Part shown: one piece after another, positions 1 to 64,000 of the stretch
Layout: each line of letters starts with the position of its first letter
Numbering within the stretch: the first letter of the stretch is position 1
NCBI RefSeq assembly: GCF_008001235.1
Contig: NZ_CP040751.1
Span: 3,289,501-3,353,500 of the forward strand
Direction of reading: 5' to 3'
Length of the DNA stretch: 64,000 bases
Source of the DNA: Salidesulfovibrio onnuriiensis
GTDB lineage: Bacteria; Desulfobacterota; Desulfovibrionia; Desulfovibrionales; Desulfovibrionaceae
Notes under the pieces: model-generated
Databases searched by the model: none
The model's input: the letters and a program-made list of their open reading frames with translations, nothing else
Told to the model about the DNA's origin: nothing
Program-made: the position numbers and the translations under genes

Positions 1-325
1 CGAAAGCCTCAATGCCTGCATCCGCAAGAAGGACGAGAACGTGTTCGTGGGCGCACTGGAGGCCGAACCCGGCATCGAACGCATCCGCGACATCCTCGCC
101 CGGCGCGGCGTGAACCGGGCCTACCTGCTTCCCTTCCTGTTCGGCGCGGGCTGGCACGCCTCCAAGGACATGGTGGGCAAAAAGCCCGGATCATGGAAAA
201 GCGTGCTGGAATCCGGCGGGATCGAATGCGAGGCGGTGCTCAAGGGCGCGGGCGAATACGACGTGCTGGCCAACATCTGGCTGGATCACCTGAAGGACGC
301 CATGATTCGGCTGGAGCGCAGATAG
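1..325 (+). CDS. cbiK: Sirohydrochlorin cobaltochelatase, CbiK family (C-terminal part)
   Basis: The gene enters from the left edge; the open frame runs from base 2 to a TAG at 323-325, about 107 residues. The visible part carries the C-terminal pattern of CbiK-type chelatases: LLPFLFGAGWHASKDM, whose His lies where the family binds metal, then SWKSVLESGG and VLKGAGEYD. CbiK inserts cobalt (or iron) into sirohydrochlorin on the way to cobalamin or heme, and Desulfovibrio species carry cytoplasmic and periplasmic versions. The N-terminus is outside the window, so a signal peptide cannot be judged. Confidence 0.85.
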   Translation, partial: ESLNACIRKKDENVFVGALEAEPGIERIRDILARRGVNRAYLLPFLFGAGWHASKDMVGKKPGSWKSVLESGGIECEAVLKGAGEYDVLANIWLDHLKDAMIRLERR

Positions 326-410
326 CCGTCCGTCAGCTAAAACCGGCGGCCGCTCAAAAGAATTCGGATTTCTCAGGGTAACAACGAAGACGAGATATTT
401 TCGGCAGCCG

Positions 411-767
411 CTAATACATGTAGTTGCGGCGGCGGCGAAGCGGAGCCCCGGAAACATAGCCCCGGGTGACGATCTTCTGGAGGGACTTGGACTGGCCCTG
501 GGTCAGGTCCACGTAGCGGCACTTGGCATAGCCCTGGCCATAGCTGACCACCTGGACCCGCAGGTTGCTGGCAACGGGGATTTCCCCGCAGAAGACATAG
601 ATGCTGAACTGCATGCCGAGCCGCAAAGCGCCGCCCTTCACGTCCAGTCCGATGGATTCGGCCGAGATATCGCGCACGCCAAAGACCACGCTCTGGTTGG
701 CCACCTTTGCGTAGAGTCCGAACTTTGTCGCCCGATATAACTGCTTATTCCCTGTTTCTGTTTGCAT
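411..767 (-). CDS. PilZ-like domain protein
   Basis: 118 residues from the ATG at 767. The open frame continues upstream to 911, but that part overlaps the start region of the divergent gene at 895 and looks non-coding. The core (YAKVANQSVVFGVRDIS, then ESIGL, then a Gly- and beta-rich stretch) has the layout of a PilZ domain, which binds cyclic di-GMP. The usual DxSxxG motif reads DISAES, so the Gly is lost, and the N-terminal Arg motif is weak; nucleotide binding is uncertain. The C-terminus is basic (RRRRNYMY). It is divergent from the RACo-like gene. Confidence 0.55.
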   Translation of the reverse strand: MQTETGNKQLYRATKFGLYAKVANQSVVFGVRDISAESIGLDVKGGALRLGMQFSIYVFCGEIPVASNLRVQVVSYGQGYAKCRYVDLTQGQSKSLQKIVTRGYVSGAPLRRRRNYMY

Positions 768-894
768 AACCCCACAACCCAACGGGTTTCTATCACCGAA
801 ACAATATTTTTCCAATACTATTTTACGCGTTGATGCGTTTACACCCCAACCTCCTTGGGTTATTGTCAATTTACACTCTTTCAGGAGAATATCA

Positions 895-2451
895 ATGACC
901 CAGGTCAGCATTCACATCCATGACGGAACGCAACTGAACGTCCCGCCCATGCCCGAGTTGTCCCTGGGCCAGCTGATCTTTCTGCAGGGCCTCTGGCAGG
1001 ACGTGCCGCTCTGCTCTGGGCTGGGCAAATGCGGCCTGTGCCGGATCCTGTTCCTTTCCGCACCGCCCGAACCAAGGAAAGAAGAGCTCAAGAAACTTTC
1101 CGACGACGAGATCGCAAAGGGCTGGCGGCTGGCCTGCCTGCACCCGGCCACGGCCTGCACCATCGGCCTGCCCGAACCGCTGCGCACGCAACGCAGCGCC
1201 CACGTGCAAAAGGCCCGGGGGGGCGACTACACCCTGGCCGTGGACCTGGGCACCACCTCCATCCACTGGTCCGTGCTTGTCGGCGACGAAGTCGTTGTCT
1301 CGGGCAACCGGCTCAACCCGCAGGTGGGCCTGGGCAGCGAAATCATGACCCGACTCTCCTTTGCGGCCACGAGGGAAGGCGCACGAATTCTCCGAAAACT
1401 CGTCCTCGACGCGATAGACATGCTCATCGCCGGAATGGACATCAACATCCAGGGCAAATGCGTGGGACTGGCCGTTTCCGGCAACCCGGCCATGACCTAC
1501 CTGCTGCTGGGCCTGGAAACGGACGGCCTGGCCTCGGCGCCCTATGCGCTGAGCTACGCGGGCGGCGACCTCCGCACGCTGGCGGACAACATGCCGCAGG
1601 CCTACATTCCGCCCCTGCTGGCCCCGTTCGTGGGCGCAGACCTGAGCGCCGGGCTCGCGGCCCTGCATTTTTCCGAAACACCGCCCGAGCATCCCTATCT
1701 CCTGGCCGACCTGGGCACCAACGGCGAATTCATCCTGGCCCTGTCCGAAGACGAATACCTCTGCGCCAGCGTGCCCATGGGCCCGGCCCTGGAAGGCGTG
1801 GGCCTGAGCGCGGGCCGCACCGCGAGCCCCGGAGCCATATCCGGATTCGCCCATTCCCCGGCGGGCATCGCGCCCCGCCGTATCCCCGGCGAAAGCGGGC
1901 CTGCGCGCCAGGGAATGACCGGCACGGCTTATCTTTCGCTGGCCGCCCTGCTGCGCAGCGAAGGAGTGCTTGACGAAAGCGGCCTTTATCAGTCAGGTAG
2001 CACGCCACAGGCCCACAAGCTGGCCCGGCGGATCAGCAGGCAGAACGGAGAGCCCGCCTTCGAGGTGCTCCCCGGCCTGCACATGCCCGCCAGCGACGTG
2101 GAGGAGATCCTCAAGGTCAAGGCGGCCTTCAACCTGGCCCTGTCCCGGCTGCTGGCCGAGGCGGGTATCGCGCCGAGCGGGCTGCGCACCCTGTACCTGG
2201 CGGGCGCGCTGGGCGAGCACGTCAACCTGGACGACCTGGAGGCCCTGGGCTTTTTGAATACGGAACTGAAGTACAAGACCGTCAAGGCGGGCAACACCTC
2301 GCTGCGCGGCACCCAGGCGCTGCTGACCGTCCCCGGCGCACGCGACTGGGTGGCGGCGCTGCCGGGCAGAACCCGGGTGCTGGACCTGGCCGGCGACGGA
2401 AGCTTTGGCGCACAATATATGGAAAGGATGCGTTTCACCTATGTTGATTAA
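895..2451 (+). CDS. RACo-like corrinoid activation protein: 2Fe-2S ferredoxin plus ASKHA (DUF4445) domain
   Basis: 518 residues, with AGGAG ahead of the ATG. Residues 1-95 are a 2Fe-2S ferredoxin-like domain with Cys40, Cys46, Cys49 and Cys81. From about 110 follows an actin-like ATPase domain with phosphate motifs LAVDLGTTS and LLADLGTNGEF. This matches the reductive activators of corrinoid proteins, which use ATP to reduce an inactive Co(II) corrinoid protein to Co(I). Known members often lie near methyltransferases and corrinoid proteins; none is adjacent here. The stop overlaps the next gene by 11 bp, so they are probably co-transcribed. The family call is firm; the partner is unknown. 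Confidence 0.85.
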   Translation: MTQVSIHIHDGTQLNVPPMPELSLGQLIFLQGLWQDVPLCSGLGKCGLCRILFLSAPPEPRKEELKKLSDDEIAKGWRLACLHPATACTIGLPEPLRTQRSAHVQKARGGDYTLAVDLGTTSIHWSVLVGDEVVVSGNRLNPQVGLGSEIMTRLSFAATREGARILRKLVLDAIDMLIAGMDINIQGKCVGLAVSGNPAMTYLLLGLETDGLASAPYALSYAGGDLRTLADNMPQAYIPPLLAPFVGADLSAGLAALHFSETPPEHPYLLADLGTNGEFILALSEDEYLCASVPMGPALEGVGLSAGRTASPGAISGFAHSPAGIAPRRIPGESGPARQGMTGTAYLSLAALLRSEGVLDESGLYQSGSTPQAHKLARRISRQNGEPAFEVLPGLHMPASDVEEILKVKAAFNLALSRLLAEAGIAPSGLRTLYLAGALGEHVNLDDLEALGFLNTELKYKTVKAGNTSLRGTQALLTVPGARDWVAALPGRTRVLDLAGDGSFGAQYMERMRFTYVD

Positions 2452-3601
2452 GAATTTATTCCCCCTGCTCGACAGGCAGACACTGCACGAACTCGACGAG
2501 TTCGGACGCGTCCTCAGAAAAGGGGTCCCTCTCAAGGGCAAGCACTTCGAGGTGCTGCACAAGAACGTGCGCGCCCTGTCCGACAGCCTGACCTCGGACC
2601 GCGAGGGCCTGCGCAAGGACTACATGACCGACTCCCGCTTCATGGGGGCCTACCTGCACTATTTCCTGCCCTGGAACCTGTACCGCCTCTCCCGGCTGTT
2701 CACGGGCATCGAGCCCTACGTCAACGAAGGCGGCACCATCATCGACCTGGGCTCCGGACCGCTCACCGTGCCCATGGCCCTGTGGATCGCCCTGCCCAAG
2801 ATGCGGGAGCGTTCGCTCACCTTCGTCTGCGTGGACCGGGCCTCCAAGGTCATGGCCGAGGGCCGCAAGCTCTTCGACGTCCTGACCAAGGGCGCATCCA
2901 AGTGGAAGATCGTCACGGTCAAGGGGTCCCTGGGCATGCAGCTGCGGGAGCGCGCCGATCTCGTGGTGGCCGCCAACACCCTCAACGAACTGAACTGGAC
3001 CGGCCGCGACAGCGACCAGATGCACGGCAAGGTGGCCCACTCGCTGACGAAATATCTCAAGAAGGACGGCAGGCTGCTCCTGGTGGAACCGGGCCTGCGC
3101 CAGGCGGCGCGCAACCTTTCCCAGCTGCGGGCCGAACTCATGGACCAGGGCCTCATGCCCCTGGCTCCCTGCCCGCACGCTGGATACTGTCCCATGCACG
3201 GCCAGGGACAGGACTCCCGCTGGTGCCACTTCAACTTCGGGGTGGAAGGCGCGCCCCAGTGGCTCGCCGACCTGACCCACAAGGCGCGGCTGACCAAGAC
3301 CGGACTGAGCATCAGCTTCCTGTACATGACCACGGCCGAGGTCAACTACGTGGGCAGCGTGCGCGCGGTCTCCGAAGTCTTCCGCCTGCCCCAGGGGCGC
3401 GGCCAGTACGCCTGCTCGTCCCGGGGACTGACCCTGCTGCAATACCCGCAGCACGGCCCCGTGCTTTTCCCCGGCCAGTACGTGGACCCGGAATGGCCCG
3501 AGGAATCCCGCACGGACCTCAAGTCCGGGGCGGTGATCCTGCCGGTCACGGCAAAACTCGACATCCGGAAACCGGATAACGCCAAGCCCCCGAAGAAGTA
3601 A
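2441..3601 (+). CDS. Rsm22-family small-subunit rRNA methyltransferase-like protein
   Basis: 386 residues from the ATG at 2441, inside the end of the preceding gene. A Rossmann SAM-binding motif, [17 protein letters not shown], lies near residue 100. The C-terminal half has [11 protein letters not shown] and then WCHFNFG, the Cys/His set typical of Rsm22/METTL17 proteins, where it holds an iron-sulfur cluster. Family members associate with the small ribosomal subunit. It is followed by lipB with a 1-bp TAATG overlap, so expression is probably coupled to lipoate synthesis; no functional link can be shown. Confidence 0.8.
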
Positions 3602-4263
3602 TGAACATCATCGACCTCGGTCTCATCGACTACAAGGAAGCCGAAGCCCTGCAGCTTGACCGGCTGCAGGCGGTCATCGACGGCCGCGAAGGCAACACCC
3701 TCTACCTGCTGGAGCACCCCAAGGTGATCACCTACGGCAGGCAGGGCGGCGGCGAAAACCTGCACGTGAGCGACGCGTTCCTGACCCAGCAGGGGATCAC
3801 CCTGGCCCAGACCACGCGCGGCGGCAACATCACCTGCCACTTCCCGGGCCAGCTGGTGGGCTATCCCATCTGGCGCGTGGAAAAGCGCCCCGGCGGCATG
3901 AAAAAGTTCTTCCACGACATGGAGGAGGCGGTCATCAGCACCTGCGCCCGTTTCGGGGTCTCCACCAAGCGGCGCGAAGGCCACCCCGGCGTCTGGGTGA
4001 ACGAGCACCGCAAGATCTGCTCCATGGGCATCGGCGTGAAGAAATGGGTCACCTACCATGGCCTGGCGCTCAACGTGGGCCCGGACGTGAGCCTGTTCGA
4101 TCTCATCACCCTGTGCGGCATCCAGGGCGCGGTTCCCACCTCGCTGAGCAAGGAGGCCGGACGTGAAATCACCGTAAAGGAAGTGAAGGATGTCTTCCGT
4201 GAAGAATTCGGAAAAGCCTTTGCGCATTCCACCGTGGCTGCGCATCAAGCTGCCCAAGGATAA
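3601..4263 (+). CDS. lipB: Octanoyltransferase LipB
   Basis: 220 residues. LipB moves octanoyl from acyl carrier protein to the lipoyl domains of enzyme complexes such as the glycine cleavage H protein, the first step of lipoate synthesis. Family signatures are [17 protein letters not shown], the conserved Lys region [19 protein letters not shown], and the C-terminal LCGIQG with the acyl-enzyme Cys. The length is normal. Its last 74 bp overlap the start of lipA in another frame, an unusually long overlap that suggests tight translational coupling. Confidence 0.95.
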
Positions 4264-5065
4264 CAAGTTCGCGGGCACCAGGAACCTGCTGGACGACCTG
4301 AACCTGAACACGGTCTGCCAGAGCGCCAAATGCCCCAACTGCTGGGAATGTTTCGGCAAGAAGGTGGCCACGTTCATGATCATGGGCACGGTCTGCACCC
4401 GCAACTGCGCCTTCTGCAACATCGGCTCCGGCCATGTGACTCCGCTGGACGAGGACGAACCCGCGCGTATTGCCGAGGCCTCCAAACGCCTGGAGCTGCG
4501 CCACGTGGTCATCACCTCGGTGACCCGCGACGACCTGCCCGATGGCGGCTCCGCGCATTTCGCGGCCACCATCCGGGCCGTGCGCCAGGCATTGCCGGAC
4601 TGCACCATCGAGGTGCTCATCCCGGATTTCCGTGGCGACTGGGACGCGCTCAGGACCGTGCTGGACGCCGGGCCCGACGTGCTCAACCACAACTTGGAGA
4701 CCGTTCCCTATCTCTACGGCACGATCCGCCCCCAGGCCGACTACCGGCAGAGCCTGGACCTCCTGGCAAAATCCAAGGAGCTGGCCCCGCACATCCCCAC
4801 CAAGAGCGGCATCATGGTGGGCCTGGGCGAAACCGATTCGGGCGTCATGCGCGTGCTGGACGACCTGGCCGCCATAGACTGCGACATCGTGACCATCGGC
4901 CAGTACATGCAACCCAGCCGCCAGCATCCGCTGGTGAAGCGCTACGTGCCGCCCAACTTCTTCGACGAGTACGCGGCCGCGGGCCAGGCCAAGGGCATCA
5001 GGCACATGTTCTGCGCCCCGCTGGTTCGAAGCAGCTACATGGCCGAACAGTTCATGAAAAAATAA
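4190..5065 (+). CDS. lipA: Lipoyl synthase LipA (radical SAM)
   Basis: 291 residues. LipA inserts two sulfur atoms into the octanoyl chain made by LipB. It shows both cluster motifs: [12 protein letters not shown] (auxiliary 4Fe-4S, CxxxxCxxxxxC) and CTRNCAFC (radical-SAM CxxxCxxC). The C-terminal RSSYMAEQ supplies the Ser ligand of the auxiliary cluster. The start at 4190 lies inside lipB; the protein has the normal family length with it. A strong terminator follows directly. Confidence 0.96.
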
Positions 5066-5069
5066 TCCA

Positions 5070-5096
5070 AGCCCCGGGAAACCGGGGCTTTTTTTT
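5070..5096 (+). terminator. Rho-independent terminator after lipA
   Basis: AGCCCCGG, a short loop, then CCGGGGCT and eight T. It starts 5 bp after the lipA stop and closes the operon from the RACo-like gene to lipA. Confidence 0.92.
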
Positions 5097-5274
5097 GGGT
5101 GCGCAGCGCTTCAACTGTCCCCTGTTCGGGCAAGGGCCACATCAAAAGGCAAGGCCCCGCAGGATTTCCTCCCTACCGAATTCTAATTGCCTCCGGCAGG
5201 TTCGCGTGCTCTCTAGAGCATAGAGAAATCAACCTTCCGAAAGGGCCGTCCAACCACGGCCCGAGGATGGAACC

Positions 5275-6972
5275 ATGCCGGACCTGCACTTCGCGACCTA
5301 CGCCCTGCTCCTTGCCGGTCTCGCGTTGCTTTTCATCGGCGCCATCGACCTGACGAAACGCTACCGCGACTCCAGGCGCGTGGCCAACGCCGAAATGGAG
5401 CTGAGCATCAGCCGGGAACGGTACAAGGACGCCCAGCGCATCGGCCGCATGGGACACTGGGACCTGGATATCCAGAACAACGTCCTGTCATGGTCGGACG
5501 AGGTCTTCCGCATCTTCGACATGCAGCGGGAGGATTTCGACGGCACCCTGGACGCCTTTTTCGCGCTCATCCACCCCGAGGACCTGGACCTGGTCAGAAA
5601 AAAATACGGCCAGTCCCTGCAGGACGGGAAGCAATACGACATCATCCACCGCATCATCACCAAGTCTGGCGAGACCCGGCACGTCTATGAGCGGTGCCGG
5701 ACATTTTACGACAGCTCCGGCGCGGCCCTGCGTTCCCTCGGGACGGTCCAGGACGTCACCGAGCAGAAGGCCATCGAAAACGAACTGCGACAGGCCAAGC
5801 TGGACGCCGAAGCCGCCATGCGTGCCAAGAGCGAATTCCTCGCCAACATGAGCCACGAAATCAGGACCCCTCTCAACGGCATCCTGGGCATGCTGCAACT
5901 GCTGGAAAACACCCGGCTCAACGGCGAGCAGCACTCCTATGTGGAGATGGCCACAACCTCCTCGCGCCGCCTGACCCTGCTGCTCAGCGACATCCTGGAC
6001 CTCTCCCGCCTGGAGGCGGGAAAGATGCACATTCACGAGGCCGGGTTCAACCTGCCGGAAACACTCTACGGGATCAGGGAGATATACGGGAACGAGGCCA
6101 AGGGAAAAGACATCGACCTGCGGCTGACCATCGACCAGGAGCTTCCCGCCACGGTCTTCGGCGACGAGGTCCGGCTGCGGCAGATCCTCTTCAATGTGGT
6201 GGGCAACGCCGTGAAGTTCACCGAACGCGGGCAAGTGGAAATCTCCGCGCAACGGCTGCACCCCAAAAGCGACGGGCAGCTGCTGGCCCTGTTCACGGTC
6301 CGCGACACCGGCCCGGGCGTCTCCGAGGAAATGATGCGGGAAATAACCTCCCCCTTCACCCAGGGGGAAAACTTCATGATACGCAGATACGGCGGAGCGG
6401 GGCTCGGGCTGGCCATTGTCCGCAGGCTCACCGAGCTCATGGGGGGCACCCTCGCCATCTCCACGGAGGAAGGAGCGGGCACGGAGATCGGCATATGCCT
6501 TCCCCTGAAGGAGGCCTGCCGGGCCGGGGACAGTCCCGTGCTGGCCCTGTCGAAGAACAGCCGCTCCGGCCCATACAGGATTCTGCTGGTGGAAGACGAC
6601 GCCGTGAGCCGGGCCGTGCTCCGAAGGCAGCTGGAACTGCGAAACCTGGAAGTGGATGTCGCGGGCAACGGAGCGGAGGCAATGGAAATGATCCGTTCCG
6701 GCGACCATGATCTCGTGCTCATGGACATCCAGATGCCGACCTTGGACGGGATGGAGGCCACACGCCGCATCCGCAGGGGAAAGGCGGGGCGGGACAAGCA
6801 GGACATCCCCATTGTGGCGGTCACGGCATACGCCATGCCCGGCGACAAGGAAAAATTTCTCGATGCGGGCATGAACGACTACCTGGCCAAACCCGTGGAC
6901 ATGGACAAGCTGTACGCCATCTTGGACCGGGAACTGAACAAGGCGCTCCACGCCGCCGCCCAGCTTCTTTGA
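5275..6972 (+). CDS. Hybrid sensor histidine kinase (TM, PAS, HisKA, HATPase, REC)
   Basis: 565 residues with GAGGAT ahead of the ATG. One N-terminal membrane segment (about 7-25) has almost no periplasmic part, so sensing is probably by the PAS domain (about 45-165, with [20 protein letters not shown]). The dimerisation box [10 protein letters not shown] carries His194; the ATPase has the N box (NVVGNAVKF), DTGPGV and [11 protein letters not shown]-terminal receiver domain has EDD near 441 and phospho-acceptor Asp484 (LMDIQMP). As a hybrid kinase it needs an Hpt partner; one is encoded at 62039, but pairing is unproven. It stands alone between two terminators. Confidence 0.92.
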
Positions 6973-6977
6973 CTCAA

Positions 6978-7006
6978 AAGCCCCGGATGAACCGGGGCTT
7001 CTTTTT
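6978..7006 (+). terminator. Terminator after the hybrid kinase
   Basis: AGCCCCGG, loop ATGAA, CCGGGGCT, then CTTTTTC. The stem is nearly the same as that of the lipA terminator. Confidence 0.88.
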
Positions 7007-7099
7007 CTCCCCTCCCCCCATGACAATCCGCACAAACTAGGCTAGCCTCCGGTGCTACCGGATAGGATATCGCAACCCGCAAACGGAGACAGATATATC

Positions 7100-8608
7100 A
7101 TGGAAATTCGTTATCTCGACGCTCATGCAACTGGTTGGAATTTCAAGACTGTGATTCTTTTCGGCTTTGAGGGCGAATCGCTGCCCGAGACCGTCCCGGC
7201 CCTGGCCGAGGAGGCCGGGTGGATCAAGGACAGCCCCGCGCTCAAGGACTTCACGGGCAAAGCCAAGGAAACCGTGGTGCTCTACGCCCCGGCGGGCAGC
7301 CTGCTGCGCCGCATCATCGTGGTGGGCCTGGGCAAGCGCGACAGGTTCGACCTGGAGGGCCTGCGCTTCTCCACGGCCACGGCAATCCAGCGCTGCAAGG
7401 CGCTCAAGGCCGAGAGCTGCGCCGTGAACATGGAGAACCTTTCCAGGCTGGGCGAACCCATGTCGGTCATGGCCGAGGAAATCGTCTGCGCCGCCTCCCT
7501 GTCCCTGTATTCCTACGACGAATTCAAGACCAGGACCGAGGACGACGACTTCGCCATCGAGGAACTGACCCTGTTCTCGGCCGACGAGGACGCGGCCAGG
7601 GAAATCCAGGCCGGAGCCGAGCGCGGCCAGGCAGCGGCCAAGGGCGTCATCAAGACCCGCGACCTGGGCAACGGCCCGGCCAACCACGTGACCCCCACCT
7701 TCCTGGCCAGGACCGCCCAGGACATGGGCAAGCGGTACGGCTTCAAGGTGCGGGTGCTGGAGCGCAAGGACGTGCTCAAGCTGGGAATGGGCGCGTTCGA
7801 GGCCGTATTCAAAGGCGCGCAGGAAGACCCCAAGTTCATTGTCATGGAACACGCGCCCAAGGGCACCGAGACGGACCGGCCCATCGTGTTCGTGGGCAAG
7901 GGCATCACCTTTGACACGGGCGGCATCTCCATCAAACCCAGCGCCAAGATGCACGAAATGAAGTGCGACATGTGCGGGGCAGGGGCCATCTTCGGGCTCT
8001 TCGAGGCCCTGGGCCATTCCGACATCAAGCGGCGCATCGTGGGCGTCATGCCCTGCACGGACAACATGCCCGACGGCAACGCCACGCGGCCCGGCGACAT
8101 CGTGCGCACCCTGTCCGGCAAGACCGTGGAAATCATCAACACCGACGCCGAAGGCCGTCTCATCCTCTGCGACGCCCTGACCTGGGCCCAGCAGGAATAC
8201 GACACCGAGGCGGTCATCGACCTGGCCACCCTCACCGGCGCGTGCGTTGTGGCCCTGGGCACCGAGGTGGCCGGGGTGTTCTGCGACGACGAGGCCCTGC
8301 GCGATCAGATCCGCGACACGGGCAAGCGCGTGGGCGACAAGTTCTGGCCCCTGCCGCTTTGGGATCTCTATTTCGAGCCGCTCAAGTCCGACGTCTCGGA
8401 CATGATGAACGTGGGCGACCGCATGGGCGGGGCCAGCAACGCGGCGGTGTTCCTCAAGCAGTTCATCGAGGAGAACACCCGCTGGGCCCACCTGGACATC
8501 GCCGGTCCGGCCGACGGCATGAAAAAGAACCCCATCCACATGGGCGGGGCCAGCGGATTCGCCGTGCGTACTCTCATCGAGATCGCCCGCAACGGGATTG
8601 AAGAATAA
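7100..8608 (+). CDS. pepA: Leucyl aminopeptidase, M17 family
   Basis: 502 residues from the ATG at 7100 with GGAG about 11 bp upstream. It removes N-terminal residues from peptides in the cytoplasm as a two-metal hexamer. The M17 signature NTDAEGRLILCDAL is intact, as are the metal and active-site regions VGKGITFDTGG and KCDMCGAGA. Length and domain order (variable N-terminal domain, catalytic C-terminal half from about 180) are normal. It is a single gene between terminators. Confidence 0.95.
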   Translation: MEIRYLDAHATGWNFKTVILFGFEGESLPETVPALAEEAGWIKDSPALKDFTGKAKETVVLYAPAGSLLRRIIVVGLGKRDRFDLEGLRFSTATAIQRCKALKAESCAVNMENLSRLGEPMSVMAEEIVCAASLSLYSYDEFKTRTEDDDFAIEELTLFSADEDAAREIQAGAERGQAAAKGVIKTRDLGNGPANHVTPTFLARTAQDMGKRYGFKVRVLERKDVLKLGMGAFEAVFKGAQEDPKFIVMEHAPKGTETDRPIVFVGKGITFDTGGISIKPSAKMHEMKCDMCGAGAIFGLFEALGHSDIKRRIVGVMPCTDNMPDGNATRPGDIVRTLSGKTVEIINTDAEGRLILCDALTWAQQEYDTEAVIDLATLTGACVVALGTEVAGVFCDDEALRDQIRDTGKRVGDKFWPLPLWDLYFEPLKSDVSDMMNVGDRMGGASNAAVFLKQFIEENTRWAHLDIAGPADGMKKNPIHMGGASGFAVRTLIEIARNGIEE

Positions 8609-8609
8609 A

Positions 8610-8649
8610 CCCGAGAGGGGGAACTTCTGAAGAAGTTCCCCCTCTCGGG
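8610..8649 (+). terminator. Long hairpin after pepA
   Basis: A nearly perfect 18-bp stem starting CCCGAGAGGGGGAACTTC and ending in its complement begins 2 bp after the pepA stop. It has no T tract of its own, so it may protect the mRNA 3' end or work with the next hairpin. Confidence 0.7.
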
Positions 8650-8675
8650 CTCTCCCCCTCAAGACTTTTTAGCGA

Positions 8676-8706
8676 GGCCGGAACTGATGTTCCGGCCTTT
8701 TCTTTT
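8676..8706 (+). terminator. Second terminator after pepA
   Basis: GGCCGGAA, a 6-base loop, TTCCGGCC and TTTTCTTTT: a standard intrinsic terminator about 70 bp after the pepA stop. Confidence 0.88.
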
Positions 8707-8799
8707 GATCCAATATTTCAGATGACTCAGAAGAGTGCGAGCGAAAGATTTCGTCGTGAGGCGAGCCATTCAAGCGAGTCTTACGAATAAAAACAACAG

Positions 8800-8880
8800 C
8801 GATGGCGCAAAACAAAGCCCGGCCTGACGCGTATTAAGACATACGCCAAGGATTGGCTTGGTTGCAGCAACGAACAGATC
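8800..8880. repeat. Degenerate copy of the dispersed palindromic element, leading the tandem array
   Basis: This stretch shares the element's order of parts: GGCGCAAAACAAAGCCCG, a central GCGTATT/ACATACGCC palindrome, then TTGGTTGCAGCAACG and the GTGCGCTT block that opens the tandem units. It resembles the element at 25900 more than the units that follow. Confidence 0.55.
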
Positions 8881-9410
8881 GTGCGCTTTTCAGCGAATTC
8901 TTTCAGGCGGCTCAAAAGCGTGCAGTCACAAGGCGCAAAAAGAAAGCCGGACCCGACGTGTGCAACCACGTACACGAGAAATCGGATTTCTTGCGGCAAC
9001 GCCTGAATGTGCGCTTACAGCAATTCCCTCAGGCGGCTCAAAAGCGTGCAGTCATAAGACGCAAAAAGAAAGCCGAACCCGACATGTACAACCACGTACA
9101 CGAGGGATCGGATTTCTTGCGGTAACGCCTGAATGTGCGCTTACAGCAATTCCCTCAGGCGGCTCAAAAGCGTGCAGTCACAAGGCGCAAAAAGAAAGCC
9201 GGACCCGACGTGTACAACCACGTACACGAGGAATCGGATTTCTTGCGGCAACGCCGTGAATGTGCGCTTTTCAGCAATTCTCTCAGGCGGCTCAAAAGCG
9301 TGCAGTCACAAGGCGCAAAAAGAAAGCCGGACCCGACGTGTACAACCACGTACACGAGGAATCGGATTTCTTGCGGCAACGCCGTGAATGTGCGCTTTTC
9401 AGCCGCCTGA
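8881..9410. repeat. Tandem array: four units of about 127 bp plus a 5' fragment
   Basis: Units start at 8881, 9009, 9135 and 9262, each with GTGCGCTT, and a truncated fifth at 9390. Spacings are 128, 126, 127 and 128. Each unit has CAGGCGGCTCAAAAGCGTGC, a GCGCAAAAAGAAAGCC block, the palindrome ACGTGTACAACCACGTACAC and GGATTTCTTGCGG. Copies differ by scattered substitutions. Open frames through the array change between units and have no start sites, so I do not call a protein. Each unit is one copy of the dispersed element also found at 25900, 32860 and 52850. Confidence 0.85.
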
Positions 9411-9457
9411 CACAACAAGGGGGTGGGGCCGAAGCCACCACCCCCCTGCTGTGTTGG
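9410..9457 (-). terminator. Hairpin after nrdD
   Basis: A long GC-rich inverted repeat (CACAACAAGGGGGTGG against CCACCCCCCTGCTGTG around a GGCCGAAGCC tip) lies about 35 bp past the nrdD stop. On the minus strand it is followed by no clean T run, so it may act as a transcript-end stabiliser. Confidence 0.6.
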
Positions 9458-9491
9458 AGGTTAGTATATACCCGTTTTAGGAGGACCGTAA

Positions 9492-11549
9492 TCAGGAGCA
9501 GAGGCAGTCGCCGAAAACCACGCGGTCCGTGTATTCGGCCTGCTTGCCCTTGTTCCAGCGCGACACCGGGCGGTAATAGCCCACAATGCGCGTATACACT
9601 TCCGCTTCCTGCCCGCAGGTCGGGCACTCGAAGTGTTCGCCCTGGATATAGCCGTGCTCCTTGCAGATGGAGAAGGTGGGAGTCACGGACACATAGGGAA
9701 TCTTGGTCTTGGTGAAAGCCTTGATGATGAAGCTCTTGAGCGCCTGGATATCGGAAACCGCCTCGCCCAGGAAGGTGTGGAACACCGTGCCGCCGGTATA
9801 GAGCGGCTGCAGGTTGTTCTGATGCTCCAGGGCGTAGAGCACGTCATCGGAGATGCCCACGGGCAGCGCCGTGGAGTTGGTGTAATACGGGGTGCCGTTG
9901 CCCTGGGTCTTGATGTCGGCGTAAAGCGCCTTGTCGATCTTGGCCAGCCGGTAGCTGGTGCCTTCGGCGGGCGTGGCTTCCAGGTTGTAGAGGTGCCCGG
10001 TTTCCTCCTGGAACCGGGAGGTGACCCGGCGCAGGTGGTTGAGGGTGCGGCGCATGAAGCGCACGCCGGACTCGGTCTCGATGCCCTTGCCCAGCAGGTT
10101 CAGGCAGGCCTCGTGGCCGCCCAGGATGCCGATGGTGGAGAAATGGGCGTTGAGGCCGTTCTTGAGGTAGCGCCTGGACCAGGGGAACATGCCCTTTTCC
10201 AGGTTGTCCTCCACGACCTTGCGCTTGAATTCCAGGGAATCCTTGGCCAGCTCGGCGTATTCGGTGATCATGTCCAGGAACTCGTCCTCGGACTGGGCCA
10301 GGTAGGCCAGCTTGGGCAGGTTCAGGGTGACCACGCCGATGGAGCCGGTCAGGTCGCCCGCGCCGAACAGGCCGCCGGTCTTGGTGCGCAGCTCGCGCAG
10401 GTCCATCTGCAGACGGCAGCACATGGAACGCACGTCCTCGGGATTGAGATCCGAGCTAATGAAGTTCTGGAAGTACGGGACGCCATACTTGGCCGTGAGC
10501 TTGAGCAGCAGTTCGCCGATCTCGGAATCCCACGGGAAATCCTCGGTGACGTTATAGGTCGGGATCGGGAAGGAGAAGATGCGGTCATGGTAGTCGCCTT
10601 CGATCATGACCTCGATGAAGGCCTTGTTGATCATGGCCATCTCTTCCTCGAACTCGCCGTAGGTCAGGGAGTCGTGGAACCTGCCGCCGATGATGACCGG
10701 CTCGTTGGCGATGTGCTTGGGAGCCACCAGGTCGAAGGTCAGGTTGGTGAACGGCGACTGGCCGCCCCAGCGCGAGGTGGTGTTCAGGTTGAACACGAAC
10801 TTCTGCATGCACTGGCGCACCTGGTCGTAGGAAAGACCGTCGTTGCGGATCAGCGGCGCCAGGTAGGTGTCCACGTTGTTGAAGGCCTGGGCCCCGGCCC
10901 ACTCGTTCTGAAGCGTGCCCAGGAAGTTGTTCATCTGGCCCAGGGCCGTGTCGAAATGCTTGGCGGGCCCGGCAGAGGCGCGGCCCTCCAGATTGAAACC
11001 CTCCAGCAGCAGGTCGCGCAGGGACCAGCCCGCGCAGTACCCGGCCAGGCCAAAGGAAAGGTCATGGATATGGAAATAGCCGTGCTCGTGGGCCAGGCGG
11101 ACTTCCTCGGGGTACTTTTCCAGGGCGTAGCGCGCCTGGACCGTGCCGGAAAGGTGGAGCATCATGCCCTGGAAGGAGTGGGTCATGTTGGCGTTCTCGT
11201 TGACGCGCCAGTCGGCCTTGCCCAGGTATTCGTCGATGACGTTCATGACGTCGAGAACGGCTTCCCTCTGGGAACGGATGGCGCGGCGGGATTCGCGATA
11301 GACGATGTACTTCTTGGCCACATCGTACTGGCGCGCTTCCATGAGCACCTGCTCGACCATGTTCTGAACATGCTCCTGCTCGGGGATGTCAACACCTTCG
11401 AGCTTCTGCTCCACTTTCTTGCCAAGACGCTTGGCAAGCAGCGGATCCTTGATGCCGTTGGCGTTGAGCGCTTTGAAAATGGCGTGGGCGATGCGGTCAG
11501 TTGACCACGTTTCCAGCCGCCCGTCGCGTTTCATGATCTGGCTGGGCAT
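9492..11549 (-). CDS. nrdD: Anaerobic ribonucleoside-triphosphate reductase NrdD
   Basis: 685 residues from the ATG at 11549, chosen because AAGGAGGA lies 10 bp upstream; the frame is open further up. Class III glycyl-radical enzyme that reduces ribonucleoside triphosphates for DNA synthesis without oxygen. An ATP-cone regulatory domain occupies about residues 3-92. The C-terminus has a zinc site (CKEHG, CPTCG) and the glycyl-radical loop RIVGYYRPV. Its start overlaps the end of nrdG by 53 bp, so the two are translated together. NrdG makes the radical on NrdD. Confidence 0.95.
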   Translation of the reverse strand: MPSQIMKRDGRLETWSTDRIAHAIFKALNANGIKDPLLAKRLGKKVEQKLEGVDIPEQEHVQNMVEQVLMEARQYDVAKKYIVYRESRRAIRSQREAVLDVMNVIDEYLGKADWRVNENANMTHSFQGMMLHLSGTVQARYALEKYPEEVRLAHEHGYFHIHDLSFGLAGYCAGWSLRDLLLEGFNLEGRASAGPAKHFDTALGQMNNFLGTLQNEWAGAQAFNNVDTYLAPLIRNDGLSYDQVRQCMQKFVFNLNTTSRWGGQSPFTNLTFDLVAPKHIANEPVIIGGRFHDSLTYGEFEEEMAMINKAFIEVMIEGDYHDRIFSFPIPTYNVTEDFPWDSEIGELLLKLTAKYGVPYFQNFISSDLNPEDVRSMCCRLQMDLRELRTKTGGLFGAGDLTGSIGVVTLNLPKLAYLAQSEDEFLDMITEYAELAKDSLEFKRKVVEDNLEKGMFPWSRRYLKNGLNAHFSTIGILGGHEACLNLLGKGIETESGVRFMRRTLNHLRRVTSRFQEETGHLYNLEATPAEGTSYRLAKIDKALYADIKTQGNGTPYYTNSTALPVGISDDVLYALEHQNNLQPLYTGGTVFHTFLGEAVSDIQALKSFIIKAFTKTKIPYVSVTPTFSICKEHGYIQGEHFECPTCGQEAEVYTRIVGYYRPVSRWNKGKQAEYTDRVVFGDCLCS

Positions 11550-12183
11550 GCTCGGTCTTCCTCCTTCTAGGTGGCACATAATCCTGCAATTTCAATTCAA
11601 ACCCTTCCGGCAAATACGACCTGGCCTCGGCAATGTCCTCGGCGGTGAGGCCGGGAACCTTGGTCAGGCGGAAATAGAACGACTTGGGGAACTGCCGCGC
11701 CAGATCGAAGATCTGCTCGAGATTGGACTTGGCGGCAATGGCGGACATGGCGTCGCCGGTCAGCTCAGGGTACTTGGAGTACGGCCCCTTGACGTCCACG
11801 GCAAAGACGTCGGCCAGACGGTATTCGAGAATGTCCCGAACCACCTCGGGCCGCATGCCGTTGGAATCCACCTTGATGGGCAGGTTGTTTTTCCTGATCG
11901 CAAAAAGAAGCTCGCCAAGTCCCGGGACATTGGTGGGCTCCCCTCCGGTCACGGTCACTCCGTCGAGCCATTTTGCGCGGTTGCGCAAAAACACCTTGAG
12001 ATCGTTTTCCGGGATGACCGGAAGCCTGTGCATTTCCCAGGCAAGCTCAAAATTGTGGCAGGTGGGGCATCGAAGATTGCATCCGCCGAGAAAGATGACG
12101 CATGAGGTTCTGCCCGGCCAGTCGCACAGGCTGAAATGCTCAAAACCGCGAACGCAATTCCACACACCAGTAGGTTTGTCCAT
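11497..12183 (-). CDS. nrdG: Anaerobic ribonucleotide reductase activating protein NrdG
   Basis: 228 residues. Radical-SAM activase that generates the glycyl radical on NrdD. The cluster motif is CNLRCPTC (CxxxCxxC) after GRTSCVIFLGG, and the SAM region TVTGGEPTNVPGL is present. This is the longer NrdG form with a C-terminal tail ending ETRRAAGNVVN that overlaps nrdD. It is first in a two-gene minus-strand operon; 649 bp without a gene lie upstream. Confidence 0.93.
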   Translation of the reverse strand: MDKPTGVWNCVRGFEHFSLCDWPGRTSCVIFLGGCNLRCPTCHNFELAWEMHRLPVIPENDLKVFLRNRAKWLDGVTVTGGEPTNVPGLGELLFAIRKNNLPIKVDSNGMRPEVVRDILEYRLADVFAVDVKGPYSKYPELTGDAMSAIAAKSNLEQIFDLARQFPKSFYFRLTKVPGLTAEDIAEARSYLPEGFELKLQDYVPPRRRKTEHAQPDHETRRAAGNVVN

Positions 12184-12832
12184 TATCCCCTCGTCATTGC
12201 GCCAGAACGGCGCATACTGAATTAATACTGAAAATCGAATTCAGGCGAGGCCGGAACCCCGGCCGAGCCGTTCGGAATCTGCGCCCTTCTCTGCCCAGAA
12301 AGGCCGGTTCCGACCGGTCGCCAGACTTCGATTCGCATCGGCTTTTCCCGAAAAGGGAATGCGCCGAAGCACGAAAACAGATGTAACCCACAGGTTTTTT
12401 TTTGTACAGGGGGGTATTGGTCTTTTTTTCGTTACTCGAGCCGCACGCAGGAATTACAGCAACTCTCACCCGATTACACGCGATTGGAAAACTTTTTCCA
12501 CATGTAGAGAAATAGCACTCCCCCGAAAATACAGGGGTTTTTCTAGAACAAGTTTAGAAAAAAAAAATAACAACTCTAGACCGGGTGGGGTTTTCGACAA
12601 TGAAGTTCGTATCCGGGAAGGAAAAAAGGAAGGCGCTGAAGCGAGAAACTATATACCACAAGACCCTAGGGCTGGGAAGAGAATTCCCCGGAAAATCCAC
12701 AGAAAAAATATGGGCATTTCATTGACTTACCGCTTGACAGCCGCAACCCACCGGCAGCCCTGAAACAAAGCCGTAACATCGATATCTGAGCAATGGTTCA
12801 AGCCTTCAGAGGTTCCCTTGGGGCGACCTCAC
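12184..12832. other. Gene-free region upstream of nrdG with possible structured leader
   Basis: No coding frame can be supported. On the minus strand, 12240-12360 can form several GC-rich hairpins, for example GGCCGGGGTTCCGGCC at about 12249-12264 and CCGGTCGGAACCGG near 12304. An oligo-T run and GTACAGGGGGGTATTGG lie near 12400, and a CCCC/GGGG hairpin with five T lies at 12520-12542 on the plus strand. I looked for a cobalamin riboswitch, common near reductase genes, and did not find its conserved boxes. Confidence 0.4.
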
Positions 12833-13627
12833 TCACTCGATCCGTTTTCCGCAATGGGGACAAACCTTGGGCTTTTCCTGCCTCTCCCGCCACTCCACGA
12901 AACCGGCGCTCAGGATGCCCGCGGGAAGCGCGAACATGCCGATGCCCAGCAGGGCGATGAGCGAGGCCATGATCCGCCCCATGGCCGTGACCGGATAAAC
13001 GTCGCCGTAGCCCACGGTGGTCAGGGTGATGACCGCCCACCACAGGGACTCGGGAATGGACCCGAACACGGCGGGCTGGGCCTCGTGCTCGAAGTGGTAG
13101 ACCAGACTCGAGGCCACCACGAGCAGGATGCAGAGGATGAAGCAGACCACGGCGAGCTGCTCCTTCTTGTTCCGGACCACGGCCCCGAAGACCTGCATGG
13201 CGTCTGAATAGCGGCCCAGCTTGAGCACCCGGGCCAGGCGCAGCAGACGCAGGGTGCGCAGGAAGATGAGGTCCATGGGAATGAGCAGGGGCAGGTAGAA
13301 CGGCAGGATGGCCAGTAGATCCACGAGCATGAGCGGACGAAACATGAACCGGACGCGGCAGAGCACGGGGTGGTCGTCCACAAGGCACTGGTCGCAGACC
13401 CAGACCCGCAGCACGTATTCCACGGTGAACACGCACACGGAAAAACGCTCGAAGGCCAGGAACCAATGCCGGTGCGGCGCGGAGATCTCGTGCACGGTCT
13501 CCAGCATGTAGGCCAGCACATTGAGCGTAATCAGGGCGATAAGCCCCGCCCGGAACACCCGCGCCCGCAGGGACGGCGCATACTGTTCCTCCAGCAGGTC
13601 GTGGATAAAGGTCTTGATCCGGCCCAT
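12833..13627 (-). CDS. Voltage-gated potassium channel family protein (six TM plus pore)
   Basis: 264 residues. The selectivity filter TLTTVGYGD and pore helix SLWWAVI mark a potassium channel. Six hydrophobic segments precede and follow it, and the S4-like stretch LRTLRLLRLARVLKLGR has Arg at every third position, as in voltage sensors. The C-terminal tail ends KVCPHCGKRIE, a single CPHC knuckle that could bind metal. No RCK or cyclic-nucleotide domain is present. It is a single gene on its strand. Confidence 0.9.
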   Translation of the reverse strand: MGRIKTFIHDLLEEQYAPSLRARVFRAGLIALITLNVLAYMLETVHEISAPHRHWFLAFERFSVCVFTVEYVLRVWVCDQCLVDDHPVLCRVRFMFRPLMLVDLLAILPFYLPLLIPMDLIFLRTLRLLRLARVLKLGRYSDAMQVFGAVVRNKKEQLAVVCFILCILLVVASSLVYHFEHEAQPAVFGSIPESLWWAVITLTTVGYGDVYPVTAMGRIMASLIALLGIGMFALPAGILSAGFVEWRERQEKPKVCPHCGKRIE

Positions 13628-13801
13628 GGGAACCTCCCCGGGAATTTGCCCCAGTATAACGCCGCACAGGGCACGGCTGTCAACGCAACCCCTAAATTAT
13701 CCTTGCAATTGGGCCGATGAGTCTCTTACCATGCACCGTGAATTGCTACGGGATGGCGCCGGCCACCCTCAACGCGGCAGTGTGCCGCCACGGAAAAAGG
13801 C

Positions 13802-14008
13802 ATGAAATTTACGGAATATCTGAAAAAGGAAGGCTATGTCCGCTATCGTGGGACAGTGGACAAGTCCGTCTATGAATATTTTGGCTGCAAGTGCGCGCAC
13901 CGGGCCGTCTGGTACCACAAGAAGGACAGCTACCAGTGCGCGGGCTGCAAGGAACAGTGCGAAACCCCCGGCCCGGAGGGGTTCCAACCCTTCCTTATGA
14001 TGGAATAG
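13802..14008 (+). CDS. Small Cys/His-rich protein of unknown function
   Basis: 68 residues. A zinc-ribbon-like layout is visible: CKCAH, then HKK, then CAGCKEQC, giving five Cys and two His within about 28 residues. The frame has a plausible GGAAAAAGG site before the ATG and lies 5 bp ahead of the secreted protein at 14014. The CxxC knuckles recall zinc ribbons that bind DNA or a protein partner, but no family is recognised. Confidence 0.6.
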   Translation: MKFTEYLKKEGYVRYRGTVDKSVYEYFGCKCAHRAVWYHKKDSYQCAGCKEQCETPGPEGFQPFLMME

Positions 14009-14013
14009 ACACT

Positions 14014-14511
14014 ATGCGCCGCACCATACTGACCACCCTGCTCCTTCTGTCCGCCTGCCTGCTGTGGGCCGCCCCGGCCTGCGCCGACGAACTCGACAAC
14101 ATGAACGTGGATCTGTGCCGCCAGGTCATGGCCAAGATGATGTGCAAGGACGTGATCGATTTCAACTACGTGGCCAAGGTCCGGGACGGAGTCTACCTGT
14201 TCAGCACCTTCTACGCCAACAAGGAGGCCAAGTTCTTCTGCGGCGTGGGCGGCGGCTACATCAAGGTGCAGGGCAAGGACTTCCTCAAGACCACCCGAAC
14301 CATTCCCTATACCTTTGACCGCCCCTCCAAGTGCAGCATCGTGGAGTATTCCAACCCGGAATGCCCGGACATGCGGCGCATCGTGGTCTGCGCGGAAAAG
14401 ACCCTGGACGAGCAGGCCACCGAGGACTTCTGGAACCGGCCCATCCCCGACCTGCTGGACGAGGACCTGCGCAGGGCCCTGGAAGGCCTCAACGCCACGG
14501 AAGCGCAATAG
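14014..14511 (+). CDS. Exported Cys-rich protein of unknown function
   Basis: 165 residues from the ATG at 14014. The N-terminus is a signal peptide (MRRT, LLLLSACLLWAAPACA, cleavage near residue 23). The mature part has six Cys, compatible with three disulfides, so a periplasmic location is likely. The family is not recognised. The gene is probably transcribed with the small zinc-ribbon-like gene just upstream; a joint role is only a guess. Confidence 0.7.
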   Translation: MRRTILTTLLLLSACLLWAAPACADELDNMNVDLCRQVMAKMMCKDVIDFNYVAKVRDGVYLFSTFYANKEAKFFCGVGGGYIKVQGKDFLKTTRTIPYTFDRPSKCSIVEYSNPECPDMRRIVVCAEKTLDEQATEDFWNRPIPDLLDEDLRRALEGLNATEAQ

Positions 14512-14631
14512 CCGGCCGAGAACAGCCCGCTTGCCATGTTAAGTGAATTGTCGGCGGGTATTCGAGCCGAGCAAGATCTCACGCCTGTGGTGCGCCGCGC
14601 GCACAAGCCATTGTGCGCAGCCGGGATGCAT

Positions 14632-14940
14632 TCATATTTTGCGGATCCAGGCGACCAGGGCCACCACCCCGATGACCGCGTACAAGGGCCGCCAGTCGCC
14701 GTACAATGTGCTGAAGACGACGGCCGCAACCACGGCCAGGGAATAGCCGCAGGCCTCGGCCATGCGCAAAAGCTCGGCGCGGTCCTTTTCACTGAAACGA
14801 TTGGTCATCTTTTCCAGGCGCTGCCAGGAGGAATCCTCCGTCTGCACCGCCTTGCGCGAAGACTGGAGCTTGTGGCGGCACTTGGCGCAAAAACGCGCCT
14901 CGTCCAGGTTGGGAGCGCCGCAGCGCGTACAAATGATCAC
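14632..14940 (-). CDS. Small zinc-ribbon membrane protein
   Basis: 102 residues from a GTG. The N-terminus is a zinc ribbon (CTRCGAPNLDEARFCAKC, two CxxC pairs 11 residues apart). A polar linker follows, then one or two membrane segments (YSLAVVAAVVFSTLYG and LYAVIGVVALVAWI). This layout is common in bacterial proteins of unknown role. The site GGAAGG lies somewhat far (about 14 bp) from the GTG. Confidence 0.65.
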   Translation of the reverse strand: MIICTRCGAPNLDEARFCAKCRHKLQSSRKAVQTEDSSWQRLEKMTNRFSEKDRAELLRMAEACGYSLAVVAAVVFSTLYGDWRPLYAVIGVVALVAWIRKI

Positions 14941-15164
14941 CCGCGCACACCGCCTTCCGGCGGAAAAATGGGCGGGGCCGGGCTTGTATGGGATCTCTGT
15001 TTCTGCATGACCCGCGAAACATAGCCCAAGAAAATACGCAATGCCAGCGCCTTGTGGCCACCAGAAGGCCCGGCATTATTGCTTTGCAAAATATATTGAG
15101 CTATTCCATTAGCTGTAACAAACTGTATGGTAGCGAAACCGGATCAACCGCACAGCGAAAAAGA

Positions 15165-16760
15165 ATGAACGACGAAAGCTTTGCGCCGCAAGGCGCCCCA
15201 CAACTGAGCCGGGAACAGCGGTATCTCGCCTACCAGAAGCGGCTCCGGCAGCTCAAGGACAGCTCCGCCCTGCGGGAAGTGATGGAGCGGGAACTGCTGC
15301 TGGAATTCGTGCGCGTCAACCACGGCAACATCAACGAGTTCCCCCTGCTCAAGGCCCAGCAGAAAAGCGTCATCGAACTCATGTGCAACCGGGGCAGGCA
15401 TCCGGGGTACGACTACATACAGAAGATGACCGGCGTGTTCATGACCCTGATCACCCGGTACGAAAAGGCCGTTTCCAACAGCGACCAGGAAGCCATCGAC
15501 AAATACGGCTCCCAGCTGCACAACACCGAGGTGCTGCTCACCAAGAGCATCCAGGGCATCGTCTACGGCATGGCGCTCATCACCGACAACTTCGAGGAAG
15601 TGGTGCTGCGCTATTTCGGGCAGGGGTCGCTCAACGAATACAGCTCGCTCATCGAACAGCACGAACTGAACGAGAATTTCTGGCACGCGTTCGTGCAGCA
15701 GTTCGTGACCAAGCGGGTGGAAGCCGCCCACAAGAGCATCCTGGAAAACAAGACCTACTCCCTGTCCAAGGAAAAGAATTTCCTGGTCATCCGTTTCCTG
15801 TTCGACGACATCCTCGCCCAGCTCAACCCCACCACGGCCGCCATCGAGAAGACCCGCATCCAGAAGACCTACGAACTTTCCGACGCGGGGTTCAAGGAAC
15901 GGCGCACTGCCAAGATCGTGCAGCACACCCTGACCAAGGGCCTCTCGTTCATGCCCGAGGGATTTCTCAGGGAAAGCGACTACTTCAACGCCGCGCGCAT
16001 CGTGTGCATCGACGGCGTCGCCGCGAACTTTGCCGAGGAGTATTCCCAGAGGATCATGAAGAAGAAGGAAGGAGCCGAACAGCCGGATGCCGAGCAGAAC
16101 CGGGAACAGTCCTTCGAGTTCCTGCTCAACCAGATCATCGCGCTCGGCGTGGGGGCCACCCTCGCCATCGGCATGACCGCCCGCAACTTTTTCGCGGCCC
16201 TGGAAAAATTCATCCCGGGGCAGACCCAGCCCATCGCGCCGCTCATGCGCAACTTCAACACCAACGCCCTGGAAGGGGTGCTCATCTTCCTGCTGGAGCA
16301 CCACTTCATCCACATGCTGCGCGAAATAGGCATTCCCGAGGGCGGCAAGATCATGGTCAAGAGCGCCCGGGCGCGCCGCGTGTCCGACGCAACCGTGGAA
16401 AAGCTCACGCGCATGAACCGGATCAGAAAGAAGAATCTGTTCGCCAAGGACACCAGCCGCGAGGGATACCTCCTGTTCCGCTCGCGCACGGCCCAGCAGC
16501 TCATGGACCTGATTAAGACCCTGAACCTGGAACCGCCCAAGCTGGTGGAACAGCTCCAGGAACTCTGGAAAGGCGCGGCCCAGCGCGTGGACATCATGGT
16601 CCTGGTGAATTTGCAGCAGGTGGCGCGCACCACCACCAATCTCTCGGCCAAGCTGGCGGAGATCCTCGCCCTCTACGGCGTCTCGCTCGGCAATGGAAAA
16701 GAAAAAGCCCGGGAAGCCGAATCAGCTTCCCAGGCTCCTGCTAGCGGGGAAACACAATAG
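15165..16760 (+). CDS. Large protein of unknown function, mostly helical
   Basis: 531 residues from the ATG at 15165; the frame is open upstream to 14988, but this start begins a charged, soluble N-terminus. No signal peptide is visible. The sequence is rich in Gln, Lys, Glu and Leu, suggesting a long helical fold. A hydrophobic stretch near 328-346 ([19 protein letters not shown]) could be a membrane or buried helix. No catalytic motif is recognised. Its last 20 bp overlap the end of the convergent purU gene, and purU's terminator lies inside it. Composition is like the neighbours, so it is probably native. Confidence 0.7.
16701..16737 (-). terminator. Terminator of purU, inside the end of the convergent gene
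   Basis: On the minus strand AGCCTGGGAAGC, a 7-base loop and GCTTCCCGGGCT are followed by TTTTTC. The sequence also codes for the last residues of the 531-residue protein. Confidence 0.8.
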
Positions 16761-17622
16761 TCTTGTTCCCGTCCACGATGACCCGGTCCTCCATGTGCCA
16801 GCGCACGGCCCGGGCCAGAACGTGTCGTTCCACGTCCGCCCCGCAGGACTTGAGGTCCTCCACGGTGTGGCTGTGGTTCACGCGGATGACGTCCTGCTCG
16901 ATGATCGGGCCCTGGTCCAGCTCGGCGGTCACGTAGTGGGCCGTGGCTCCGATGAGCTTCACGCCCCGGTCGGCGGCTCTGCGATAGGGATCCGCGCCCA
17001 CGAAGGCGGGCAGGAAGGAGTGGTGGATGTTGATGATCTGCATGGGATAGGCTTCCACGAACCTGGGCGAGAGAATCTGCATGTAGCGGGCCAGGATGAC
17101 CACGTCGGCCTTGCCTTTCATCAGCTCCAGTATCCGGGCCTCGGCAAGGTCCTTTTCCTCGGGAGTCTTGCCCGAGGGAACGTGGTGGTACGGCACGAAC
17201 GCCTCCACGGGCTCGCGCAGGTCCGGGTGGTTGCTGATGACCATGGTGATGTCCGCGTAGAGCTCGCCCCGCGCCCAGCGCCAGAGCAGCTCCATGAGCG
17301 CGTGGTCGTAGCGGGAAACCAGGATGGCCACCTTCTTGCGCACCCAGGTCGGGTTCATGCTCCAGTCCACCATGTCGAACCTGGTGGCCACCTCCTGCCG
17401 GAAATCCTCCTTGAAGGCCTCCAGGCCGTCCATGTCCAGGCCGGGCAGATAGAATTCATTGCGCATGAAAAAGGTGCCGCCCTGCGGATCCGAGGAATGC
17501 TGGTCCGAGTGGATGATGTTGGCCCCGCGGGAATGCAGGAATCCGGACACGGCGGCCACGATCCCGGGCCTGTCCGAACACTTGATGAGCAGGCGGGCAA
17601 CGCCTTTGCGTGATTCAGTCAT
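16741..17622 (-). CDS. purU: Formyltetrahydrofolate deformylase PurU
   Basis: 293 residues. PurU hydrolyses 10-formyl-tetrahydrofolate to formate and tetrahydrofolate and so balances one-carbon pools. An N-terminal ACT domain (about 8-85, [16 protein letters not shown]) precedes the formyltransferase-type catalytic domain with [10 protein letters not shown] and the conserved Asp in [12 protein letters not shown]. Length is typical. A purine-rich GGAGAGAGAG site precedes the ATG. It is a single gene with a terminator at its end. Confidence 0.95.
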
Positions 17623-17863
17623 AAAACTCTCTCTCCATCAACTCTTTGGAATATATTGCCATCGGTCTGGAGGACCCCTTCGGGCGCAGGCCGAAAACAG
17701 CGTGGCGGGCAGTCTTACCAAGGGCTCCACTAGCCCAATTGTTTAGGAAACAAAAGTCTTTTCTTCCCCATGTCCCTTTGTGTATTGATTGCATCGTTCG
17801 TAGTATTGCTTTATCCTCACGAACTCTCGACAAACACGAGACATACCCTTCAGGGAGAACATA

Positions 17864-18487
17864 ATGTCAGAAAACGCACTGAAAAAAATCATGGATCACG
17901 CGCAGGCCGGAATAGAGGCGCGCGAGAAATTTTTCCAGAACAAGGCCGAAACCCTTGTGGACATCGCCAAGACCATGGCCCTGTGCATGGCCAACGGCGG
18001 CAAGGTCATGTTCTGCGGCAACGGCGGCAGCGCAGCGGACAGCCAGCACCTGGCCGCGGAATTCGTGAACCGCTTCAAGATGGAGCGCCCGCCCCTGCCG
18101 GGCATCGCCCTGACAACGGACAGCTCCATTCTCACGGCCATCGGCAACGACTACAGCTACGACGAAGTGTTCGAAAAGCAGGTCATGGCCCTGGGCGCAC
18201 CGGGCGACGTGCTTGTGGGACTGTCCACCTCCGGCACCAGCACCAACGTCATCCGGGCCATGCGCGAGGCGCGCAAGCGCGACGTCATCACTGTGGGTAT
18301 GGCCGGCCAGCACGGCGGCGAAATGCTGCCCGTGAGCGACTACCTGCTGCTGGTGCCGTCCGGGGATACGCCCGTGATCCAGGAGATCCACATTGCGGCC
18401 GGGCACATGCTCTGCCTTCTGGTGGACCATTTCCTGTTCGAGGAAGTGGCCGAACTGACCCCGTATCTTTCCGGCGGGGCTGAATAA
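17864..18487 (+). CDS. gmhA: Sedoheptulose-7-phosphate isomerase GmhA
   Basis: 207 residues. First enzyme of the ADP-heptose pathway for the lipopolysaccharide inner core. A single SIS domain with the family signature GNGGSAADSQHLAAEF and the sugar-phosphate motif LSTSGTSTNV is present. AGGGAG precedes the ATG. It is followed after 11 bp by a single-domain response regulator, probably in one transcript. DnaA-initiator-associating proteins are similar, but the signature fits GmhA. Confidence 0.92.
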   Translation: MSENALKKIMDHAQAGIEAREKFFQNKAETLVDIAKTMALCMANGGKVMFCGNGGSAADSQHLAAEFVNRFKMERPPLPGIALTTDSSILTAIGNDYSYDEVFEKQVMALGAPGDVLVGLSTSGTSTNVIRAMREARKRDVITVGMAGQHGGEMLPVSDYLLLVPSGDTPVIQEIHIAAGHMLCLLVDHFLFEEVAELTPYLSGGAE

Positions 18488-18498
18488 CAGGGGGAAAG

Positions 18499-18897
18499 AT
18501 GAAGACCCTGATCGTCGAAGACACGCTCATCAACCAGGAATTCCTCAAGATGATCATGGAGGACTGGGGCCAGTGCGTGGTGGTGGAAACAGGCGAAGCC
18601 GCCCTGGAAGCCTTCCGTGAGGCCCTGGAGGCCAAGGACCCCTTCGACCTCATCTTCATGGACATCATGCTGCCCGGCATGGACGGGCTCCAGGCCCTGG
18701 AAAACATCCGGGCCATCGAGGCCGAATTCGGCGTGCCCGAGCAGGAACAGACCCGAACCATCGTCACCACGGCCCTGGACGACGACGCCAACGCCTCGCG
18801 CGCCTTCATCCAGGGGCAGGCGCTCGCCTACATCACCAAGCCCATCCGCCAGGAAAAGATCGAGACCGAGCTCCGCAATTTCGGAATGATCGAATAG
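18499..18897 (+). CDS. Single-domain response regulator (CheY-like)
   Basis: 132 residues, a receiver domain only: the acidic pocket is in IVEDTLINQEF, phospho-acceptor Asp in FMDIMLPGMDG, Thr/Ala in VTTALDDD and the conserved Lys in YITKPIRQ. With no output domain it acts by protein contact or as a phosphorelay link. It sits 11 bp after gmhA. No kinase is adjacent. Confidence 0.9.
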   Translation: MKTLIVEDTLINQEFLKMIMEDWGQCVVVETGEAALEAFREALEAKDPFDLIFMDIMLPGMDGLQALENIRAIEAEFGVPEQEQTRTIVTTALDDDANASRAFIQGQALAYITKPIRQEKIETELRNFGMIE

Positions 18898-18908
18898 TTC
18901 ATGGGAAC

Positions 18909-18936
18909 GGAGAGCCCTTTAGAAACAGGGCTCCCT
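18909..18936 (+). terminator. Hairpin after the response regulator
   Basis: GGAGAGCCCT, a short loop, AGGGCTCCC, with a poor T tract (TT). It is the first of two tandem hairpins. Confidence 0.6.
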
Positions 18937-18953
18937 TGCATCCATAAAAACAC

Positions 18954-18994
18954 GCCCCTGCCATGAGCGACCATCATGGCAGGGGTTTCTTTTT
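18954..18994 (+). terminator. Strong terminator of gmhA and response regulator
   Basis: GCCCCTGCCATGA, a 7-base loop and TCATGGCAGGGG followed by TTTCTTTTT. Confidence 0.92.
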
Positions 18995-19120
18995 CCCGCT
19001 TCCCGAATGCCGAGACCAACGTTTTTCGAACGGGCTTTCACATGAATTCCCATACGGGATAGGCATGGAAGCAAAAGAAAACAAGATGTTAGACACCATA
19101 ATCACTACCGCTTTTTTTCG

Positions 19121-19149
19121 TTGACAAACGTATGGTGTCCATACATTAT
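19121..19149 (+). promoter_or_regulatory. marR promoter with embedded operator
   Basis: A consensus -35 TTGACA (19121-19126), a 17-bp spacer and CATTAT (19144-19149). The palindrome GTATGGTGTCCATAC occupies 19130-19144, exactly between the two boxes, so a bound repressor would block polymerase. A half site CACCATA lies further up at about 19094. The predicted start point is within a base or two of the ATG at 19157. Confidence 0.8.
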
Positions 19150-19156
19150 CCAACCC

Positions 19157-19594
19157 ATGGACTCAATCGTCGAACAATATCTGTTGCTGGTCGAAAAAAT
19201 TTCAAACACGACCAAGATACACAATTCCTTTGGCACGGATGTGAATATCTACCGAAGCGAAATTCACATCATCCAGATGATCGGCGACCGGAAAGAGGTT
19301 TACATCTCCGAAATCTCAAGACTGGTCGGCGTAACCAAAGGAACGGTCTCCCAAATCGTAAAACGCTTGGAAAACAAGGGCTTGGTTGAAAAATCAACGG
19401 ACGAAAGCAACAACACCCGCCAACTGGTCCACCTGACAGCAAAGGGGATGACGGCCTATCAGGCCCATGTCGACTATCACCTGAGGAACCACCGGGAAAT
19501 GGAAGACTTCCTCGCTTCACTGGATGCCGAGAGCCGGGCGGTGCTCGGTAAATTCCTGACTAAGGCCACCAAAATGATCAAAGAACATCTGTAA
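19157..19594 (+). CDS. MarR-family transcriptional regulator
   Basis: 145 residues from the ATG at 19157. The frame also opens at a TTG at 19121, but that TTG belongs to the -35 box TTGACA. The winged helix is clear: ISRLVGVTKGTVSQIVKRL (recognition helix) and GLVEKSTDESNNTRQL (wing). MarR proteins are dimeric repressors released by small molecules. The same palindrome lies in its own promoter and before the MFS gene that follows, so it probably controls both. No ribosome site precedes the ATG; the message may be leaderless. Lower GC than its neighbours suggests acquisition. Confidence 0.9.
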   Translation: MDSIVEQYLLLVEKISNTTKIHNSFGTDVNIYRSEIHIIQMIGDRKEVYISEISRLVGVTKGTVSQIVKRLENKGLVEKSTDESNNTRQLVHLTAKGMTAYQAHVDYHLRNHREMEDFLASLDAESRAVLGKFLTKATKMIKEHL

Positions 19595-19608
19595 TTTTTT
19601 TACCCAAG

Positions 19609-19627
19609 ACGTATGGACACCATACGT
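19609..19627 (+). promoter_or_regulatory. MarR operator before the MFS gene
   Basis: The perfect palindrome ACGTATGGACACCATACGT has the same arms (GTATGG and CCATAC) and 3-bp centre as the operator in the marR promoter. It ends 18 bp before the transporter ATG. Confidence 0.8.
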
Positions 19628-19645
19628 TTAAGAAAAGGACTAAAC

Positions 19646-20841
19646 ATGAAAGAGGAAACTCGAATCATCTGGATCGCAGCCATGATACAACTGATCAACA
19701 TCATTGATTTCATGATGGTAATGCCGCTGGGACCAGACATATCCAAGATCCTGCCCGTCACCAATTCGGATATCGGCATCATCTGCGGGTGCTACACGTT
19801 GGCTGTCGGCATCTCCGGGATTGCCTGCGCAAAGTTTCTGGACCGGTTCGACAGAAAACACGTCGCTCTCGTCGCCGTGCTCGGGCTTTCCCTGGCAACA
19901 TTGGGGGCGACCTTCTGCTGGAATCTGGCAACGCTGATCGGAGCAAGAGTTATGGCCGGACTGTTCGGAGGCCCGGCTGCCGCCATCGCCTTTTCCATCG
20001 TCTGCGACGCAGTGCCCCCGAACGGCGGGGAAAGGCCATGGGCATCGTCATGGGGACCTTTTCGGTGGCAGCCGTGGCGGCCATTCCCTTTGGCCTTGAA
20101 CTGGCCGAAAGGGGCACTTGGTGCACACCTTTCTATGCCATATCCATCCTCGGATTCATCGTGTTCTGGTTCATTCTCCAGTTCACCCCCTCCATGAAGG
20201 AACACCTGAAGGGCGAACACCGGCCGCTCGCACTGGCCCGGCTGCTCTCGGATCGTAAATTTCTAAGGGCATTCATTATGATGGCAACGGCAATGATTTC
20301 GTCATATGCGATCATCCCGAACATTTCAGCGTACTATCAACTCAACCTCGGGTATCCCCGTTCGTCGCTCGGCTTCCTGTATCTCGTCGGCGGGGTATTC
20401 AGCCTCATCCTGATCCAGATCGGCGGCAGGGCTTCGGACAAAATCGGCCCGATACCGACCAACATCCTGGGAACCCTTCTGCTGGTGATATTCCTGTATG
20501 ACGGATTCATGCACCAACCAGCGTCCTCCCTTCTGGTCGTGTTCATCATGTTCATGGGAATGGTCTGCTTCCGAAACGTGTCGGCCACGACCGAAGCCTC
20601 CAAGCTTCCGAAGCCCCACGAGCGAGCCGCCTTCATGTCCCTGTTCTCCTCCACACAACACCTCGGCAACGGAATCGGTGCCTTACTGGCATCGGCCATC
20701 CTGTCGACAGGACAGGATGGAGCCTTGGTCAACATGGAATGGGTGGGGCTCCTGTCGATAGTCATGGCGCTGTTCCAGCCACTGCTTCTGATCAAAATTC
20801 GACAAGGCAACACCACCCAAAACGAACCCGTCACTGCGTGA
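19646..20841 (+). pseudogene. MFS drug/multidrug transporter, frameshifted near residue 125
   Basis: From the ATG at 19646 (AAGGAC upstream) the frame runs through four membrane segments up to CDAVPPNGGERP, then reads nonsense to 20197. The matching continuation, ERRGKAMGIVMGTFSVA, is in another frame from 20020 and runs to 20841. The break is at a run of five C (20015-20019); a sixth C would give CDAVPPERRGKAMG, the normal MFS helix 4-5 region. Joined length would be about 398 residues with 12 membrane segments, like an Araj/Bcr-type exporter. It follows a MarR regulator with a shared operator, so it is a drug or metabolite efflux unit. It could be a real mutation, a sequencing error or phase variation. 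Confidence 0.85.
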
Positions 20842-20935
20842 CCCGACTGCCGACGCGCTCAAGAAAAATGCCAGGGGCCGCAAATCCGTCACGGGCCCCG
20901 TCCCCCTGCCCTCATTGATCACAATACCGGACAAC

Positions 20936-20970
20936 AAAAAACCTCGCATGGTATTCCATGCGAGGTTTTA
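20936..20970. terminator. Bidirectional terminator
   Basis: AAAACCTCGCATGG, loop TATT, CCATGCGAGGTTTT, with A and T runs on either side. It serves the convergent transporter and the gene at 20993-21370. Confidence 0.9.
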
Positions 20971-20992
20971 TCCTTTCATTGCAACGGGAGGC

Positions 20993-21370
20993 CTAGATCT
21001 TTTCCTTGCGTACGCGAATGGCGAGCCCCTTGGACTTCAGCTTCGCGGCCACCCTTTCAGCGCGCTCCCGCGTGGGCAGGGTGGTGATGACCAGCTGCGC
21101 GGCCTCGGATTCGTCCCAGACCCAGATGTGCTCGGTGAGCATGATGCCGCACTCCTCCACCTTGTTGCGCAAGCGGTCCCGGGCCTGGTCCCGGCTCTGG
21201 AAATCATCCGGATCGAGCGGATCGCCGCAGGCAAGCACCCACCAGCCCAGCGGCTTGGCGTCCGGGTCCTCGCCAAAGCTGCGCGCCACCGCGCGTGCCG
21301 AAGTCTCGCGCACCACCGCGGTCATGCGCCGGATGCTTTCCTCTATATGTCCCAACTTGCTCTGATCCAT
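20993..21370 (-). CDS. Conserved protein of unknown function
   Basis: 125 residues from the ATG at 21370, with GAGGGAAAG just upstream; the frame is open further but without a site. It is soluble and charged, with a C-terminal half (VITTLPTRERAERVAAKL, SKGLAIRVRKEKI) that looks like a small alpha/beta fold. There are no Cys clusters or membrane segments. No family recognised. It is divergent from the membrane protein at 21492. Confidence 0.65.
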   Translation of the reverse strand: MDQSKLGHIEESIRRMTAVVRETSARAVARSFGEDPDAKPLGWWVLACGDPLDPDDFQSRDQARDRLRNKVEECGIMLTEHIWVWDESEAAQLVITTLPTRERAERVAAKLKSKGLAIRVRKEKI

Positions 21371-21491
21371 CTTTCCCTCGCGCCGGAGCCTTGTCCGGTT
21401 CAACCATTGTATTCGCGGCAAAACAAAAAGCAACCGTTTTCAAGGGGGAAACGGCCTTGCGCAGATGCGTGTCTAGCGGTATCACTCCGGT

Positions 21492-21917
21492 ATGACAGCA
21501 GATCAATTTCACCGCACCTCTCCGGTCCGTCCCCTGCCCGTACGCCTGTTCCGCTATGCCCTGGGCCTGGCCTTCACCGCAGGATTCGTCTGGCTGCTCA
21601 CCCAGATTCCCTACGACATCTTCCGCCAGGAACGGGCCAGGGCCATGGGCGAACGCTTGGTCCACGCCACCGTGTTCGAAAAAAAGGCCGTCCCGGACCA
21701 GGACGGCACCTTGCTTGTCATCAGCTACCGCTATTACGATTTGAGCGGAGTGGAGTACATCGGCGTTGCGAACATGCCCGAGGTGCTGTGGAAGCGCCTG
21801 CAGAAAGGCTCCAAGGTGCCGGTCTATTACGCCCGCTCCAAGCCTCAGCTCTCCCGGGTCAGGTATATGATCGAGCCCGAATTCCAGAAAAGGCTCCGCG
21901 ACTGGCTCAGGGACTAG
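21492..21917 (+). CDS. Membrane-anchored protein, DUF3592-like
   Basis: 141 residues. One membrane segment (about 20-42, YALGLAFTAGFVWLL) is followed by a beta-rich domain with ISYRYYDLSGVEYIG and GSKVPVYYARSKP; the latter is the pattern of DUF3592 proteins, whose role is unknown. The last 4 bp overlap the end of the convergent znuB-like gene. Confidence 0.65.
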   Translation: MTADQFHRTSPVRPLPVRLFRYALGLAFTAGFVWLLTQIPYDIFRQERARAMGERLVHATVFEKKAVPDQDGTLLVISYRYYDLSGVEYIGVANMPEVLWKRLQKGSKVPVYYARSKPQLSRVRYMIEPEFQKRLRDWLRD

Positions 21918-22735
21918 CCCTCCTCCCCGTTGCCCCGGCCTGCGGGAACCAGCAGAGACAGGAAAAAGCAGACGGCGGCGACCGCGATGATGGCCGCGCC
22001 CGACGTGATGTCCAGGTAATAGGAAATCCACAGACCGCTGACGCAGAACAGCACGCTGAGCAGGCTCGAGGTCACCATCATGCCGCCCAGGGAACGGGCC
22101 CAGCGCTCGGCCATGTAGGGAGGGATGGTCAGCAGGGCGATGACCAGTATCAATCCCACCACCCGGATGATCATGACCACGCTCAGGGCGATCATGCCCA
22201 TGAGCAGGAAATAGAGCAGGGTCACGGGAACGCCCCGGGCCTGGGCGAACTCCTCGTCGAAGCTCATGACCAGGAATCCCCGGTAGCAGGACAGGGTCAA
22301 TCCCATGACCACGAGGGTCAGGGCCAGGATGATCCAGAGATCGCCCCTTGGCACGGCCAGGATGCTGCCGAACAGGTAGCTCATGAGGTCCACGTTGTAG
22401 CCGGGGGTGAAATCCAGAAGAATGATCCCCAGGGCCATGCCTGCGGCCCAGAGCACGCCCACCACGGTATCTGCCCGCTCCTTCCGCCGCAGCGTCACCC
22501 AGGCCATGACCATGGCGGCGGCCAGGGCAAAGACCGTGGTCACGGGCATGACAGGCAGGCCCAGGAAGAACGCCAGCCCCACCCCGCCGTAGGAGGCATG
22601 GGCAATGCCGCCGGAAATGAACACGATGCGGTTGACCACCACCAAGGTGCCGATGACCCCGCAGATGATGCTGGCCAGCACGCCGGCCATGAGCGCGTTC
22701 TGCATGAATTCCATGTGCAGTGCTTCCATGATCAT
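21914..22735 (-). CDS. znuB: Metal ABC transporter permease, ZnuB family
   Basis: 273 residues with about eight hydrophobic segments. Family pattern: GVIGTLVVVNRIVFISGGIAHASYGGVGL near the N-terminus is the typical ABC-3 region (shown here from position 26). It forms the membrane channel for zinc or manganese import with the ATPase encoded upstream; the ATG overlaps that gene's stop (ATGA). No substrate-binding lipoprotein (ZnuA type) is next to it, so the metal cannot be named with certainty. Confidence 0.88.
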   Translation of the reverse strand: MIMEALHMEFMQNALMAGVLASIICGVIGTLVVVNRIVFISGGIAHASYGGVGLAFFLGLPVMPVTTVFALAAAMVMAWVTLRRKERADTVVGVLWAAGMALGIILLDFTPGYNVDLMSYLFGSILAVPRGDLWIILALTLVVMGLTLSCYRGFLVMSFDEEFAQARGVPVTLLYFLLMGMIALSVVMIIRVVGLILVIALLTIPPYMAERWARSLGGMMVTSSLLSVLFCVSGLWISYYLDITSGAAIIAVAAVCFFLSLLVPAGRGNGEEG

Positions 22736-23541
22736 TCTTCTTCGTCCTTCACGTCGCTCAGGTGATGATGCTCCAGCACGCGGTGCGGGATGTCGCCGTG
22801 GGTCACCAGCTCCACGGGGCAGCTGTTCTCGTCTCCGCCGTAGGCCATCTTGAACATGTCGCCCGTGATGACCGGGGCGTCGTGGAAATGCAGGGAATGG
22901 TTCACGCAGGCCACGGACTTGACGCTGGTGGCCACCGTGGAAATATCGTGGCTGACCATGATGATGGTCATGTCGTCGTTCAATTCCTTGAGCAGGCTGA
23001 ACAGGGTGTTGCGGTGGTGCTGGTCCACGCTGGCCGTGGGCTCGTCCAGGAGCAGCAGCTCCGGGTCGGAAACCAGGGCCCGGGCAATGAACACCCGCTG
23101 CTTCTGGCCGCCGGAAAGGCCGGACACCCTGCGTTCGCGGTGGGCGAGCATGCCCACGCGGTCCAGGGCGGTTTCCGCCTTTTTCGCGGGCGCGCGCCCG
23201 GTGCGCAGCCCGGCCACGCCGGCCAGCCCTCCCTTGACCAGCCCCATGACCACGGCCTGCTCCACCGTGATGGGAAAGGAGCTGGAAACATGGGTATACT
23301 GCGGCATGTACCCGATGCGCCCTCCGGCCTGCCCCGGCGCGAGGCCGAGCACGGAGACGCTGCCCTTCTGGGGAGCCAGCAGCCCCAGCAGGATCTTGAG
23401 CAGCGTGGACTTGCCCCCGCCGTTGGGACCGAGGATGGCCATAAAATCGCCGTGCCTGACATCCATGGACACGTCCTCCAGCACGGGAGCGCCCTCATAG
23501 GCGAAACTCACATTCCGAAGGCTCACAGCAAACTCAGACAC
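22732..23541 (-). CDS. znuC: Metal ABC transporter ATP-binding protein, ZnuC family
   Basis: 269 residues from a GTG preceded by GGAGG. Walker A is GPNGGGKST, the signature is LSGGQKQRV, Walker B is LLLLDEPTASVD and the switch His is in MVSHDIS. The C-terminal tail is longer than in E. coli ZnuC and contains DENSCPVELVTHGDIPHRV plus HHH, a possible metal-sensing end. It pairs with the permease downstream. Confidence 0.9.
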   Translation of the reverse strand: MSEFAVSLRNVSFAYEGAPVLEDVSMDVRHGDFMAILGPNGGGKSTLLKILLGLLAPQKGSVSVLGLAPGQAGGRIGYMPQYTHVSSSFPITVEQAVVMGLVKGGLAGVAGLRTGRAPAKKAETALDRVGMLAHRERRVSGLSGGQKQRVFIARALVSDPELLLLDEPTASVDQHHRNTLFSLLKELNDDMTIIMVSHDISTVATSVKSVACVNHSLHFHDAPVITGDMFKMAYGGDENSCPVELVTHGDIPHRVLEHHHLSDVKDEEE

Positions 23542-23613
23542 AATGCCTCCACCAAGGGTTACAATTCATCATTGCGGGACCTTAGCACATTTGCCGGTCT
23601 TTGCCAGCAGCTA

Positions 23614-24630
23614 TCATCTTTGAGAAAAGGCCAGCCCCCAGCAAAACACGGGGAAACCGAAGGTCAGCCACAGAAGCGCCTTGCCCGGCAGCGGGCCGGG
23701 ACGCCCGAACCGGGCCGCGCCCCAGCCTGCGGCTATGCCCAGCAGCACCCCGGACGCAAAGCCCAACAGGTGCGCGCCCAGGTCGGTGTTCTCGCCGCCC
23801 GAGCCGAGCATGGCCAGCAAGCCGAGACCGGCGGCCACGGGCACGAACGCGGAACGGATAAAGCGCCGCAGCCGAAAACCGAACCCCAGATCCTCCCCGG
23901 AATCCAGCCTGCCGAAAAAGGGACGGCTCCCGGCCAGCAGGCCCGCCGCACCAAACACGGCCGTGGAAAAGCCTATGGCGTCATGGGGCGGACCAAGGGC
24001 AAAGACATTGATCGTGTTGCCCAACGCGCCGGAGAGCATGACCAGGAACCAGCCCAGGCTTGCGCCGAGCCCCCTGCAGAGCAGGATAATGAAGGAACCA
24101 CCGATGAGGGCGTTGCCCAGAACATGCGCGCCGTCCCCATGCAGGGTCAGGGCCGTGACCACCCGCCACCACTGGCCGTCCAGTATCCTGGCGGCATTGG
24201 CGCTGCCCAGGGAATCCCACACGGACGGATACAGGCCCAGGCCGGGATAGGCCATGGTGGTGGCCACGTGAAAGATGACCAGAAGGGCCATGGCCAGGCA
24301 GGTGAGCTGACCGCCGCCCGCCACCGGGCCGTGAAGCCGGGGCCTTGCGTTGCCCTGGCCGGGGTTCTCCTCCTGGAACAGCCGGATCTCGTCCTCTGCC
24401 CGCTGCACGAACCAGGACTGCACCCGGATGGAGGTGCCGCCCCCTTCGGCAGCCGCCCTCCGCCTGAGGCGGTACGGGATGCCGCGCGCCTCCAGCACCA
24501 GCGCCCACACCCCCACGGTGCGGTCTTCCGGCCAGGATGCCGAAGACTCGACCACCCTGGAGACCACATCGGTCCAGCCCGGACGAAACAGGCGGCGCGT
24601 AAAGGAAGGAGGCGCAAAACGTATGTGCAT
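23614..24630 (-). CDS. Rhomboid-family intramembrane serine protease
   Basis: 338 residues. Catalytic Ser lies in GFSTAVFGAAG and catalytic His in DLGAHLLGFASG; HGDGAHVLGN supplies the conserved His/Asn region of TM2. About 110 residues precede the membrane domain; this cytosolic part, with Trp and Arg-rich stretches, is not recognised. Rhomboids cut membrane proteins within or next to the bilayer. It is divergent from the nagZ-like gene, with only about 90 bp between them. Confidence 0.88.
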   Translation of the reverse strand: MHIRFAPPSFTRRLFRPGWTDVVSRVVESSASWPEDRTVGVWALVLEARGIPYRLRRRAAAEGGGTSIRVQSWFVQRAEDEIRLFQEENPGQGNARPRLHGPVAGGGQLTCLAMALLVIFHVATTMAYPGLGLYPSVWDSLGSANAARILDGQWWRVVTALTLHGDGAHVLGNALIGGSFIILLCRGLGASLGWFLVMLSGALGNTINVFALGPPHDAIGFSTAVFGAAGLLAGSRPFFGRLDSGEDLGFGFRLRRFIRSAFVPVAAGLGLLAMLGSGGENTDLGAHLLGFASGVLLGIAAGWGAARFGRPGPLPGKALLWLTFGFPVFCWGLAFSQR

Positions 24631-24721
24631 AAGGCCTACATTATTCGATTTTTACCGTCAGGCAAAGCGGGAAACCCGGAGGCACTTCACAACGGAGCAA
24701 AAAGCAATTACCTTCAAACCC

Positions 24722-25819
24722 ATGAAACGCTTCATTTTCTCAATCCTGACATTTCTCGTGTGCCTTGCCCCTGCCGCCCAGGCCCAGCCGTCCCTGGACG
24801 AAATGATCGGCCAGATGCTTCTGGTGGGCTTTCGGGGCTACGACCTGGATATGGATAATCCCGTGCTGCAGGACGTCAAGGCCCTCAATGTGGGCGGCGT
24901 GATCCTTTTCAATTACGATGTGATGCAGGGCAGGCCCCAGCGCAACATCCAGAGCCCGGCCCAGGTGCGCAAGCTCATTGCCGGGATCAAGTCCCTGACC
25001 GCGTCCCCCCTGCTCGTGTCCGTGGACCAGGAAGGAGGCCGGGTGCAACGGCTGCGCAAGGAAAACGGATTCATGGAGACCCCGTCCGCCGCCGAACTGG
25101 GAGCCTCCTACGATCCCTCCCGGTCCCTGTGGGCGGGGCGCATCGTGGGCATGGTGGCTGCCGAGGCTGGTTTCAACCTGGATTTCGCGCCGTGCGTGGA
25201 CGTGAACGTCAATCCCGAGAGCCCGGCCATCGGCGCCCTGGGACGCAGTTTTTCCTCCAGCCCCCGGCTGGTGGCCGCCTGTGCGCGGGAGTTCATCAAC
25301 GGCCTGCACGAACAGGGCATGCTCTCCTGCATCAAGCATTTCCCAGGGCACGGCAGCGCGCGTGTGGACAGCCACCTGGGCGTCACGGACGTGACCCGCA
25401 CCTGGCAGCAGCGGGAGCTGATCCCCTATGAAAGACTCATCGCCACGCACAAGCCGGACGCCATCATGACCGCGCACATCTTCAACGCCCGGCTGGACCC
25501 GAAGTACCCGGCCACCCTTTCCTCGGCGACCATCAACGGGCTGCTGCGCCGGAAGCTCGGCTGGGACGGCGTGGTCATCACCGACGACATGAACATGAAG
25601 GCCATCTCCAGCCAGTACGGCCTGGATAAATCCATCCGGCTGGCCATCCTGGCCGGGGCCGACATGCTGCTCTTCGGCAACAATCTGTCCTACGACCCGC
25701 TCATCGCCCGCAAGGCGCACGGCATCATCAAGAAGCTGGTGGAAGACGGCAAAATCACCAGGGCGCGCATCTCGGAATCCCATGCGCGCATCATGAAGAT
25801 GAAAAAGAAGCTGGATTAG
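24722..25819 (+). CDS. nagZ: Glycoside hydrolase family 3 protein, NagZ-like, exported
   Basis: 365 residues from the ATG at 24722; the frame is open upstream through the divergent gene. The N-terminus is a signal peptide (MKRFIFSILTFLVCLAPAAQA), so unlike E. coli NagZ it is predicted periplasmic. Family motifs are KHFPGHGSARVDSHLG, which carries the general acid/base His loop, and VITDDMNMKAI with the nucleophile Asp. NagZ removes N-acetylglucosamine from peptidoglycan fragments. No obvious ribosome site precedes the ATG. A dispersed repeat and a terminator follow. Confidence 0.87.
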   Translation: MKRFIFSILTFLVCLAPAAQAQPSLDEMIGQMLLVGFRGYDLDMDNPVLQDVKALNVGGVILFNYDVMQGRPQRNIQSPAQVRKLIAGIKSLTASPLLVSVDQEGGRVQRLRKENGFMETPSAAELGASYDPSRSLWAGRIVGMVAAEAGFNLDFAPCVDVNVNPESPAIGALGRSFSSSPRLVAACAREFINGLHEQGMLSCIKHFPGHGSARVDSHLGVTDVTRTWQQRELIPYERLIATHKPDAIMTAHIFNARLDPKYPATLSSATINGLLRRKLGWDGVVITDDMNMKAISSQYGLDKSIRLAILAGADMLLFGNNLSYDPLIARKAHGIIKKLVEDGKITRARISESHARIMKMKKKLD

Positions 25820-25899
25820 CCTCCGGCAGGCATCGCTGCTGTCCTTATCCGTGAGGCTCGAAGACTCACCAACGACTTAGGCAAGATGGGTTCGGATAC

Positions 25900-25998
25900 G
25901 CGGCGCAAAAGGAAACCAGCCCGCAGCGTATTGGAAATACGTGAGGAGCTGGCTTTCTTGCAGCAACAAAGTAGACGTGCCCTTATCGGTAGCCGTCT
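25900..25998. repeat. Dispersed palindromic element, copy B
   Basis: GGCGCAAAAGGAAACCAGC, a nested stem (CCAGC 25916-25920 with GCTGG 25948-25952; CGTATT 25927-25932 with AATACG 25936-25941), then TTTCTTGCAGCAAC and GACGTGCCCTTATCGGTAGC. It lies between the convergent nagZ and hypC genes. The other copies are at 8800-9410, 32860-32955 and 52850-52938. Confidence 0.8.
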
Positions 25999-26002
25999 CA
26001 AT

Positions 26003-26045
26003 AAACGCAAAGGGCCGGGTGATAAACACCCGGCCCTTTGCGTTT
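26003..26045. terminator. Bidirectional terminator between nagZ and hypC
   Basis: AAACGCAAAGGGCCGGGTG, loop ATAAA and the exact complement: a perfect 19-bp stem whose A and T ends serve both strands. Confidence 0.92.
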
Positions 26046-26052
26046 CAAAAAA

Positions 26053-26310
26053 TCACAGCATGTCCTGCCGCACCCCCGCCTCTTCCGCAAGGGCAAGCAT
26101 GTCCCTCAGGATGCGCAAGGTTTCCTCGGCCTCCTGAGGATCGAGCTTGCGCAGGGCAAACCCGGCATGGACGATGATCCAGTCGCCCGGGGCGACCTCC
26201 TCGTCCAGGAGCATGATGGAGGCCTGGATGGTGGCATCGCCCTCGCCCACGCGGCCGGTGGCGATGTCTTCATTGATCTCGAGAATCTCAATCGGTACTG
26301 CGAGGCACAT
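26053..26310 (-). CDS. hypC: HypC/HybG/HupF-type hydrogenase assembly chaperone
   Basis: 85 residues from the ATG at 26310; the N-terminal MCLAVP, with the Cys2 that binds the Fe(CN)2CO precursor and the large subunit, fixes the start. HypC carries the iron centre to the hydrogenase large subunit together with HypD. It is the last gene of the hydrogenase operon and overlaps the protease gene by 23 bp. HypA, B, D, E and F are not in the window. Confidence 0.93.
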   Translation of the reverse strand: MCLAVPIEILEINEDIATGRVGEGDATIQASIMLLDEEVAPGDWIIVHAGFALRKLDPQEAEETLRILRDMLALAEEAGVRQDML

Positions 26311-26839
26311 AAATTTTCTCCCCGGAAGGGTTATCGGCACTGCGTTCCCGGTAGGAACCGCCCATTCCCTCGATTTCCTTGAGCACGACCAGCATCACGT
26401 CGCCGATGCGCGCCTCAAGGGCCTTGGAAAGCCCGGTGGACATGGTATCGTAATCCTGCGGTTCAACCCCCACAAGCACGACCTGCTCCGCATCCGGGCA
26501 CTGGCCCACCAGTTTACAGTTTGCCAGCACGTCTAGCAAGTCCGTCTGGTGCATGGAATTCTTGAAGGCCAGGCTCTTGCTCAGGTCGCCGCCCTTCAGG
26601 CGATGGATATCCCCGGGCTGGCCGTGGTTGAGAACGATATCCACGATGACCAGCGCGTCGGATTCCATAATCGGTCCCATAAGCTTGGTGCCCAGGGTGC
26701 CGCCGTCCATGAGTTCCACGTTGCCGGAAAATTCGTATTTCTGGTCGAGCGCCTCGACAACGCGCACGCCAAAACCCTCGTCGGTATACAGGATATTGCC
26801 GACGCCAAGGACAAGAATTCGTTTTTCGGTGTTCTGCAT
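26288..26839 (-). CDS. hynC: Hydrogenase maturation protease (HyaD/HybD type)
   Basis: 183 residues. It removes the C-terminal peptide of the large subunit after nickel insertion. Family motifs: VLGVGNILYTDEGFGVRV with the nickel-ligand Glu/Asp, IVDIVLNHGQPGD, and the His-containing MHQTDLLDVL. It lies behind hynA, separated by a terminator-like hairpin, and overlaps hypC. Its probable substrate is the HynA protein encoded upstream. Confidence 0.93.
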   Translation of the reverse strand: MQNTEKRILVLGVGNILYTDEGFGVRVVEALDQKYEFSGNVELMDGGTLGTKLMGPIMESDALVIVDIVLNHGQPGDIHRLKGGDLSKSLAFKNSMHQTDLLDVLANCKLVGQCPDAEQVVLVGVEPQDYDTMSTGLSKALEARIGDVMLVVLKEIEGMGGSYRERSADNPSGEKIYVPRSTD

Positions 26840-26850
26840 CTGGATGGAGT

Positions 26851-26887
26851 AAAAACGGGAACCCGGATAAGGGCTCCGGGTTCCCGT
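26851..26887 (-). terminator. Terminator-like hairpin inside the hydrogenase operon
   Basis: On the minus strand ACGGGAACCCGGA, a 7-base loop and TCCGGGTTCCCGT are followed by TTTT. It stands between the stop of hynA and the start of hynC. It could stop most transcripts, giving more structural than maturation mRNA, or protect the 3' end of hynBA mRNA. Confidence 0.85.
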
Positions 26888-26911
26888 CGTTTGATCGTTG
26901 TTTCCTGCGAA

Positions 26912-28642
26912 TTACAGGATCTTGAACTTCTGCACGTTGCCGGTCTTGTTGTCGATGACGTGCACGCCGCAGGCGATGCAGGGGTCATAGGAGTGAACGG
27001 TGCGAAGGATTTCGACCGGACGCTCGGGATCGGCGATGGGAGTGTTGTCCAGAAGCGCTTCTTCCAGCGGGCCGGGCAGGTTGTTGTCGCAACGCGGACC
27101 GATGTTCCAGGTGGAGGGAACGACCAACTGGAAGTTGTCGATCCTGCCGCCCTTGATGTCGATCCAGTGAGACAGGCCGCCGCGCGGAGCGTTGACGAAG
27201 CCGACGCCCTTGGCGCTTTCGGGCATGTCCCAGTCCTTGCAGATGTCGGTGTTGCCCTTGGCCACGTTTTCCTTGAGGTCTTCAACCCACTCAGCGGTCT
27301 TGAGCGCGATGATCAGGCACTCGATGCCGCGGGCGCCGGTGCGGCCCAGGGTGGAGAACAGGGCTTCGGGGCCCACTTCGAGTTTGCCGAGCACGAAGTT
27401 GACGTACTTGACGAACTCGGGATGGCCGAGACCGTAGTTGACCAGACAGGTGGCCAGCGGGCCCACTTCGGTGTTGTAACCGTCGTAGCGCGGGGCCTTC
27501 ATCCAGCTGTAGCGGTCATGGTCGTCCAGGCTGGTGTACTGGGGCTCGGTAACACCCTTGTAGGGATGCTGGGGATCGCCCGGCTTGTACCAGCTGTGCC
27601 TGACGTGTTCTTCGATCTTGGAGGGATCGAACTTCTTCACGTCGGTGATCTTGCGGTTGAAGATGACGCCCGGCTTGATGTAGCGGGAATCCAGATCGGC
27701 TTCGCCGCCCTGTGCGGGGAATTCGCCGAAGCTCAGGAAGTGGGTGGTGCCGCCGATGGCAGCCCAGTCCTTGTAGAAGCCGGCGACGGCGATCAGATCG
27801 GGGATGTAGTAGTCGAGGATGAAGTCCTTCACTTCTTCGTACAGACCCAGGAAGTCGTTGATGTACTTGTCGGTGAGGCCTTCGTAACAGGTCACGCCGC
27901 CCATGACGGTGAACTGCGTATGCGGGTTCTTGGCGCCGTAGACGGACATCATACGGGCGGCCTTGACCTGCAGGTGCAGTGCCTTCAGGTAGTGACAGGT
28001 GGCGATCAGGTCCACTTCCGCAGGAAGCTTGTAGGCGGGATGGCCGCCGGGCTTCAGGAAGTAGGCGTTGGTGAAGATGCCCAGGCGACCGGATTCAACG
28101 ATACCCTTGACGGTATCCTTGGTCTTCTGGAGATCTTCCTTGGTGGAGTAGCTGTTCGGGGTCCTGACGGTGCCGGCAACGGCCTTGGCCAGTTCGGCGG
28201 CCTTGTTCACGTCGGCGTTCAGGACATTGGCCACGTTGACCCAGTCCAGGGCGTGCAGGTGATAGAAATGCACGATGTGGTCGTGCATGAACTGCGCGGC
28301 CAGAACCAGGTTGCGGATGATGGTGGCGTTGTGGGGCATGTGCTTGTCAACGCCGACGGCATTGTCCACGCAGCGGATGGAAGCCAGGGCGTGCACGTAG
28401 GTGCAGACGCCGCAGGAACGCTGGGTGAAGTGCTGTGCATCGCGCGGGTCGCGGCCCTTGAGGATGATTTCCAGGCCGCGGAAGAGCTGAGAGCTGCTCT
28501 TCACATCTATGATCTTGCCGTCTTCGACGATCGCTTCGACGCGAAGATGGCCTTCGATACGGGTTACGGGGTCGACAACCACCGTTTCGCCTTTATCCTT
28601 GGCCCAAGTCCAGGGAGCGGCTTTAGGAGTGCAACCAGCCAT
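26912..28642 (-). CDS. hynA: Periplasmic [NiFe] hydrogenase large subunit
   Basis: 576 residues with AGGAGG before the ATG. It holds the Ni-Fe(CN)2CO site: N-terminal RSCGVCTYVHALAS and C-terminal DPCIACGVH give the four Cys ligands. The second motif has an ordinary Cys codon, so this is not a selenium enzyme. The 15 residues after the final His (VIDNKTGNVQKFKIL) are the peptide removed by the protease encoded downstream. It has no signal peptide and should be carried out by the Tat signal of the small subunit. In sulfate reducers this enzyme oxidises periplasmic H2, passing electrons to cytochrome c3. Confidence 0.97.
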   Translation of the reverse strand: MAGCTPKAAPWTWAKDKGETVVVDPVTRIEGHLRVEAIVEDGKIIDVKSSSQLFRGLEIILKGRDPRDAQHFTQRSCGVCTYVHALASIRCVDNAVGVDKHMPHNATIIRNLVLAAQFMHDHIVHFYHLHALDWVNVANVLNADVNKAAELAKAVAGTVRTPNSYSTKEDLQKTKDTVKGIVESGRLGIFTNAYFLKPGGHPAYKLPAEVDLIATCHYLKALHLQVKAARMMSVYGAKNPHTQFTVMGGVTCYEGLTDKYINDFLGLYEEVKDFILDYYIPDLIAVAGFYKDWAAIGGTTHFLSFGEFPAQGGEADLDSRYIKPGVIFNRKITDVKKFDPSKIEEHVRHSWYKPGDPQHPYKGVTEPQYTSLDDHDRYSWMKAPRYDGYNTEVGPLATCLVNYGLGHPEFVKYVNFVLGKLEVGPEALFSTLGRTGARGIECLIIALKTAEWVEDLKENVAKGNTDICKDWDMPESAKGVGFVNAPRGGLSHWIDIKGGRIDNFQLVVPSTWNIGPRCDNNLPGPLEEALLDNTPIADPERPVEILRTVHSYDPCIACGVHVIDNKTGNVQKFKIL

Positions 28643-28699
28643 GTCGTTTCCTCCTTAGTTCGTCTAAACTCGACTGTTTTCGAAACGTTGCAATGACGC

Positions 28700-29689
28700 C
28701 TAAATGTCGGTCAGGTCAGCGTAGAAGTCCTTGCGGCCTTCCCAGGCTTCGCCGTCCCAGAAGTTGGGTTCGGAGCAGCCGATGCAGGGATGGCCGGCCT
28801 GGACGGGCCAGTTGATCTGGTTGAACTTGACCGTGGGGCAGTTGTTGTACGTTTCAGGTCCGCGGCAGCCGAGCTTGCGCAGGCACCAGCCCTTCCTGGC
28901 TTCTTCGGAGCCGAAGGACGGAGCGAACTGATCGTTGTCAAAGAATTCCTGACGGGGACAGTTGTCGTGAACGGTCTCACCGAAGAATGCGGTGGGACGG
29001 CCGACATCGTCCAGTTCGGGAATGCCCTTGGTGAGGTAATGCACGATGGTGCCGACCAGGTTGAACGGGTTCGGCGGACAGCCGGGAACGTTCACGATCG
29101 GAGCGCCGGGCACGACTTCGGTAATGCCCTTGGCCTGGGTCGGATTCGGTGCCGCGGCCTGCACGCCGCCATAGGTGGCGCAGGTACCGTAGGCAATGGT
29201 GGCCTGTGCGCCCTTGACCACCTTGGTGGTGGTGTCGAGCATGGTGTGTCCGGAGACCTTGCCGTGTCCGCCGGGTTCGTTGTTGGTGCCGGTGACGGCG
29301 GTGGGAACCGCGCCCTCGACAACGGCAACGTAGCCCTTGGGATCGTGCATGGTTTCTTCCAGGGCCTTTTCGGCCATTTCACCTGCGGCAGCCATGATGG
29401 TTTCATGGTAGTTGAGAGAAATCACATCGAGAATCAGAGCATCGATGTAGGGCTCGACAGTACGAAGAATGGATTCGGAACAACCGGTACATTCAGCATT
29501 GTGAAGCCAGATCACGTTAGGCCTGTTGTCTGCAGTCAGGGCTTCGGCCACTTTCGGAGCGAAAGCGGGTCCCATGCCCATGACGGCGGCAACGGTTCCG
29601 CAGAACTTCATGAAATCGCGGCGAGACACACCTCGCTCTTCCAACCGTTCCACGGCACCTTTCTTGCCATGACCTACGGAAATTTTCAT
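28700..29689 (-). CDS. hynB: Periplasmic [NiFe] hydrogenase small subunit
   Basis: 329 residues from the ATG at 29689, preceded by GGAGGTG; the frame is open further up but without a site. The Tat signal [10 protein letters not shown] followed by a hydrophobic stretch ([13 protein letters not shown]) exports the dimer. Iron-sulfur Cys are seen in ECTGCSES (proximal cluster) and in the C-terminal part, including [11 protein letters not shown]. It passes electrons from the NiFe site to cytochrome c3. It is first in the operon hynB-hynA-hynC-hypC. Confidence 0.97.
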
Positions 29690-30094
29690 AGAACACCTCC
29701 GTAAAAAAGTATGAGTCTCTTGTGACGCAAATGCGTCGTTTATCCACTCATAAGGAATCGGGCATGCGCCCGCACACACCAGCCACCCATGTAACACGAA
29801 ACTGAAGCCCGTGTCATTTATTGCATATCAATCTTTAAAAAGTATTATGTAACCCTTTGAAAAGATTAATAAAGATTTGAGTACCCCGCTTTTCAAACAA
29901 AATCAATAGATGCCGACAAAAAACTTTCAAAGGTGACGGCGCACTGCGCCATTCCTACCCGCCACCGTAACAAACGGGAACCATTTTGGACAAGCTTTGG
30001 GAATGACATTCATCCCGGCCGCAAAAGCATCTTTTCATCCCCGATATTCTTGCGTTATGTTTGCAACAGCAAAACACACAACCCAAAGACGACC
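29690..30094. other. Divergent intergenic region upstream of hynB
   Basis: No gene. 29820-29900 is strongly AT-rich compared with the rest of the window and holds the best promoter candidate for the hydrogenase operon. I found no convincing -24/-12 (sigma-54) pair and no clean FNR-type palindrome. Confidence 0.5.
29868..29896 (-). promoter_or_regulatory. Candidate hydrogenase promoter
   Basis: On the minus strand TTGAAA (29896-29891), a 17-bp spacer and TTTATT (29873-29868), within the AT-rich block about 180 bp ahead of the hynB ATG. It would give a long leader; the call rests on box match and spacing only. Confidence 0.35.
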
Positions 30095-30844
30095 ATGCCC
30101 AAGAAACACTTCGTGCTCGAACGCGGCAGGAAAGCGCCGCTGCCCCTGATTCTGGACATCCCGGACAAGACCGTGACCATTCAGGAGGTCCTGCCCATCC
30201 TGTTCGACATTGCGGACAGGACCTTCATCCGGACCTACCAGGAACTGGAGCCCGACCGTTCCGTGACCTGCGGGCCGGGCTGCTGTCACTGCTGCCGCCA
30301 GCTGGTTCCGGCCACGGACCACGAGGCCCTCTATATGATGGACGTCATGCGCACCCTGCCCGAGGATCACAGAAAACGGGTGGAACAACGCTATGCGGAA
30401 GGCATTGAAAAGCTGCGCAACGCGGGCCTGCTGGACGGCATCCTCGACTTCCTGGACAACCGGGTGCACAAGGTGGAGGAATACAAGGCCATCCAAAAGC
30501 TTTACTGGGACCTGACCATCAACTGTCCCTTCCTGGAGGACGAGTCCTGCTCCATCCACCCGCACCGGCCCATCGCCTGTCGCCAATACAGCGTGACTTC
30601 GCCGCCCGAGCTTTGCGCTCGGGTGTTTACGGATGCAAAACTGGCCGAGATACACCACCCCGTGGACCTGGGAGGTGCGCTGGCTGGTTTCGACGGCGAA
30701 AACGCCCGGGGCACGGTCATAGTGCCCATCCTGTTTGCGCGGTTGTATGAGGAGAGACTCCGGGGCCGCGAGGAACCTCGGCTCGAAGCGGAAAGAATGG
30801 TGGCCCGTTTCATTGACCTGGCGGGCATGTATACGGAAAAATAA
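30095..30844 (+). CDS. YkgJ-family cysteine-cluster protein
   Basis: 249 residues from the ATG at 30095. The first Cys group is CGPGCCHCCRQ near residue 63 and the second is CPFLEDESCSIHPHRPIACRQY; together they form the zinc- or iron-binding cluster of the YkgJ (UPF0153) family. The role of the family is not settled. The protein is cytoplasmic. It is divergent from the hydrogenase operon. Confidence 0.85.
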   Translation: MPKKHFVLERGRKAPLPLILDIPDKTVTIQEVLPILFDIADRTFIRTYQELEPDRSVTCGPGCCHCCRQLVPATDHEALYMMDVMRTLPEDHRKRVEQRYAEGIEKLRNAGLLDGILDFLDNRVHKVEEYKAIQKLYWDLTINCPFLEDESCSIHPHRPIACRQYSVTSPPELCARVFTDAKLAEIHHPVDLGGALAGFDGENARGTVIVPILFARLYEERLRGREEPRLEAERMVARFIDLAGMYTEK

Positions 30845-30848
30845 AAAA

Positions 30849-30889
30849 AGAGAGGAAGACCCCGCAAAGGTCTTCCCCGCTCCTCTCTA
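30849..30889. terminator. Hairpin after the YkgJ-family gene
   Basis: AGAGAGGAAGACC against GGTCTTCCCCGCTCCTCTCT with a short loop, directly after the stop. The T tract is on the minus-strand side only, so plus-strand termination may be partial. Confidence 0.65.
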
Positions 30890-31013
30890 TGAAAATGCCA
30901 CTCCCTACGTCACTCTCTGGTTGCGGCAAGATTCTCCCTAAGGGAAAGGTTAACTAACCAAATCAGGGACCCGTGTCAATCATTCTGCGACAAACCCAAC
31001 AAAAGGCAGGAAA

Positions 31014-31313
31014 ATGAGCGTCATACTCGAACTTACCATCTTTCCCATGGACAAGGGAACCAGTGTCAGCCCGTACGTTGCCAAGGCCTTGGGCATCATC
31101 CGCGAATCCGGCCTCTCTCACAGCTTCGGCCCCATGGGCACCTGCATCGAAGGCTCCTACCGCGAGGTCATGGAGGTTGTGGAGGCCTGCTTCCGCGCCG
31201 TCGGCGATGACAGCGAACGCGTGTACATGAACATGAAGCTGGACTGGCGCAAGGGCCGCACCAACGGCATAGGCGGCAAGGTGCGCAGCGTGGAGCAGAA
31301 GCTGGACGCATAG
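31014..31313 (+). CDS. Thiamine-binding protein, MTH1187/YkoF-like family
   Basis: 99 residues. The pattern ILELTIFPMDKGTSVSPYVA, then HSFGPMGTCIEGSYREVMEVV, and the C-terminal KLDWRKGR fit the MTH1187 family, small ferredoxin-fold proteins that bind thiamine-like compounds. Its role in the cell is not well known. It lies 78 bp before the Crp-type regulator. Confidence 0.85.
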   Translation: MSVILELTIFPMDKGTSVSPYVAKALGIIRESGLSHSFGPMGTCIEGSYREVMEVVEACFRAVGDDSERVYMNMKLDWRKGRTNGIGGKVRSVEQKLDA

Positions 31314-31391
31314 ACTATCCCGGGCTTGCAAGCCGGGACATCTGTGCTATGAAAGATGACAGCCCGTTCCCATCCAACCACGGAGGACTCC

Positions 31392-32057
31392 ATGCCCCTG
31401 CTCGGCCAGCAACCCACAATGCCCATGAAGCAGGTTTCGCACGGGCATTTTCTGTCGCGGACCATGCTCAAGCACAATGTCGTCTTCCATGAGGGTTCCC
31501 ACGGGGATTCCGCATACATCCTCATTCGCGGGCAGGTGGAGATTTCCGGCAACGTGGACGGCCGCAAGAAGGTCTTCGCCATCCTCAACCCGGTGTCCAT
31601 CTTCGGGGAGATGGCCCTGTTCCTGGACGACCAGGCCCGCACGGCCACGGCCATCTGCCTGGAGGATTCCGAGGTCATCGAGGTCACCCGCGACGACCTG
31701 GACGACTATCTGCGCACCGCGCCCCAGGTGATCTCCTCAATCCTCACGGTGCTGGTTGCCCGGCTCAAGGCCACCACCAAGAAGGCCATGCACGTGCCCA
31801 GCATCCCCATGGCCGTTGTCCGCACCCTGGACCTGTTCGCCCAGAACGACTGCACGACCATCGGTTTCGAGCAGGCCGTGCGCAGCATGGCCGACACCCT
31901 GGTTTCCTCGCCCGAAACCATCACCGGCTACCTCTTCGGGCTGGCCAACGAGGGCTTCGTCACCATTGAAAAGGACGAGCGCGAACGCAGGGTCATCCGC
32001 ATCAAGCATCACGACCTGCTCCACCAGGTCATCCAAAGCAGGAAGAAAAAGGAATAG
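31392..32057 (+). CDS. Crp/Fnr-type regulator with cyclic-nucleotide-binding-like domain
   Basis: 221 residues from the ATG at 31392, chosen because CGGAGGA lies 7 bp upstream; an ATG at 31356 has no site. A cNMP-binding-like domain spans about 15-130 (FHEGSHGDSAYILIRGQVEI; IFGEMALFLDDQARTATA). The cAMP pocket is only partly kept. The C-terminal half ends in a winged helix (ETITGYLFGLANEGFVTIEK). No Cys cluster like that of Fnr is present. Target genes are unknown. Confidence 0.82.
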   Translation: MPLLGQQPTMPMKQVSHGHFLSRTMLKHNVVFHEGSHGDSAYILIRGQVEISGNVDGRKKVFAILNPVSIFGEMALFLDDQARTATAICLEDSEVIEVTRDDLDDYLRTAPQVISSILTVLVARLKATTKKAMHVPSIPMAVVRTLDLFAQNDCTTIGFEQAVRSMADTLVSSPETITGYLFGLANEGFVTIEKDERERRVIRIKHHDLLHQVIQSRKKKE

Positions 32058-32065
32058 AACGCCAA

Positions 32066-32812
32066 CTAGTCCAGGGCCACGAGCTCCAGATTCCCCCACG
32101 CGGCAAGCTTGTCCCCATACTGGGCGAACACACCCGACAGCCCGAGCGTCGCCCACTCCTGCGCCCGTTCCACCACAAGCTCCAGGTCGCGTTCCTCGCC
32201 CAGCAGGTTGCACAGGGCCGTTGCCGCGGCATCGGCCAGGGAACCACTTTCGGAGAGCACGCAGACAAGATCGCCGGTGCCCAGACTCAGGGAATGGCCG
32301 ATGCGGCCGCTGGACGAACACAGGGCCAGCGGGCATTGCTCCGCCTCGACCCTGAGGCCGATGCTGGCCCCGCCCTCGGGATCGGCCAGCAGGGCCACGG
32401 TGCGCTCGCGGGTGGAATGCATGTACACGTCTCCGCCGTTTTCCACGAGAATGTCCGGGCACCGGGAGCGAAACCGGTCGGCGACCTCCTGGGCAATGGT
32501 CCCGGCAACCGCCGCCATGGGCCCCACCCCGCAGGCCTCCCCGGCCGCATACATGCGCCGGATGAATCCGGGCGCGCCCTTGTCTTCGGACAGGGGCTCC
32601 AGGCTGGAAAGGAACTCCGGATGAAAGAGGATGTGATTCTTGAGAGCCCCGCGCAGTTCCTGCACCAGGGCGGCCACTTCCTCGTGGATGTCCTGCGTGG
32701 CTATGATGAACAGGTCGGTCTCTTCCACCACCACCTGAAACCCGATCTCGCCCGAGGCCGGATGCATGATTTCGCGGTAGCCCCGCTCCGTGGATAAATG
32801 CTTTTTACTCAT
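32066..32812 (-). CDS. UPF0280 family protein
   Basis: 248 residues from the ATG at 32812; an earlier ATG at 32848 is possible. Features: MYAAGEACGVGPMAAVAGTI, then DILVENGGDVYMHS, and SSSGRIGHSL, the conserved order of UPF0280 proteins. The family is related in fold to ApbE flavin transferases (the ENGGD motif), but activity is unknown. It is found mainly in anaerobes and archaea. It converges with the Crp-type gene. Confidence 0.85.
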   Translation of the reverse strand: MSKKHLSTERGYREIMHPASGEIGFQVVVEETDLFIIATQDIHEEVAALVQELRGALKNHILFHPEFLSSLEPLSEDKGAPGFIRRMYAAGEACGVGPMAAVAGTIAQEVADRFRSRCPDILVENGGDVYMHSTRERTVALLADPEGGASIGLRVEAEQCPLALCSSSGRIGHSLSLGTGDLVCVLSESGSLADAAATALCNLLGEERDLELVVERAQEWATLGLSGVFAQYGDKLAAWGNLELVALD

Positions 32813-32859
32813 TCGTAGAATCCATACGCTAAACGCATAGCTGTTCATGAAGGCTGGAG

Positions 32860-32955
32860 TGCAAGGAGCCGGAAAAAGTCGGCCCGGAGCGCATACAACA
32901 CTACGTGAGGAGCCGACTTTTCACGGCAACGAAGCAATCGGGCCGTTTTCAACTG
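32860..32955. repeat. Dispersed palindromic element, copy C
   Basis: AAAAAGTCGG (stem arm GTCGG 32878-32882) pairs with CCGACTTTT (32913-32917), enclosing CCCGGAGCGCATAC and TACGTGAGGA, followed by ACGGCAACG and ATCGGGCCG. It lies between two minus-strand genes, UPF0280 and the LUD-domain gene. Confidence 0.7.
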
Positions 32956-32958
32956 CTG

Positions 32959-33612
32959 CTAAAAGCCTAGGTCCTCGTTGACCAGCACCACCTTGATCCT
33001 GCCCTGCGGGAAGGACTTTTCGGTGATGCCCCAGACGTTGCAGATGCGGTCCGGGCTGCTACAGTCGTGACAGATGCCGGTCTTGCGGCACGGAGTCTTC
33101 TTGTCCAGGCGCATGGTGTTCACCGGGGCCACGTAATCCTTGATGCGGTCGAAGGCCTCTTCCAGGCCCGGCACGATCTTGTTGCGCCCCACGACGACAA
33201 CCACGTTCTTCGGCCCGAAGGTGATGGCGGCCACGCGGTTGCCGATCATGTCCAGGTTCACCAGCCAGCCCTCCTCGGTGACGGCGTTGGTGCCGGTGAT
33301 GAACAGGTCCGCGAGCAGGGCCTGCCTGCGGCGCTCCACCATGCCCTCCTTGGAGATGGTTTTGTCGTAGGTGTCGATGACCTCCAGCTCCCTGGAATCC
33401 TTGAGCGCGTCATACAGGCCGGCGGCGACCATGCTCATGGATCCGCCCCAGGAAACCGACCCGGGCGAAAGGGCGGGAATGATGCGGCCAAGCACGATAT
33501 CCTTGGCCGCAGCGGCGCTTTCGGCGATGAAAACCTCGAAATTGTTGTCCTCGAGCGATTCCTTAAGATCGTTGAGCCTGAGTTCCCAGTAGTTGTTGAC
33601 AGGATTTTCCAT
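32959..33612 (-). CDS. LUD-domain protein (lactate utilisation LutC/YkgG-like)
   Basis: 217 residues from the ATG at 33612 with GAGGTG upstream. The pattern PGSVSWGGSMSMVAAGL, then DLFITGTNAVTEEGWLVN and GPKNVVVVVGRNKIV fits LUD (DUF162) proteins. The C-terminus has CRKTGICHDCSSPDRIC, four Cys that may bind metal, as in stand-alone forms. LutA and LutB are not nearby, so a role in lactate oxidation is not shown. Confidence 0.85.
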   Translation of the reverse strand: MENPVNNYWELRLNDLKESLEDNNFEVFIAESAAAAKDIVLGRIIPALSPGSVSWGGSMSMVAAGLYDALKDSRELEVIDTYDKTISKEGMVERRRQALLADLFITGTNAVTEEGWLVNLDMIGNRVAAITFGPKNVVVVVGRNKIVPGLEEAFDRIKDYVAPVNTMRLDKKTPCRKTGICHDCSSPDRICNVWGITEKSFPQGRIKVVLVNEDLGF

Positions 33613-33970
33613 GTCGCACCTCACGGCTGGCTTGAAGAAGGACCAAGGCCCCTCCGAAATATTCCCAGCTTTTTATTTATATATGATCATGTATGGCGCG
33701 CGTCGCGCCCGCGCCGGGGGCGGTCCCCGAGGCGGCCTCCAAAGCAACGCCCCTTGCAACCAGCGGATTCTGTTGTGAATTTATCCTCGCTTTCGGCTGA
33801 AGAATCATGTACCAGATTCTTCGGACAGCGGAAAGAGCGGGCGGTGAAGATTATCACCAAAATACCCCTCCCGCGCCCTTGACGGACGCAGGTCTTCCGG
33901 CTATATGCTTCCGTTCAATATTGACGACAACGTTGGCAACAACGATAATTTTACTCTCAGGAGACTAGAT
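33613..33970. other. Intergenic region between the LUD gene and rpmH
   Basis: No gene. It holds the divergent 5' regions: the ribosome site of the LUD gene at its left end and a strong promoter for the ribosomal operon at 33879. The middle part (33680-33850) shows no structure I can name. Confidence 0.5.
33879..33907 (+). promoter_or_regulatory. Promoter of rpmH-rnpA-yidD-yidC operon
   Basis: TTGACG (33879-33884), a 17-bp spacer and TATATG (33902-33907), about 64 bp before the rpmH ATG: a good housekeeping promoter. Confidence 0.75.
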
Positions 33971-34105
33971 ATGAAAAGGACTTATCAGCCGAGCAAGTGC
34001 CGCAGGAAAAGAACTCATGGCTTCCTGGTGCGTTCCCGCACCAAAAACGGTCGCAAGGTGATCGCTCGCCGCCGCGCCAAAGGACGCAAGAGATTAGCCG
34101 TTTAA
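33971..34105 (+). CDS. rpmH: Ribosomal protein bL34
   Basis: 44 residues, [18 protein letters not shown] and a basic tail ending [12 protein letters not shown]: intact bL34. AGGAGAC precedes the ATG. It opens the conserved rpmH-rnpA-yidD-yidC-jag block found near the origin in many bacteria. Confidence 0.98.
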
Positions 34106-34479
34106 CCTGGCCTAAGGAACGCCGACTGCTTCGGCGGCCAGAATTTACGGCATGCTTTGAGCGGGGTGTAAAATTTCACTCCAGATTTTTCATAGTATTC
34201 GCTTTGAAAAGAGAAGACACCAGGTCCGGCTTCAAGCTGGGCCTGGTCGTCAGCCGTAAAGTGGGTCCAGCAGTCGTGCGCAATCGCGTGAAACGGGTAG
34301 TGCGCGAGTATTTCAGGCTGCATCAAAACGAGCTCGACTTGCCCTTGGACATGGCCATCGTGCCCAAGCGCAAACTTGATCCCAGGCAGCTGGATCTTGC
34401 CCTCGCAGACGAGGAGTTTACGCCCATGCTTTCCCGAATCCGGGGAACCATGACGGCAGACTCCGTTGAGAGGACATGA
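33997..34479 (+). CDS. rnpA: Ribonuclease P protein component
   Basis: The conserved body begins with [15 protein letters not shown] at about 34102, followed by [20 protein letters not shown], the RNR motif that binds RNase P RNA. RnpA matures tRNA 5' ends. The start is unclear: between the rpmH stop and the conserved body there is no ATG, GTG or TTG in frame. The nearest standard start is the GTG at 33997, inside rpmH, giving 160 residues with an odd N-terminal extension; an ATT at 34093 would give 128. The end overlaps yidD by 4 bp. Confidence 0.88.
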
Positions 34480-34727
34480 TGCGCTTCATTTTCAAGGCGC
34501 TCATTCGCTTTTATCAGTACTGCATCTCTCCTCTGAAACCGGCATGCTGCCGGTTCATTCCCTCGTGTTCAGACTACGCCATCCAGGCGATTTCCATGCA
34601 CGGCGCCTGCAAGGGCTCCCTCATGGCGCTTTTGCGCATCCTCCGCTGCCAGCCGCTCTGCAAAGGCGGGTACGACCCCGTCCCGGCCGTTTGGCCATGC
34701 CCAAAACCCAAAAGTGAGATGAATTGA
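34476..34727 (+). CDS. yidD: Membrane protein insertion efficiency factor YidD
   Basis: 83 residues. The family pattern [12 protein letters not shown], then [15 protein letters not shown] and the C-terminal GGYDPVP are complete. It starts in an ATGATG overlapping the rnpA stop and ends in TGATG with yidC. It helps membrane insertion together with YidC. Confidence 0.93.
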
Positions 34728-36343
34728 TGGACAACAAACGACTTCTTCTTGCCGTTTCCCTGAGCATGCTCGTCCTGTTCGCATGGCAGTTTTTCTTTGC
34801 CCCCGAGCAGCCCGTTCAGCAACCCGCCGAAAAGGCACAGGTAGCCCGGAAGGCGGCTCCCATGAGCGACGGCGAGGCCCCGGCCGCAGCAACCTCCCAG
34901 GATTTCGTGCCCACCGAGGGACGCACCGTCACCGTGGACACCCCGCTGTATACCGCCAAGTTCAACTCCCAGGGCGGCGTGCTCGAGTCCTTCGTGCTCA
35001 AGCATTACAAGGAAACCATCCAGCCCGACTCTCCCAACGTGGACATCGTGGGCGACCAGTCCGTGGTCAAGGGTCCCATGGGCATCATCCTGACCCGCAA
35101 GGGTTCCGAAGTGCACACCTGGCTCAAGGGCCAGTGGGCCTTTGAAGGCAGCGACCTGAACATCGAGACCGGCAAGCAGGCCCTGGTCTTCTCCGGCCAG
35201 GTGGGCGACTTCCGCCTGGAGCGCAGGCTGACCTTTGACGCGGCCACCTACCTCATCGAGGAAGACCTGACCGTCACCAACCAGGGCGCCACCGGCGTGG
35301 AAGCCTCCGTGTCCTTCACCGCCGCAGCCAAGGCCATGTCCTCCGAAAAGGACAGCTACAACCCCACCCGCATCGCCTGGTACAACGACGCGGGCCGCGA
35401 GGAAGTCAAGGACCGCGAGGACATCGCAAAGGGCGAAGCCACCGCGGGCGACCTGCTCCAGTGGGCGGCCATCCACTCCAACTATTTCATGTTCGCCATT
35501 GTTCCCGGCGAAAACAACGCCGTCATGTACTCGGGCGTGCAGAACGACATCTTCCGCTTGGCCGTGGAAGAGCCCACCACCCTGCAGTCCAACGTGTCCA
35601 AGACCGTCAAGGCCTCCTATTTCGTGGGCCCGTGCGAACGCGCCATGCTGAAGACCATGCCCGGCAATCTCAAGACCGTGGTGGACTTCGGCTGGTTCGA
35701 CATCTTGGCCCGTCCGCTGCTCACGGCGCTGAACTTCCTGTACGGCTACGTGCACAACTATGGCATCGCCATCATCCTGCTGACCCTGGGCATCAAGATC
35801 GTGTTCTGGCCCCTTTCCCAGAAGAGCTACGAATCCATGGAGCGCATGAAGAAACTGCAGCCCATGATCACCAAGCTCCGGGAAAAATACGGAGACGACA
35901 AGCAGAAGCTCCAGCAGGAGACCATGACCCTGTACAAGACCTACAAGGTCAACCCGGCTGGCGGCTGCGTGCCCATGCTGGTCCAGATCCCGGTGTTCTT
36001 CGGTCTGTACAAGGCTCTCATGGCGGGCATCGAGCTGCGCCACGCGCCGTTCATCCAGCACCTGCCCTTCACCGACTGGGTCTGGCTGGCCGACCTTTCC
36101 GCCAAGGACCCCCTCTACATCACGCCCATCGTCATGGGCGCCACCATGGTCCTGCAGCAGCTCATGACGCCCTCCACCGGCGACAAGATGCAGCGCTACA
36201 TGATGCTGGCCATGCCCGTGGTCTTCACCATCATGTTCCTGAACTTCGCTTCGGGCCTGGTGGTCTACTGGTTGATGAACAACCTCCTGTCCATTGGACA
36301 GCAATGGCTCATGATCGCAAAGAACAAGAAAAAAGAGGCCTAA
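34727..36343 (+). CDS. yidC: Membrane protein insertase YidC
   Basis: 538 residues from the ATG at 34727. The N-terminal membrane helix (LLLAVSLSMLVLFAWQFFF) is followed by the large periplasmic beta domain of Gram-negative YidC (about 55-345) and by the conserved C-terminal insertase helices, from YGYVHNYGIAIILLTLG to the end, including VFWPLSQKSYESM with the coiled region after it. It inserts inner-membrane proteins with or without SecYEG. Translation is coupled to yidD. Confidence 0.96.
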   Translation: MDNKRLLLAVSLSMLVLFAWQFFFAPEQPVQQPAEKAQVARKAAPMSDGEAPAAATSQDFVPTEGRTVTVDTPLYTAKFNSQGGVLESFVLKHYKETIQPDSPNVDIVGDQSVVKGPMGIILTRKGSEVHTWLKGQWAFEGSDLNIETGKQALVFSGQVGDFRLERRLTFDAATYLIEEDLTVTNQGATGVEASVSFTAAAKAMSSEKDSYNPTRIAWYNDAGREEVKDREDIAKGEATAGDLLQWAAIHSNYFMFAIVPGENNAVMYSGVQNDIFRLAVEEPTTLQSNVSKTVKASYFVGPCERAMLKTMPGNLKTVVDFGWFDILARPLLTALNFLYGYVHNYGIAIILLTLGIKIVFWPLSQKSYESMERMKKLQPMITKLREKYGDDKQKLQQETMTLYKTYKVNPAGGCVPMLVQIPVFFGLYKALMAGIELRHAPFIQHLPFTDWVWLADLSAKDPLYITPIVMGATMVLQQLMTPSTGDKMQRYMMLAMPVVFTIMFLNFASGLVVYWLMNNLLSIGQQWLMIAKNKKKEA

Positions 36344-36393
36344 CCCATTCATAAACAAGAGGACAGGCCCCCTCGAAAGATCAAGGAACGTCT

Positions 36394-37353
36394 ATGAGCG
36401 ACTTCAAGGAGTTCCAGGGCAAGACCCTGGATGAAGCGATTGAAACCGCGTGCGATTTCTACAATCTGCAGCGCAACAAACTCGAAATCGAGATAATCAA
36501 GGGCGGATCCACCGGCATCTTCGGCCTGGTGGGCGTGAAGAAGGCCGTGGTCAAGGCCCGCCCGCGCGGCGCCGTGGATACCGAGGAAATCCTCAACGGC
36601 AAGAACGAGGAGAAAAAGGACAAGGCCCCCAGGAAGGAGGCCGCAAAATCCGAGCGTCCCAAGCAGGAACGCAAGCGCCCCGAAAGGAAGAAGCCCGAGC
36701 CCAAGGTCGAGGAGAAAAAGGTTGCCCCCGAAGTCAGCATGGGCGAAATCCCGTCCGGACCGGTGAGCAATCCCGACGCCGAGGCAAAGGCGCGGTTCGA
36801 GGCTGTGGAAATGCCCGAAGAGCAGCCCTCCCTGCCTCTGGTGGACGAACTGGCCGACCTGGACAAGGAAAAGCTGGAAGCCGTGGTCCGCGAAGTGACC
36901 AACAAGCTGCTCGTTCCCATCGTGGGCGAGGATCCCAAGCTGGAAATCACCTTCGACCCCGACCGGGTCAAGGTATTCATCGACGACGAGGAAAACAGCG
37001 GCCTGATCATCGGCCGCGAAGGACAGACCCTGTCCTCCCTACAGTACCTGGTCAACCGCCTGGTTTCCCGGGCCATGGAAGCCAGCGTGCGCATCCAGAT
37101 CGACACCGGTGAATACCGGGAGCGCCAGGACGAGAAGCTGCGCCAGATCGCCCTGCACCTGGCCGAAAAGGCCAAGCGCATCGGCCGGACCCAGAGCACC
37201 AAGCCGCTCAGCTCCTACCACCGCCGCGTGGTGCACCTGGCCCTGCAGGAAAACGAAACCGTGTTCACCCGCTCCAAGGGCGAAGGCCCCATGAAGCGCG
37301 TGCTCATCGTTCCCAAACGAAAGAACGGCAACAACCGCCGCCAGCGGCAGTAG
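36394..37353 (+). CDS. jag: RNA-binding protein KhpB/Jag (Jag-N, KH, R3H)
   Basis: 319 residues. Jag-N domain (1-50, KTLDEAIETACDFYNL and GGSTGIFGLVGVKKA), a highly charged Lys/Glu/Pro linker (about 65-145), a KH domain with SGLIIGREGQTLSSLQYLVNR, and a C-terminal R3H domain (LSSYHRRVVHLAL). It binds RNA and in Gram-positives affects cell division; here it keeps the usual place after yidC. Two terminators follow. Confidence 0.93.
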   Translation: MSDFKEFQGKTLDEAIETACDFYNLQRNKLEIEIIKGGSTGIFGLVGVKKAVVKARPRGAVDTEEILNGKNEEKKDKAPRKEAAKSERPKQERKRPERKKPEPKVEEKKVAPEVSMGEIPSGPVSNPDAEAKARFEAVEMPEEQPSLPLVDELADLDKEKLEAVVREVTNKLLVPIVGEDPKLEITFDPDRVKVFIDDEENSGLIIGREGQTLSSLQYLVNRLVSRAMEASVRIQIDTGEYRERQDEKLRQIALHLAEKAKRIGRTQSTKPLSSYHRRVVHLALQENETVFTRSKGEGPMKRVLIVPKRKNGNNRRQRQ

Positions 37354-37373
37354 TTGCTTTTCCCATTGTGATA

Positions 37374-37410
37374 CCGGCGGTCTCTCTGGTGAGGCCGCCG
37401 GCCCCTTTTT
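37374..37410 (+). terminator. Terminator after jag
   Basis: CCGGCGG, a loop of about 14 bases, CCGCCGG and then TTTTT. Confidence 0.8.
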
Positions 37411-37446
37411 CGGCTCCCGGCGGGCAGCCGCGAAAAAGCGTGAATG

Positions 37447-37491
37447 CTCCAGACCAGCGCAGGCAACCTGCGTTTCGGACTGGAGTTTTTT
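37447..37491 (+). terminator. Second terminator after jag
   Basis: CTCCAGACCAGCGCAGG, loop CAA, then CCTGCGTTTCGGACTGGAG and TTTTTT. It is a long, slightly imperfect stem about 95 bp after the jag stop, so mnmE probably uses its own promoter. Confidence 0.88.
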
Positions 37492-37549
37492 GCTTTCTGC
37501 CTATACAGTCCGTGGGCAAGAAATAATCATCTGAGAGGTTGGTGTTCCC

Positions 37550-38941
37550 ATGAGTGATGCAGCGAGAAGAAAAGATACCATAGCCGCAGTCGCCACCCCG
37601 CCCGGCCAGGGCGGCGTCGGCATCATCCGCATCAGCGGCCCCAAGGCCGTGGAGATCGCCGCAGAACTGTTCCGCGCCACCCGCGAGGACTTCACGAATT
37701 TCAAGCCCTACCGCCTGCACCACGGCACCGTGGCGGACAGCGGGGGCAAGGCCATCGACGAGGTGCTGGCGGCCTTCATGCCCGGCCCCAAGTCCTACAC
37801 CGGCGAAGACACCATCGAATTCAACTGCCACGGGGGGCAGGCCATCCTGGCCGCCGTGCTCGAGGAATGCCTCGACAGGGGAGCGCGCCTGGCCGACAGG
37901 GGCGAATTCACCCTGCGCGCCTACCTCAACGGCCGCATGGACCTGACCCAGGCCGAGGCCGTTGCCGAGCTCATCCACGCGCCCTCCAAGGCGGCCATGC
38001 ACCTGGCACAGGTCAAGCTCTCGGGCGTGCTGGGCCAGAAGATCGACGGTCTGCGAAAGCGGCTGGAGGAATTGCGGGCCCAGCTCTGCGTGGCCGTGGA
38101 CTTTCCCGAGGAGGAACTGGAATGCCTGCCCATGGAGGAGCTCGCGCGCACCTCCTCGGAAGTGCGCGAAGAGATTTCCGCCCTGCTTACCGCAGTGGAG
38201 CGCACCAAGGCCTGGCGCGAAGGCGCGCTGGTGGTGCTGGCGGGCATGGTCAACGCGGGCAAGTCCAGCCTCATGAACGCCCTGCTGGGCCGCAACCGGG
38301 CCATCGTCACCGAGATCCCCGGCACCACCCGCGACTACCTGGAGGAAAGCCTGAACCTAGGCGGCCTCACGGTTCGGCTGGCCGACACGGCCGGCCTGCG
38401 CAGCACCGGGGACTCCATCGAGGAGGCGGGCATTGAAAAGGGACGGGAACTCATGGAGCAGGCCGACCTCATCCTCTACGTGGTGGACAACTCCGAGACC
38501 ATTGCCGAGGAAAACATGGACGCGGCCACCCAGCTCGACCCGGCCAAGACCATCGCGGTCATGAACAAGATGGACGTCATCGGGGCCGAGCCGCCGCCGT
38601 GGAAAATCTTCAAGCGCTGGATGTTCGAAATCGTCAAGGTCTCGGCCAAGTCCGGCAAAAACCTGGACAAGCTGGCCGGGCGCATGCGCGAACGTCTCCT
38701 TGAGGGAGCGGGCCAGCCCGACCCGGACGAGCTGGTGCCCAATGCGCGCCAGGCACAGGTGCTGAAAAGGGCCGCGCAGGAGCTGGAGGCCATGGAGGCC
38801 GACGCGACAGCCGGAGTGCCCTACGACCTGCTGGGCGTGCGCCTGGAAACGGCCTGCAACGTGCTGGCGGGCATCACCGGCCGCATCACCTCCGAGGAAG
38901 TGCTCGACTCCATCTTCGACAATTTCTGCATCGGGAAATAA
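37550..38941 (+). CDS. mnmE: tRNA modification GTPase MnmE
   Basis: 463 residues. With MnmG it makes 5-carboxymethylaminomethyl-uridine at the wobble position. The N-terminal domain (TPPGQGGVGIIRISG), helical domain, inserted G domain (P loop AGMVNAGKSSLMNAL; DTAGLRST; NKMD) and the C-terminal FCIGK with the essential Cys are all present. The short gene that follows starts 2 bp after its stop. Confidence 0.96.
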   Translation: MSDAARRKDTIAAVATPPGQGGVGIIRISGPKAVEIAAELFRATREDFTNFKPYRLHHGTVADSGGKAIDEVLAAFMPGPKSYTGEDTIEFNCHGGQAILAAVLEECLDRGARLADRGEFTLRAYLNGRMDLTQAEAVAELIHAPSKAAMHLAQVKLSGVLGQKIDGLRKRLEELRAQLCVAVDFPEEELECLPMEELARTSSEVREEISALLTAVERTKAWREGALVVLAGMVNAGKSSLMNALLGRNRAIVTEIPGTTRDYLEESLNLGGLTVRLADTAGLRSTGDSIEEAGIEKGRELMEQADLILYVVDNSETIAEENMDAATQLDPAKTIAVMNKMDVIGAEPPPWKIFKRWMFEIVKVSAKSGKNLDKLAGRMRERLLEGAGQPDPDELVPNARQAQVLKRAAQELEAMEADATAGVPYDLLGVRLETACNVLAGITGRITSEEVLDSIFDNFCIGK

Positions 38942-38943
38942 CC

Positions 38944-39204
38944 ATGATCAATCAAAGCCAAGACATCGACCTCAAGAACGTGACCTGCGGGCTGGTCCCG
39001 GCCATCCTCGCGGAACTCTCCAGGCACGACGAGGACGAGGTGCACGTGCTCGTGCGCCAGGGCATCCAGGACGAGCTGTGGAACAGCTTCGGTTCCGGGG
39101 GGGAATGGGAGATCGAGATCCAGGAGGATCTCTTTCACGACAGGATCATCTTCCGGCGTATCAGGAAGCAGTCGCTTGATCCGCTCAACCTGATGGATTT
39201 CTAA
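38944..39204 (+). CDS. Small conserved protein of unknown function
   Basis: 86 residues, acidic, no Cys or membrane segment. It starts 2 bp after mnmE, so the two are probably co-translated. Hydrophobic strands (EVHVLVRQG, WEIEIQEDLFHDRIIFRRI) suggest a small alpha/beta fold. No family recognised. Its end overlaps the convergent glycosyltransferase gene by 4 bp. Confidence 0.75.
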   Translation: MINQSQDIDLKNVTCGLVPAILAELSRHDEDEVHVLVRQGIQDELWNSFGSGGEWEIEIQEDLFHDRIIFRRIRKQSLDPLNLMDF

Positions 39205-39860
39205 CCGTTCACGATTTTCTGGGCCAGTTCCAGGGTCAGGGATCCCTCGGGTACGCCCCGGTCCACCAGATCGCGCACATCCTCAAGGGTGTCCATGTCG
39301 GCCATTTCCGGCAGCACCTCCACGGCCATGCCGCTGCCCACAAGGCGCTGCACCGTGTCCTCGAAGACCTGCCCCGTGCTCCAGACCATGTCCGAAAAGA
39401 CCTCCGGCACAAAGGCTCCGCGCTGAAAACCGATGAGATAGTAGCCGCCGTCCCGCGCCGGGCCCAGGGCGGCCCTGCCCTTGTCGAGCCCGTCAAAGGC
39501 CTGCTGCACGACTTCCGCCGAAAGCTCGGGGATATCGCTGCCCACCAGCACCACCTGGTCATAGAACATGAAAAAGGCCTCGCGGAATGCGTTCTCCATG
39601 CGGCGGCCGATGTCCGCGCCCTTCTGGGACAGGCAGCGCCGTTGCCTGCCCAGCCACTGGGTCATTTCCCTGCCTTTTCCTTCCGGGGCGTAGCAGACCA
39701 TGACCTCGGCCCCCTCCACGTCCTCCAGCACGGGCAGCATGTCGGTGACAAAGGCCTTGTAGAGTTCGCAGGCCTGCTCCGGGGAGGTGGATTCGGCCAG
39801 CCGGGTCTTGACCTGGCCGGGCTCGGGATACTTGACGAAAAAAAGGATGCATCGGTTCAT
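39201..39860 (-). CDS. TIGR04282-family glycosyltransferase (DUF2064)
   Basis: 219 residues from the ATG at 39860. A nucleotide-diphospho-sugar transferase fold with FVKYPEPGQVKTRLA at the N-terminus, LVGSDIPELSAE in the middle and GPARDGGYYLIG, as in DUF2064 proteins. The family is named after arsenosugar synthesis, but most members have no tested role. It overlaps the second glycosyltransferase by 4 bp (ATGA), and the pair usually occurs together. Confidence 0.88.
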   Translation of the reverse strand: MNRCILFFVKYPEPGQVKTRLAESTSPEQACELYKAFVTDMLPVLEDVEGAEVMVCYAPEGKGREMTQWLGRQRRCLSQKGADIGRRMENAFREAFFMFYDQVVLVGSDIPELSAEVVQQAFDGLDKGRAALGPARDGGYYLIGFQRGAFVPEVFSDMVWSTGQVFEDTVQRLVGSGMAVEVLPEMADMDTLEDVRDLVDRGVPEGSLTLELAQKIVNG

Positions 39861-40597
39861 GTCCGCTCCGTGTTCTCCGAATGGGGTCTGTAGCGCCCTG
39901 CCAGGTCTTCGGGGTCCGCGCCCAGCGCATAGCGCAAGCGCAGCCACCAGTTGGCCAGGGTCCGTTGCAGCATGCCTTCCTTTTCCCAGCGCCGGGCCGA
40001 GGTGACCGCCCGGTCCGGCAGGATGCGGATGCGTTCCCCGGCGCGGCGCACGCGCCGGAACAGCTCCACATCCTCCATAATGGGAATTTCCGCGTACCCT
40101 CCCAGCTCACGGAAATACCCCGCGTCGAAAAAATGGGCCTGATCGCCATAGGGGAGCCGCTCCAGGCGGGAGCGCAGGCTCGCGACACGGGCGACCAGCC
40201 ATAGCCAAGGATGCCCGGAATCGATGGCCAGGTCAAAGGCCCCGGCCCGAAAACCCAGGGCAACGGCCCCGGCGACCTTGCGGAATGCGTCCCCCGGCAG
40301 CCGGGTATCCGCGTGCAGGAAAAGCAGGATATCGCCCGTGGCCCCGGCGGCCCCCGCATTCATCTGCACGGCGCGGCCCTGCGGAGCCCGCACCCGGATC
40401 ACGGCCGGTTCGTCCAGCGCGGCCAGGGTGGTGGCGTCCGGATGGCCGTCGGCCACAAGGATCTCCACATCCAGCCCGCGGGCCAGTTCCCGGACATGGC
40501 GCACCAGGGAATTAATCCCCCGTTGCTCGTTCCAGACCGGCACGATGACGGAAATGAGCGGGATTTTTTCCCCCTTGCCTGTTGTCTTCCCCTGCAT
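39857..40597 (-). CDS. TIGR04283-family glycosyltransferase (GT2 type)
   Basis: 246 residues. GT2 fold: ISVIVPVWNEQRGINSLV at the N-terminus, VADGHPDATT, ILLFLHADTRLP with the metal-binding site, and PIMEDVELFRR with the catalytic Asp region. It is translated together with the DUF2064 partner downstream. The pair is named for arsenosugar synthesis in databases; no arsenic methylase is nearby, so the substrate is unknown. Its ribosome site is weak. Confidence 0.87.
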   Translation of the reverse strand: MQGKTTGKGEKIPLISVIVPVWNEQRGINSLVRHVRELARGLDVEILVADGHPDATTLAALDEPAVIRVRAPQGRAVQMNAGAAGATGDILLFLHADTRLPGDAFRKVAGAVALGFRAGAFDLAIDSGHPWLWLVARVASLRSRLERLPYGDQAHFFDAGYFRELGGYAEIPIMEDVELFRRVRRAGERIRILPDRAVTSARRWEKEGMLQRTLANWWLRLRYALGADPEDLAGRYRPHSENTERT

Positions 40598-40641
40598 GGA
40601 TGTTTAATAAACGCTTTGGACAAATAAAGAAAGGAGCCCGC

Positions 40642-41088
40642 ATGCGAAAAGGACTTACTTCCGAAAAGGCCACGATCAATGAGATTCTCGACAAATCCCC
40701 TGTTCTCTGGCTGGCCGTCAACGACGCAAACGGCCCCTACAGCGTCCCGGTGAACTTCGCCCACGAGGGCGACGTCATCTATGTCCACTCCAGCACAAAG
40801 GGCCGCAAGTTCGAAGCCCTGGAAACCGGTGCGCCCCTGTCATTCAGCTGCGCCGTGGACCTGGAACCCAAGCACGGCGACAAGGCCTGCGCCTTCGGGT
40901 ACCGATTCAAGAGCGCGCTCGGCTTCGGCGCTCCGCGTCGGCTCTCCGGCGATGACGCCAGGCATGCCCTGGAAGTCATCACCCGCAAGTTCGCGGGCAG
41001 GAACCTGCCCCTGGAAGACAAGGTCGTGGCCGTCACCGCCGCTTACGCCATAGACATCACCAGCATCACGGCGCGGATCAAGGAGTAA
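40642..41088 (+). CDS. Pyridoxamine 5'-phosphate oxidase-family flavin protein
   Basis: 148 residues from the ATG at 40642 with AAGGAG upstream. Split-barrel FMN-binding fold: LWLAVNDANGPYSVPVNFAHEGDVIYVHSS (positions about 23-52) and KGRKFEAL are typical of the NimA-like subfamily. Such proteins often reduce nitro compounds or have no known substrate. It stands divergent from the glycosyltransferase pair. Confidence 0.82.
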   Translation: MRKGLTSEKATINEILDKSPVLWLAVNDANGPYSVPVNFAHEGDVIYVHSSTKGRKFEALETGAPLSFSCAVDLEPKHGDKACAFGYRFKSALGFGAPRRLSGDDARHALEVITRKFAGRNLPLEDKVVAVTAAYAIDITSITARIKE

Positions 41089-41130
41089 TCCCTGACCGCC
41101 GCCCCATAACCCCAAGAAACGAGATCTGCC

Positions 41131-42183
41131 ATGAACACCCACACACCCAAACTGCGCTCCTTTGCCAGCGACAACAACGCCGGAGCCCATCCGGAAATCA
41201 TCAAGGCCGTGTGCGAAGCCAACGAAGGCTACATGCGCGCCTATGGAGAGGACACCATCAGCGAGGCGGCCGACCGCCTGCTCAAGAAACACTTCGGCGA
41301 GGACGCCCGGATCTTCTACGTGACCACGGGCACGGCCGCCAACGTGCTGGGCCTGCGCGCGGTGACCCGCACCTACAACTCGGTGATCTGCTCCAGCATG
41401 GCCCACATCAACATGGACGAATGCGGCGCGCCCGAGGCCTTCGGCGGCACCAAGCTGGTGCCCATCCCCACCCCGGACGGCAAGCTGACCCCGGGCATGA
41501 TCGCGCCCTACCTGGGCCATGTGGGATTCGTGCACGCCAGCCAGCCCAAGGTCATTTCCATCACCCAGAGCACCGAGGAAGGCACGCTCTACTCGCTCAA
41601 GGAGATCGAGGCCATCGTGGACTTCGCCCGCGACCACGACCTGCTGGTGCACATGGACGGCGCGCGCCTGGCCAACGCCTGCGCGGCCCTGGGCTGCTCG
41701 TTCTTCGACATGACCACGGCCCTGGGCGTGGATCTGCTCTCCTTCGGGGCCACCAAGAACGGCCTGATGATGGGCGAGGCGGTCATCTTCCTGAATCCGG
41801 AGATCGGCGAGGGCTTCGAATACCTGCGCAAGCAGGGCATGCAGCTCGTGAGCAAGATGCGCTTTGTCTCCGCCCAGGTGGAGCGGTACCTGCGCGACGA
41901 CCTGTGGCTGGAAAACGCCAGACACGCCAACGCAATGGCCAAACGCCTGGCCGAGAGGGCCGGGGCCATCCCGGGCGTGGAGATCAAGGGCGAGGTGCAG
42001 AGCAACGGCGTGTTCGCCCACATCCCCCCGGCGGCCACGGAAATCCTGGAAAAGAAATACTATTTCTACGTCTGGGACGAGCACTCCCACACCCTGCGCT
42101 GGATGACCTCCTGGGCCACCACCGAGGAGCAGGTGGACGAGTTCGTCGAAGACATCAAAAAAGCAGTGGAGCAAGTGCGATGA
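41131..42183 (+). CDS. ltaE: Low-specificity L-threonine aldolase
   Basis: 350 residues, a PLP enzyme of fold type I that splits threonine or allo-threonine into glycine and acetaldehyde. The PLP Lys lies in LLSFGATKNGLMMGEA; the N-terminal FASDNNAGAHPEI is typical. Length is normal. Its stop overlaps the next ATG (GATGA), so LOG is translated with it. Confidence 0.92.
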   Translation: MNTHTPKLRSFASDNNAGAHPEIIKAVCEANEGYMRAYGEDTISEAADRLLKKHFGEDARIFYVTTGTAANVLGLRAVTRTYNSVICSSMAHINMDECGAPEAFGGTKLVPIPTPDGKLTPGMIAPYLGHVGFVHASQPKVISITQSTEEGTLYSLKEIEAIVDFARDHDLLVHMDGARLANACAALGCSFFDMTTALGVDLLSFGATKNGLMMGEAVIFLNPEIGEGFEYLRKQGMQLVSKMRFVSAQVERYLRDDLWLENARHANAMAKRLAERAGAIPGVEIKGEVQSNGVFAHIPPAATEILEKKYYFYVWDEHSHTLRWMTSWATTEEQVDEFVEDIKKAVEQVR

Positions 42184-42770
42184 ACCTGAAACGAGTCTGC
42201 GTATTCTGCGGGTCCAATCCCGGCAATTCCCCGGCCTATGCCGAAGCGGCCCAAAACCTGGGCCGTACCCTGGCCGAACGCAACATCACCGTGGTCTACG
42301 GCGGGTCCAGCGTGGGCCTCATGGGCCGGGTGGCCGACGCGGCCCTGGAAGCGGGCGGCGAAGTCATCGGGGTCATCCCCGAGAAACTGCGGGCCAAGGA
42401 GATCTTCCACTCCGGCCTGAGCGAGCTGCACGTGGTGGATTCCATGCACGAGCGCAAGGCGCTCATGGCCGAGCTCTCCAACGCCTTCATCGCCCTGCCC
42501 GGCGGCATCGGCACCTTCGAGGAATTCTTCGAGGTGCTGACCTGGAACCAGATCGGCTACCACGAGAAGCCCTGCGGTCTGTTGAACATCAACGGCTACT
42601 ACGCCAAGCTGGCGTCGTTCCTGGACGACGTGGTGGGCCAGGGCTTTCTGGTGCAGGAGCACCGCGACATGGTGCTGACGGGTGCGACGCCCGAGGAGCT
42701 GCTGGAGCGGTTCCTCACCTACGAGGCACCGGAAGTGGAAAAATGGATCGAACTCAAGAAACGGCTCTAG
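42180..42770 (+). CDS. LOG-family protein (TIGR00730)
   Basis: 196 residues from the ATG at 42180. It carries the LOG signature PGGIGTFEEFFEVLTW and the N-terminal VCVFCGSNPGN and YGGSSVGLMG. LOG proteins are nucleotide 5'-monophosphate phosphoribohydrolases, called cytokinin riboside phosphoribohydrolases in plants; in bacteria they clear damaged or excess nucleotides. It overlaps the aldolase by 4 bp. Confidence 0.92.
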   Translation: MNLKRVCVFCGSNPGNSPAYAEAAQNLGRTLAERNITVVYGGSSVGLMGRVADAALEAGGEVIGVIPEKLRAKEIFHSGLSELHVVDSMHERKALMAELSNAFIALPGGIGTFEEFFEVLTWNQIGYHEKPCGLLNINGYYAKLASFLDDVVGQGFLVQEHRDMVLTGATPEELLERFLTYEAPEVEKWIELKKRL

Positions 42771-42788
42771 CCGTTCAGGGATACACGC

Positions 42789-43373
42789 ATGAAATGCGCC
42801 GAATGTGAAAGACGCGAATGCGACAAGGGCAAGGACTGCACGCCCTTCCGCCAGGAAATGATCGACGCCTGCACGCAGGACAAGGATGTCGAGCGCATGA
42901 TGCAGGTGGCCGACACGGTCATCTCCGACTTCTACATGCAGAAGACCCGGGTCGAGGAAACCATCGAGTTCATCAAGCGCATGGGCTACGCCAAGGTTGG
43001 CCTGGCCTTCTGCAAGGGGCTGGCCGACGAGGCCGCGACCATGAACCGGGCGCTCAAGAACGCGGGCATCAAGGTCTCCTCGGCCTGCTGCAAGATCTGC
43101 GGCATCAGCAAGACGGAGATGAACATCCCCACCAAGGCGCGGCAGGCTCCCATCAGCTGCAACCCCTTGGGCCAGGCCGAGATCCTCAACAGGGACAAGA
43201 CCGACCTGAACATATCCTTCGGCCTGTGCGTCGGGCATGACATATTATTCAATCAGGCGTCCGAAGCCCCGGTGACCACCCTGGTGGTCAAGGACCGGGT
43301 CCTCGGGCACAACCCGGCGGCCGCGCTCTACTCCGGTTTCTACGCGGCGCGCATCAATGGAGGCAAGAAATGA
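42789..43373 (+). CDS. DUF1847 protein, Cys-rich
   Basis: 194 residues. CAECERRECDKGKDC at the N-terminus is a metal-site-like Cys group; VSSACCKICGISK and SCNPLGQAEILN lie in the middle and FGLCVGHDILF near the end. This is the pattern of DUF1847, found in anaerobes; function unknown. It shares ATGA with the DJ-1 gene. Confidence 0.85.
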   Translation: MKCAECERRECDKGKDCTPFRQEMIDACTQDKDVERMMQVADTVISDFYMQKTRVEETIEFIKRMGYAKVGLAFCKGLADEAATMNRALKNAGIKVSSACCKICGISKTEMNIPTKARQAPISCNPLGQAEILNRDKTDLNISFGLCVGHDILFNQASEAPVTTLVVKDRVLGHNPAAALYSGFYAARINGGKK

Positions 43374-43921
43374 GCAAGACCGTTCTCGTCCCCCTGGCCC
43401 GGGGATTCGAAGAGGTGGAGGCCCTGAGCATCGTGGACGTGCTGCGCCGCGCGGGCGCGGAGGTGACCATCGCGGCCCTGGGCACCACCCGGGAAGTCAC
43501 CAGTTCGCACAACGTCACGGTGGTGGCGGACGCCATGCTGAATGACTGCGCCGGGCCCTACGACCTCATTGCCCTGCCCGGCGGCATCCCCGGCTCCGAG
43601 CACCTGGCCGAATCCGCGGTGCTGGAAGGCATGCTGCACGAACAGGACAAGGCAGGCCGCCTTATCGGAGCCATCTGCGCGGCCCCGGCGGTAGTGCTGC
43701 AGAAGCACGGGATCATCCGCGACCGCAAGGCCACGTGCTACCCGTCCTTTGCCAACCGGCTGGAAGACAAAAGCCACACGCCCGAACGCGTGGTGCGCGA
43801 CGGCAACCTGATCACCGGCGCGGGCGCGGGCCCGGCCCTGGAATTCGGGCTCAAGCTGGCCGAGGCGCTCTTTGGCGGGGACAAGGCCAGGGAGCTCCAG
43901 GAAGCCATGCTCATCCGCTAG
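43370..43921 (+). CDS. DJ-1/PfpI-family protein (YajL/DJ-1 type)
   Basis: 183 residues. The nucleophile-elbow Cys is in LIGAICAAPAVVLQKHG, and the N-terminal PLARGFEEVEAL has the conserved Glu. This is the DJ-1 type that may act as a glyoxalase or deglycase against methylglyoxal. It is the last gene of a tight run from ltaE on and ends at a terminator. Confidence 0.9.
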   Translation: MSKTVLVPLARGFEEVEALSIVDVLRRAGAEVTIAALGTTREVTSSHNVTVVADAMLNDCAGPYDLIALPGGIPGSEHLAESAVLEGMLHEQDKAGRLIGAICAAPAVVLQKHGIIRDRKATCYPSFANRLEDKSHTPERVVRDGNLITGAGAGPALEFGLKLAEALFGGDKARELQEAMLIR

Positions 43922-43926
43922 AAAAC

Positions 43927-43961
43927 AAAAGGCCTTGCCCCATCCGGAGCAAGGCCTTTTT
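43927..43961 (+). terminator. Terminator after the DJ-1 gene
   Basis: AAAAGGCCTTGC, loop, GCAAGGCCTTTTT. The A run in front makes it usable from both sides. Confidence 0.92.
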
Positions 43962-43984
43962 CATTCCCGCCGAAACCGCCCCGC

Positions 43985-44626
43985 TCAGGGCATGGGCCGT
44001 TCCTCGAACATGGTGGAGCGGTCCCACACCAGCCAGTATTTCACCGAGACCTTTTCCAGCTGCCTGAAATACTCCTCGGACTGAAAGCCGTACGCCTTGG
44101 ACAATTCCTTGATGGTCCCGCGCACCGCCTTGACGATCTCGGGCTTGGGCTTCATGAACAAGCCCTTGTCGTCATGAAAGAACTGCGCCTCGGGGACGGC
44201 CATGTCGGCCACGTTGATGGTACCCCGGCCCAGGCTCGCGCCCGTGGAAACCTGGATACCGTCGTTCAGGCAGCTGAACGGGGGCGTGCGCCCGGCAAAG
44301 GAGACCACCCGCAGCTGATCGAACGGCGCATCCAGCACTTCGCGCGCCCGCACCCCCATCTTGGCACCGATGATGGACCAGAGCCCCAGGTGGCGATGCA
44401 TCTCGTTGGTCAGCAGCGTGGCCTTCCATTCCTCCAGGCCGTGGCGCTCGATGATCTTCTGCACGTAGGGCCCCACCACGTCGTTGAACAGTGCTGGGTC
44501 CGTGGGATAGGTCTTGAAACAGACCGCGTCGCGGGCGTCGAAACCGCCGTGGGCGCGGGCGGCCGAGGCGCCGCAGAGCACTACCGAAAGGACAAGGAAC
44601 GCGAAAAGAACGAATCGTTTTTGCAT
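43985..44626 (-). CDS. Exported FmdE-domain protein
   Basis: 213 residues from the ATG at 44626. A signal peptide (FVLFAFLVLSVVLCGASAARA) precedes a domain like subunit E of formylmethanofuran dehydrogenase: EMHRHLGLWSIIGAKMG, then FSCLNDGIQVSTGASLGRGTI. The usual HGHxCPG reads MHRHLGL, so one Cys of the metal site is missing, while the later Cys stays. The role is unknown; periplasmic FmdE forms are seen in sulfate reducers. It is not a methanogenesis gene in this setting. Confidence 0.78.
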   Translation of the reverse strand: MQKRFVLFAFLVLSVVLCGASAARAHGGFDARDAVCFKTYPTDPALFNDVVGPYVQKIIERHGLEEWKATLLTNEMHRHLGLWSIIGAKMGVRAREVLDAPFDQLRVVSFAGRTPPFSCLNDGIQVSTGASLGRGTINVADMAVPEAQFFHDDKGLFMKPKPEIVKAVRGTIKELSKAYGFQSEEYFRQLEKVSVKYWLVWDRSTMFEERPMP

Positions 44627-44765
44627 ACTATTCCCGTTGGTTATGAGTAGACGAATACGCCAGCCGGGCACAGCCCCGTATACGACAGCTCCACCGGGAA
44701 GATCAATGGAATAGTATTCTTTCAAAAGACGTGACACGCACAGGAACAGGAATTACCGGCCCCTT

Positions 44766-45506
44766 CTATATCCCTTCCACCAGTTGCGGCAGGATCTCCC
44801 CGGCCCGGCCGTGCAGGGCGAAATCCATGAATCCCGTGTTGTGCGTGGGTTCCAGGTTGACCTCGATGGTAACGGCCCCGGAGCGTTTGGCCACGTGCGC
44901 CAGGGAGGCGGCGGGCTGCACCACGCTGGAGGTGCCCGCCACGAGCATGACGTCCGCCTTGGCCACGGTGTCCAGAACAGTGGAAAGCACCCCTGCGGGA
45001 AGCTGCTCCCCGAACCAGACCACCCCGGGCCGCAGCAGGTTGTTGCACCTCGGGCAGGCGGGCAGCGGAGGCAGGTCGGTACGGTTCTCCTCCTCGTAGG
45101 TGCAAACCGTGCATTGCAGCCGCCAGAGGCTGCCGTGCAGTTCCAGCACGTTCCGGTTTCCGGCCCGCTGGTGCAGGCCGTCCACGTTCTGGGTCACCAG
45201 CAGCATTTCCGGCGCCTGCCGCTCCAGGGCGGCCAGGGCCAGGTGCGCGGGGTTCGGCTCACAGCGGCCCACAAGCTCGCGCCGCCAGTTGTAGAACCGC
45301 CAGATCAGCTCGGGATCGCGGGAAAAGGCCTCGGGCCGGGCCAGGTCCTCTGGCCTGTACTCCTCCCATAGTCCATCCGTCCCCCGGAAGGTGGGCACCC
45401 CGCTTTCTGCGGAAACACCCGCCCCCGTAAGCACGACAAGACTTCGCGCCCCGGACAGGAGCGCCTTGACGGTTTGCATTTTTGCGATCAGGTTTTCAGC
45501 AATCAT
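44766..45506 (-). CDS. cobB: SIR2-family NAD-dependent protein deacylase
   Basis: 246 residues. NAD motif [19 protein letters not shown], catalytic His in LELHGSLW, and a zinc site CTVC...CPRC. The YNWR motif (YxxR) is the pair that in CobB and human SIRT5 binds acidic acyl groups, so desuccinylase activity is likely besides deacetylase. A soluble cytoplasmic enzyme, alone on its strand. Confidence 0.92.
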
Positions 45507-45709
45507 ATCAGTCTATTGAATCATACTTTTTCAAGGCGGGCAAATCGCTTGCCTTCCGGTCCCGCGCTTGGCTATAGTGCTTTTCCCTTTTTGTAAACAC
45601 AACACCACATGCTTTTCATTCAATAAAACAGGTTGTTCACAAGGTCCGAGCGCACAGCGCGTGAAAACGCGTCGGACAGCAGACAACCGAAAGGCGATCG
45701 GAGGTCAGT

Positions 45710-46852
<1,143 letters not shown>

Positions 46853-46939
46853 CGGGAAACATCGCCTGCGATTGATCGCTCAAGACTGAAATCGCCCGGC
46901 AGGTTGACCGCAACCTGCCGGGCGATTATCAATTTTGCC

Positions 46940-47569
46940 ATGTTCGACACAACCCAACTCATCATGTTCTTCAGCGCCTCGCTCATCCTGGCAGTGACGC
47001 CCGGCCCGGACATCCTCTACGTGCTCACCCGGGGCATCACCCAGGGGCGCAAGGCCGCCCTGTTCGCGGCGCTGGGATTCAACATCGGCGTCATCGCCCA
47101 CACCCTGTTCGCGGTGGTGGGGCTTTCCGCCATCCTGCGCACCTCGGCCCTGGCCTACCAGGGCGTGAAATACGCGGGCGCGGCCTACCTCATCTACATC
47201 GGCATCCAGACCTGGCGCAGCCGCAGGCAGACGTCCGTGCAAGGCACGGCCGACATCGCCAGCCCCAGGGCCATCTTCCGGCAGACCATCATCGCCAACA
47301 TCCTCAACCCCAAGGTGGCGCTCTTTTTTCTGGCCTTCCTGCCCCAGTTCGTGAGGGCGGAAAACGGCAGCCCGGAAATCCAGATGATCGCGCTGGGCGC
47401 GCTGTTCATGCTGGCCGGTTTCTCGGTCTTTTCCCTGGTGGCGCTCTTTTCCGGGATCATCGGCGACAAGCTGCGCCAGAACCCGCATTTCGAGCCGCGC
47501 ATGAAGGCCGTTGCCGGAAGCGTACTCGTGGCCCTCGGCCTGAGCTTGGCCCTGCCGGAAAACCGGTAG
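46940..47569 (+). CDS. LysE/RhtB-family amino-acid exporter
   Basis: 209 residues from the ATG at 46940, with about six membrane segments. The family pattern SLILAVTPGPDILYVLTRG and GFNIGVIAHT near the N-terminus is complete, as is IANILNPKVALFFLAFLPQF. It exports amino acids such as threonine or homoserine. The next gene starts 2 bp after its stop. Confidence 0.9.
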   Translation: MFDTTQLIMFFSASLILAVTPGPDILYVLTRGITQGRKAALFAALGFNIGVIAHTLFAVVGLSAILRTSALAYQGVKYAGAAYLIYIGIQTWRSRRQTSVQGTADIASPRAIFRQTIIANILNPKVALFFLAFLPQFVRAENGSPEIQMIALGALFMLAGFSVFSLVALFSGIIGDKLRQNPHFEPRMKAVAGSVLVALGLSLALPENR

Positions 47570-47571
47570 CG

Positions 47572-48075
47572 ATGCTCAGAAGGTTCCGATCCGCCTTCGC
47601 CTATCTCAAGGCAGCACCCTGGCCCCACGGGACGGCCCTGGGCTCCCTTTCGCTGGCCGTCTTCCTGGGGCTGGACGGCTGGTGGCTCCTGGACGACGGG
47701 CACCCTTACGAAGCCGCGGCCCTCTGGCTCTGGGCCGGAGGCTGGTCCGCAGTCTCCCTGTTCGCCTTGGCCGACGGCATCGCCCGGCACCGGGAATACC
47801 GGCGCATCAAGGCCATGCTCCGCAGGCACGGCTACCGCGACCGCATCATGCGACTGGTGGCCCGCTCCCGCTGCCAGCGCGACGCGGCCATGCTCGCGGC
47901 CCGGGAATCGGGGTGTCGCGGACAGGCGGCCGCCTATTTCCGAAGCCTGGGCTACCGCTGGTACCACATCCTCCCGGACACGGTGGTGCACAACCCGCTG
48001 GTTTTCCTTTCCCCGCGTTTTGTGCGCACCTCGTTCCTCCCCGGAAAAAAGGCGCGCCAAAACAGGTACGTGTAA
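47572..48075 (+). CDS. Small membrane protein of unknown function
   Basis: 167 residues. Two hydrophobic segments (GSLSLAVFLGLDGWWLL and LWLWAGGWSAVSLFALA) near the N-terminus, then an Arg-rich cytoplasmic part (RIKAMLRRHGYRDRIMR) with a few Cys. It directly follows the LysE-type gene. No family recognised. Confidence 0.7.
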   Translation: MLRRFRSAFAYLKAAPWPHGTALGSLSLAVFLGLDGWWLLDDGHPYEAAALWLWAGGWSAVSLFALADGIARHREYRRIKAMLRRHGYRDRIMRLVARSRCQRDAAMLAARESGCRGQAAAYFRSLGYRWYHILPDTVVHNPLVFLSPRFVRTSFLPGKKARQNRYV

Positions 48076-48177
48076 ATACGTCACCCATTCTTTGCCGTTT
48101 CATAACGCGCATCCCCACAGCCTTCCCTATTCAGGGAGGTGCGGAAAGCACCCAACCCGAACGGGAGGGAACAGTCA

Positions 48178-48314
48178 TGAAGCGTCTTGCATTCGGCCTG
48201 ATCCTGCTTTTCATCCTGGCGGCACTGACCGCACCGGTCCACACGGGACACAGCCATGAAAAAAGGCCGCCCCGGGGGACGGCCTGCATCACATATTCCA
48301 AGGGGCGCTCCTAG
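48178..48314 (+). CDS. Possible small exported peptide
   Basis: 45 codons from an ATG preceded by GGGAGGG at 48162-48168. The N-terminus [20 protein letters not shown] is a hydrophobic signal-like helix; the tail is THGHSH-like (TGHSHEKR). Its last third lies in the terminator of the convergent chemoreceptor gene, so the end may be accidental. Homologs would decide it. Confidence 0.4.
48258..48284 (-). terminator. Terminator of the chemoreceptor gene
   Basis: On the minus strand AGGCCGTCCCCC then GGGGCGGCCT and TTTTTT, about 25 bp after the stop at 48311. Confidence 0.88.
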
Positions 48315-50506
48315 CTGCCTTCGGCCTTGAGATCCTCCACCAGCTGCGAAAGCACCCTGGCCTGCTCGGAAAGCCCCTGGATGTCCCTGCCGGAACGGCC
48401 GACGCGGTCGGTGTTGTCCCGGGCAATGCCGTTGATCTCGTCCACGCTGCGGGTGATCTGCTCGGACGCCGCGGACTGTTCCTCGGCAGCGGCGGCAATG
48501 GACTGCACCTGCGCCGCGGCCTCCTGGGCCATGCGCACGATCTCCTGCAACATTGTGCCGGATTGATTGGAAATTTCCGTTGCCCCGTTAATGGCGTCCA
48601 CGGCCCTGTCCATGCCCTGCACGTTGAGCTTGGCCAGATGCTGGATGCCCTGGATATTGTCGCCCACTTCCTTGGTGGCGCCCATGGTCTTTTCCGCCAG
48701 CTTGCGCACCTCGTCGGCCACCACCGCGAATCCGCGCCCGGCATCACCGGCACGGGCGGCCTCGATGGCCGCGTTGAGCGCCAGCAGGTTGGTCTGGTCC
48801 GCAATGTCGTTGATCACGTTCATGACCTGGCCGATGGCCTCGGACTGGGTCCCGAGCTTGTGCATGTTCTCGCGCAGTTCCATGGTCAGCTGCTGCATGT
48901 CGGCCATGGCCTGCACCGTGTCGGAAACCAGCCCTGCCCCTTCCAGGGCCTTGGACCGCGAATGGTCGGCCTGCTCAGCGGCCTCCGCCGCGTTGCGTGC
49001 CACCTCCAGCACGGTGGCGTTCATCTGCTCCATAGCCGTGGCCGCCTCGTTGATGCGCTCCAGTTGCACGTCCGTGCCGCTCCGGATCTCCTCGCCCACC
49101 CGGGCGATATCGCCGGTGGCCTCGTTGATGTGCCCCACCACGCCCTCCAGGCGTCCGGCGGCGGTGAGCATGCCCTCCTTGGTGGCCACCCTGGCCTGCG
49201 CCATGGCCTCCTCGGCCTTTTGCAGGGCGTCGTGCGCCGCCTCGGCCTGTCTGTTGGCCTCGGCCTCCTTGGTCTCCATTTCCGTGATGTTCGTCTTCAG
49301 GGTGGTGATCATGGCGTTGAGGGACCGCTGCATGAGCGAGGTCTCGTCGCTGCCCTCGGGGGAAAGCCGCACGTCCAGGTCTCCCCCGGCTACGGCTTCG
49401 GCGGCCTCCATGGTTTCGCGCAGGGGATTGGTAATGACGCGGTTCAGGAACAGGGCCACGCCCACGGCAAGGGCCAGGCTGATCCCCAGCCCCACGATCA
49501 CCGCGGTATCGGCCATGACCACGGCCCGGCCAAAGGACTGTTCCGAAAGGGCCAGAACCTGGTCGAGCTGTCCCACCATGCGGCCGCCGATCTCGTCGGC
49601 TTCCTTTTCCAGACCGGAGATGCCCACCAGGGCCTCCACATAGCCGCGCTGCGCAGCCACCATGGCCTTCGAGGCCGGGGCCAGCTTCTGCGAATGCACG
49701 TCGCGGAGCACCTGGGCCAGCGCACGGAGTTCGGGCACCTTTTTCTGGCGCAGCTTGAGCACGGTGAGCCCGGCCACTTCTCCACCGTCCAGCAAGGCAT
49801 TGACCGCATCCAGGAAATGTTTTTCAGCCTGTTCATACTCGGCCAGAGCTCGGTCCAGGTCCTGCGTCGTGACGCTGCGCGCGGCCGCTTCGAGGCCGGC
49901 GCGGACCTCGGCCATGGCTACCCGGGCCTCCATGATGGTATCCTGCCAGACCATTTCCTTGCCCAGGATGCTGTAGGGCGAGGCCCCGGCATCCAGGCGC
50001 TCAGTGATCTGCCCGCGAATCTTTTCGTCCAGGGCCAAGGCTCCCCGCTCGAATTCCTCACGCGCCGAGGCTAGGCGGCTCATGGACTGTTTGCGGGCGG
50101 CGACGACCTGGGGCATGTCCCCGGCAAAGGCGTGGATGCGCTCCATGCGCGGCTTGAATTCCTTTTCGAAAAACTGCCCGGCCTCGTCCGCAAGGCCCCG
50201 GATTTCCGAACCGGCATCATCCTCGATGGTCTGCGCGCCCTCGGAAAAAGCGGCGGCCTGCAGCTCGTGCCGGTCCCAGAGCGCGGTGATGTCCGCCTCG
50301 CTTTCGGCCCGCAGCATCTTGGTCACCGACTGCAGGTCGCCTTGAACGGCCTGTTTCATGGTCCGGGCGGAATCGAGCACGCTCCCCGCGCCCACCATGA
50401 CCCGGTTGCAGTTGAAAACCAGGAGCCCTGTAACGGCGAACAGCAGGATGATGACGGCGAAACCGCCAAGAATCTTCAGCCCAATTCGAATGTCGGATAC
50501 CTTCAT
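48311..50506 (-). CDS. Methyl-accepting chemotaxis protein
   Basis: 731 residues from the ATG at 50506 with GGGGGAG upstream. TM1 (about 12-33), a long periplasmic helical sensor (about 34-335) with no recognised ligand site, TM2 (about 340-362, [19 protein letters not shown]), HAMP, and the signalling domain with the hairpin tip [18 protein letters not shown] and [12 protein letters not shown]. No C-terminal pentapeptide. The signal is unknown. It is a single gene with its own terminator. Confidence 0.92.
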
Positions 50507-50811
50507 GAAACTCCCCCGCGAAAGTAGCAAATCAATGGGAATGGTGCAGCAATAGCAGACATATAATAGCATTTGGAGAAAAAACTCAAGGCGGCGTATT
50601 TTGCAAAATATTATTCAGTTTTAAACGCGAATCGCCATATAATCGACTGTTCGATTCGTTTTGCAAAGACACCCCCCGGCCGACCGGCCACAGCTCCGTT
50701 GACCGTCCGGCGGAATTGCCGTATTTCCTGCACAGCATAATTTTTCACCGCTAACACTGCCCGGGTTTCCTGTATTTTCCGGACATGAACGATACTGAAA
50801 AGGGAGTACGA
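50507..50811. other. Intergenic region between the chemoreceptor and glnS
   Basis: No gene. The left end holds the chemoreceptor ribosome site on the minus strand; 50560-50650 is AT-rich and probably contains promoters for both directions. GGGAGT before the glnS ATG is at 50802-50807. Nothing else stands out. Confidence 0.45.
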
Positions 50812-52584
<1,773 letters not shown>

Positions 52585-52607
52585 CCCTCGGATACATAAC
52601 AAAGAGA

Positions 52608-52633
52608 AGGCCCGCCTTGAGCGGGCCTTTTTT
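52608..52633 (+). terminator. Terminator after glnS
   Basis: AGGCCCGC, loop CTTGA, GCGGGCCT and TTTTT. Confidence 0.92.
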
Positions 52634-52635
52634 AT

Positions 52636-52850
52636 GCCTCCGGCGGCCAAAGGGCTAAGCCCTTTGGAAACCTGGCTTGTGGGGGCGTCTTCATCATTCG
52701 CTACGCTCAAGCTGAATCCACCCCCACGGGAAGCTTGAAAAACGAAAACGTCAAACAGCTGCACGGACTTGCTATAATCCCCCTGACGTTCAATTGGGCG
52801 ACTTACAAATTTCCAGGCTGCCAAGAAGGGCGTGGTATACCAGGAGTAAG
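52636..52850. other. Spacer with a GC-rich inverted repeat
   Basis: CCAAAGGGCTAAGCCCTTTGG at about 52648-52668 forms a hairpin after GCCTCCGGCGG. Sequences of this kind recur at gene ends in Desulfovibrio as I know them; only this one copy is clear here. No gene. Confidence 0.4.
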
Positions 52851-52938
52851 AAAAAGGCAGGCCCGACGTGTATTCACACATACACGAGGGTCTGCCCTTT
52901 TTTGAAACGACGCCGTAGACGCGCCCTTATCGGCAGCC
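52850..52938. repeat. Dispersed palindromic element, copy D
   Basis: AAAAAGGCAG (52851-52860) pairs with CTGCCCTTTTTT (52892-52903), enclosing CCCGACGTGTAT and ATACACGAGG, then GACGCGCCCTTATCGGCAGC. The stem plus T run would also terminate transcription from glnS. It reaches to 4 bp from the stop of the convergent queF gene. Confidence 0.8.
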
Positions 52939-52941
52939 TGG

Positions 52942-53445
52942 CTAGGCGCTGTGTCGTCCGCTCTCCCGTTTCCATTCGGAAACAAGCTCGCGCACCTGGT
53001 CGAGCATGGGCGAATCCTGCTTGTAGCGCTCGGCGAACACATGCAGATAGGTCGCCCCGCGCGGGGTGAACAAGCCCTTGACGCGGCACCAGTGCGGGTC
53101 CAGGGCCTCCACGAAATGATCCAGCATGGTGTTGGCGATGGTCTCCATGAACGACTGGTGGTTACGGTAGGCCCCCATATACAGCTTGAAGCTCTTGGAT
53201 TCCACGATGCTCTTGTCCGGAACGTATTCGAAAACGATAGTGGCGAAATCCGGCTGGCCGGTCTTGGGGCACAGGGAGGTGTATTCCGGAAATTCGATGC
53301 TCACCATGTACGGACGGTTCGGATAGTTATTGGGAAAGGCCTCCAGGATCCCGGCATGCGGCCCTTCGGTGGGGTACTCGGTTTCCCCGCCCTGGCCCAG
53401 GGTTTTCAAATGGTCGGTCTTGTCCTGGCTCTTGGTTCTGGTCAT
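52942..53445 (-). CDS. queF: NADPH-dependent 7-cyano-7-deazaguanine reductase QueF
   Basis: 167 residues with AAGGAG before the ATG. QueF reduces preQ0 to preQ1 in queuosine synthesis. It is the short type: catalytic Cys in TSLCPKTGQPDF, NADPH motif ESKSFKLYMGAYRNH and the substrate Glu/His in the C-terminal part. It is divergent from a queuosine-precursor transporter. I found no preQ1 riboswitch between them. Confidence 0.95.
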   Translation of the reverse strand: MTRTKSQDKTDHLKTLGQGGETEYPTEGPHAGILEAFPNNYPNRPYMVSIEFPEYTSLCPKTGQPDFATIVFEYVPDKSIVESKSFKLYMGAYRNHQSFMETIANTMLDHFVEALDPHWCRVKGLFTPRGATYLHVFAERYKQDSPMLDQVRELVSEWKRESGRHSA

Positions 53446-53604
53446 TTTTTTCTCCTTGAATTGGTGGCGCATTTTGACTTTTCCCTCCGGGGATGGCAAG
53501 GGTCTGATCCATCGGCAACGGAACCGCCCGGGTCTTTCCGCCCGCAAGCGGACGCAAGTGCAAAACACCCTTTCGGACTGTTTATCCCAGAGGAGAAACA
53601 AACC

Positions 53605-54243
53605 ATGGATTCCTTTGAGCGCAGGGCGCACACCCTGCTCGTCGGCCTTTTCGTGGGCGGCCTGGTCAGCGCCGCCGTCATTTCCAGCAAAATCATCACC
53701 GTGTTCGGCGTGGCCGTGCCCGCAGGGGTGCTGGCCTATTCCGTCACCTTTGCGGTCTCGGACGTCGTGGGCGAACTGTGGGGCCCGGAACGGGCCACGG
53801 ACCTGGTCCTGGCCGGATTCATTAGCCTGCTCGGCGCGACCCTGATCTGCTGGCTGGCCGTGGTCTGGCCCGCAGCGGGTTTCTGGTACAACCAGGAAGC
53901 CTTTTCCGGCGTCATCGGCAGCACGCCGCGCATCGTGGCCGCTTCGCTTTTGGCCTATGCGGTCAGCCAGAAGCATGACGTCTGGCTCTTCCACCTGCTG
54001 AAACGGAAGACCTTCGGCCGGGCCCTGTGGCTGCGCAACAACGTCTCCACCGCCCTTTCCCAGCTCATGGACTCGGCCATTTTCGTGACCGTGGCCTTCT
54101 GGGGCATCCTGCCCGTGGGGGAAATCATCCTGGGCCAGTGGATCGTCAAGCTCGCCATCGCCGCCCTGGACACGCCCGTGGTCTACGCGGCCGTGGGGTT
54201 AATCCGGCGCAGGCAAAGCGCCCCCGCCCAGGCCCAGGCGTAA
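53605..54243 (+). CDS. Queuosine precursor transporter (YhhQ/VUT family)
   Basis: 212 residues from the ATG at 53605 after GAGGAG. Six or so membrane segments. The pattern SSKIITVFGVAVPAGVLAYS, then FAVSDVVGELWG and LMDSAIFVTVAF fits YhhQ, which imports preQ0 or preQ1. It stands divergent from queF, so cells could take up as well as make the base. A terminator follows. Confidence 0.9.
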   Translation: MDSFERRAHTLLVGLFVGGLVSAAVISSKIITVFGVAVPAGVLAYSVTFAVSDVVGELWGPERATDLVLAGFISLLGATLICWLAVVWPAAGFWYNQEAFSGVIGSTPRIVAASLLAYAVSQKHDVWLFHLLKRKTFGRALWLRNNVSTALSQLMDSAIFVTVAFWGILPVGEIILGQWIVKLAIAALDTPVVYAAVGLIRRRQSAPAQAQA

Positions 54244-54305
54244 GCATAAGACGCACCAAAAGGCGGACAGGGAAAACATTCTCCTGGCATCCCCGCTCGA
54301 TAAAA

Positions 54306-54344
54306 CACGGCCCGTCTCGTATTACGCAAGACGGGCCGTTTTTA
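54306..54344. terminator. Terminator after the transporter
   Basis: ACGGCCCGTCT, a loop of about 10 bases, AGACGGGCCGT and TTTTTA; about 65 bp after the stop, before the convergent chemoreceptor. Confidence 0.88.
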
Positions 54345-54386
54345 TGCTTCGGATTTCCACGGGGTGCGCTGAAAGCGCTTACGCCC

Positions 54387-56408
54387 CTATTGCCGCATTT
54401 CCTGAATGAGATGATCAAGCTGCTGCGCCAGCCGCGACAGCTCCGAGACGGCCTCTGCCGAACCGGCCATGATCCGGGCCGTTTCCATGGCAATGGTGTT
54501 GATCTCGTCCGTGGAGCGGTTGATCTGCTCGGTGGTGGCGGACTGTTCCTCGGACGCCGTGGCAATGGAGCGCACGTCGTCCGCGGAACGCTGCACCAGC
54601 GCCACAATGGCCTTGAGGGTCTCGCCGGACCGGGCCGCAAGCTGGGTGCTCTCCTCCACCGCGGCGGAGGCGGCCTCCGTGCCCTCGATATTCACGTTGA
54701 TGGCGTTCAGAATGGTGCCTATGGCGTTGCCCACTTCGCTGGTGGCGCCCTGGGTGCGTTCGGCCAGCTTGCGGACCTCGTCGGCCACCACGGCGAACCC
54801 GCGTCCGGCCTCGCCCGCGCGGGCGGCCTCGATGGCCGCGTTCAGCGCCAGCAGGTTGGTCTGGTCCGCAATGTCGTTGATGACCTGCATGACCTGCTTG
54901 ATGGACTCGGCGTGCTCGCCCAGGTCGGCCATGTTGCTCTTCAGGGTGTCGGCCTGGCGCTGCACGGTATGAATGGATTCAATGGCCTGGACCACCACCT
55001 CGGAACCCTCCAGGGCGTGGGCCTTGGCATTGTCCGCGCCTTCGGCGGCCTGGGCGGCGTTGCGCGCGATCTCGATGACCGAGGCGCTCATCTGCTCCAT
55101 GGCCGTGGAGGTCTCTTCGGTGCGCTGCCGCTGCACGTCCGATCCGGTGCTGGCCTCGTCCACCTGGGCGGAAAGCTCCTCGGCCGCGGCCGCCAGGGAA
55201 GAGGCGATTTCCACGGCTTGACCGGCAACCCGGGCGATCTTCTCGTTCTGCTTGACCACCTCGGCCTGCTTCTGCTTGATCTCGGTCAGGTCGTTGAGCA
55301 GGGTAAAGGCCCCGATAAGCTCGCCGTCGAGGTCGAAAAGCGGCGCGGTGTCGATACTCAGATGCCGGACCTCTCCCGTGCGCGTATGCAGGTCGCGCTC
55401 CAGCCCCAGCTCGGGCTCGCGGGAACGCAGGCAGCGTCCCGTGACCGTTTCGTCCCTTCGCTCGTTGTAGATCAATTCATCCACGCGGCCGCCGAGATAA
55501 TCCTTGGGCGCGCCGGAGATCGCGAACAGATCCAGCAGCGGCTGGTTCACGAAGGCGATGCGTTCTTCAGAATCGGCCACGAAGAAAGGCGTGGTCATGC
55601 CGTTGAGGATGCCGTCGGAAAAGCCGAGCTTGTTCTTAAGTTCGGCCACCATGCCGCCCAAGTTCCGGGAAAGCTGCCAAAGCTCGTCCTCGCCCTTGAC
55701 GTTGAAGTCCGCATTGTAGTCGCCCTCCATGACCTTGTCGCTGGCCCGGGCTATGCGCAGCAGGCGGGTGATGATGGAACGGCGCACGAAAAAGAGCACC
55801 GCAGCCACCAAAACAATCATGCCGGCCACGGAGAGCCCCACCCCGGTCAGGGTGTTGGCCGCAATGTGGTCCATGCTTGCGCTGATGTCCTGAACGACCA
55901 CCATCTCGCCCAGGATGGGCTCGGATTCGCCGTGGCAGTGGTGGCAGGCCCTGCGATTCTCCACGGACATGATGCGGGCGAAATAATCCCGCCCGTCGCT
56001 GCTGAAGCGGAGATTTTCAGCCCGGGCCGTTTCCAGCCCCTGCCTAACGGAATCCAGCAGATCGGCGTCGGAGCGGACCGTGGTGAAATCCTTGCGCACG
56101 GACTCGGGCTCCGTGCTGTAGGTCACGTTGCCCTTGTAGTTGGTCATGAACAGGGCCACGTCCTTGTATTCCCCGGCCAGAAAGGCAAACTGCTCCTTGG
56201 TGCCCTCGTCGTCGCCCACGACCATGGGCTTTTCAATGGCCTGACGCATGAGCTGGGAAACCCGGGTCATGTTCACGTCGAGCTGCTCGGTGAAGGCCGA
56301 ATACTGCTCCTGGGCGTTCATTGCCGTGATGCCCGCAAAAACCACCACGGCAATACCGGTCAAAAGCACTGAGATCTTGACGTTGAGACGTTTCTTGAAC
56401 CAATCCAT
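54387..56408 (-). CDS. Heme-c methyl-accepting chemotaxis protein, DcrA-like
   Basis: 673 residues. TM1 (about 10-30), a periplasmic domain with CHHCH at 155-159 (covalent heme c site), TM2 (about 187-210), HAMP, a PAS domain (about 250-370, [19 protein letters not shown]) and the signalling domain with [17 protein letters not shown]. DcrA of Desulfovibrio vulgaris has the same plan and senses oxygen or redox state through its heme. It sits 9 bp after a tetraheme cytochrome gene, so both are probably made together. The call to family is firm; the signal is inferred. Confidence 0.9.
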
Positions 56409-56417
56409 GGCGACCTC

Positions 56418-56876
56418 CTAGTGAGCCCCGCTGAACAGCAGCGGCTTGAAGTTGAAGTCGCCCACGCGCTCTTCGCTGTGGCAGACCTGACAGTCCTGGA
56501 TGGTCGGAGTTCGGGAGATCAGTTCGGGATCCCCGTCCTCGGCGTGAAGCGAGCCCGGCCCGTGGCAGGTTTCGCACCCCACGTCGGCCATTTCGGGCGT
56601 TGCCTCGTAGCTGGTAAAGCCACCGGGTTTGCCGTAGCCGGTGGTATGGCATTCAAAACACTTGGCCGCTTCCTTAGGCTTGAGGTCGGAGAGCATGATC
56701 TTCACGCTCTCCCAGGAATGGGCCTTTTTGGAATATTTCTGGTAATTCTCGAACTGCTCCTCATGACACTCTGCGCACTGCCTGGTTCCAATGAACCGGG
56801 CCTCCTGCGCCAACGCGGCCCCTGCTCCCAGCCAGCACACGGCCAGAAGCAGGACACCGGCACACATGACACGCAT
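56418..56876 (-). CDS. Tetraheme cytochrome c (c554-like), exported
   Basis: 152 residues from the ATG at 56876, after GGGGGTG; an upstream ATG at 56906 is possible. A signal peptide (VMCAGVLLLAVCWLGAGAALA) precedes four CxxCH sites: CAECH, CFECH, CETCH and CQVCH, as in the cytochrome c554 family. It should be periplasmic. It is first in an operon with the heme-c chemoreceptor, to which it might pass electrons; that is inference. Confidence 0.9.
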   Translation of the reverse strand: MRVMCAGVLLLAVCWLGAGAALAQEARFIGTRQCAECHEEQFENYQKYSKKAHSWESVKIMLSDLKPKEAAKCFECHTTGYGKPGGFTSYEATPEMADVGCETCHGPGSLHAEDGDPELISRTPTIQDCQVCHSEERVGDFNFKPLLFSGAH

Positions 56877-56970
56877 GCACACCCCCGTCTTTGTTGAAGA
56901 CGCCATCCCTCACTGGCGTCGGCATCGCCGCAAAAACACGGCCGAACTCCTCCCACGAAAGAGTTTTGCG

Positions 56971-56986
56971 TATATATATATATATA
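56971..56986. repeat. TA dinucleotide repeat
   Basis: TA repeated eight times, about 95 bp upstream of the cytochrome ATG. Such a tract could melt easily or change in length by slippage. Confidence 0.8.
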
Positions 56987-57102
56987 GCCGCCGTCAAGCT
57001 GCGTATATCATTACTTTCATGCCCGAATGCCGCTCATTGGAGGCGAAATGCGCACCAAGGCATGCACACAGCGGATGCACGCAGAAAAATATTTTTTTGT
57101 GC

Positions 57103-57130
57103 TTGACTTTGATTGATCGATCAATATATC
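57103..57130 (+). promoter_or_regulatory. tetR promoter with operator
   Basis: TTGACT (57103-57108), a 16-bp spacer and TATATC (57125-57130). The palindrome TTGATCGATCAA occupies 57113-57124, between the boxes. Confidence 0.7.
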
Positions 57131-57141
57131 TCTTGTTCAAC

Positions 57142-57161
57142 GATTGATTGACGAATCAATC
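57142..57161 (+). promoter_or_regulatory. Second tetR operator
   Basis: GATTGATTGACGAATCAATC: perfect 8-bp arms around 4 bp, 12 bp downstream of the promoter -10 box and 33 bp before the ATG. It shares TTGAT/ATCAA arms with the first operator. Confidence 0.7.
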
Positions 57162-57194
57162 CTTCCAGTCCACTGAAGGAAACGGCTTGAAAAG

Positions 57195-57803
57195 ATGACA
57201 AAGAAAGACGCGATTTTACTGGCAGCCCAGGAGGCCTTCGGAGAGCTCGGTTACTCGGGCACCACCATGAAGGACGTTTCCATGAGAGCCAACGTGTCTT
57301 TCGGCTTGGTCTCCCATTACTTTGGCAATAAACACGATCTGTTCCTTGCCGCTGGATTCGACATGGTAGACCGCCTCATCACTATCCTGAGACAAGCGAC
57401 AGCTGGTGGAGAAAATGGACTGGATGCGATCCACAAATACATGGACGCGTATTTCGACTTCACCATCGAGCACAGAAAGACTTTTCCGGTGCTCCTTCGT
57501 TGCTCACCGTTCAGCCACATTGAGCCGGGTGTGGATGCGAGCAAGGTCGCAGTCAAGTTTCAGGACATGATCGATGCCTTGCGCGAGGCAGTTGCCCGAG
57601 GCATCGAAGATGGAACAATCAGGGAGGTCCTCATGGAGGAAACCGCTCTGATCATATACGGCAATATCATCGGCGCCGTGAGAACCAAGCTCCTCACCCC
57701 TTACGACACCGACCGGATATATGCCGAAACTCTCAGCCACGTCATACGCAGCCTTGAGTGCAGCTCCTCGACACTCGACGCGGCAGACAGGCTTGAGGGA
57801 TGA
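57195..57803 (+). CDS. TetR-family transcriptional regulator
   Basis: 202 residues. The N-terminal helix-turn-helix is clear: ILLAAQEAFGELGYSGTTMKDV, then ANVSFGLVSHYFGNKHDLF (given in parts). The C-terminal ligand domain is not assigned. Two operators sit in its own promoter, so it represses itself. No target gene follows; a terminator lies at 58005. The divergent cytochrome-chemoreceptor pair could be a target. Lower GC than the neighbours. Confidence 0.9.
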   Translation: MTKKDAILLAAQEAFGELGYSGTTMKDVSMRANVSFGLVSHYFGNKHDLFLAAGFDMVDRLITILRQATAGGENGLDAIHKYMDAYFDFTIEHRKTFPVLLRCSPFSHIEPGVDASKVAVKFQDMIDALREAVARGIEDGTIREVLMEETALIIYGNIIGAVRTKLLTPYDTDRIYAETLSHVIRSLECSSSTLDAADRLEG

Positions 57804-58006
57804 TATAGACACCTACGTCACCTGGTTGCGGAAAGCATAACAGTTTTCCGGAACCGCCTGAGGAAGACCGACACTCCTCCTCAGCATTCAGTGCAGAAGC
57901 CGGACGCCGCCTCCGACGGAACGCAGGATTGGACCGCAAACCAAAACCAGCTTCCAGACGTCCGGCCGGCACGACCCGGGAAGGTTCGCCCATCTTCCGG
58001 GTGCAA

Positions 58007-58037
58007 GCAAGGGGGCCGCGCAAGCGGCCCCCTTGAC
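58007..58037 (+). terminator. Terminator after tetR
   Basis: CAAGGGGGCCGC, loop GCAA, GCGGCCCCCTTG: a perfect 12-bp stem, followed after a few bases by TTTT. It lies 200 bp after the tetR stop. Confidence 0.8.
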
Positions 58038-58152
58038 CTGTTTTCAGCCCACTTCCTCAACAAATCTAATACGTTCACGCAACACCATCCGGCTACATTT
58101 CTGCAATTAAAACAAACGATTGAATCCATTCCTTCACGCTTCTTTACAATTG

Positions 58153-58237
58153 TGCGACACAGTGTCGCATGCGACAGTCTTGCACGAAAGTGTCGCATTA
58201 TAACGACACAATGCGACAGGTGTCGCCATCTGTTGCA
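58153..58237. promoter_or_regulatory. Cluster of TGTCGCA/TGCGACA boxes
   Basis: Boxes at 58153, 58163, 58170, 58191, 58212 and 58221 (last imperfect), and a related TGTTGCA at 58231. The first two form the perfect palindrome TGCGACACAGTGTCGCA. This is a multi-site operator about 155-240 bp ahead of the CII-like gene, probably its own. Confidence 0.75.
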
Positions 58238-58391
58238 CTTTTGCACATCCGCAGCCAATTCACCGAAATAACAAAACTAACGCCGCAACATATCCCGCGA
58301 CAAATTCATGGCACGGCCCTTGCTTTGTACCAAATCTACAAAGGGTGGTTATTGCATCGGAAAATGCCAAAACCAAAGCGGAGGGCGAGAC

Positions 58392-58700
58392 ATGTTTGGG
58401 AAAAGCGTGACCAAAGTCGTACAGGACTGCATCCTTGACAGCGGTATCCAGGCCAAGGTCGTGGCCGAGATGATCAACAAGCCGTATTCCACACTCATGC
58501 GCGAGATCAATCCCTTTGATTCCAGCGCCAAGCTCGGGGCCGAAACCCTGCTGGACATCATGAAGGTGACCAAGGACACCCGCCCCCTGAAATTCATGGC
58601 TGCGGAAATGGGGTATTCACTTGAAACCCTCAAGAACGGGACATCCAACGAATACCGCATGAACTACTCCGAACAATACGACGCAGCCGAAGCAAGCTAG
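58392..58700 (+). CDS. Phage CII/CP76-like regulatory protein
   Basis: 102 residues from the ATG at 58392 after GGAGGG; the frame is open upstream without a site. The pattern INKPYSTLMREINPFDSSAK, then LGAETLLDIMKVT and PLKFMAAEMGYSLE is that of the Phage_CP76 family of small helix-turn-helix regulators, many of them on prophages. No other phage gene is nearby, so it seems to be domesticated. A box cluster upstream is probably its target. Confidence 0.82.
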   Translation: MFGKSVTKVVQDCILDSGIQAKVVAEMINKPYSTLMREINPFDSSAKLGAETLLDIMKVTKDTRPLKFMAAEMGYSLETLKNGTSNEYRMNYSEQYDAAEAS

Positions 58701-58707
58701 ATGACAC

Positions 58708-58736
58708 GGGGAGCCCGAAAGGGTTCCCCTTTTTTT
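58708..58736 (+). terminator. Terminator after the CII-like gene
   Basis: GGGGAGCCC, loop GAAA, GGGTTCCCC and seven T. The lipoprotein gene that follows therefore needs its own promoter or read-through. Confidence 0.92.
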
Positions 58737-58759
58737 GTTTACGCCCACAAGGGGCTCCC

Positions 58760-59764
58760 ATGAGCAGGACAACGGTTTTTCTCTGTCTGGTTCTTTTGCT
58801 TTTGAGCACTGCCTGCACCAGCGGCCCGGAACAGGCCCGCCTGGAGCGTGGGGAGGCGGCTGCGGAACGCCTTGCGGAAAGCATCAACAACGATTTCATT
58901 CCCATCCGGCGGCGAGTCGTCCAGCTGGCCGAAAACATTCGCGCCCTGTATTTGGACAAGGACGCGGTCCTGAAACGGGTGGACACCTCGAAATACCGCA
59001 TGGCCGACAACGGCATCCTCTACAAGGCCGTCTCCGACGGCAAGGCGGCCCTGTTCGTTTCCGGCTGCACCCCCATCACCCCCGAGGTCATGGAGGAAGC
59101 CTACTTCACCGAAGGCATCGACGAAGATCTCGAAACCGCCTGCCGGGACTTCCCGTCCGTTGTCCAGGCCTACTACAACAGCGCCAACAACCTGAACCGG
59201 ATATACCCCCCCTTCGACGTGCTGGCCCAGTTCGAACCGCGCATCGATATCACCAAGTTCAATTTCTATTATCTGGCCGACGAGCAGCACAATCCGAAAA
59301 AGGGTCCGGTATGGGTGGCCGAACCGTACGTGGACCCGGCCGGGCGGGGATGGACCGTCTCGGTCATCGCTCCCGTCTACGTGAACGGGGAGTTCAAGGG
59401 AGTGCCGGGCCTCGACGTGACCGTCGGCACCATTGCCGACCGCTACATCCGGCCCGGGGACAAGCACATCCTGCTGGTGGACGGCGAGGGCGTGGTCATC
59501 GCCGGGCACGAGGATTTCATCAGCCTGTTCTCCCTGCCGCCGCTCGCCGACCACAAATACCTGACCACCATCAAGCAGGACACCTACCGCCGGGACGACT
59601 ATTCCCTGCTCAAGAGCCGGTCCAAGGCCGTGCGCGCCCTGGGCAAAAAGCTGCTGGGCGCCACCTCCAACCAGGTGGGCATAAGCATCAGGGGAAGGTC
59701 CCACACCATCCTTTCCCGAAGAATTCCTGAACTGGGGTGGACGTTATTGTATCTCGTGGAGTAA
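58760..59764 (+). CDS. Lipoprotein with Cache-type (PDC) sensor domain
   Basis: 334 residues. Signal peptide with lipobox LSTAC, lipid anchor at Cys19. A helix (about 25-70) is followed by a Cache-like fold: DTSKYRMADNGILYKAV, then GPVWVAEPYVDPAGRGWTVSVIAPVY and FKGVPGLDVTVGTI, the strands typical of dCache ligand domains. Such domains usually sit in one chain with a kinase or receptor; here it is free in the periplasm on a lipid anchor, 39 bp before a hybrid kinase. It probably binds a ligand and acts on that kinase (inference). Confidence 0.85.
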   Translation: MSRTTVFLCLVLLLLSTACTSGPEQARLERGEAAAERLAESINNDFIPIRRRVVQLAENIRALYLDKDAVLKRVDTSKYRMADNGILYKAVSDGKAALFVSGCTPITPEVMEEAYFTEGIDEDLETACRDFPSVVQAYYNSANNLNRIYPPFDVLAQFEPRIDITKFNFYYLADEQHNPKKGPVWVAEPYVDPAGRGWTVSVIAPVYVNGEFKGVPGLDVTVGTIADRYIRPGDKHILLVDGEGVVIAGHEDFISLFSLPPLADHKYLTTIKQDTYRRDDYSLLKSRSKAVRALGKKLLGATSNQVGISIRGRSHTILSRRIPELGWTLLYLVE

Positions 59765-59803
59765 AAGGAATACTGGTTCCAATAGTATCCGGGAAACACC
59801 ACG

Positions 59804-61921
59804 ATGACTGAACACGGACACCGCAAGGGATTCTTCTCTCTCTCCTTCAAGCACACGGCGGCATTGCTGGTGTTTCTGCTGCTCTGCTTCCTGGGCCTCA
59901 GCGCCTGGATCGTCACGGACATCATCGCCAACACCACCCAGGTCCGCGAGGAGGGCCTCTTCAAGCAGACGCAGCGGGCGGGCCGCAACCTGGAATACCG
60001 CTACAGGATCTTCCTGGAGGACCTCACCAGTTTCATTTCCCAGAAACTGTTCACCGATTTTTCCCACTGGGACCGGGAGGACTCCGAAACCCTGCTACGT
60101 ATCAAGCGCTTCTATGCCCGGCACCAGGACATCATCCGCCGCATCACCGTGCAGCAGAACGACGGGCGCTGGATCAGCGTCCACAAGACACCGGAAAACT
60201 ACTATCTGGTGAACCGCAACGAAACCCCGGGCAAGCTGCTCTTCGAAACGGCCAAGCCCATGCTCATCCGCGACAGGACTCTGTTCCATTACGTGGAGCC
60301 CGTACGCGGCCCCAGCGGCGAGGTGGACATGCGGATCATCGTCAGCACCAGCCTTTCCGACATGTTCCTCGCGGAATCCCAGAGCCTGTTCCTGGGGCCG
60401 GAAAGCTGGATGTGGCTCATTGATGACGACGGGGAGGTCTTGAATACGGTCGCGATCAGCAACCAGACCGGTCAGGTCCAAAACGTCGCGCTGGACGAGA
60501 TGGCGACCATCCGGCGGGACATCCGCCTGGGCTACGAGGGCATACTCCGCCACAAGCTCGAGGGAAATCCTCCTGTGGACGTGGTCTCGGCCTACTATCC
60601 CGTGCGCATCTTCGACAGCATGTTCGGAGTGGTCTTTTCCGTGAGCCGCCAATCCGTGGCCTCGGGCATCGTCTCCGCGTCCCTTTCCCTGGGCGCGATA
60701 TTCCTGGCGCTGCTCATCATGCATTCGGCCGCCTTTTTCCTGACCCTGCGCCAGCGCACCCTGGCCGTGCACGCCGCCGAGGCGGCCAACCAGGCCAAAA
60801 GCCGCTTCCTGGCCAACATGAGCCATGAGATCCGCACCCCGCTGAACACGGTGGTGGGCATGGCCCAGCTGGTGGAAAAGGCCGAGGACCTTTCCGAAGA
60901 GCACCGGGAAAACATGCGCCTGATCATGACCGCCTCGGAAAACCTGCTCCAGATCATCAACGACATCCTGGACGTCTCCAAGGCGGAGGCGGGACAGCTC
61001 AAGATCATCAACGAGCCCGTCAACCTGCGCACCCTAGTCTCCGAACTGGCCGATATCCACGGCGTCCCGGCACGGGCCAAGGACATCGAACTGAAGACCA
61101 TGTTCCTGGACGCCCCGGAATGGGTGGAAGCCGATCCGGTGCGGCTGCGGCAGGTGCTCATCAACCTGATGGGCAACGCCGTGAAGTTCACGTCCCAGGG
61201 GGGCGTGAACCTGACCGTTTCCACGGCGCCGGGAACACCGGCCCCGGAAACCGCGATCATCCGCTTCGAGGTGAGCGACACGGGCGTGGGCATCCCGCCG
61301 GACAAGATCGAATCCGTGTTCCAGGCCTTTACTCAGGCCGACGGTTCGACCGCGCGCAGATTCGGGGGCACAGGCCTGGGGCTGACCATCGCCAACGGGC
61401 TGATCAAGCTCATGGGTGGCAGCGGCATCAAGGTGGAAAGCAGCCCGGACCAGGGCAGCACCTTCAGTTTCGAACTTCCGCTGCGGATAACCGAACCGCC
61501 CGCAGCCGAGCCGGACGCTGTCAAGGCCCAGCACTTCAGCGGCGCGTACCCGGAAACCAGGATCCTGGTGGCCGAGGACACACGCATGAACCAGATCCTG
61601 CTGGAAAAGATATTCGACAAGATCACCGTGGGCGGAGTGGACTACGTGGACAACGGCCAGATCGCCCTGGACACGCTCCTGGAAAACCCCGAGCGCTACG
61701 ACCTGGTGCTCATGGATATCCAGATGCCGGTGCTGGACGGCCTCTCTGCCACACGCAAGATCCGCGCGGCGGGCATCACGGTTCCGGTGGTGGCCCTGAC
61801 GGCCCATGCCCGCCCCGAAGACCGGAAGCAATGCCTGGACTCGGGCATGAACGATTTCATCGCCAAGCCCTACAAGCTGGAAAAACTGCTTCAGGTGCTG
61901 GAAAAGCATGCGGCGGGCTAA
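59804..61921 (+). CDS. Hybrid sensor histidine kinase (TM, periplasmic Cache-like, HisKA, HATPase, REC)
   Basis: 705 residues. TM1 (about 12-38), periplasmic sensor (about 40-280) with WDREDSETLLRIKRFYARH and VEPVRGPSGEVDMRIIVS, which looks Cache-like, and TM2 (about 285-310). The kinase box [10 protein letters not shown] has His341; the N box is NLMGNAVKF, with DTGVGIPPDK and GGTGLGLTI. The receiver domain has Asp638 (LMDIQMP). Hpt and response-regulator genes follow, making a His-Asp-His-Asp relay. Confidence 0.93.
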   Translation: MTEHGHRKGFFSLSFKHTAALLVFLLLCFLGLSAWIVTDIIANTTQVREEGLFKQTQRAGRNLEYRYRIFLEDLTSFISQKLFTDFSHWDREDSETLLRIKRFYARHQDIIRRITVQQNDGRWISVHKTPENYYLVNRNETPGKLLFETAKPMLIRDRTLFHYVEPVRGPSGEVDMRIIVSTSLSDMFLAESQSLFLGPESWMWLIDDDGEVLNTVAISNQTGQVQNVALDEMATIRRDIRLGYEGILRHKLEGNPPVDVVSAYYPVRIFDSMFGVVFSVSRQSVASGIVSASLSLGAIFLALLIMHSAAFFLTLRQRTLAVHAAEAANQAKSRFLANMSHEIRTPLNTVVGMAQLVEKAEDLSEEHRENMRLIMTASENLLQIINDILDVSKAEAGQLKIINEPVNLRTLVSELADIHGVPARAKDIELKTMFLDAPEWVEADPVRLRQVLINLMGNAVKFTSQGGVNLTVSTAPGTPAPETAIIRFEVSDTGVGIPPDKIESVFQAFTQADGSTARRFGGTGLGLTIANGLIKLMGGSGIKVESSPDQGSTFSFELPLRITEPPAAEPDAVKAQHFSGAYPETRILVAEDTRMNQILLEKIFDKITVGGVDYVDNGQIALDTLLENPERYDLVLMDIQMPVLDGLSATRKIRAAGITVPVVALTAHARPEDRKQCLDSGMNDFIAKPYKLEKLLQVLEKHAAG

Positions 61922-62038
61922 GACTGGAAAACAATGAACAAAATCATACCGCCCGGCCTTTCGGTGGTATATAACCGGACGAAAGTGCACTACGTTTTCA
62001 CCGTGCGGAACGATTTCAGCCAAGGCAGGTAACCCCGT

Positions 62039-62350
62039 ATGCTCAGAGACATTTCCCGAAAATACTACGCCGATGAATTTGAACTGGATACCGCGGATGT
62101 GGAGGATCTCATCAACGAAGCCCTGGTCACCCTGCAACGGAACATCACCGTCTTCGAAAAACTTTTTGCCGACGGCAATGACCGGGGGGCGATCCGGGAA
62201 GCCGCCCATGCCATCAAGGGCAACCTGTTGAACATGGGGCTGGACGACCAGGCGCAGCTGGCGCTGGACATTGAACTGAATGCGGAAACGGACCTGGAAA
62301 CGGCCCGGGAACGTTTTTCAGCCCTGAAAAAGGAACTGGAAAGATTCTAA
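62039..62350 (+). CDS. Hpt-domain phosphotransfer protein
   Basis: 103 residues, a stand-alone histidine phosphotransfer domain: EAAHAIKGNLLNMGL carries phospho-acceptor His57. It lies between the hybrid kinase and the REC-PAS-PAS gene (10 bp before it). It should take the phosphate from a receiver domain and give it to the regulator. Confidence 0.9.
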   Translation: MLRDISRKYYADEFELDTADVEDLINEALVTLQRNITVFEKLFADGNDRGAIREAAHAIKGNLLNMGLDDQAQLALDIELNAETDLETARERFSALKKELERF

Positions 62351-62360
62351 CGGGGAACCT

Positions 62361-63617
62361 ATGGAAATCACGCCGGAAATCCTTGTCGTCGACGACCAGA
62401 AATTCACCCATGTGCTCATGAACAAGGCGCTCAAGGAATTGAACGTACTTGTGGCTTCGGCCTTTTCCGGCCAGGAGGCGCTCGACCTGCTGCCCGAGCA
62501 CGACTTCAGCGTGGTGCTCATGGACCTGCGAATGCCCGGCATGGACGGCATTGAAACCGCCCGGCGCATCCGCAGCGCCCCCCGAACCGCGGACCTGCCC
62601 ATCATTTTCATTACCGCCGCCACCGGCGACGAGGAACACGCCATGCGGGCCTATAAGCTCGGGGCCGTGGACTTCCTGTACAAGCCGGTCTCCGCGCCGG
62701 TGCTCAAGTCCAAGGTTGCCGTGTTCGTGGAGCTTTTCCGCAAGCGCAAGGCCCTGCAGCAACGCAGCGAACAGTACCGGGACGTGCTCGAAGCCATTGC
62801 CGAGGGGCTCATCACCGTGGACATGGACTGGAACATCGTGGAAGCCAACGACTCGGCCTGCATCCTGTTCGGGTACGGCCACGAGCACATGAAACGCATG
62901 GCCCTGCCCGACCTGATGTTCAAGGAGAACGGCGACCTGCTCCAGGAAATCAACGACGCCATGGAGCACAACGTCACCTTCCAGGTGGAGGCCCAGGCCG
63001 TCCACCGCAACGGGAACATCTTCTGGGCCGAAATCCGGGGCTCCATATTCATGTACAGCGGTTCCCCGCACATCCTGGCCGTGACCCAGGACATCACCGC
63101 GCGCAAGGAAAACGAACTGGAACTGGAAGAACACCGGGTCCGTCTGGACACCCTGGTGGAACAGCGCACCGAGCAGCTCCGCCTCGCCCTGAAGGAACTC
63201 CAGGAAAGGAAGAACGGCCAACAGGCGGCCGCCGTACCGGGGGAGGCCTTCGAATGCAGGCAGGGATTCATGAACGCCCTGCCCGAACCCATGTATCTCA
63301 AGGACACCAAGGGGTTCTTCATCGGCTGCAACACGGCCTTTGCGGACCTTTTCGGCATCGCTCCGCAGGACATTGTCGGCAAGACCGCCCTGGACCTGCA
63401 CCCCTCCGACGTGGCCGCCCTGCTGCAGCAAAAGGACAGCGAGCTCCTCCAGTCCGGGGCAACGCAACAATTCTCCCTGCCGTTTTATACCCCGGACGGC
63501 GCCCGGCACCACGTGCACCTGCACCGGGCCTTGTACAGGGACACGTCCGGCCAGCCAGCGGGCATCGTCTCCGTGGTGCTGAAAACCGACGACGAACAGC
63601 AGCCCGTCTCCGCCTAA
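62361..63617 (+). CDS. Response regulator with two PAS domains (REC-PAS-PAS)
   Basis: 418 residues. Receiver (1-120): DD at 11-12, phospho-acceptor Asp55 (LMDLRMPGMDG), Lys in LYKPVSAP. PAS1 (about 133-255, LEAIAEGLITVDMDWNIVEA) and PAS2 (about 300-410, LPEPMYLKDTKGFFIG) are joined by a coiled coil (about 255-290, VEQRTEQLRLALKELQERK). No DNA-binding, GGDEF, EAL or kinase output is present, so it must act through a partner. The next gene, cut by the window edge, is a candidate. Confidence 0.9.
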   Translation: MEITPEILVVDDQKFTHVLMNKALKELNVLVASAFSGQEALDLLPEHDFSVVLMDLRMPGMDGIETARRIRSAPRTADLPIIFITAATGDEEHAMRAYKLGAVDFLYKPVSAPVLKSKVAVFVELFRKRKALQQRSEQYRDVLEAIAEGLITVDMDWNIVEANDSACILFGYGHEHMKRMALPDLMFKENGDLLQEINDAMEHNVTFQVEAQAVHRNGNIFWAEIRGSIFMYSGSPHILAVTQDITARKENELELEEHRVRLDTLVEQRTEQLRLALKELQERKNGQQAAAVPGEAFECRQGFMNALPEPMYLKDTKGFFIGCNTAFADLFGIAPQDIVGKTALDLHPSDVAALLQQKDSELLQSGATQQFSLPFYTPDGARHHVHLHRALYRDTSGQPAGIVSVVLKTDDEQQPVSA

Positions 63618-63791
63618 GCTCGTCCCCATACTTCCCGGACGCCCGCATGCGTCCGCACTTCCCCCGACCGAACTTGGCCTCTCCTTTCGCGCATTGGAAA
63701 AATAAACAATCAAGGCTTTTCCCGTGCCCTGTTCCATGTCATTATGATGTATCCATATTGTTGTCTGACGGAAAATCGCCAGGGAAGGGAT

Positions 63792-64000
63792 ATGACGCAC
63801 ACCGGAACTCCGGCGGAAAAAAACCGCACCCCCACATCGCTGAGCCGCAAGTTCAACCTGGCCCAGATCATCATCGTCACCATTGTGGTGGCCATCTTCA
63901 CCGTTGCCATCACCACCTTCACCATCCTGCGCATGAGCAGGCACATGAACAGCCGCCTGGACGAACTGGCCAAGCTGGCCGAGGGCACGCTGGCCACGGC
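63792..64000 (+). CDS. Membrane sensor protein, N-terminal part
   Basis: The gene runs off the right edge; 69 residues are visible after GGGAAGGG. A polar head (1-25) is followed by a membrane segment (about 26-48, IIIVTIVVAIFTVAITTF) and a charged part (RMSRHMNSRLDELAKLAEG). This fits the start of a chemoreceptor or kinase. It lies 174 bp after the REC-PAS-PAS gene and could be the output of that relay. Confidence 0.65.
   Translation, partial: MTHTGTPAEKNRTPTSLSRKFNLAQIIIVTIVVAIFTVAITTFTILRMSRHMNSRLDELAKLAEGTLAT

Follow-up and report, generated by a model that had tools for sequence, protein, structure and literature searches.

A dispersed hairpin repeat of Salidesulfovibrio onnuriiensis, probably a REP/MITE-like mobile element, lies beside gene 3' ends and is oriented against the replication fork

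The sequence at 25900-25998 belongs to a palindromic element that recurs within the 64,000-nucleotide stretch of S. onnuriiensis DNA analysed here (the window), and it raises the question of what such an element is and how its copies came to lie where they do. The first-pass annotation offered two main options, a REP-like repeat and a small structured RNA family, on the grounds of stem arms that differ between four loci and still pair. With a covariance model built from 20 copies, and with folding, the element was found at each of these loci, three of which do lie between convergent genes, as had been claimed, according to gene calls made with our own codon-usage caller rather than a standard annotation. 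The family is not confined to the copies first noted, an outcome that would have spoken against it: the model returned 118 matches in the genome, 91 after hand removal of opposite-strand duplicates and 80 at 40 bits or more, all of them minimum figures because 150 of 911 candidates were scored.

The full element is about 130 nt long and forms one long hairpin with conserved internal loops, so that the spans first annotated, which cover the core (the inner ~95 nt), leave out two further helices as well as the 5' outer arm. One strand of the best window copy (52813-52942; Table 1) folds into one hairpin, from a 10-bp outer stem inward through a small internal loop, a second stem and a short UAC/GUA helix bounded by mismatches, to a loop around GGAGTAA/AAACGAC, for which other copies have GGCGCAA/GCAGCAAC, followed by an A-tract, a G+C stem containing the inner palindrome CGTGTAT...ATACACG, and a T-tract. 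Five window stretches were folded, with z from -9.2 to -0.8, namely 52813-52942 (-9.2), the best copy of the tandem array at 9284-9411 (-8.0), 32835-32965 (-4.0), the named copy (that of the opening locus) extended to 25855-26001 (-1.15) and 8775-8910 around the partial copy (-0.8, no notable fold); the named copy is among the weak ones because its 5' arm is degraded. Judged by its sequence, the core has the form of an intrinsic terminator, a G+C hairpin followed by a T-run, and among copies of at least 60 bits a run of four or more T is present on the top strand in 45 of 67, on the bottom strand in 57 and on both in 42, random 24-mers giving 4.3%. Near-identical copies in the relative G004 measure about 150 nt including a tail, and outside their outer arm lies an extra imperfect arm copy (such as TTTTTCAACGGTCTG) or a CAGAGT...ACTCTG-like hairpin, which makes the mobile unit in G004 probably ~150 nt long. 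Tandem arrays with a spacing of ~150 nt or longer are also seen in other relatives (G005:C24, G017:C1:495245-495981 and G075:C25), in contrast to the 126-128 nt of the window array.

Table 1. Copies of the element and associated features in the window (positions are those of the window)
Feature	Position	Strand	Score or basis
Partial copy, inner part only, heading the array	8804-8874	+	52.7 bits, model 34-104
Tandem array of four full copies, spacing 126-128 nt	8899-9415	+	65.2, 64.5, 96.1, 112.7 bits
Flanks of the array: M17 aminopeptidase gene (+) and anaerobic ribonucleotide reductase gene (-)	8899-9415		own gene calls
Named copy, between GH3 gene (+) and hypC (-); 5' outer arm degraded	25873-26002	+	96.5 bits
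Terminator-like inverted repeat behind hypC, followed by the named copy	26003-26045	.	read directly
Copy with 3' end against stop codon (TAG) of LUD-domain gene (-)	32832-32965	+	82.7 bits
Best window copy; 3' end against stop codon (TAG) of QueF-like gene (-)	52809-52946	+	136.7 bits, z -9.2
Outer stem, 5' arm, pairs with 52932-52941	52813-52822	+	folding
Outer stem, 3' arm	52932-52941	+	folding
Inner core: A-tract, G+C hairpin, T-tract; shape of a two-way intrinsic terminator; roughly the element first annotated	52850-52903	.	fold

Paired changes in the arms do exceed chance, with 74 cells changed on both sides against 21.9 in shuffled alignments and 0 of 500 shuffles as high. With 20 copies aligned on sequence alone, 94.4% of the cells pair compared with 84.0% after shuffling, double changes occur in 18 of 32 pairs, and all five measures lie above all 500 shuffles and every slid register; with 76 of the 80 copies aligned, the 2364 cells include 1992 Watson-Crick, 216 G-T and 63 A-C combinations. 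Fifteen orthologous pairs shared with the relative G120 contain 38 compensated and 10 uncompensated double changes, some 25 double changes being expected if the two sides were independent, and among their one-sided changes 43 preserve the pair and 56 disrupt it, a mix which indicates that pairing is kept up partially, not strictly, after insertion. Selection for a fold, as initially suggested, is consequently plausible but not the sole possible cause, since one-sided breaks stand beside the compensated changes and, by eye, one arm of a few copies resembles a rewrite of the other, an outcome that template switching could yield without any selection. In fact, the copies at ~938980, 1977868 and 1093381 (938980-939115, 1977868-1977987 and ~1093381-1093422) have near-perfect palindromic inner arms from which, by eye, the usual mismatches are gone and which look like a template-switch correction, and the outermost arms vary widely yet are complementary within each copy, in a register picked for complementarity, which inflates the result. 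That the arm covariation arose by copying one arm onto the other is a possibility that we take seriously while doubting it, as the unpaired loop motifs are similar throughout the phylum (by eye), suggesting some role for the folded form.

With this genome included, the model matched 14 of 21 near relatives; in the class it matched 62 of 149 sampled genomes, from 16 of 38 genera, and in the phylum 42 of 247, from 35 of 171 genera, presence being patchy across genera. A blastn search of phages and plasmids with one G004-type query gave no match, and an exact pattern gave 0 matches in viral contigs; two exact-pattern matches in genome contigs were not matched by the model. Likewise, Rfam gave 0 matches at gathering score within the 64-kb window, and 52700-53100 yielded two sub-threshold matches, to animal families and outside the element. 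The alternative of a small structured RNA family has so far gained no support, given the lack of an Rfam match in the window and the position of 39 of the 80 copies between same-strand genes (26 on the plus and 13 on the minus strand).

The copies appear to be mobile. The relative G120, taken as the closest on the basis of few proteins, was compared in 27 loci and 20 stretches, and eight copies of the present genome were aligned to the matching sites, four of which are clearly empty, the model giving no match there (207942, 230833, 1195705 and 3322332, the last being the window copy beside the LUD-domain gene, where the neighbouring genes overlap by TGATG in G120). Two others, 3315373 (the named copy) and 1266903, also lack a model match in G120, but there the gap aligns poorly, and two sites are apparently occupied, 3365638 by a 37.5-bit match and 271057 by eye. 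The native terminator is apparently retained downstream of the inserted copy at 230833 and 1195705, and that in front of the named copy is common to G120, in which a repeat similar to the one at 26003-26045 has no model match behind it. We rejected the idea that insertion split a host palindrome whose halves became the outer arms, as the clear empty sites lack those arms (by eye). Short, non-coding, present in many copies and absent from empty sites, the element corresponds in these respects to a MITE. Of the 27 loci compared, 13 are occupied in both genomes, which points to long retention of copies.

Most copies adjoin the 3' end of a gene. Read on the bottom strand, 47 of the 80 begin where a gene on that strand has its stop codon, the distance lying between -3 and +4 nt in 44, and 43 of these 47 genes are co-directional with the replication fork. 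The abutting stop codons are TAG in 31 cases, TAA in 10 and TGA in 6, against a background of 103, 67 and 70 (n=240; raw counts). The word TAG alone was rejected as the target, for intergenic TAG outnumbers TAG stops 4.7-fold (575 against 122), yet 30 of the 31 copies near a TAG are at stops. Among the remaining copies 11 follow a hairpin, as detected by a simple finder, and 22 follow neither; the finder was positive at 36 of 274 control positions versus 11 of these 33 copies, a moderate enrichment. At the opposite end of the element a gene ends within 10 nt of the model match in 2 of the 80 copies. Convergent gene pairs flank 38 copies and divergent pairs 2, compared with 19 and 33 of 137 background gaps of at least 100 nt. 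In the relatives, a quick test found stop-abutting copies in 12/20 cases in G064, 8/24 in G004, 3/10 in G052 and 1/12 in G085 (flanks taken for 20 of 54, 24 of 36, 10 of 14 and 12 of 12 copies, respectively), and several of the rest follow hairpins by eye, most clearly in G004. At 258467-258737 and 2234520-2234821, two copies of opposite orientation lie close together between convergent genes.

The orientation of the copies switches sign at dnaA (568,965), and 20 of 24 GC-skew samples agree in sign with an origin at dnaA and a terminus opposite to it, the other four having values near zero. With respect to this origin, 73 of 80 copies have their top strand directed against the replication fork (p ~6e-15), with 34 minus and 3 plus copies on the rightward replichore and 39 plus and 4 minus on the leftward, or 63 of 68 when copies less than 2 kb apart are merged. 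The strand on which a junction reads as stop codon or hairpin followed by the element is, in those 73 of 80, the lagging-strand template, and the polarity holds for 11/11 copies behind hairpins and for 19/22 of the remaining non-stop copies. Gene orientation was rejected as its source, genes being far less biased (96 with the fork and 126 against, n=222, in 20 sampled stretches; 147 and 121, n=268, in the element loci). Summed over twelve relatives with a located dnaA, 174 of 258 copies are oriented as in this genome, very unevenly: the polarity is strong in G064 (43/54), G085 (11/12), G052 (12/14) and G004 (27/36), G006 has 19/26, G058 3/3, G017 7/9 and G002 10/15, but G001 has 13/22 and G144 6/10, and there is no such polarity in G117 (3/9) and G073 (20/48). 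In these relatives origins were placed from dnaA alone and genome sizes rounded, the dnaA assignment of G073 is doubtful, and the copy lists, from which opposite-strand duplicates were left out, comprise matches of at least 41 bits in one set and 54 of the 98 matches in G064. In G064 the best-fitting origin, 2.925 Mb, is next to dnaA at 2.936 Mb. A second gene with a DnaA C-terminal domain is found at 3163670-3163864, far from the origin and beside the element at 3163371-3163506, and a second DnaA match above cut-off was obtained in all twelve relatives searched except G073.

The copies are thus dispersed, form one hairpin with covarying arms, are missing from empty sites, abut stop codons or hairpins and face the fork in this genome. 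We lean towards regarding them as a REP/MITE-like, non-autonomous, non-coding mobile repeat that has probably been inserted at the replication fork beside gene 3' ends. Its spread would be helped by a protein encoded elsewhere, as for REPs or MITEs; insertion would proceed through a single-stranded intermediate whose folded form may be RNA or single-stranded DNA; and an inserted copy would then decay slowly, with pairing partly kept and with two-way termination by the A-tract/hairpin/T-tract core as a possible by-product. Several points weigh against this reading, namely the uneven polarity between genomes, the dependence of the hairpin junctions on a simple finder that is also positive at controls, the long retention of shared copies, the identity of the better-folding strand, flank duplications no commoner than chance in this genome, G064 and G085, and the failure to find a mobiliser in searches for Y1 in this genome and for parent insertion sequence ends among 289 sequences. 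More tentatively, and as a conjecture that we think unlikely, short mobile repeats free of RAYT may throughout the phylum enter mainly where replication and transcription are co-directional, at gene 3' ends (stop codon or terminator) and by way of folded single-stranded RNA or DNA, in which case the copies would preserve a lasting trace of which way the fork runs and where mRNA 3' ends form.

The copies may instead be kept by selection as 3'-UTR elements or two-way terminators or insulators, with pairing selected accordingly. The T-runs on both strands of the core, the frequent convergent and rare divergent gaps, the covarying arms and the loci shared with G120 agree with such a role, which we nonetheless judge rather unlikely: native terminators persist beside copies, the orthologous pairs contain many one-sided breaks, and polarity is not predicted by it and is found also in copies without an abutting stop codon.

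Of the two strands, the top one gives the more stable fold in 62/80 copies here, 24/24 in G004, 16/20 in G064 and 11/12 in G085, and in 13/13 single copies from 13 genomes of the phylum, one of which is a family member. The covariance model picks the orientation itself, hence a check with a sequence motif, which 54 of the 80 copies carry solely on the top strand and 0 solely on the bottom strand, the top strand being more stable in 44 of the 54; of the 13 phylum copies, 10 are anchored by the motif, two lack it and in one it lies solely on the other strand. An excess of G-T over A-C was rejected as evidence of strand, for it comes from 6 of the 32 pairs (161 vs 9), the other 26 giving 55 vs 54, and the strand argument accordingly rests on fold energies. 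The better-folding strand is not the lagging-strand template, and a simple scheme of the IS200/IS605 type, in which the folded lagging template is mobile, therefore fits poorly. The better fold of the top strand would agree with insertion through RNA, in which a top-strand RNA would be joined to, or prime from, mRNA 3' ends (left by cleavage at stop codons or by terminators) and its cDNA anneal to the lagging template. Junctions on the sense strand of mostly co-directional genes, at possible sites of mRNA 3' ends, would follow from this route, as would the rarity of gene ends at the opposite end of the element and the share of TAG among abutting stops. Some A-site nucleases prefer UAG. Insertion at two junctions is not explained in detail by the RNA route, which we hold to be quite improbable.

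Regarding the target site, copies flanked by two hairpin copies make up 7 of 24 in G004 and 2 of 10 in G052, in which a third case is a tandem element; at a 1% threshold, flank repeats amount to 7/24 in G004, 3/10 in G052, 1/63 in this genome, 0/20 in G064 and 0/12 in G085, and the flank duplications are not above chance in the last three. Repeats of 4 nt flank 13 of 24 copies in G004 compared with 32% for swapped flanks and are near chance in this genome, G064, G085 and G052; at some G004 junctions the repeats, CTAG for example, are 4-5 bp long. These repeats and the hairpin-flanked copies favour an origin as MITEs derived from a DDE insertion sequence with terminator hairpins as its target, as is reported for IS1272 of the IS1182 family in passages of PMC4923244, and polarity might then result from hairpins exposed on the lagging template. 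We consider this origin unlikely, as IS1272 is described there as making blunt deletions with no target duplication and here hairpins are duplicated, the short repeats exceed chance weakly in G004 and not elsewhere, and a search of 289 sequences for a parent insertion sequence with G004-like ends 700-2600 bp apart gave one pair, which consists of two element copies. By eye, the open frames between closely spaced copies at two loci contain no mobile gene.

A partner of the RAYT kind was rejected as the mobiliser in this genome, where Y1_Tnp (PF01797, E<=0.001) has 0 matches, as it has in G001-G004, G006, G008 and G013, all of which bear copies; as an extant partner here it is largely refuted. 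That the element is a classical REP or REPIN moved by such a transposase is very improbable in our view, even though it is extragenic, palindromic and close to stop codons as REPs are (sections of PMC12306157 and PMC3733652), and Y1 matches do occur in six relatives that bear copies (G005, with 145 model matches, G007, G010, G011, G016 and G017), since the same-genus G007, G010 and G012 encode Y1 transposases yet have 1, 1 and 0 model matches, and the element shows no invariant GTAG or CGTC tag and is 130 nt, not 20-40, in length. The REP-like option of the first-pass annotation holds as regards dispersal in many copies, extragenic position, palindromic form, proximity to stop codons and empty sites in a relative; that annotation did not notice the fork polarity or the junctions with stop codons and terminators.

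Fork orientation and empty sites make fork entry, strand and partner of such repeats testable, the copies would, if insertion at the fork is confirmed, be natural indicators of the direction of the fork, and the covariance model can help to annotate such repeats, which number in the tens per genome in some of the bacteria studied here. Among known systems, group IIC introns insert behind terminator hairpins, and the element shares hairpin junctions with them, but the window contains no Rfam match and hence no intron signature. For IS608 and ISDra2, targeting of the lagging-strand template is described in PMC6006769, a feature in which the element would be like IS200/IS605, except that this genome has no Y1 transposase. 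Insertion sequences and MITEs of the IS1272/IS1182 family insert at terminator hairpins, which they cut bluntly and without duplication according to passages of PMC4923244, unlike the element, whose hairpin is duplicated in some G004 and G052 copies. The BRE of Betaproteobacteria, as described in sections of PMC3110155, is a ~90-bp, usually intergenic repeat found in several genera and in tandem clusters, and is reported there not to be co-oriented with the fork, in contrast to the present element. Geobacter, a delta-proteobacterial genus, has multicopy intergenic palindromic families that are alike by description, and no polarity is mentioned for them in passages of PMC2700814 and PMC2996986. 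Closest in their setting are the REP, BIME and REPIN sequences that accompany RAYT in E. coli and Pseudomonas, likewise dispersed extragenic palindromes between convergent or same-strand genes, and the element shares with them its many extragenic copies near gene 3' ends. REPs and REPINs are defined, in PMC3733652, by a 20-40 bp palindrome with an unpaired GTAG or CGTC tag at one end; the element differs in its ~130 nt and several helices, in having no such tag (the 5' junction on the bottom strand is variable), in a host genome with no Y1 and in its strong fork orientation, for which no report on REPs was found in the open literature searched. Nor did the open papers searched describe, for repeats of this kind, polarity together with so sharp a tie to gene 3' ends. 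Proximity to stop codons is itself already known for REPs, some of which lie within 15-20 nt of a stop codon (parts of PMC12306157, PMC3733652 and PMC3116915), and it is sharper in the present element, in a host genome that has no recognisable RAYT.
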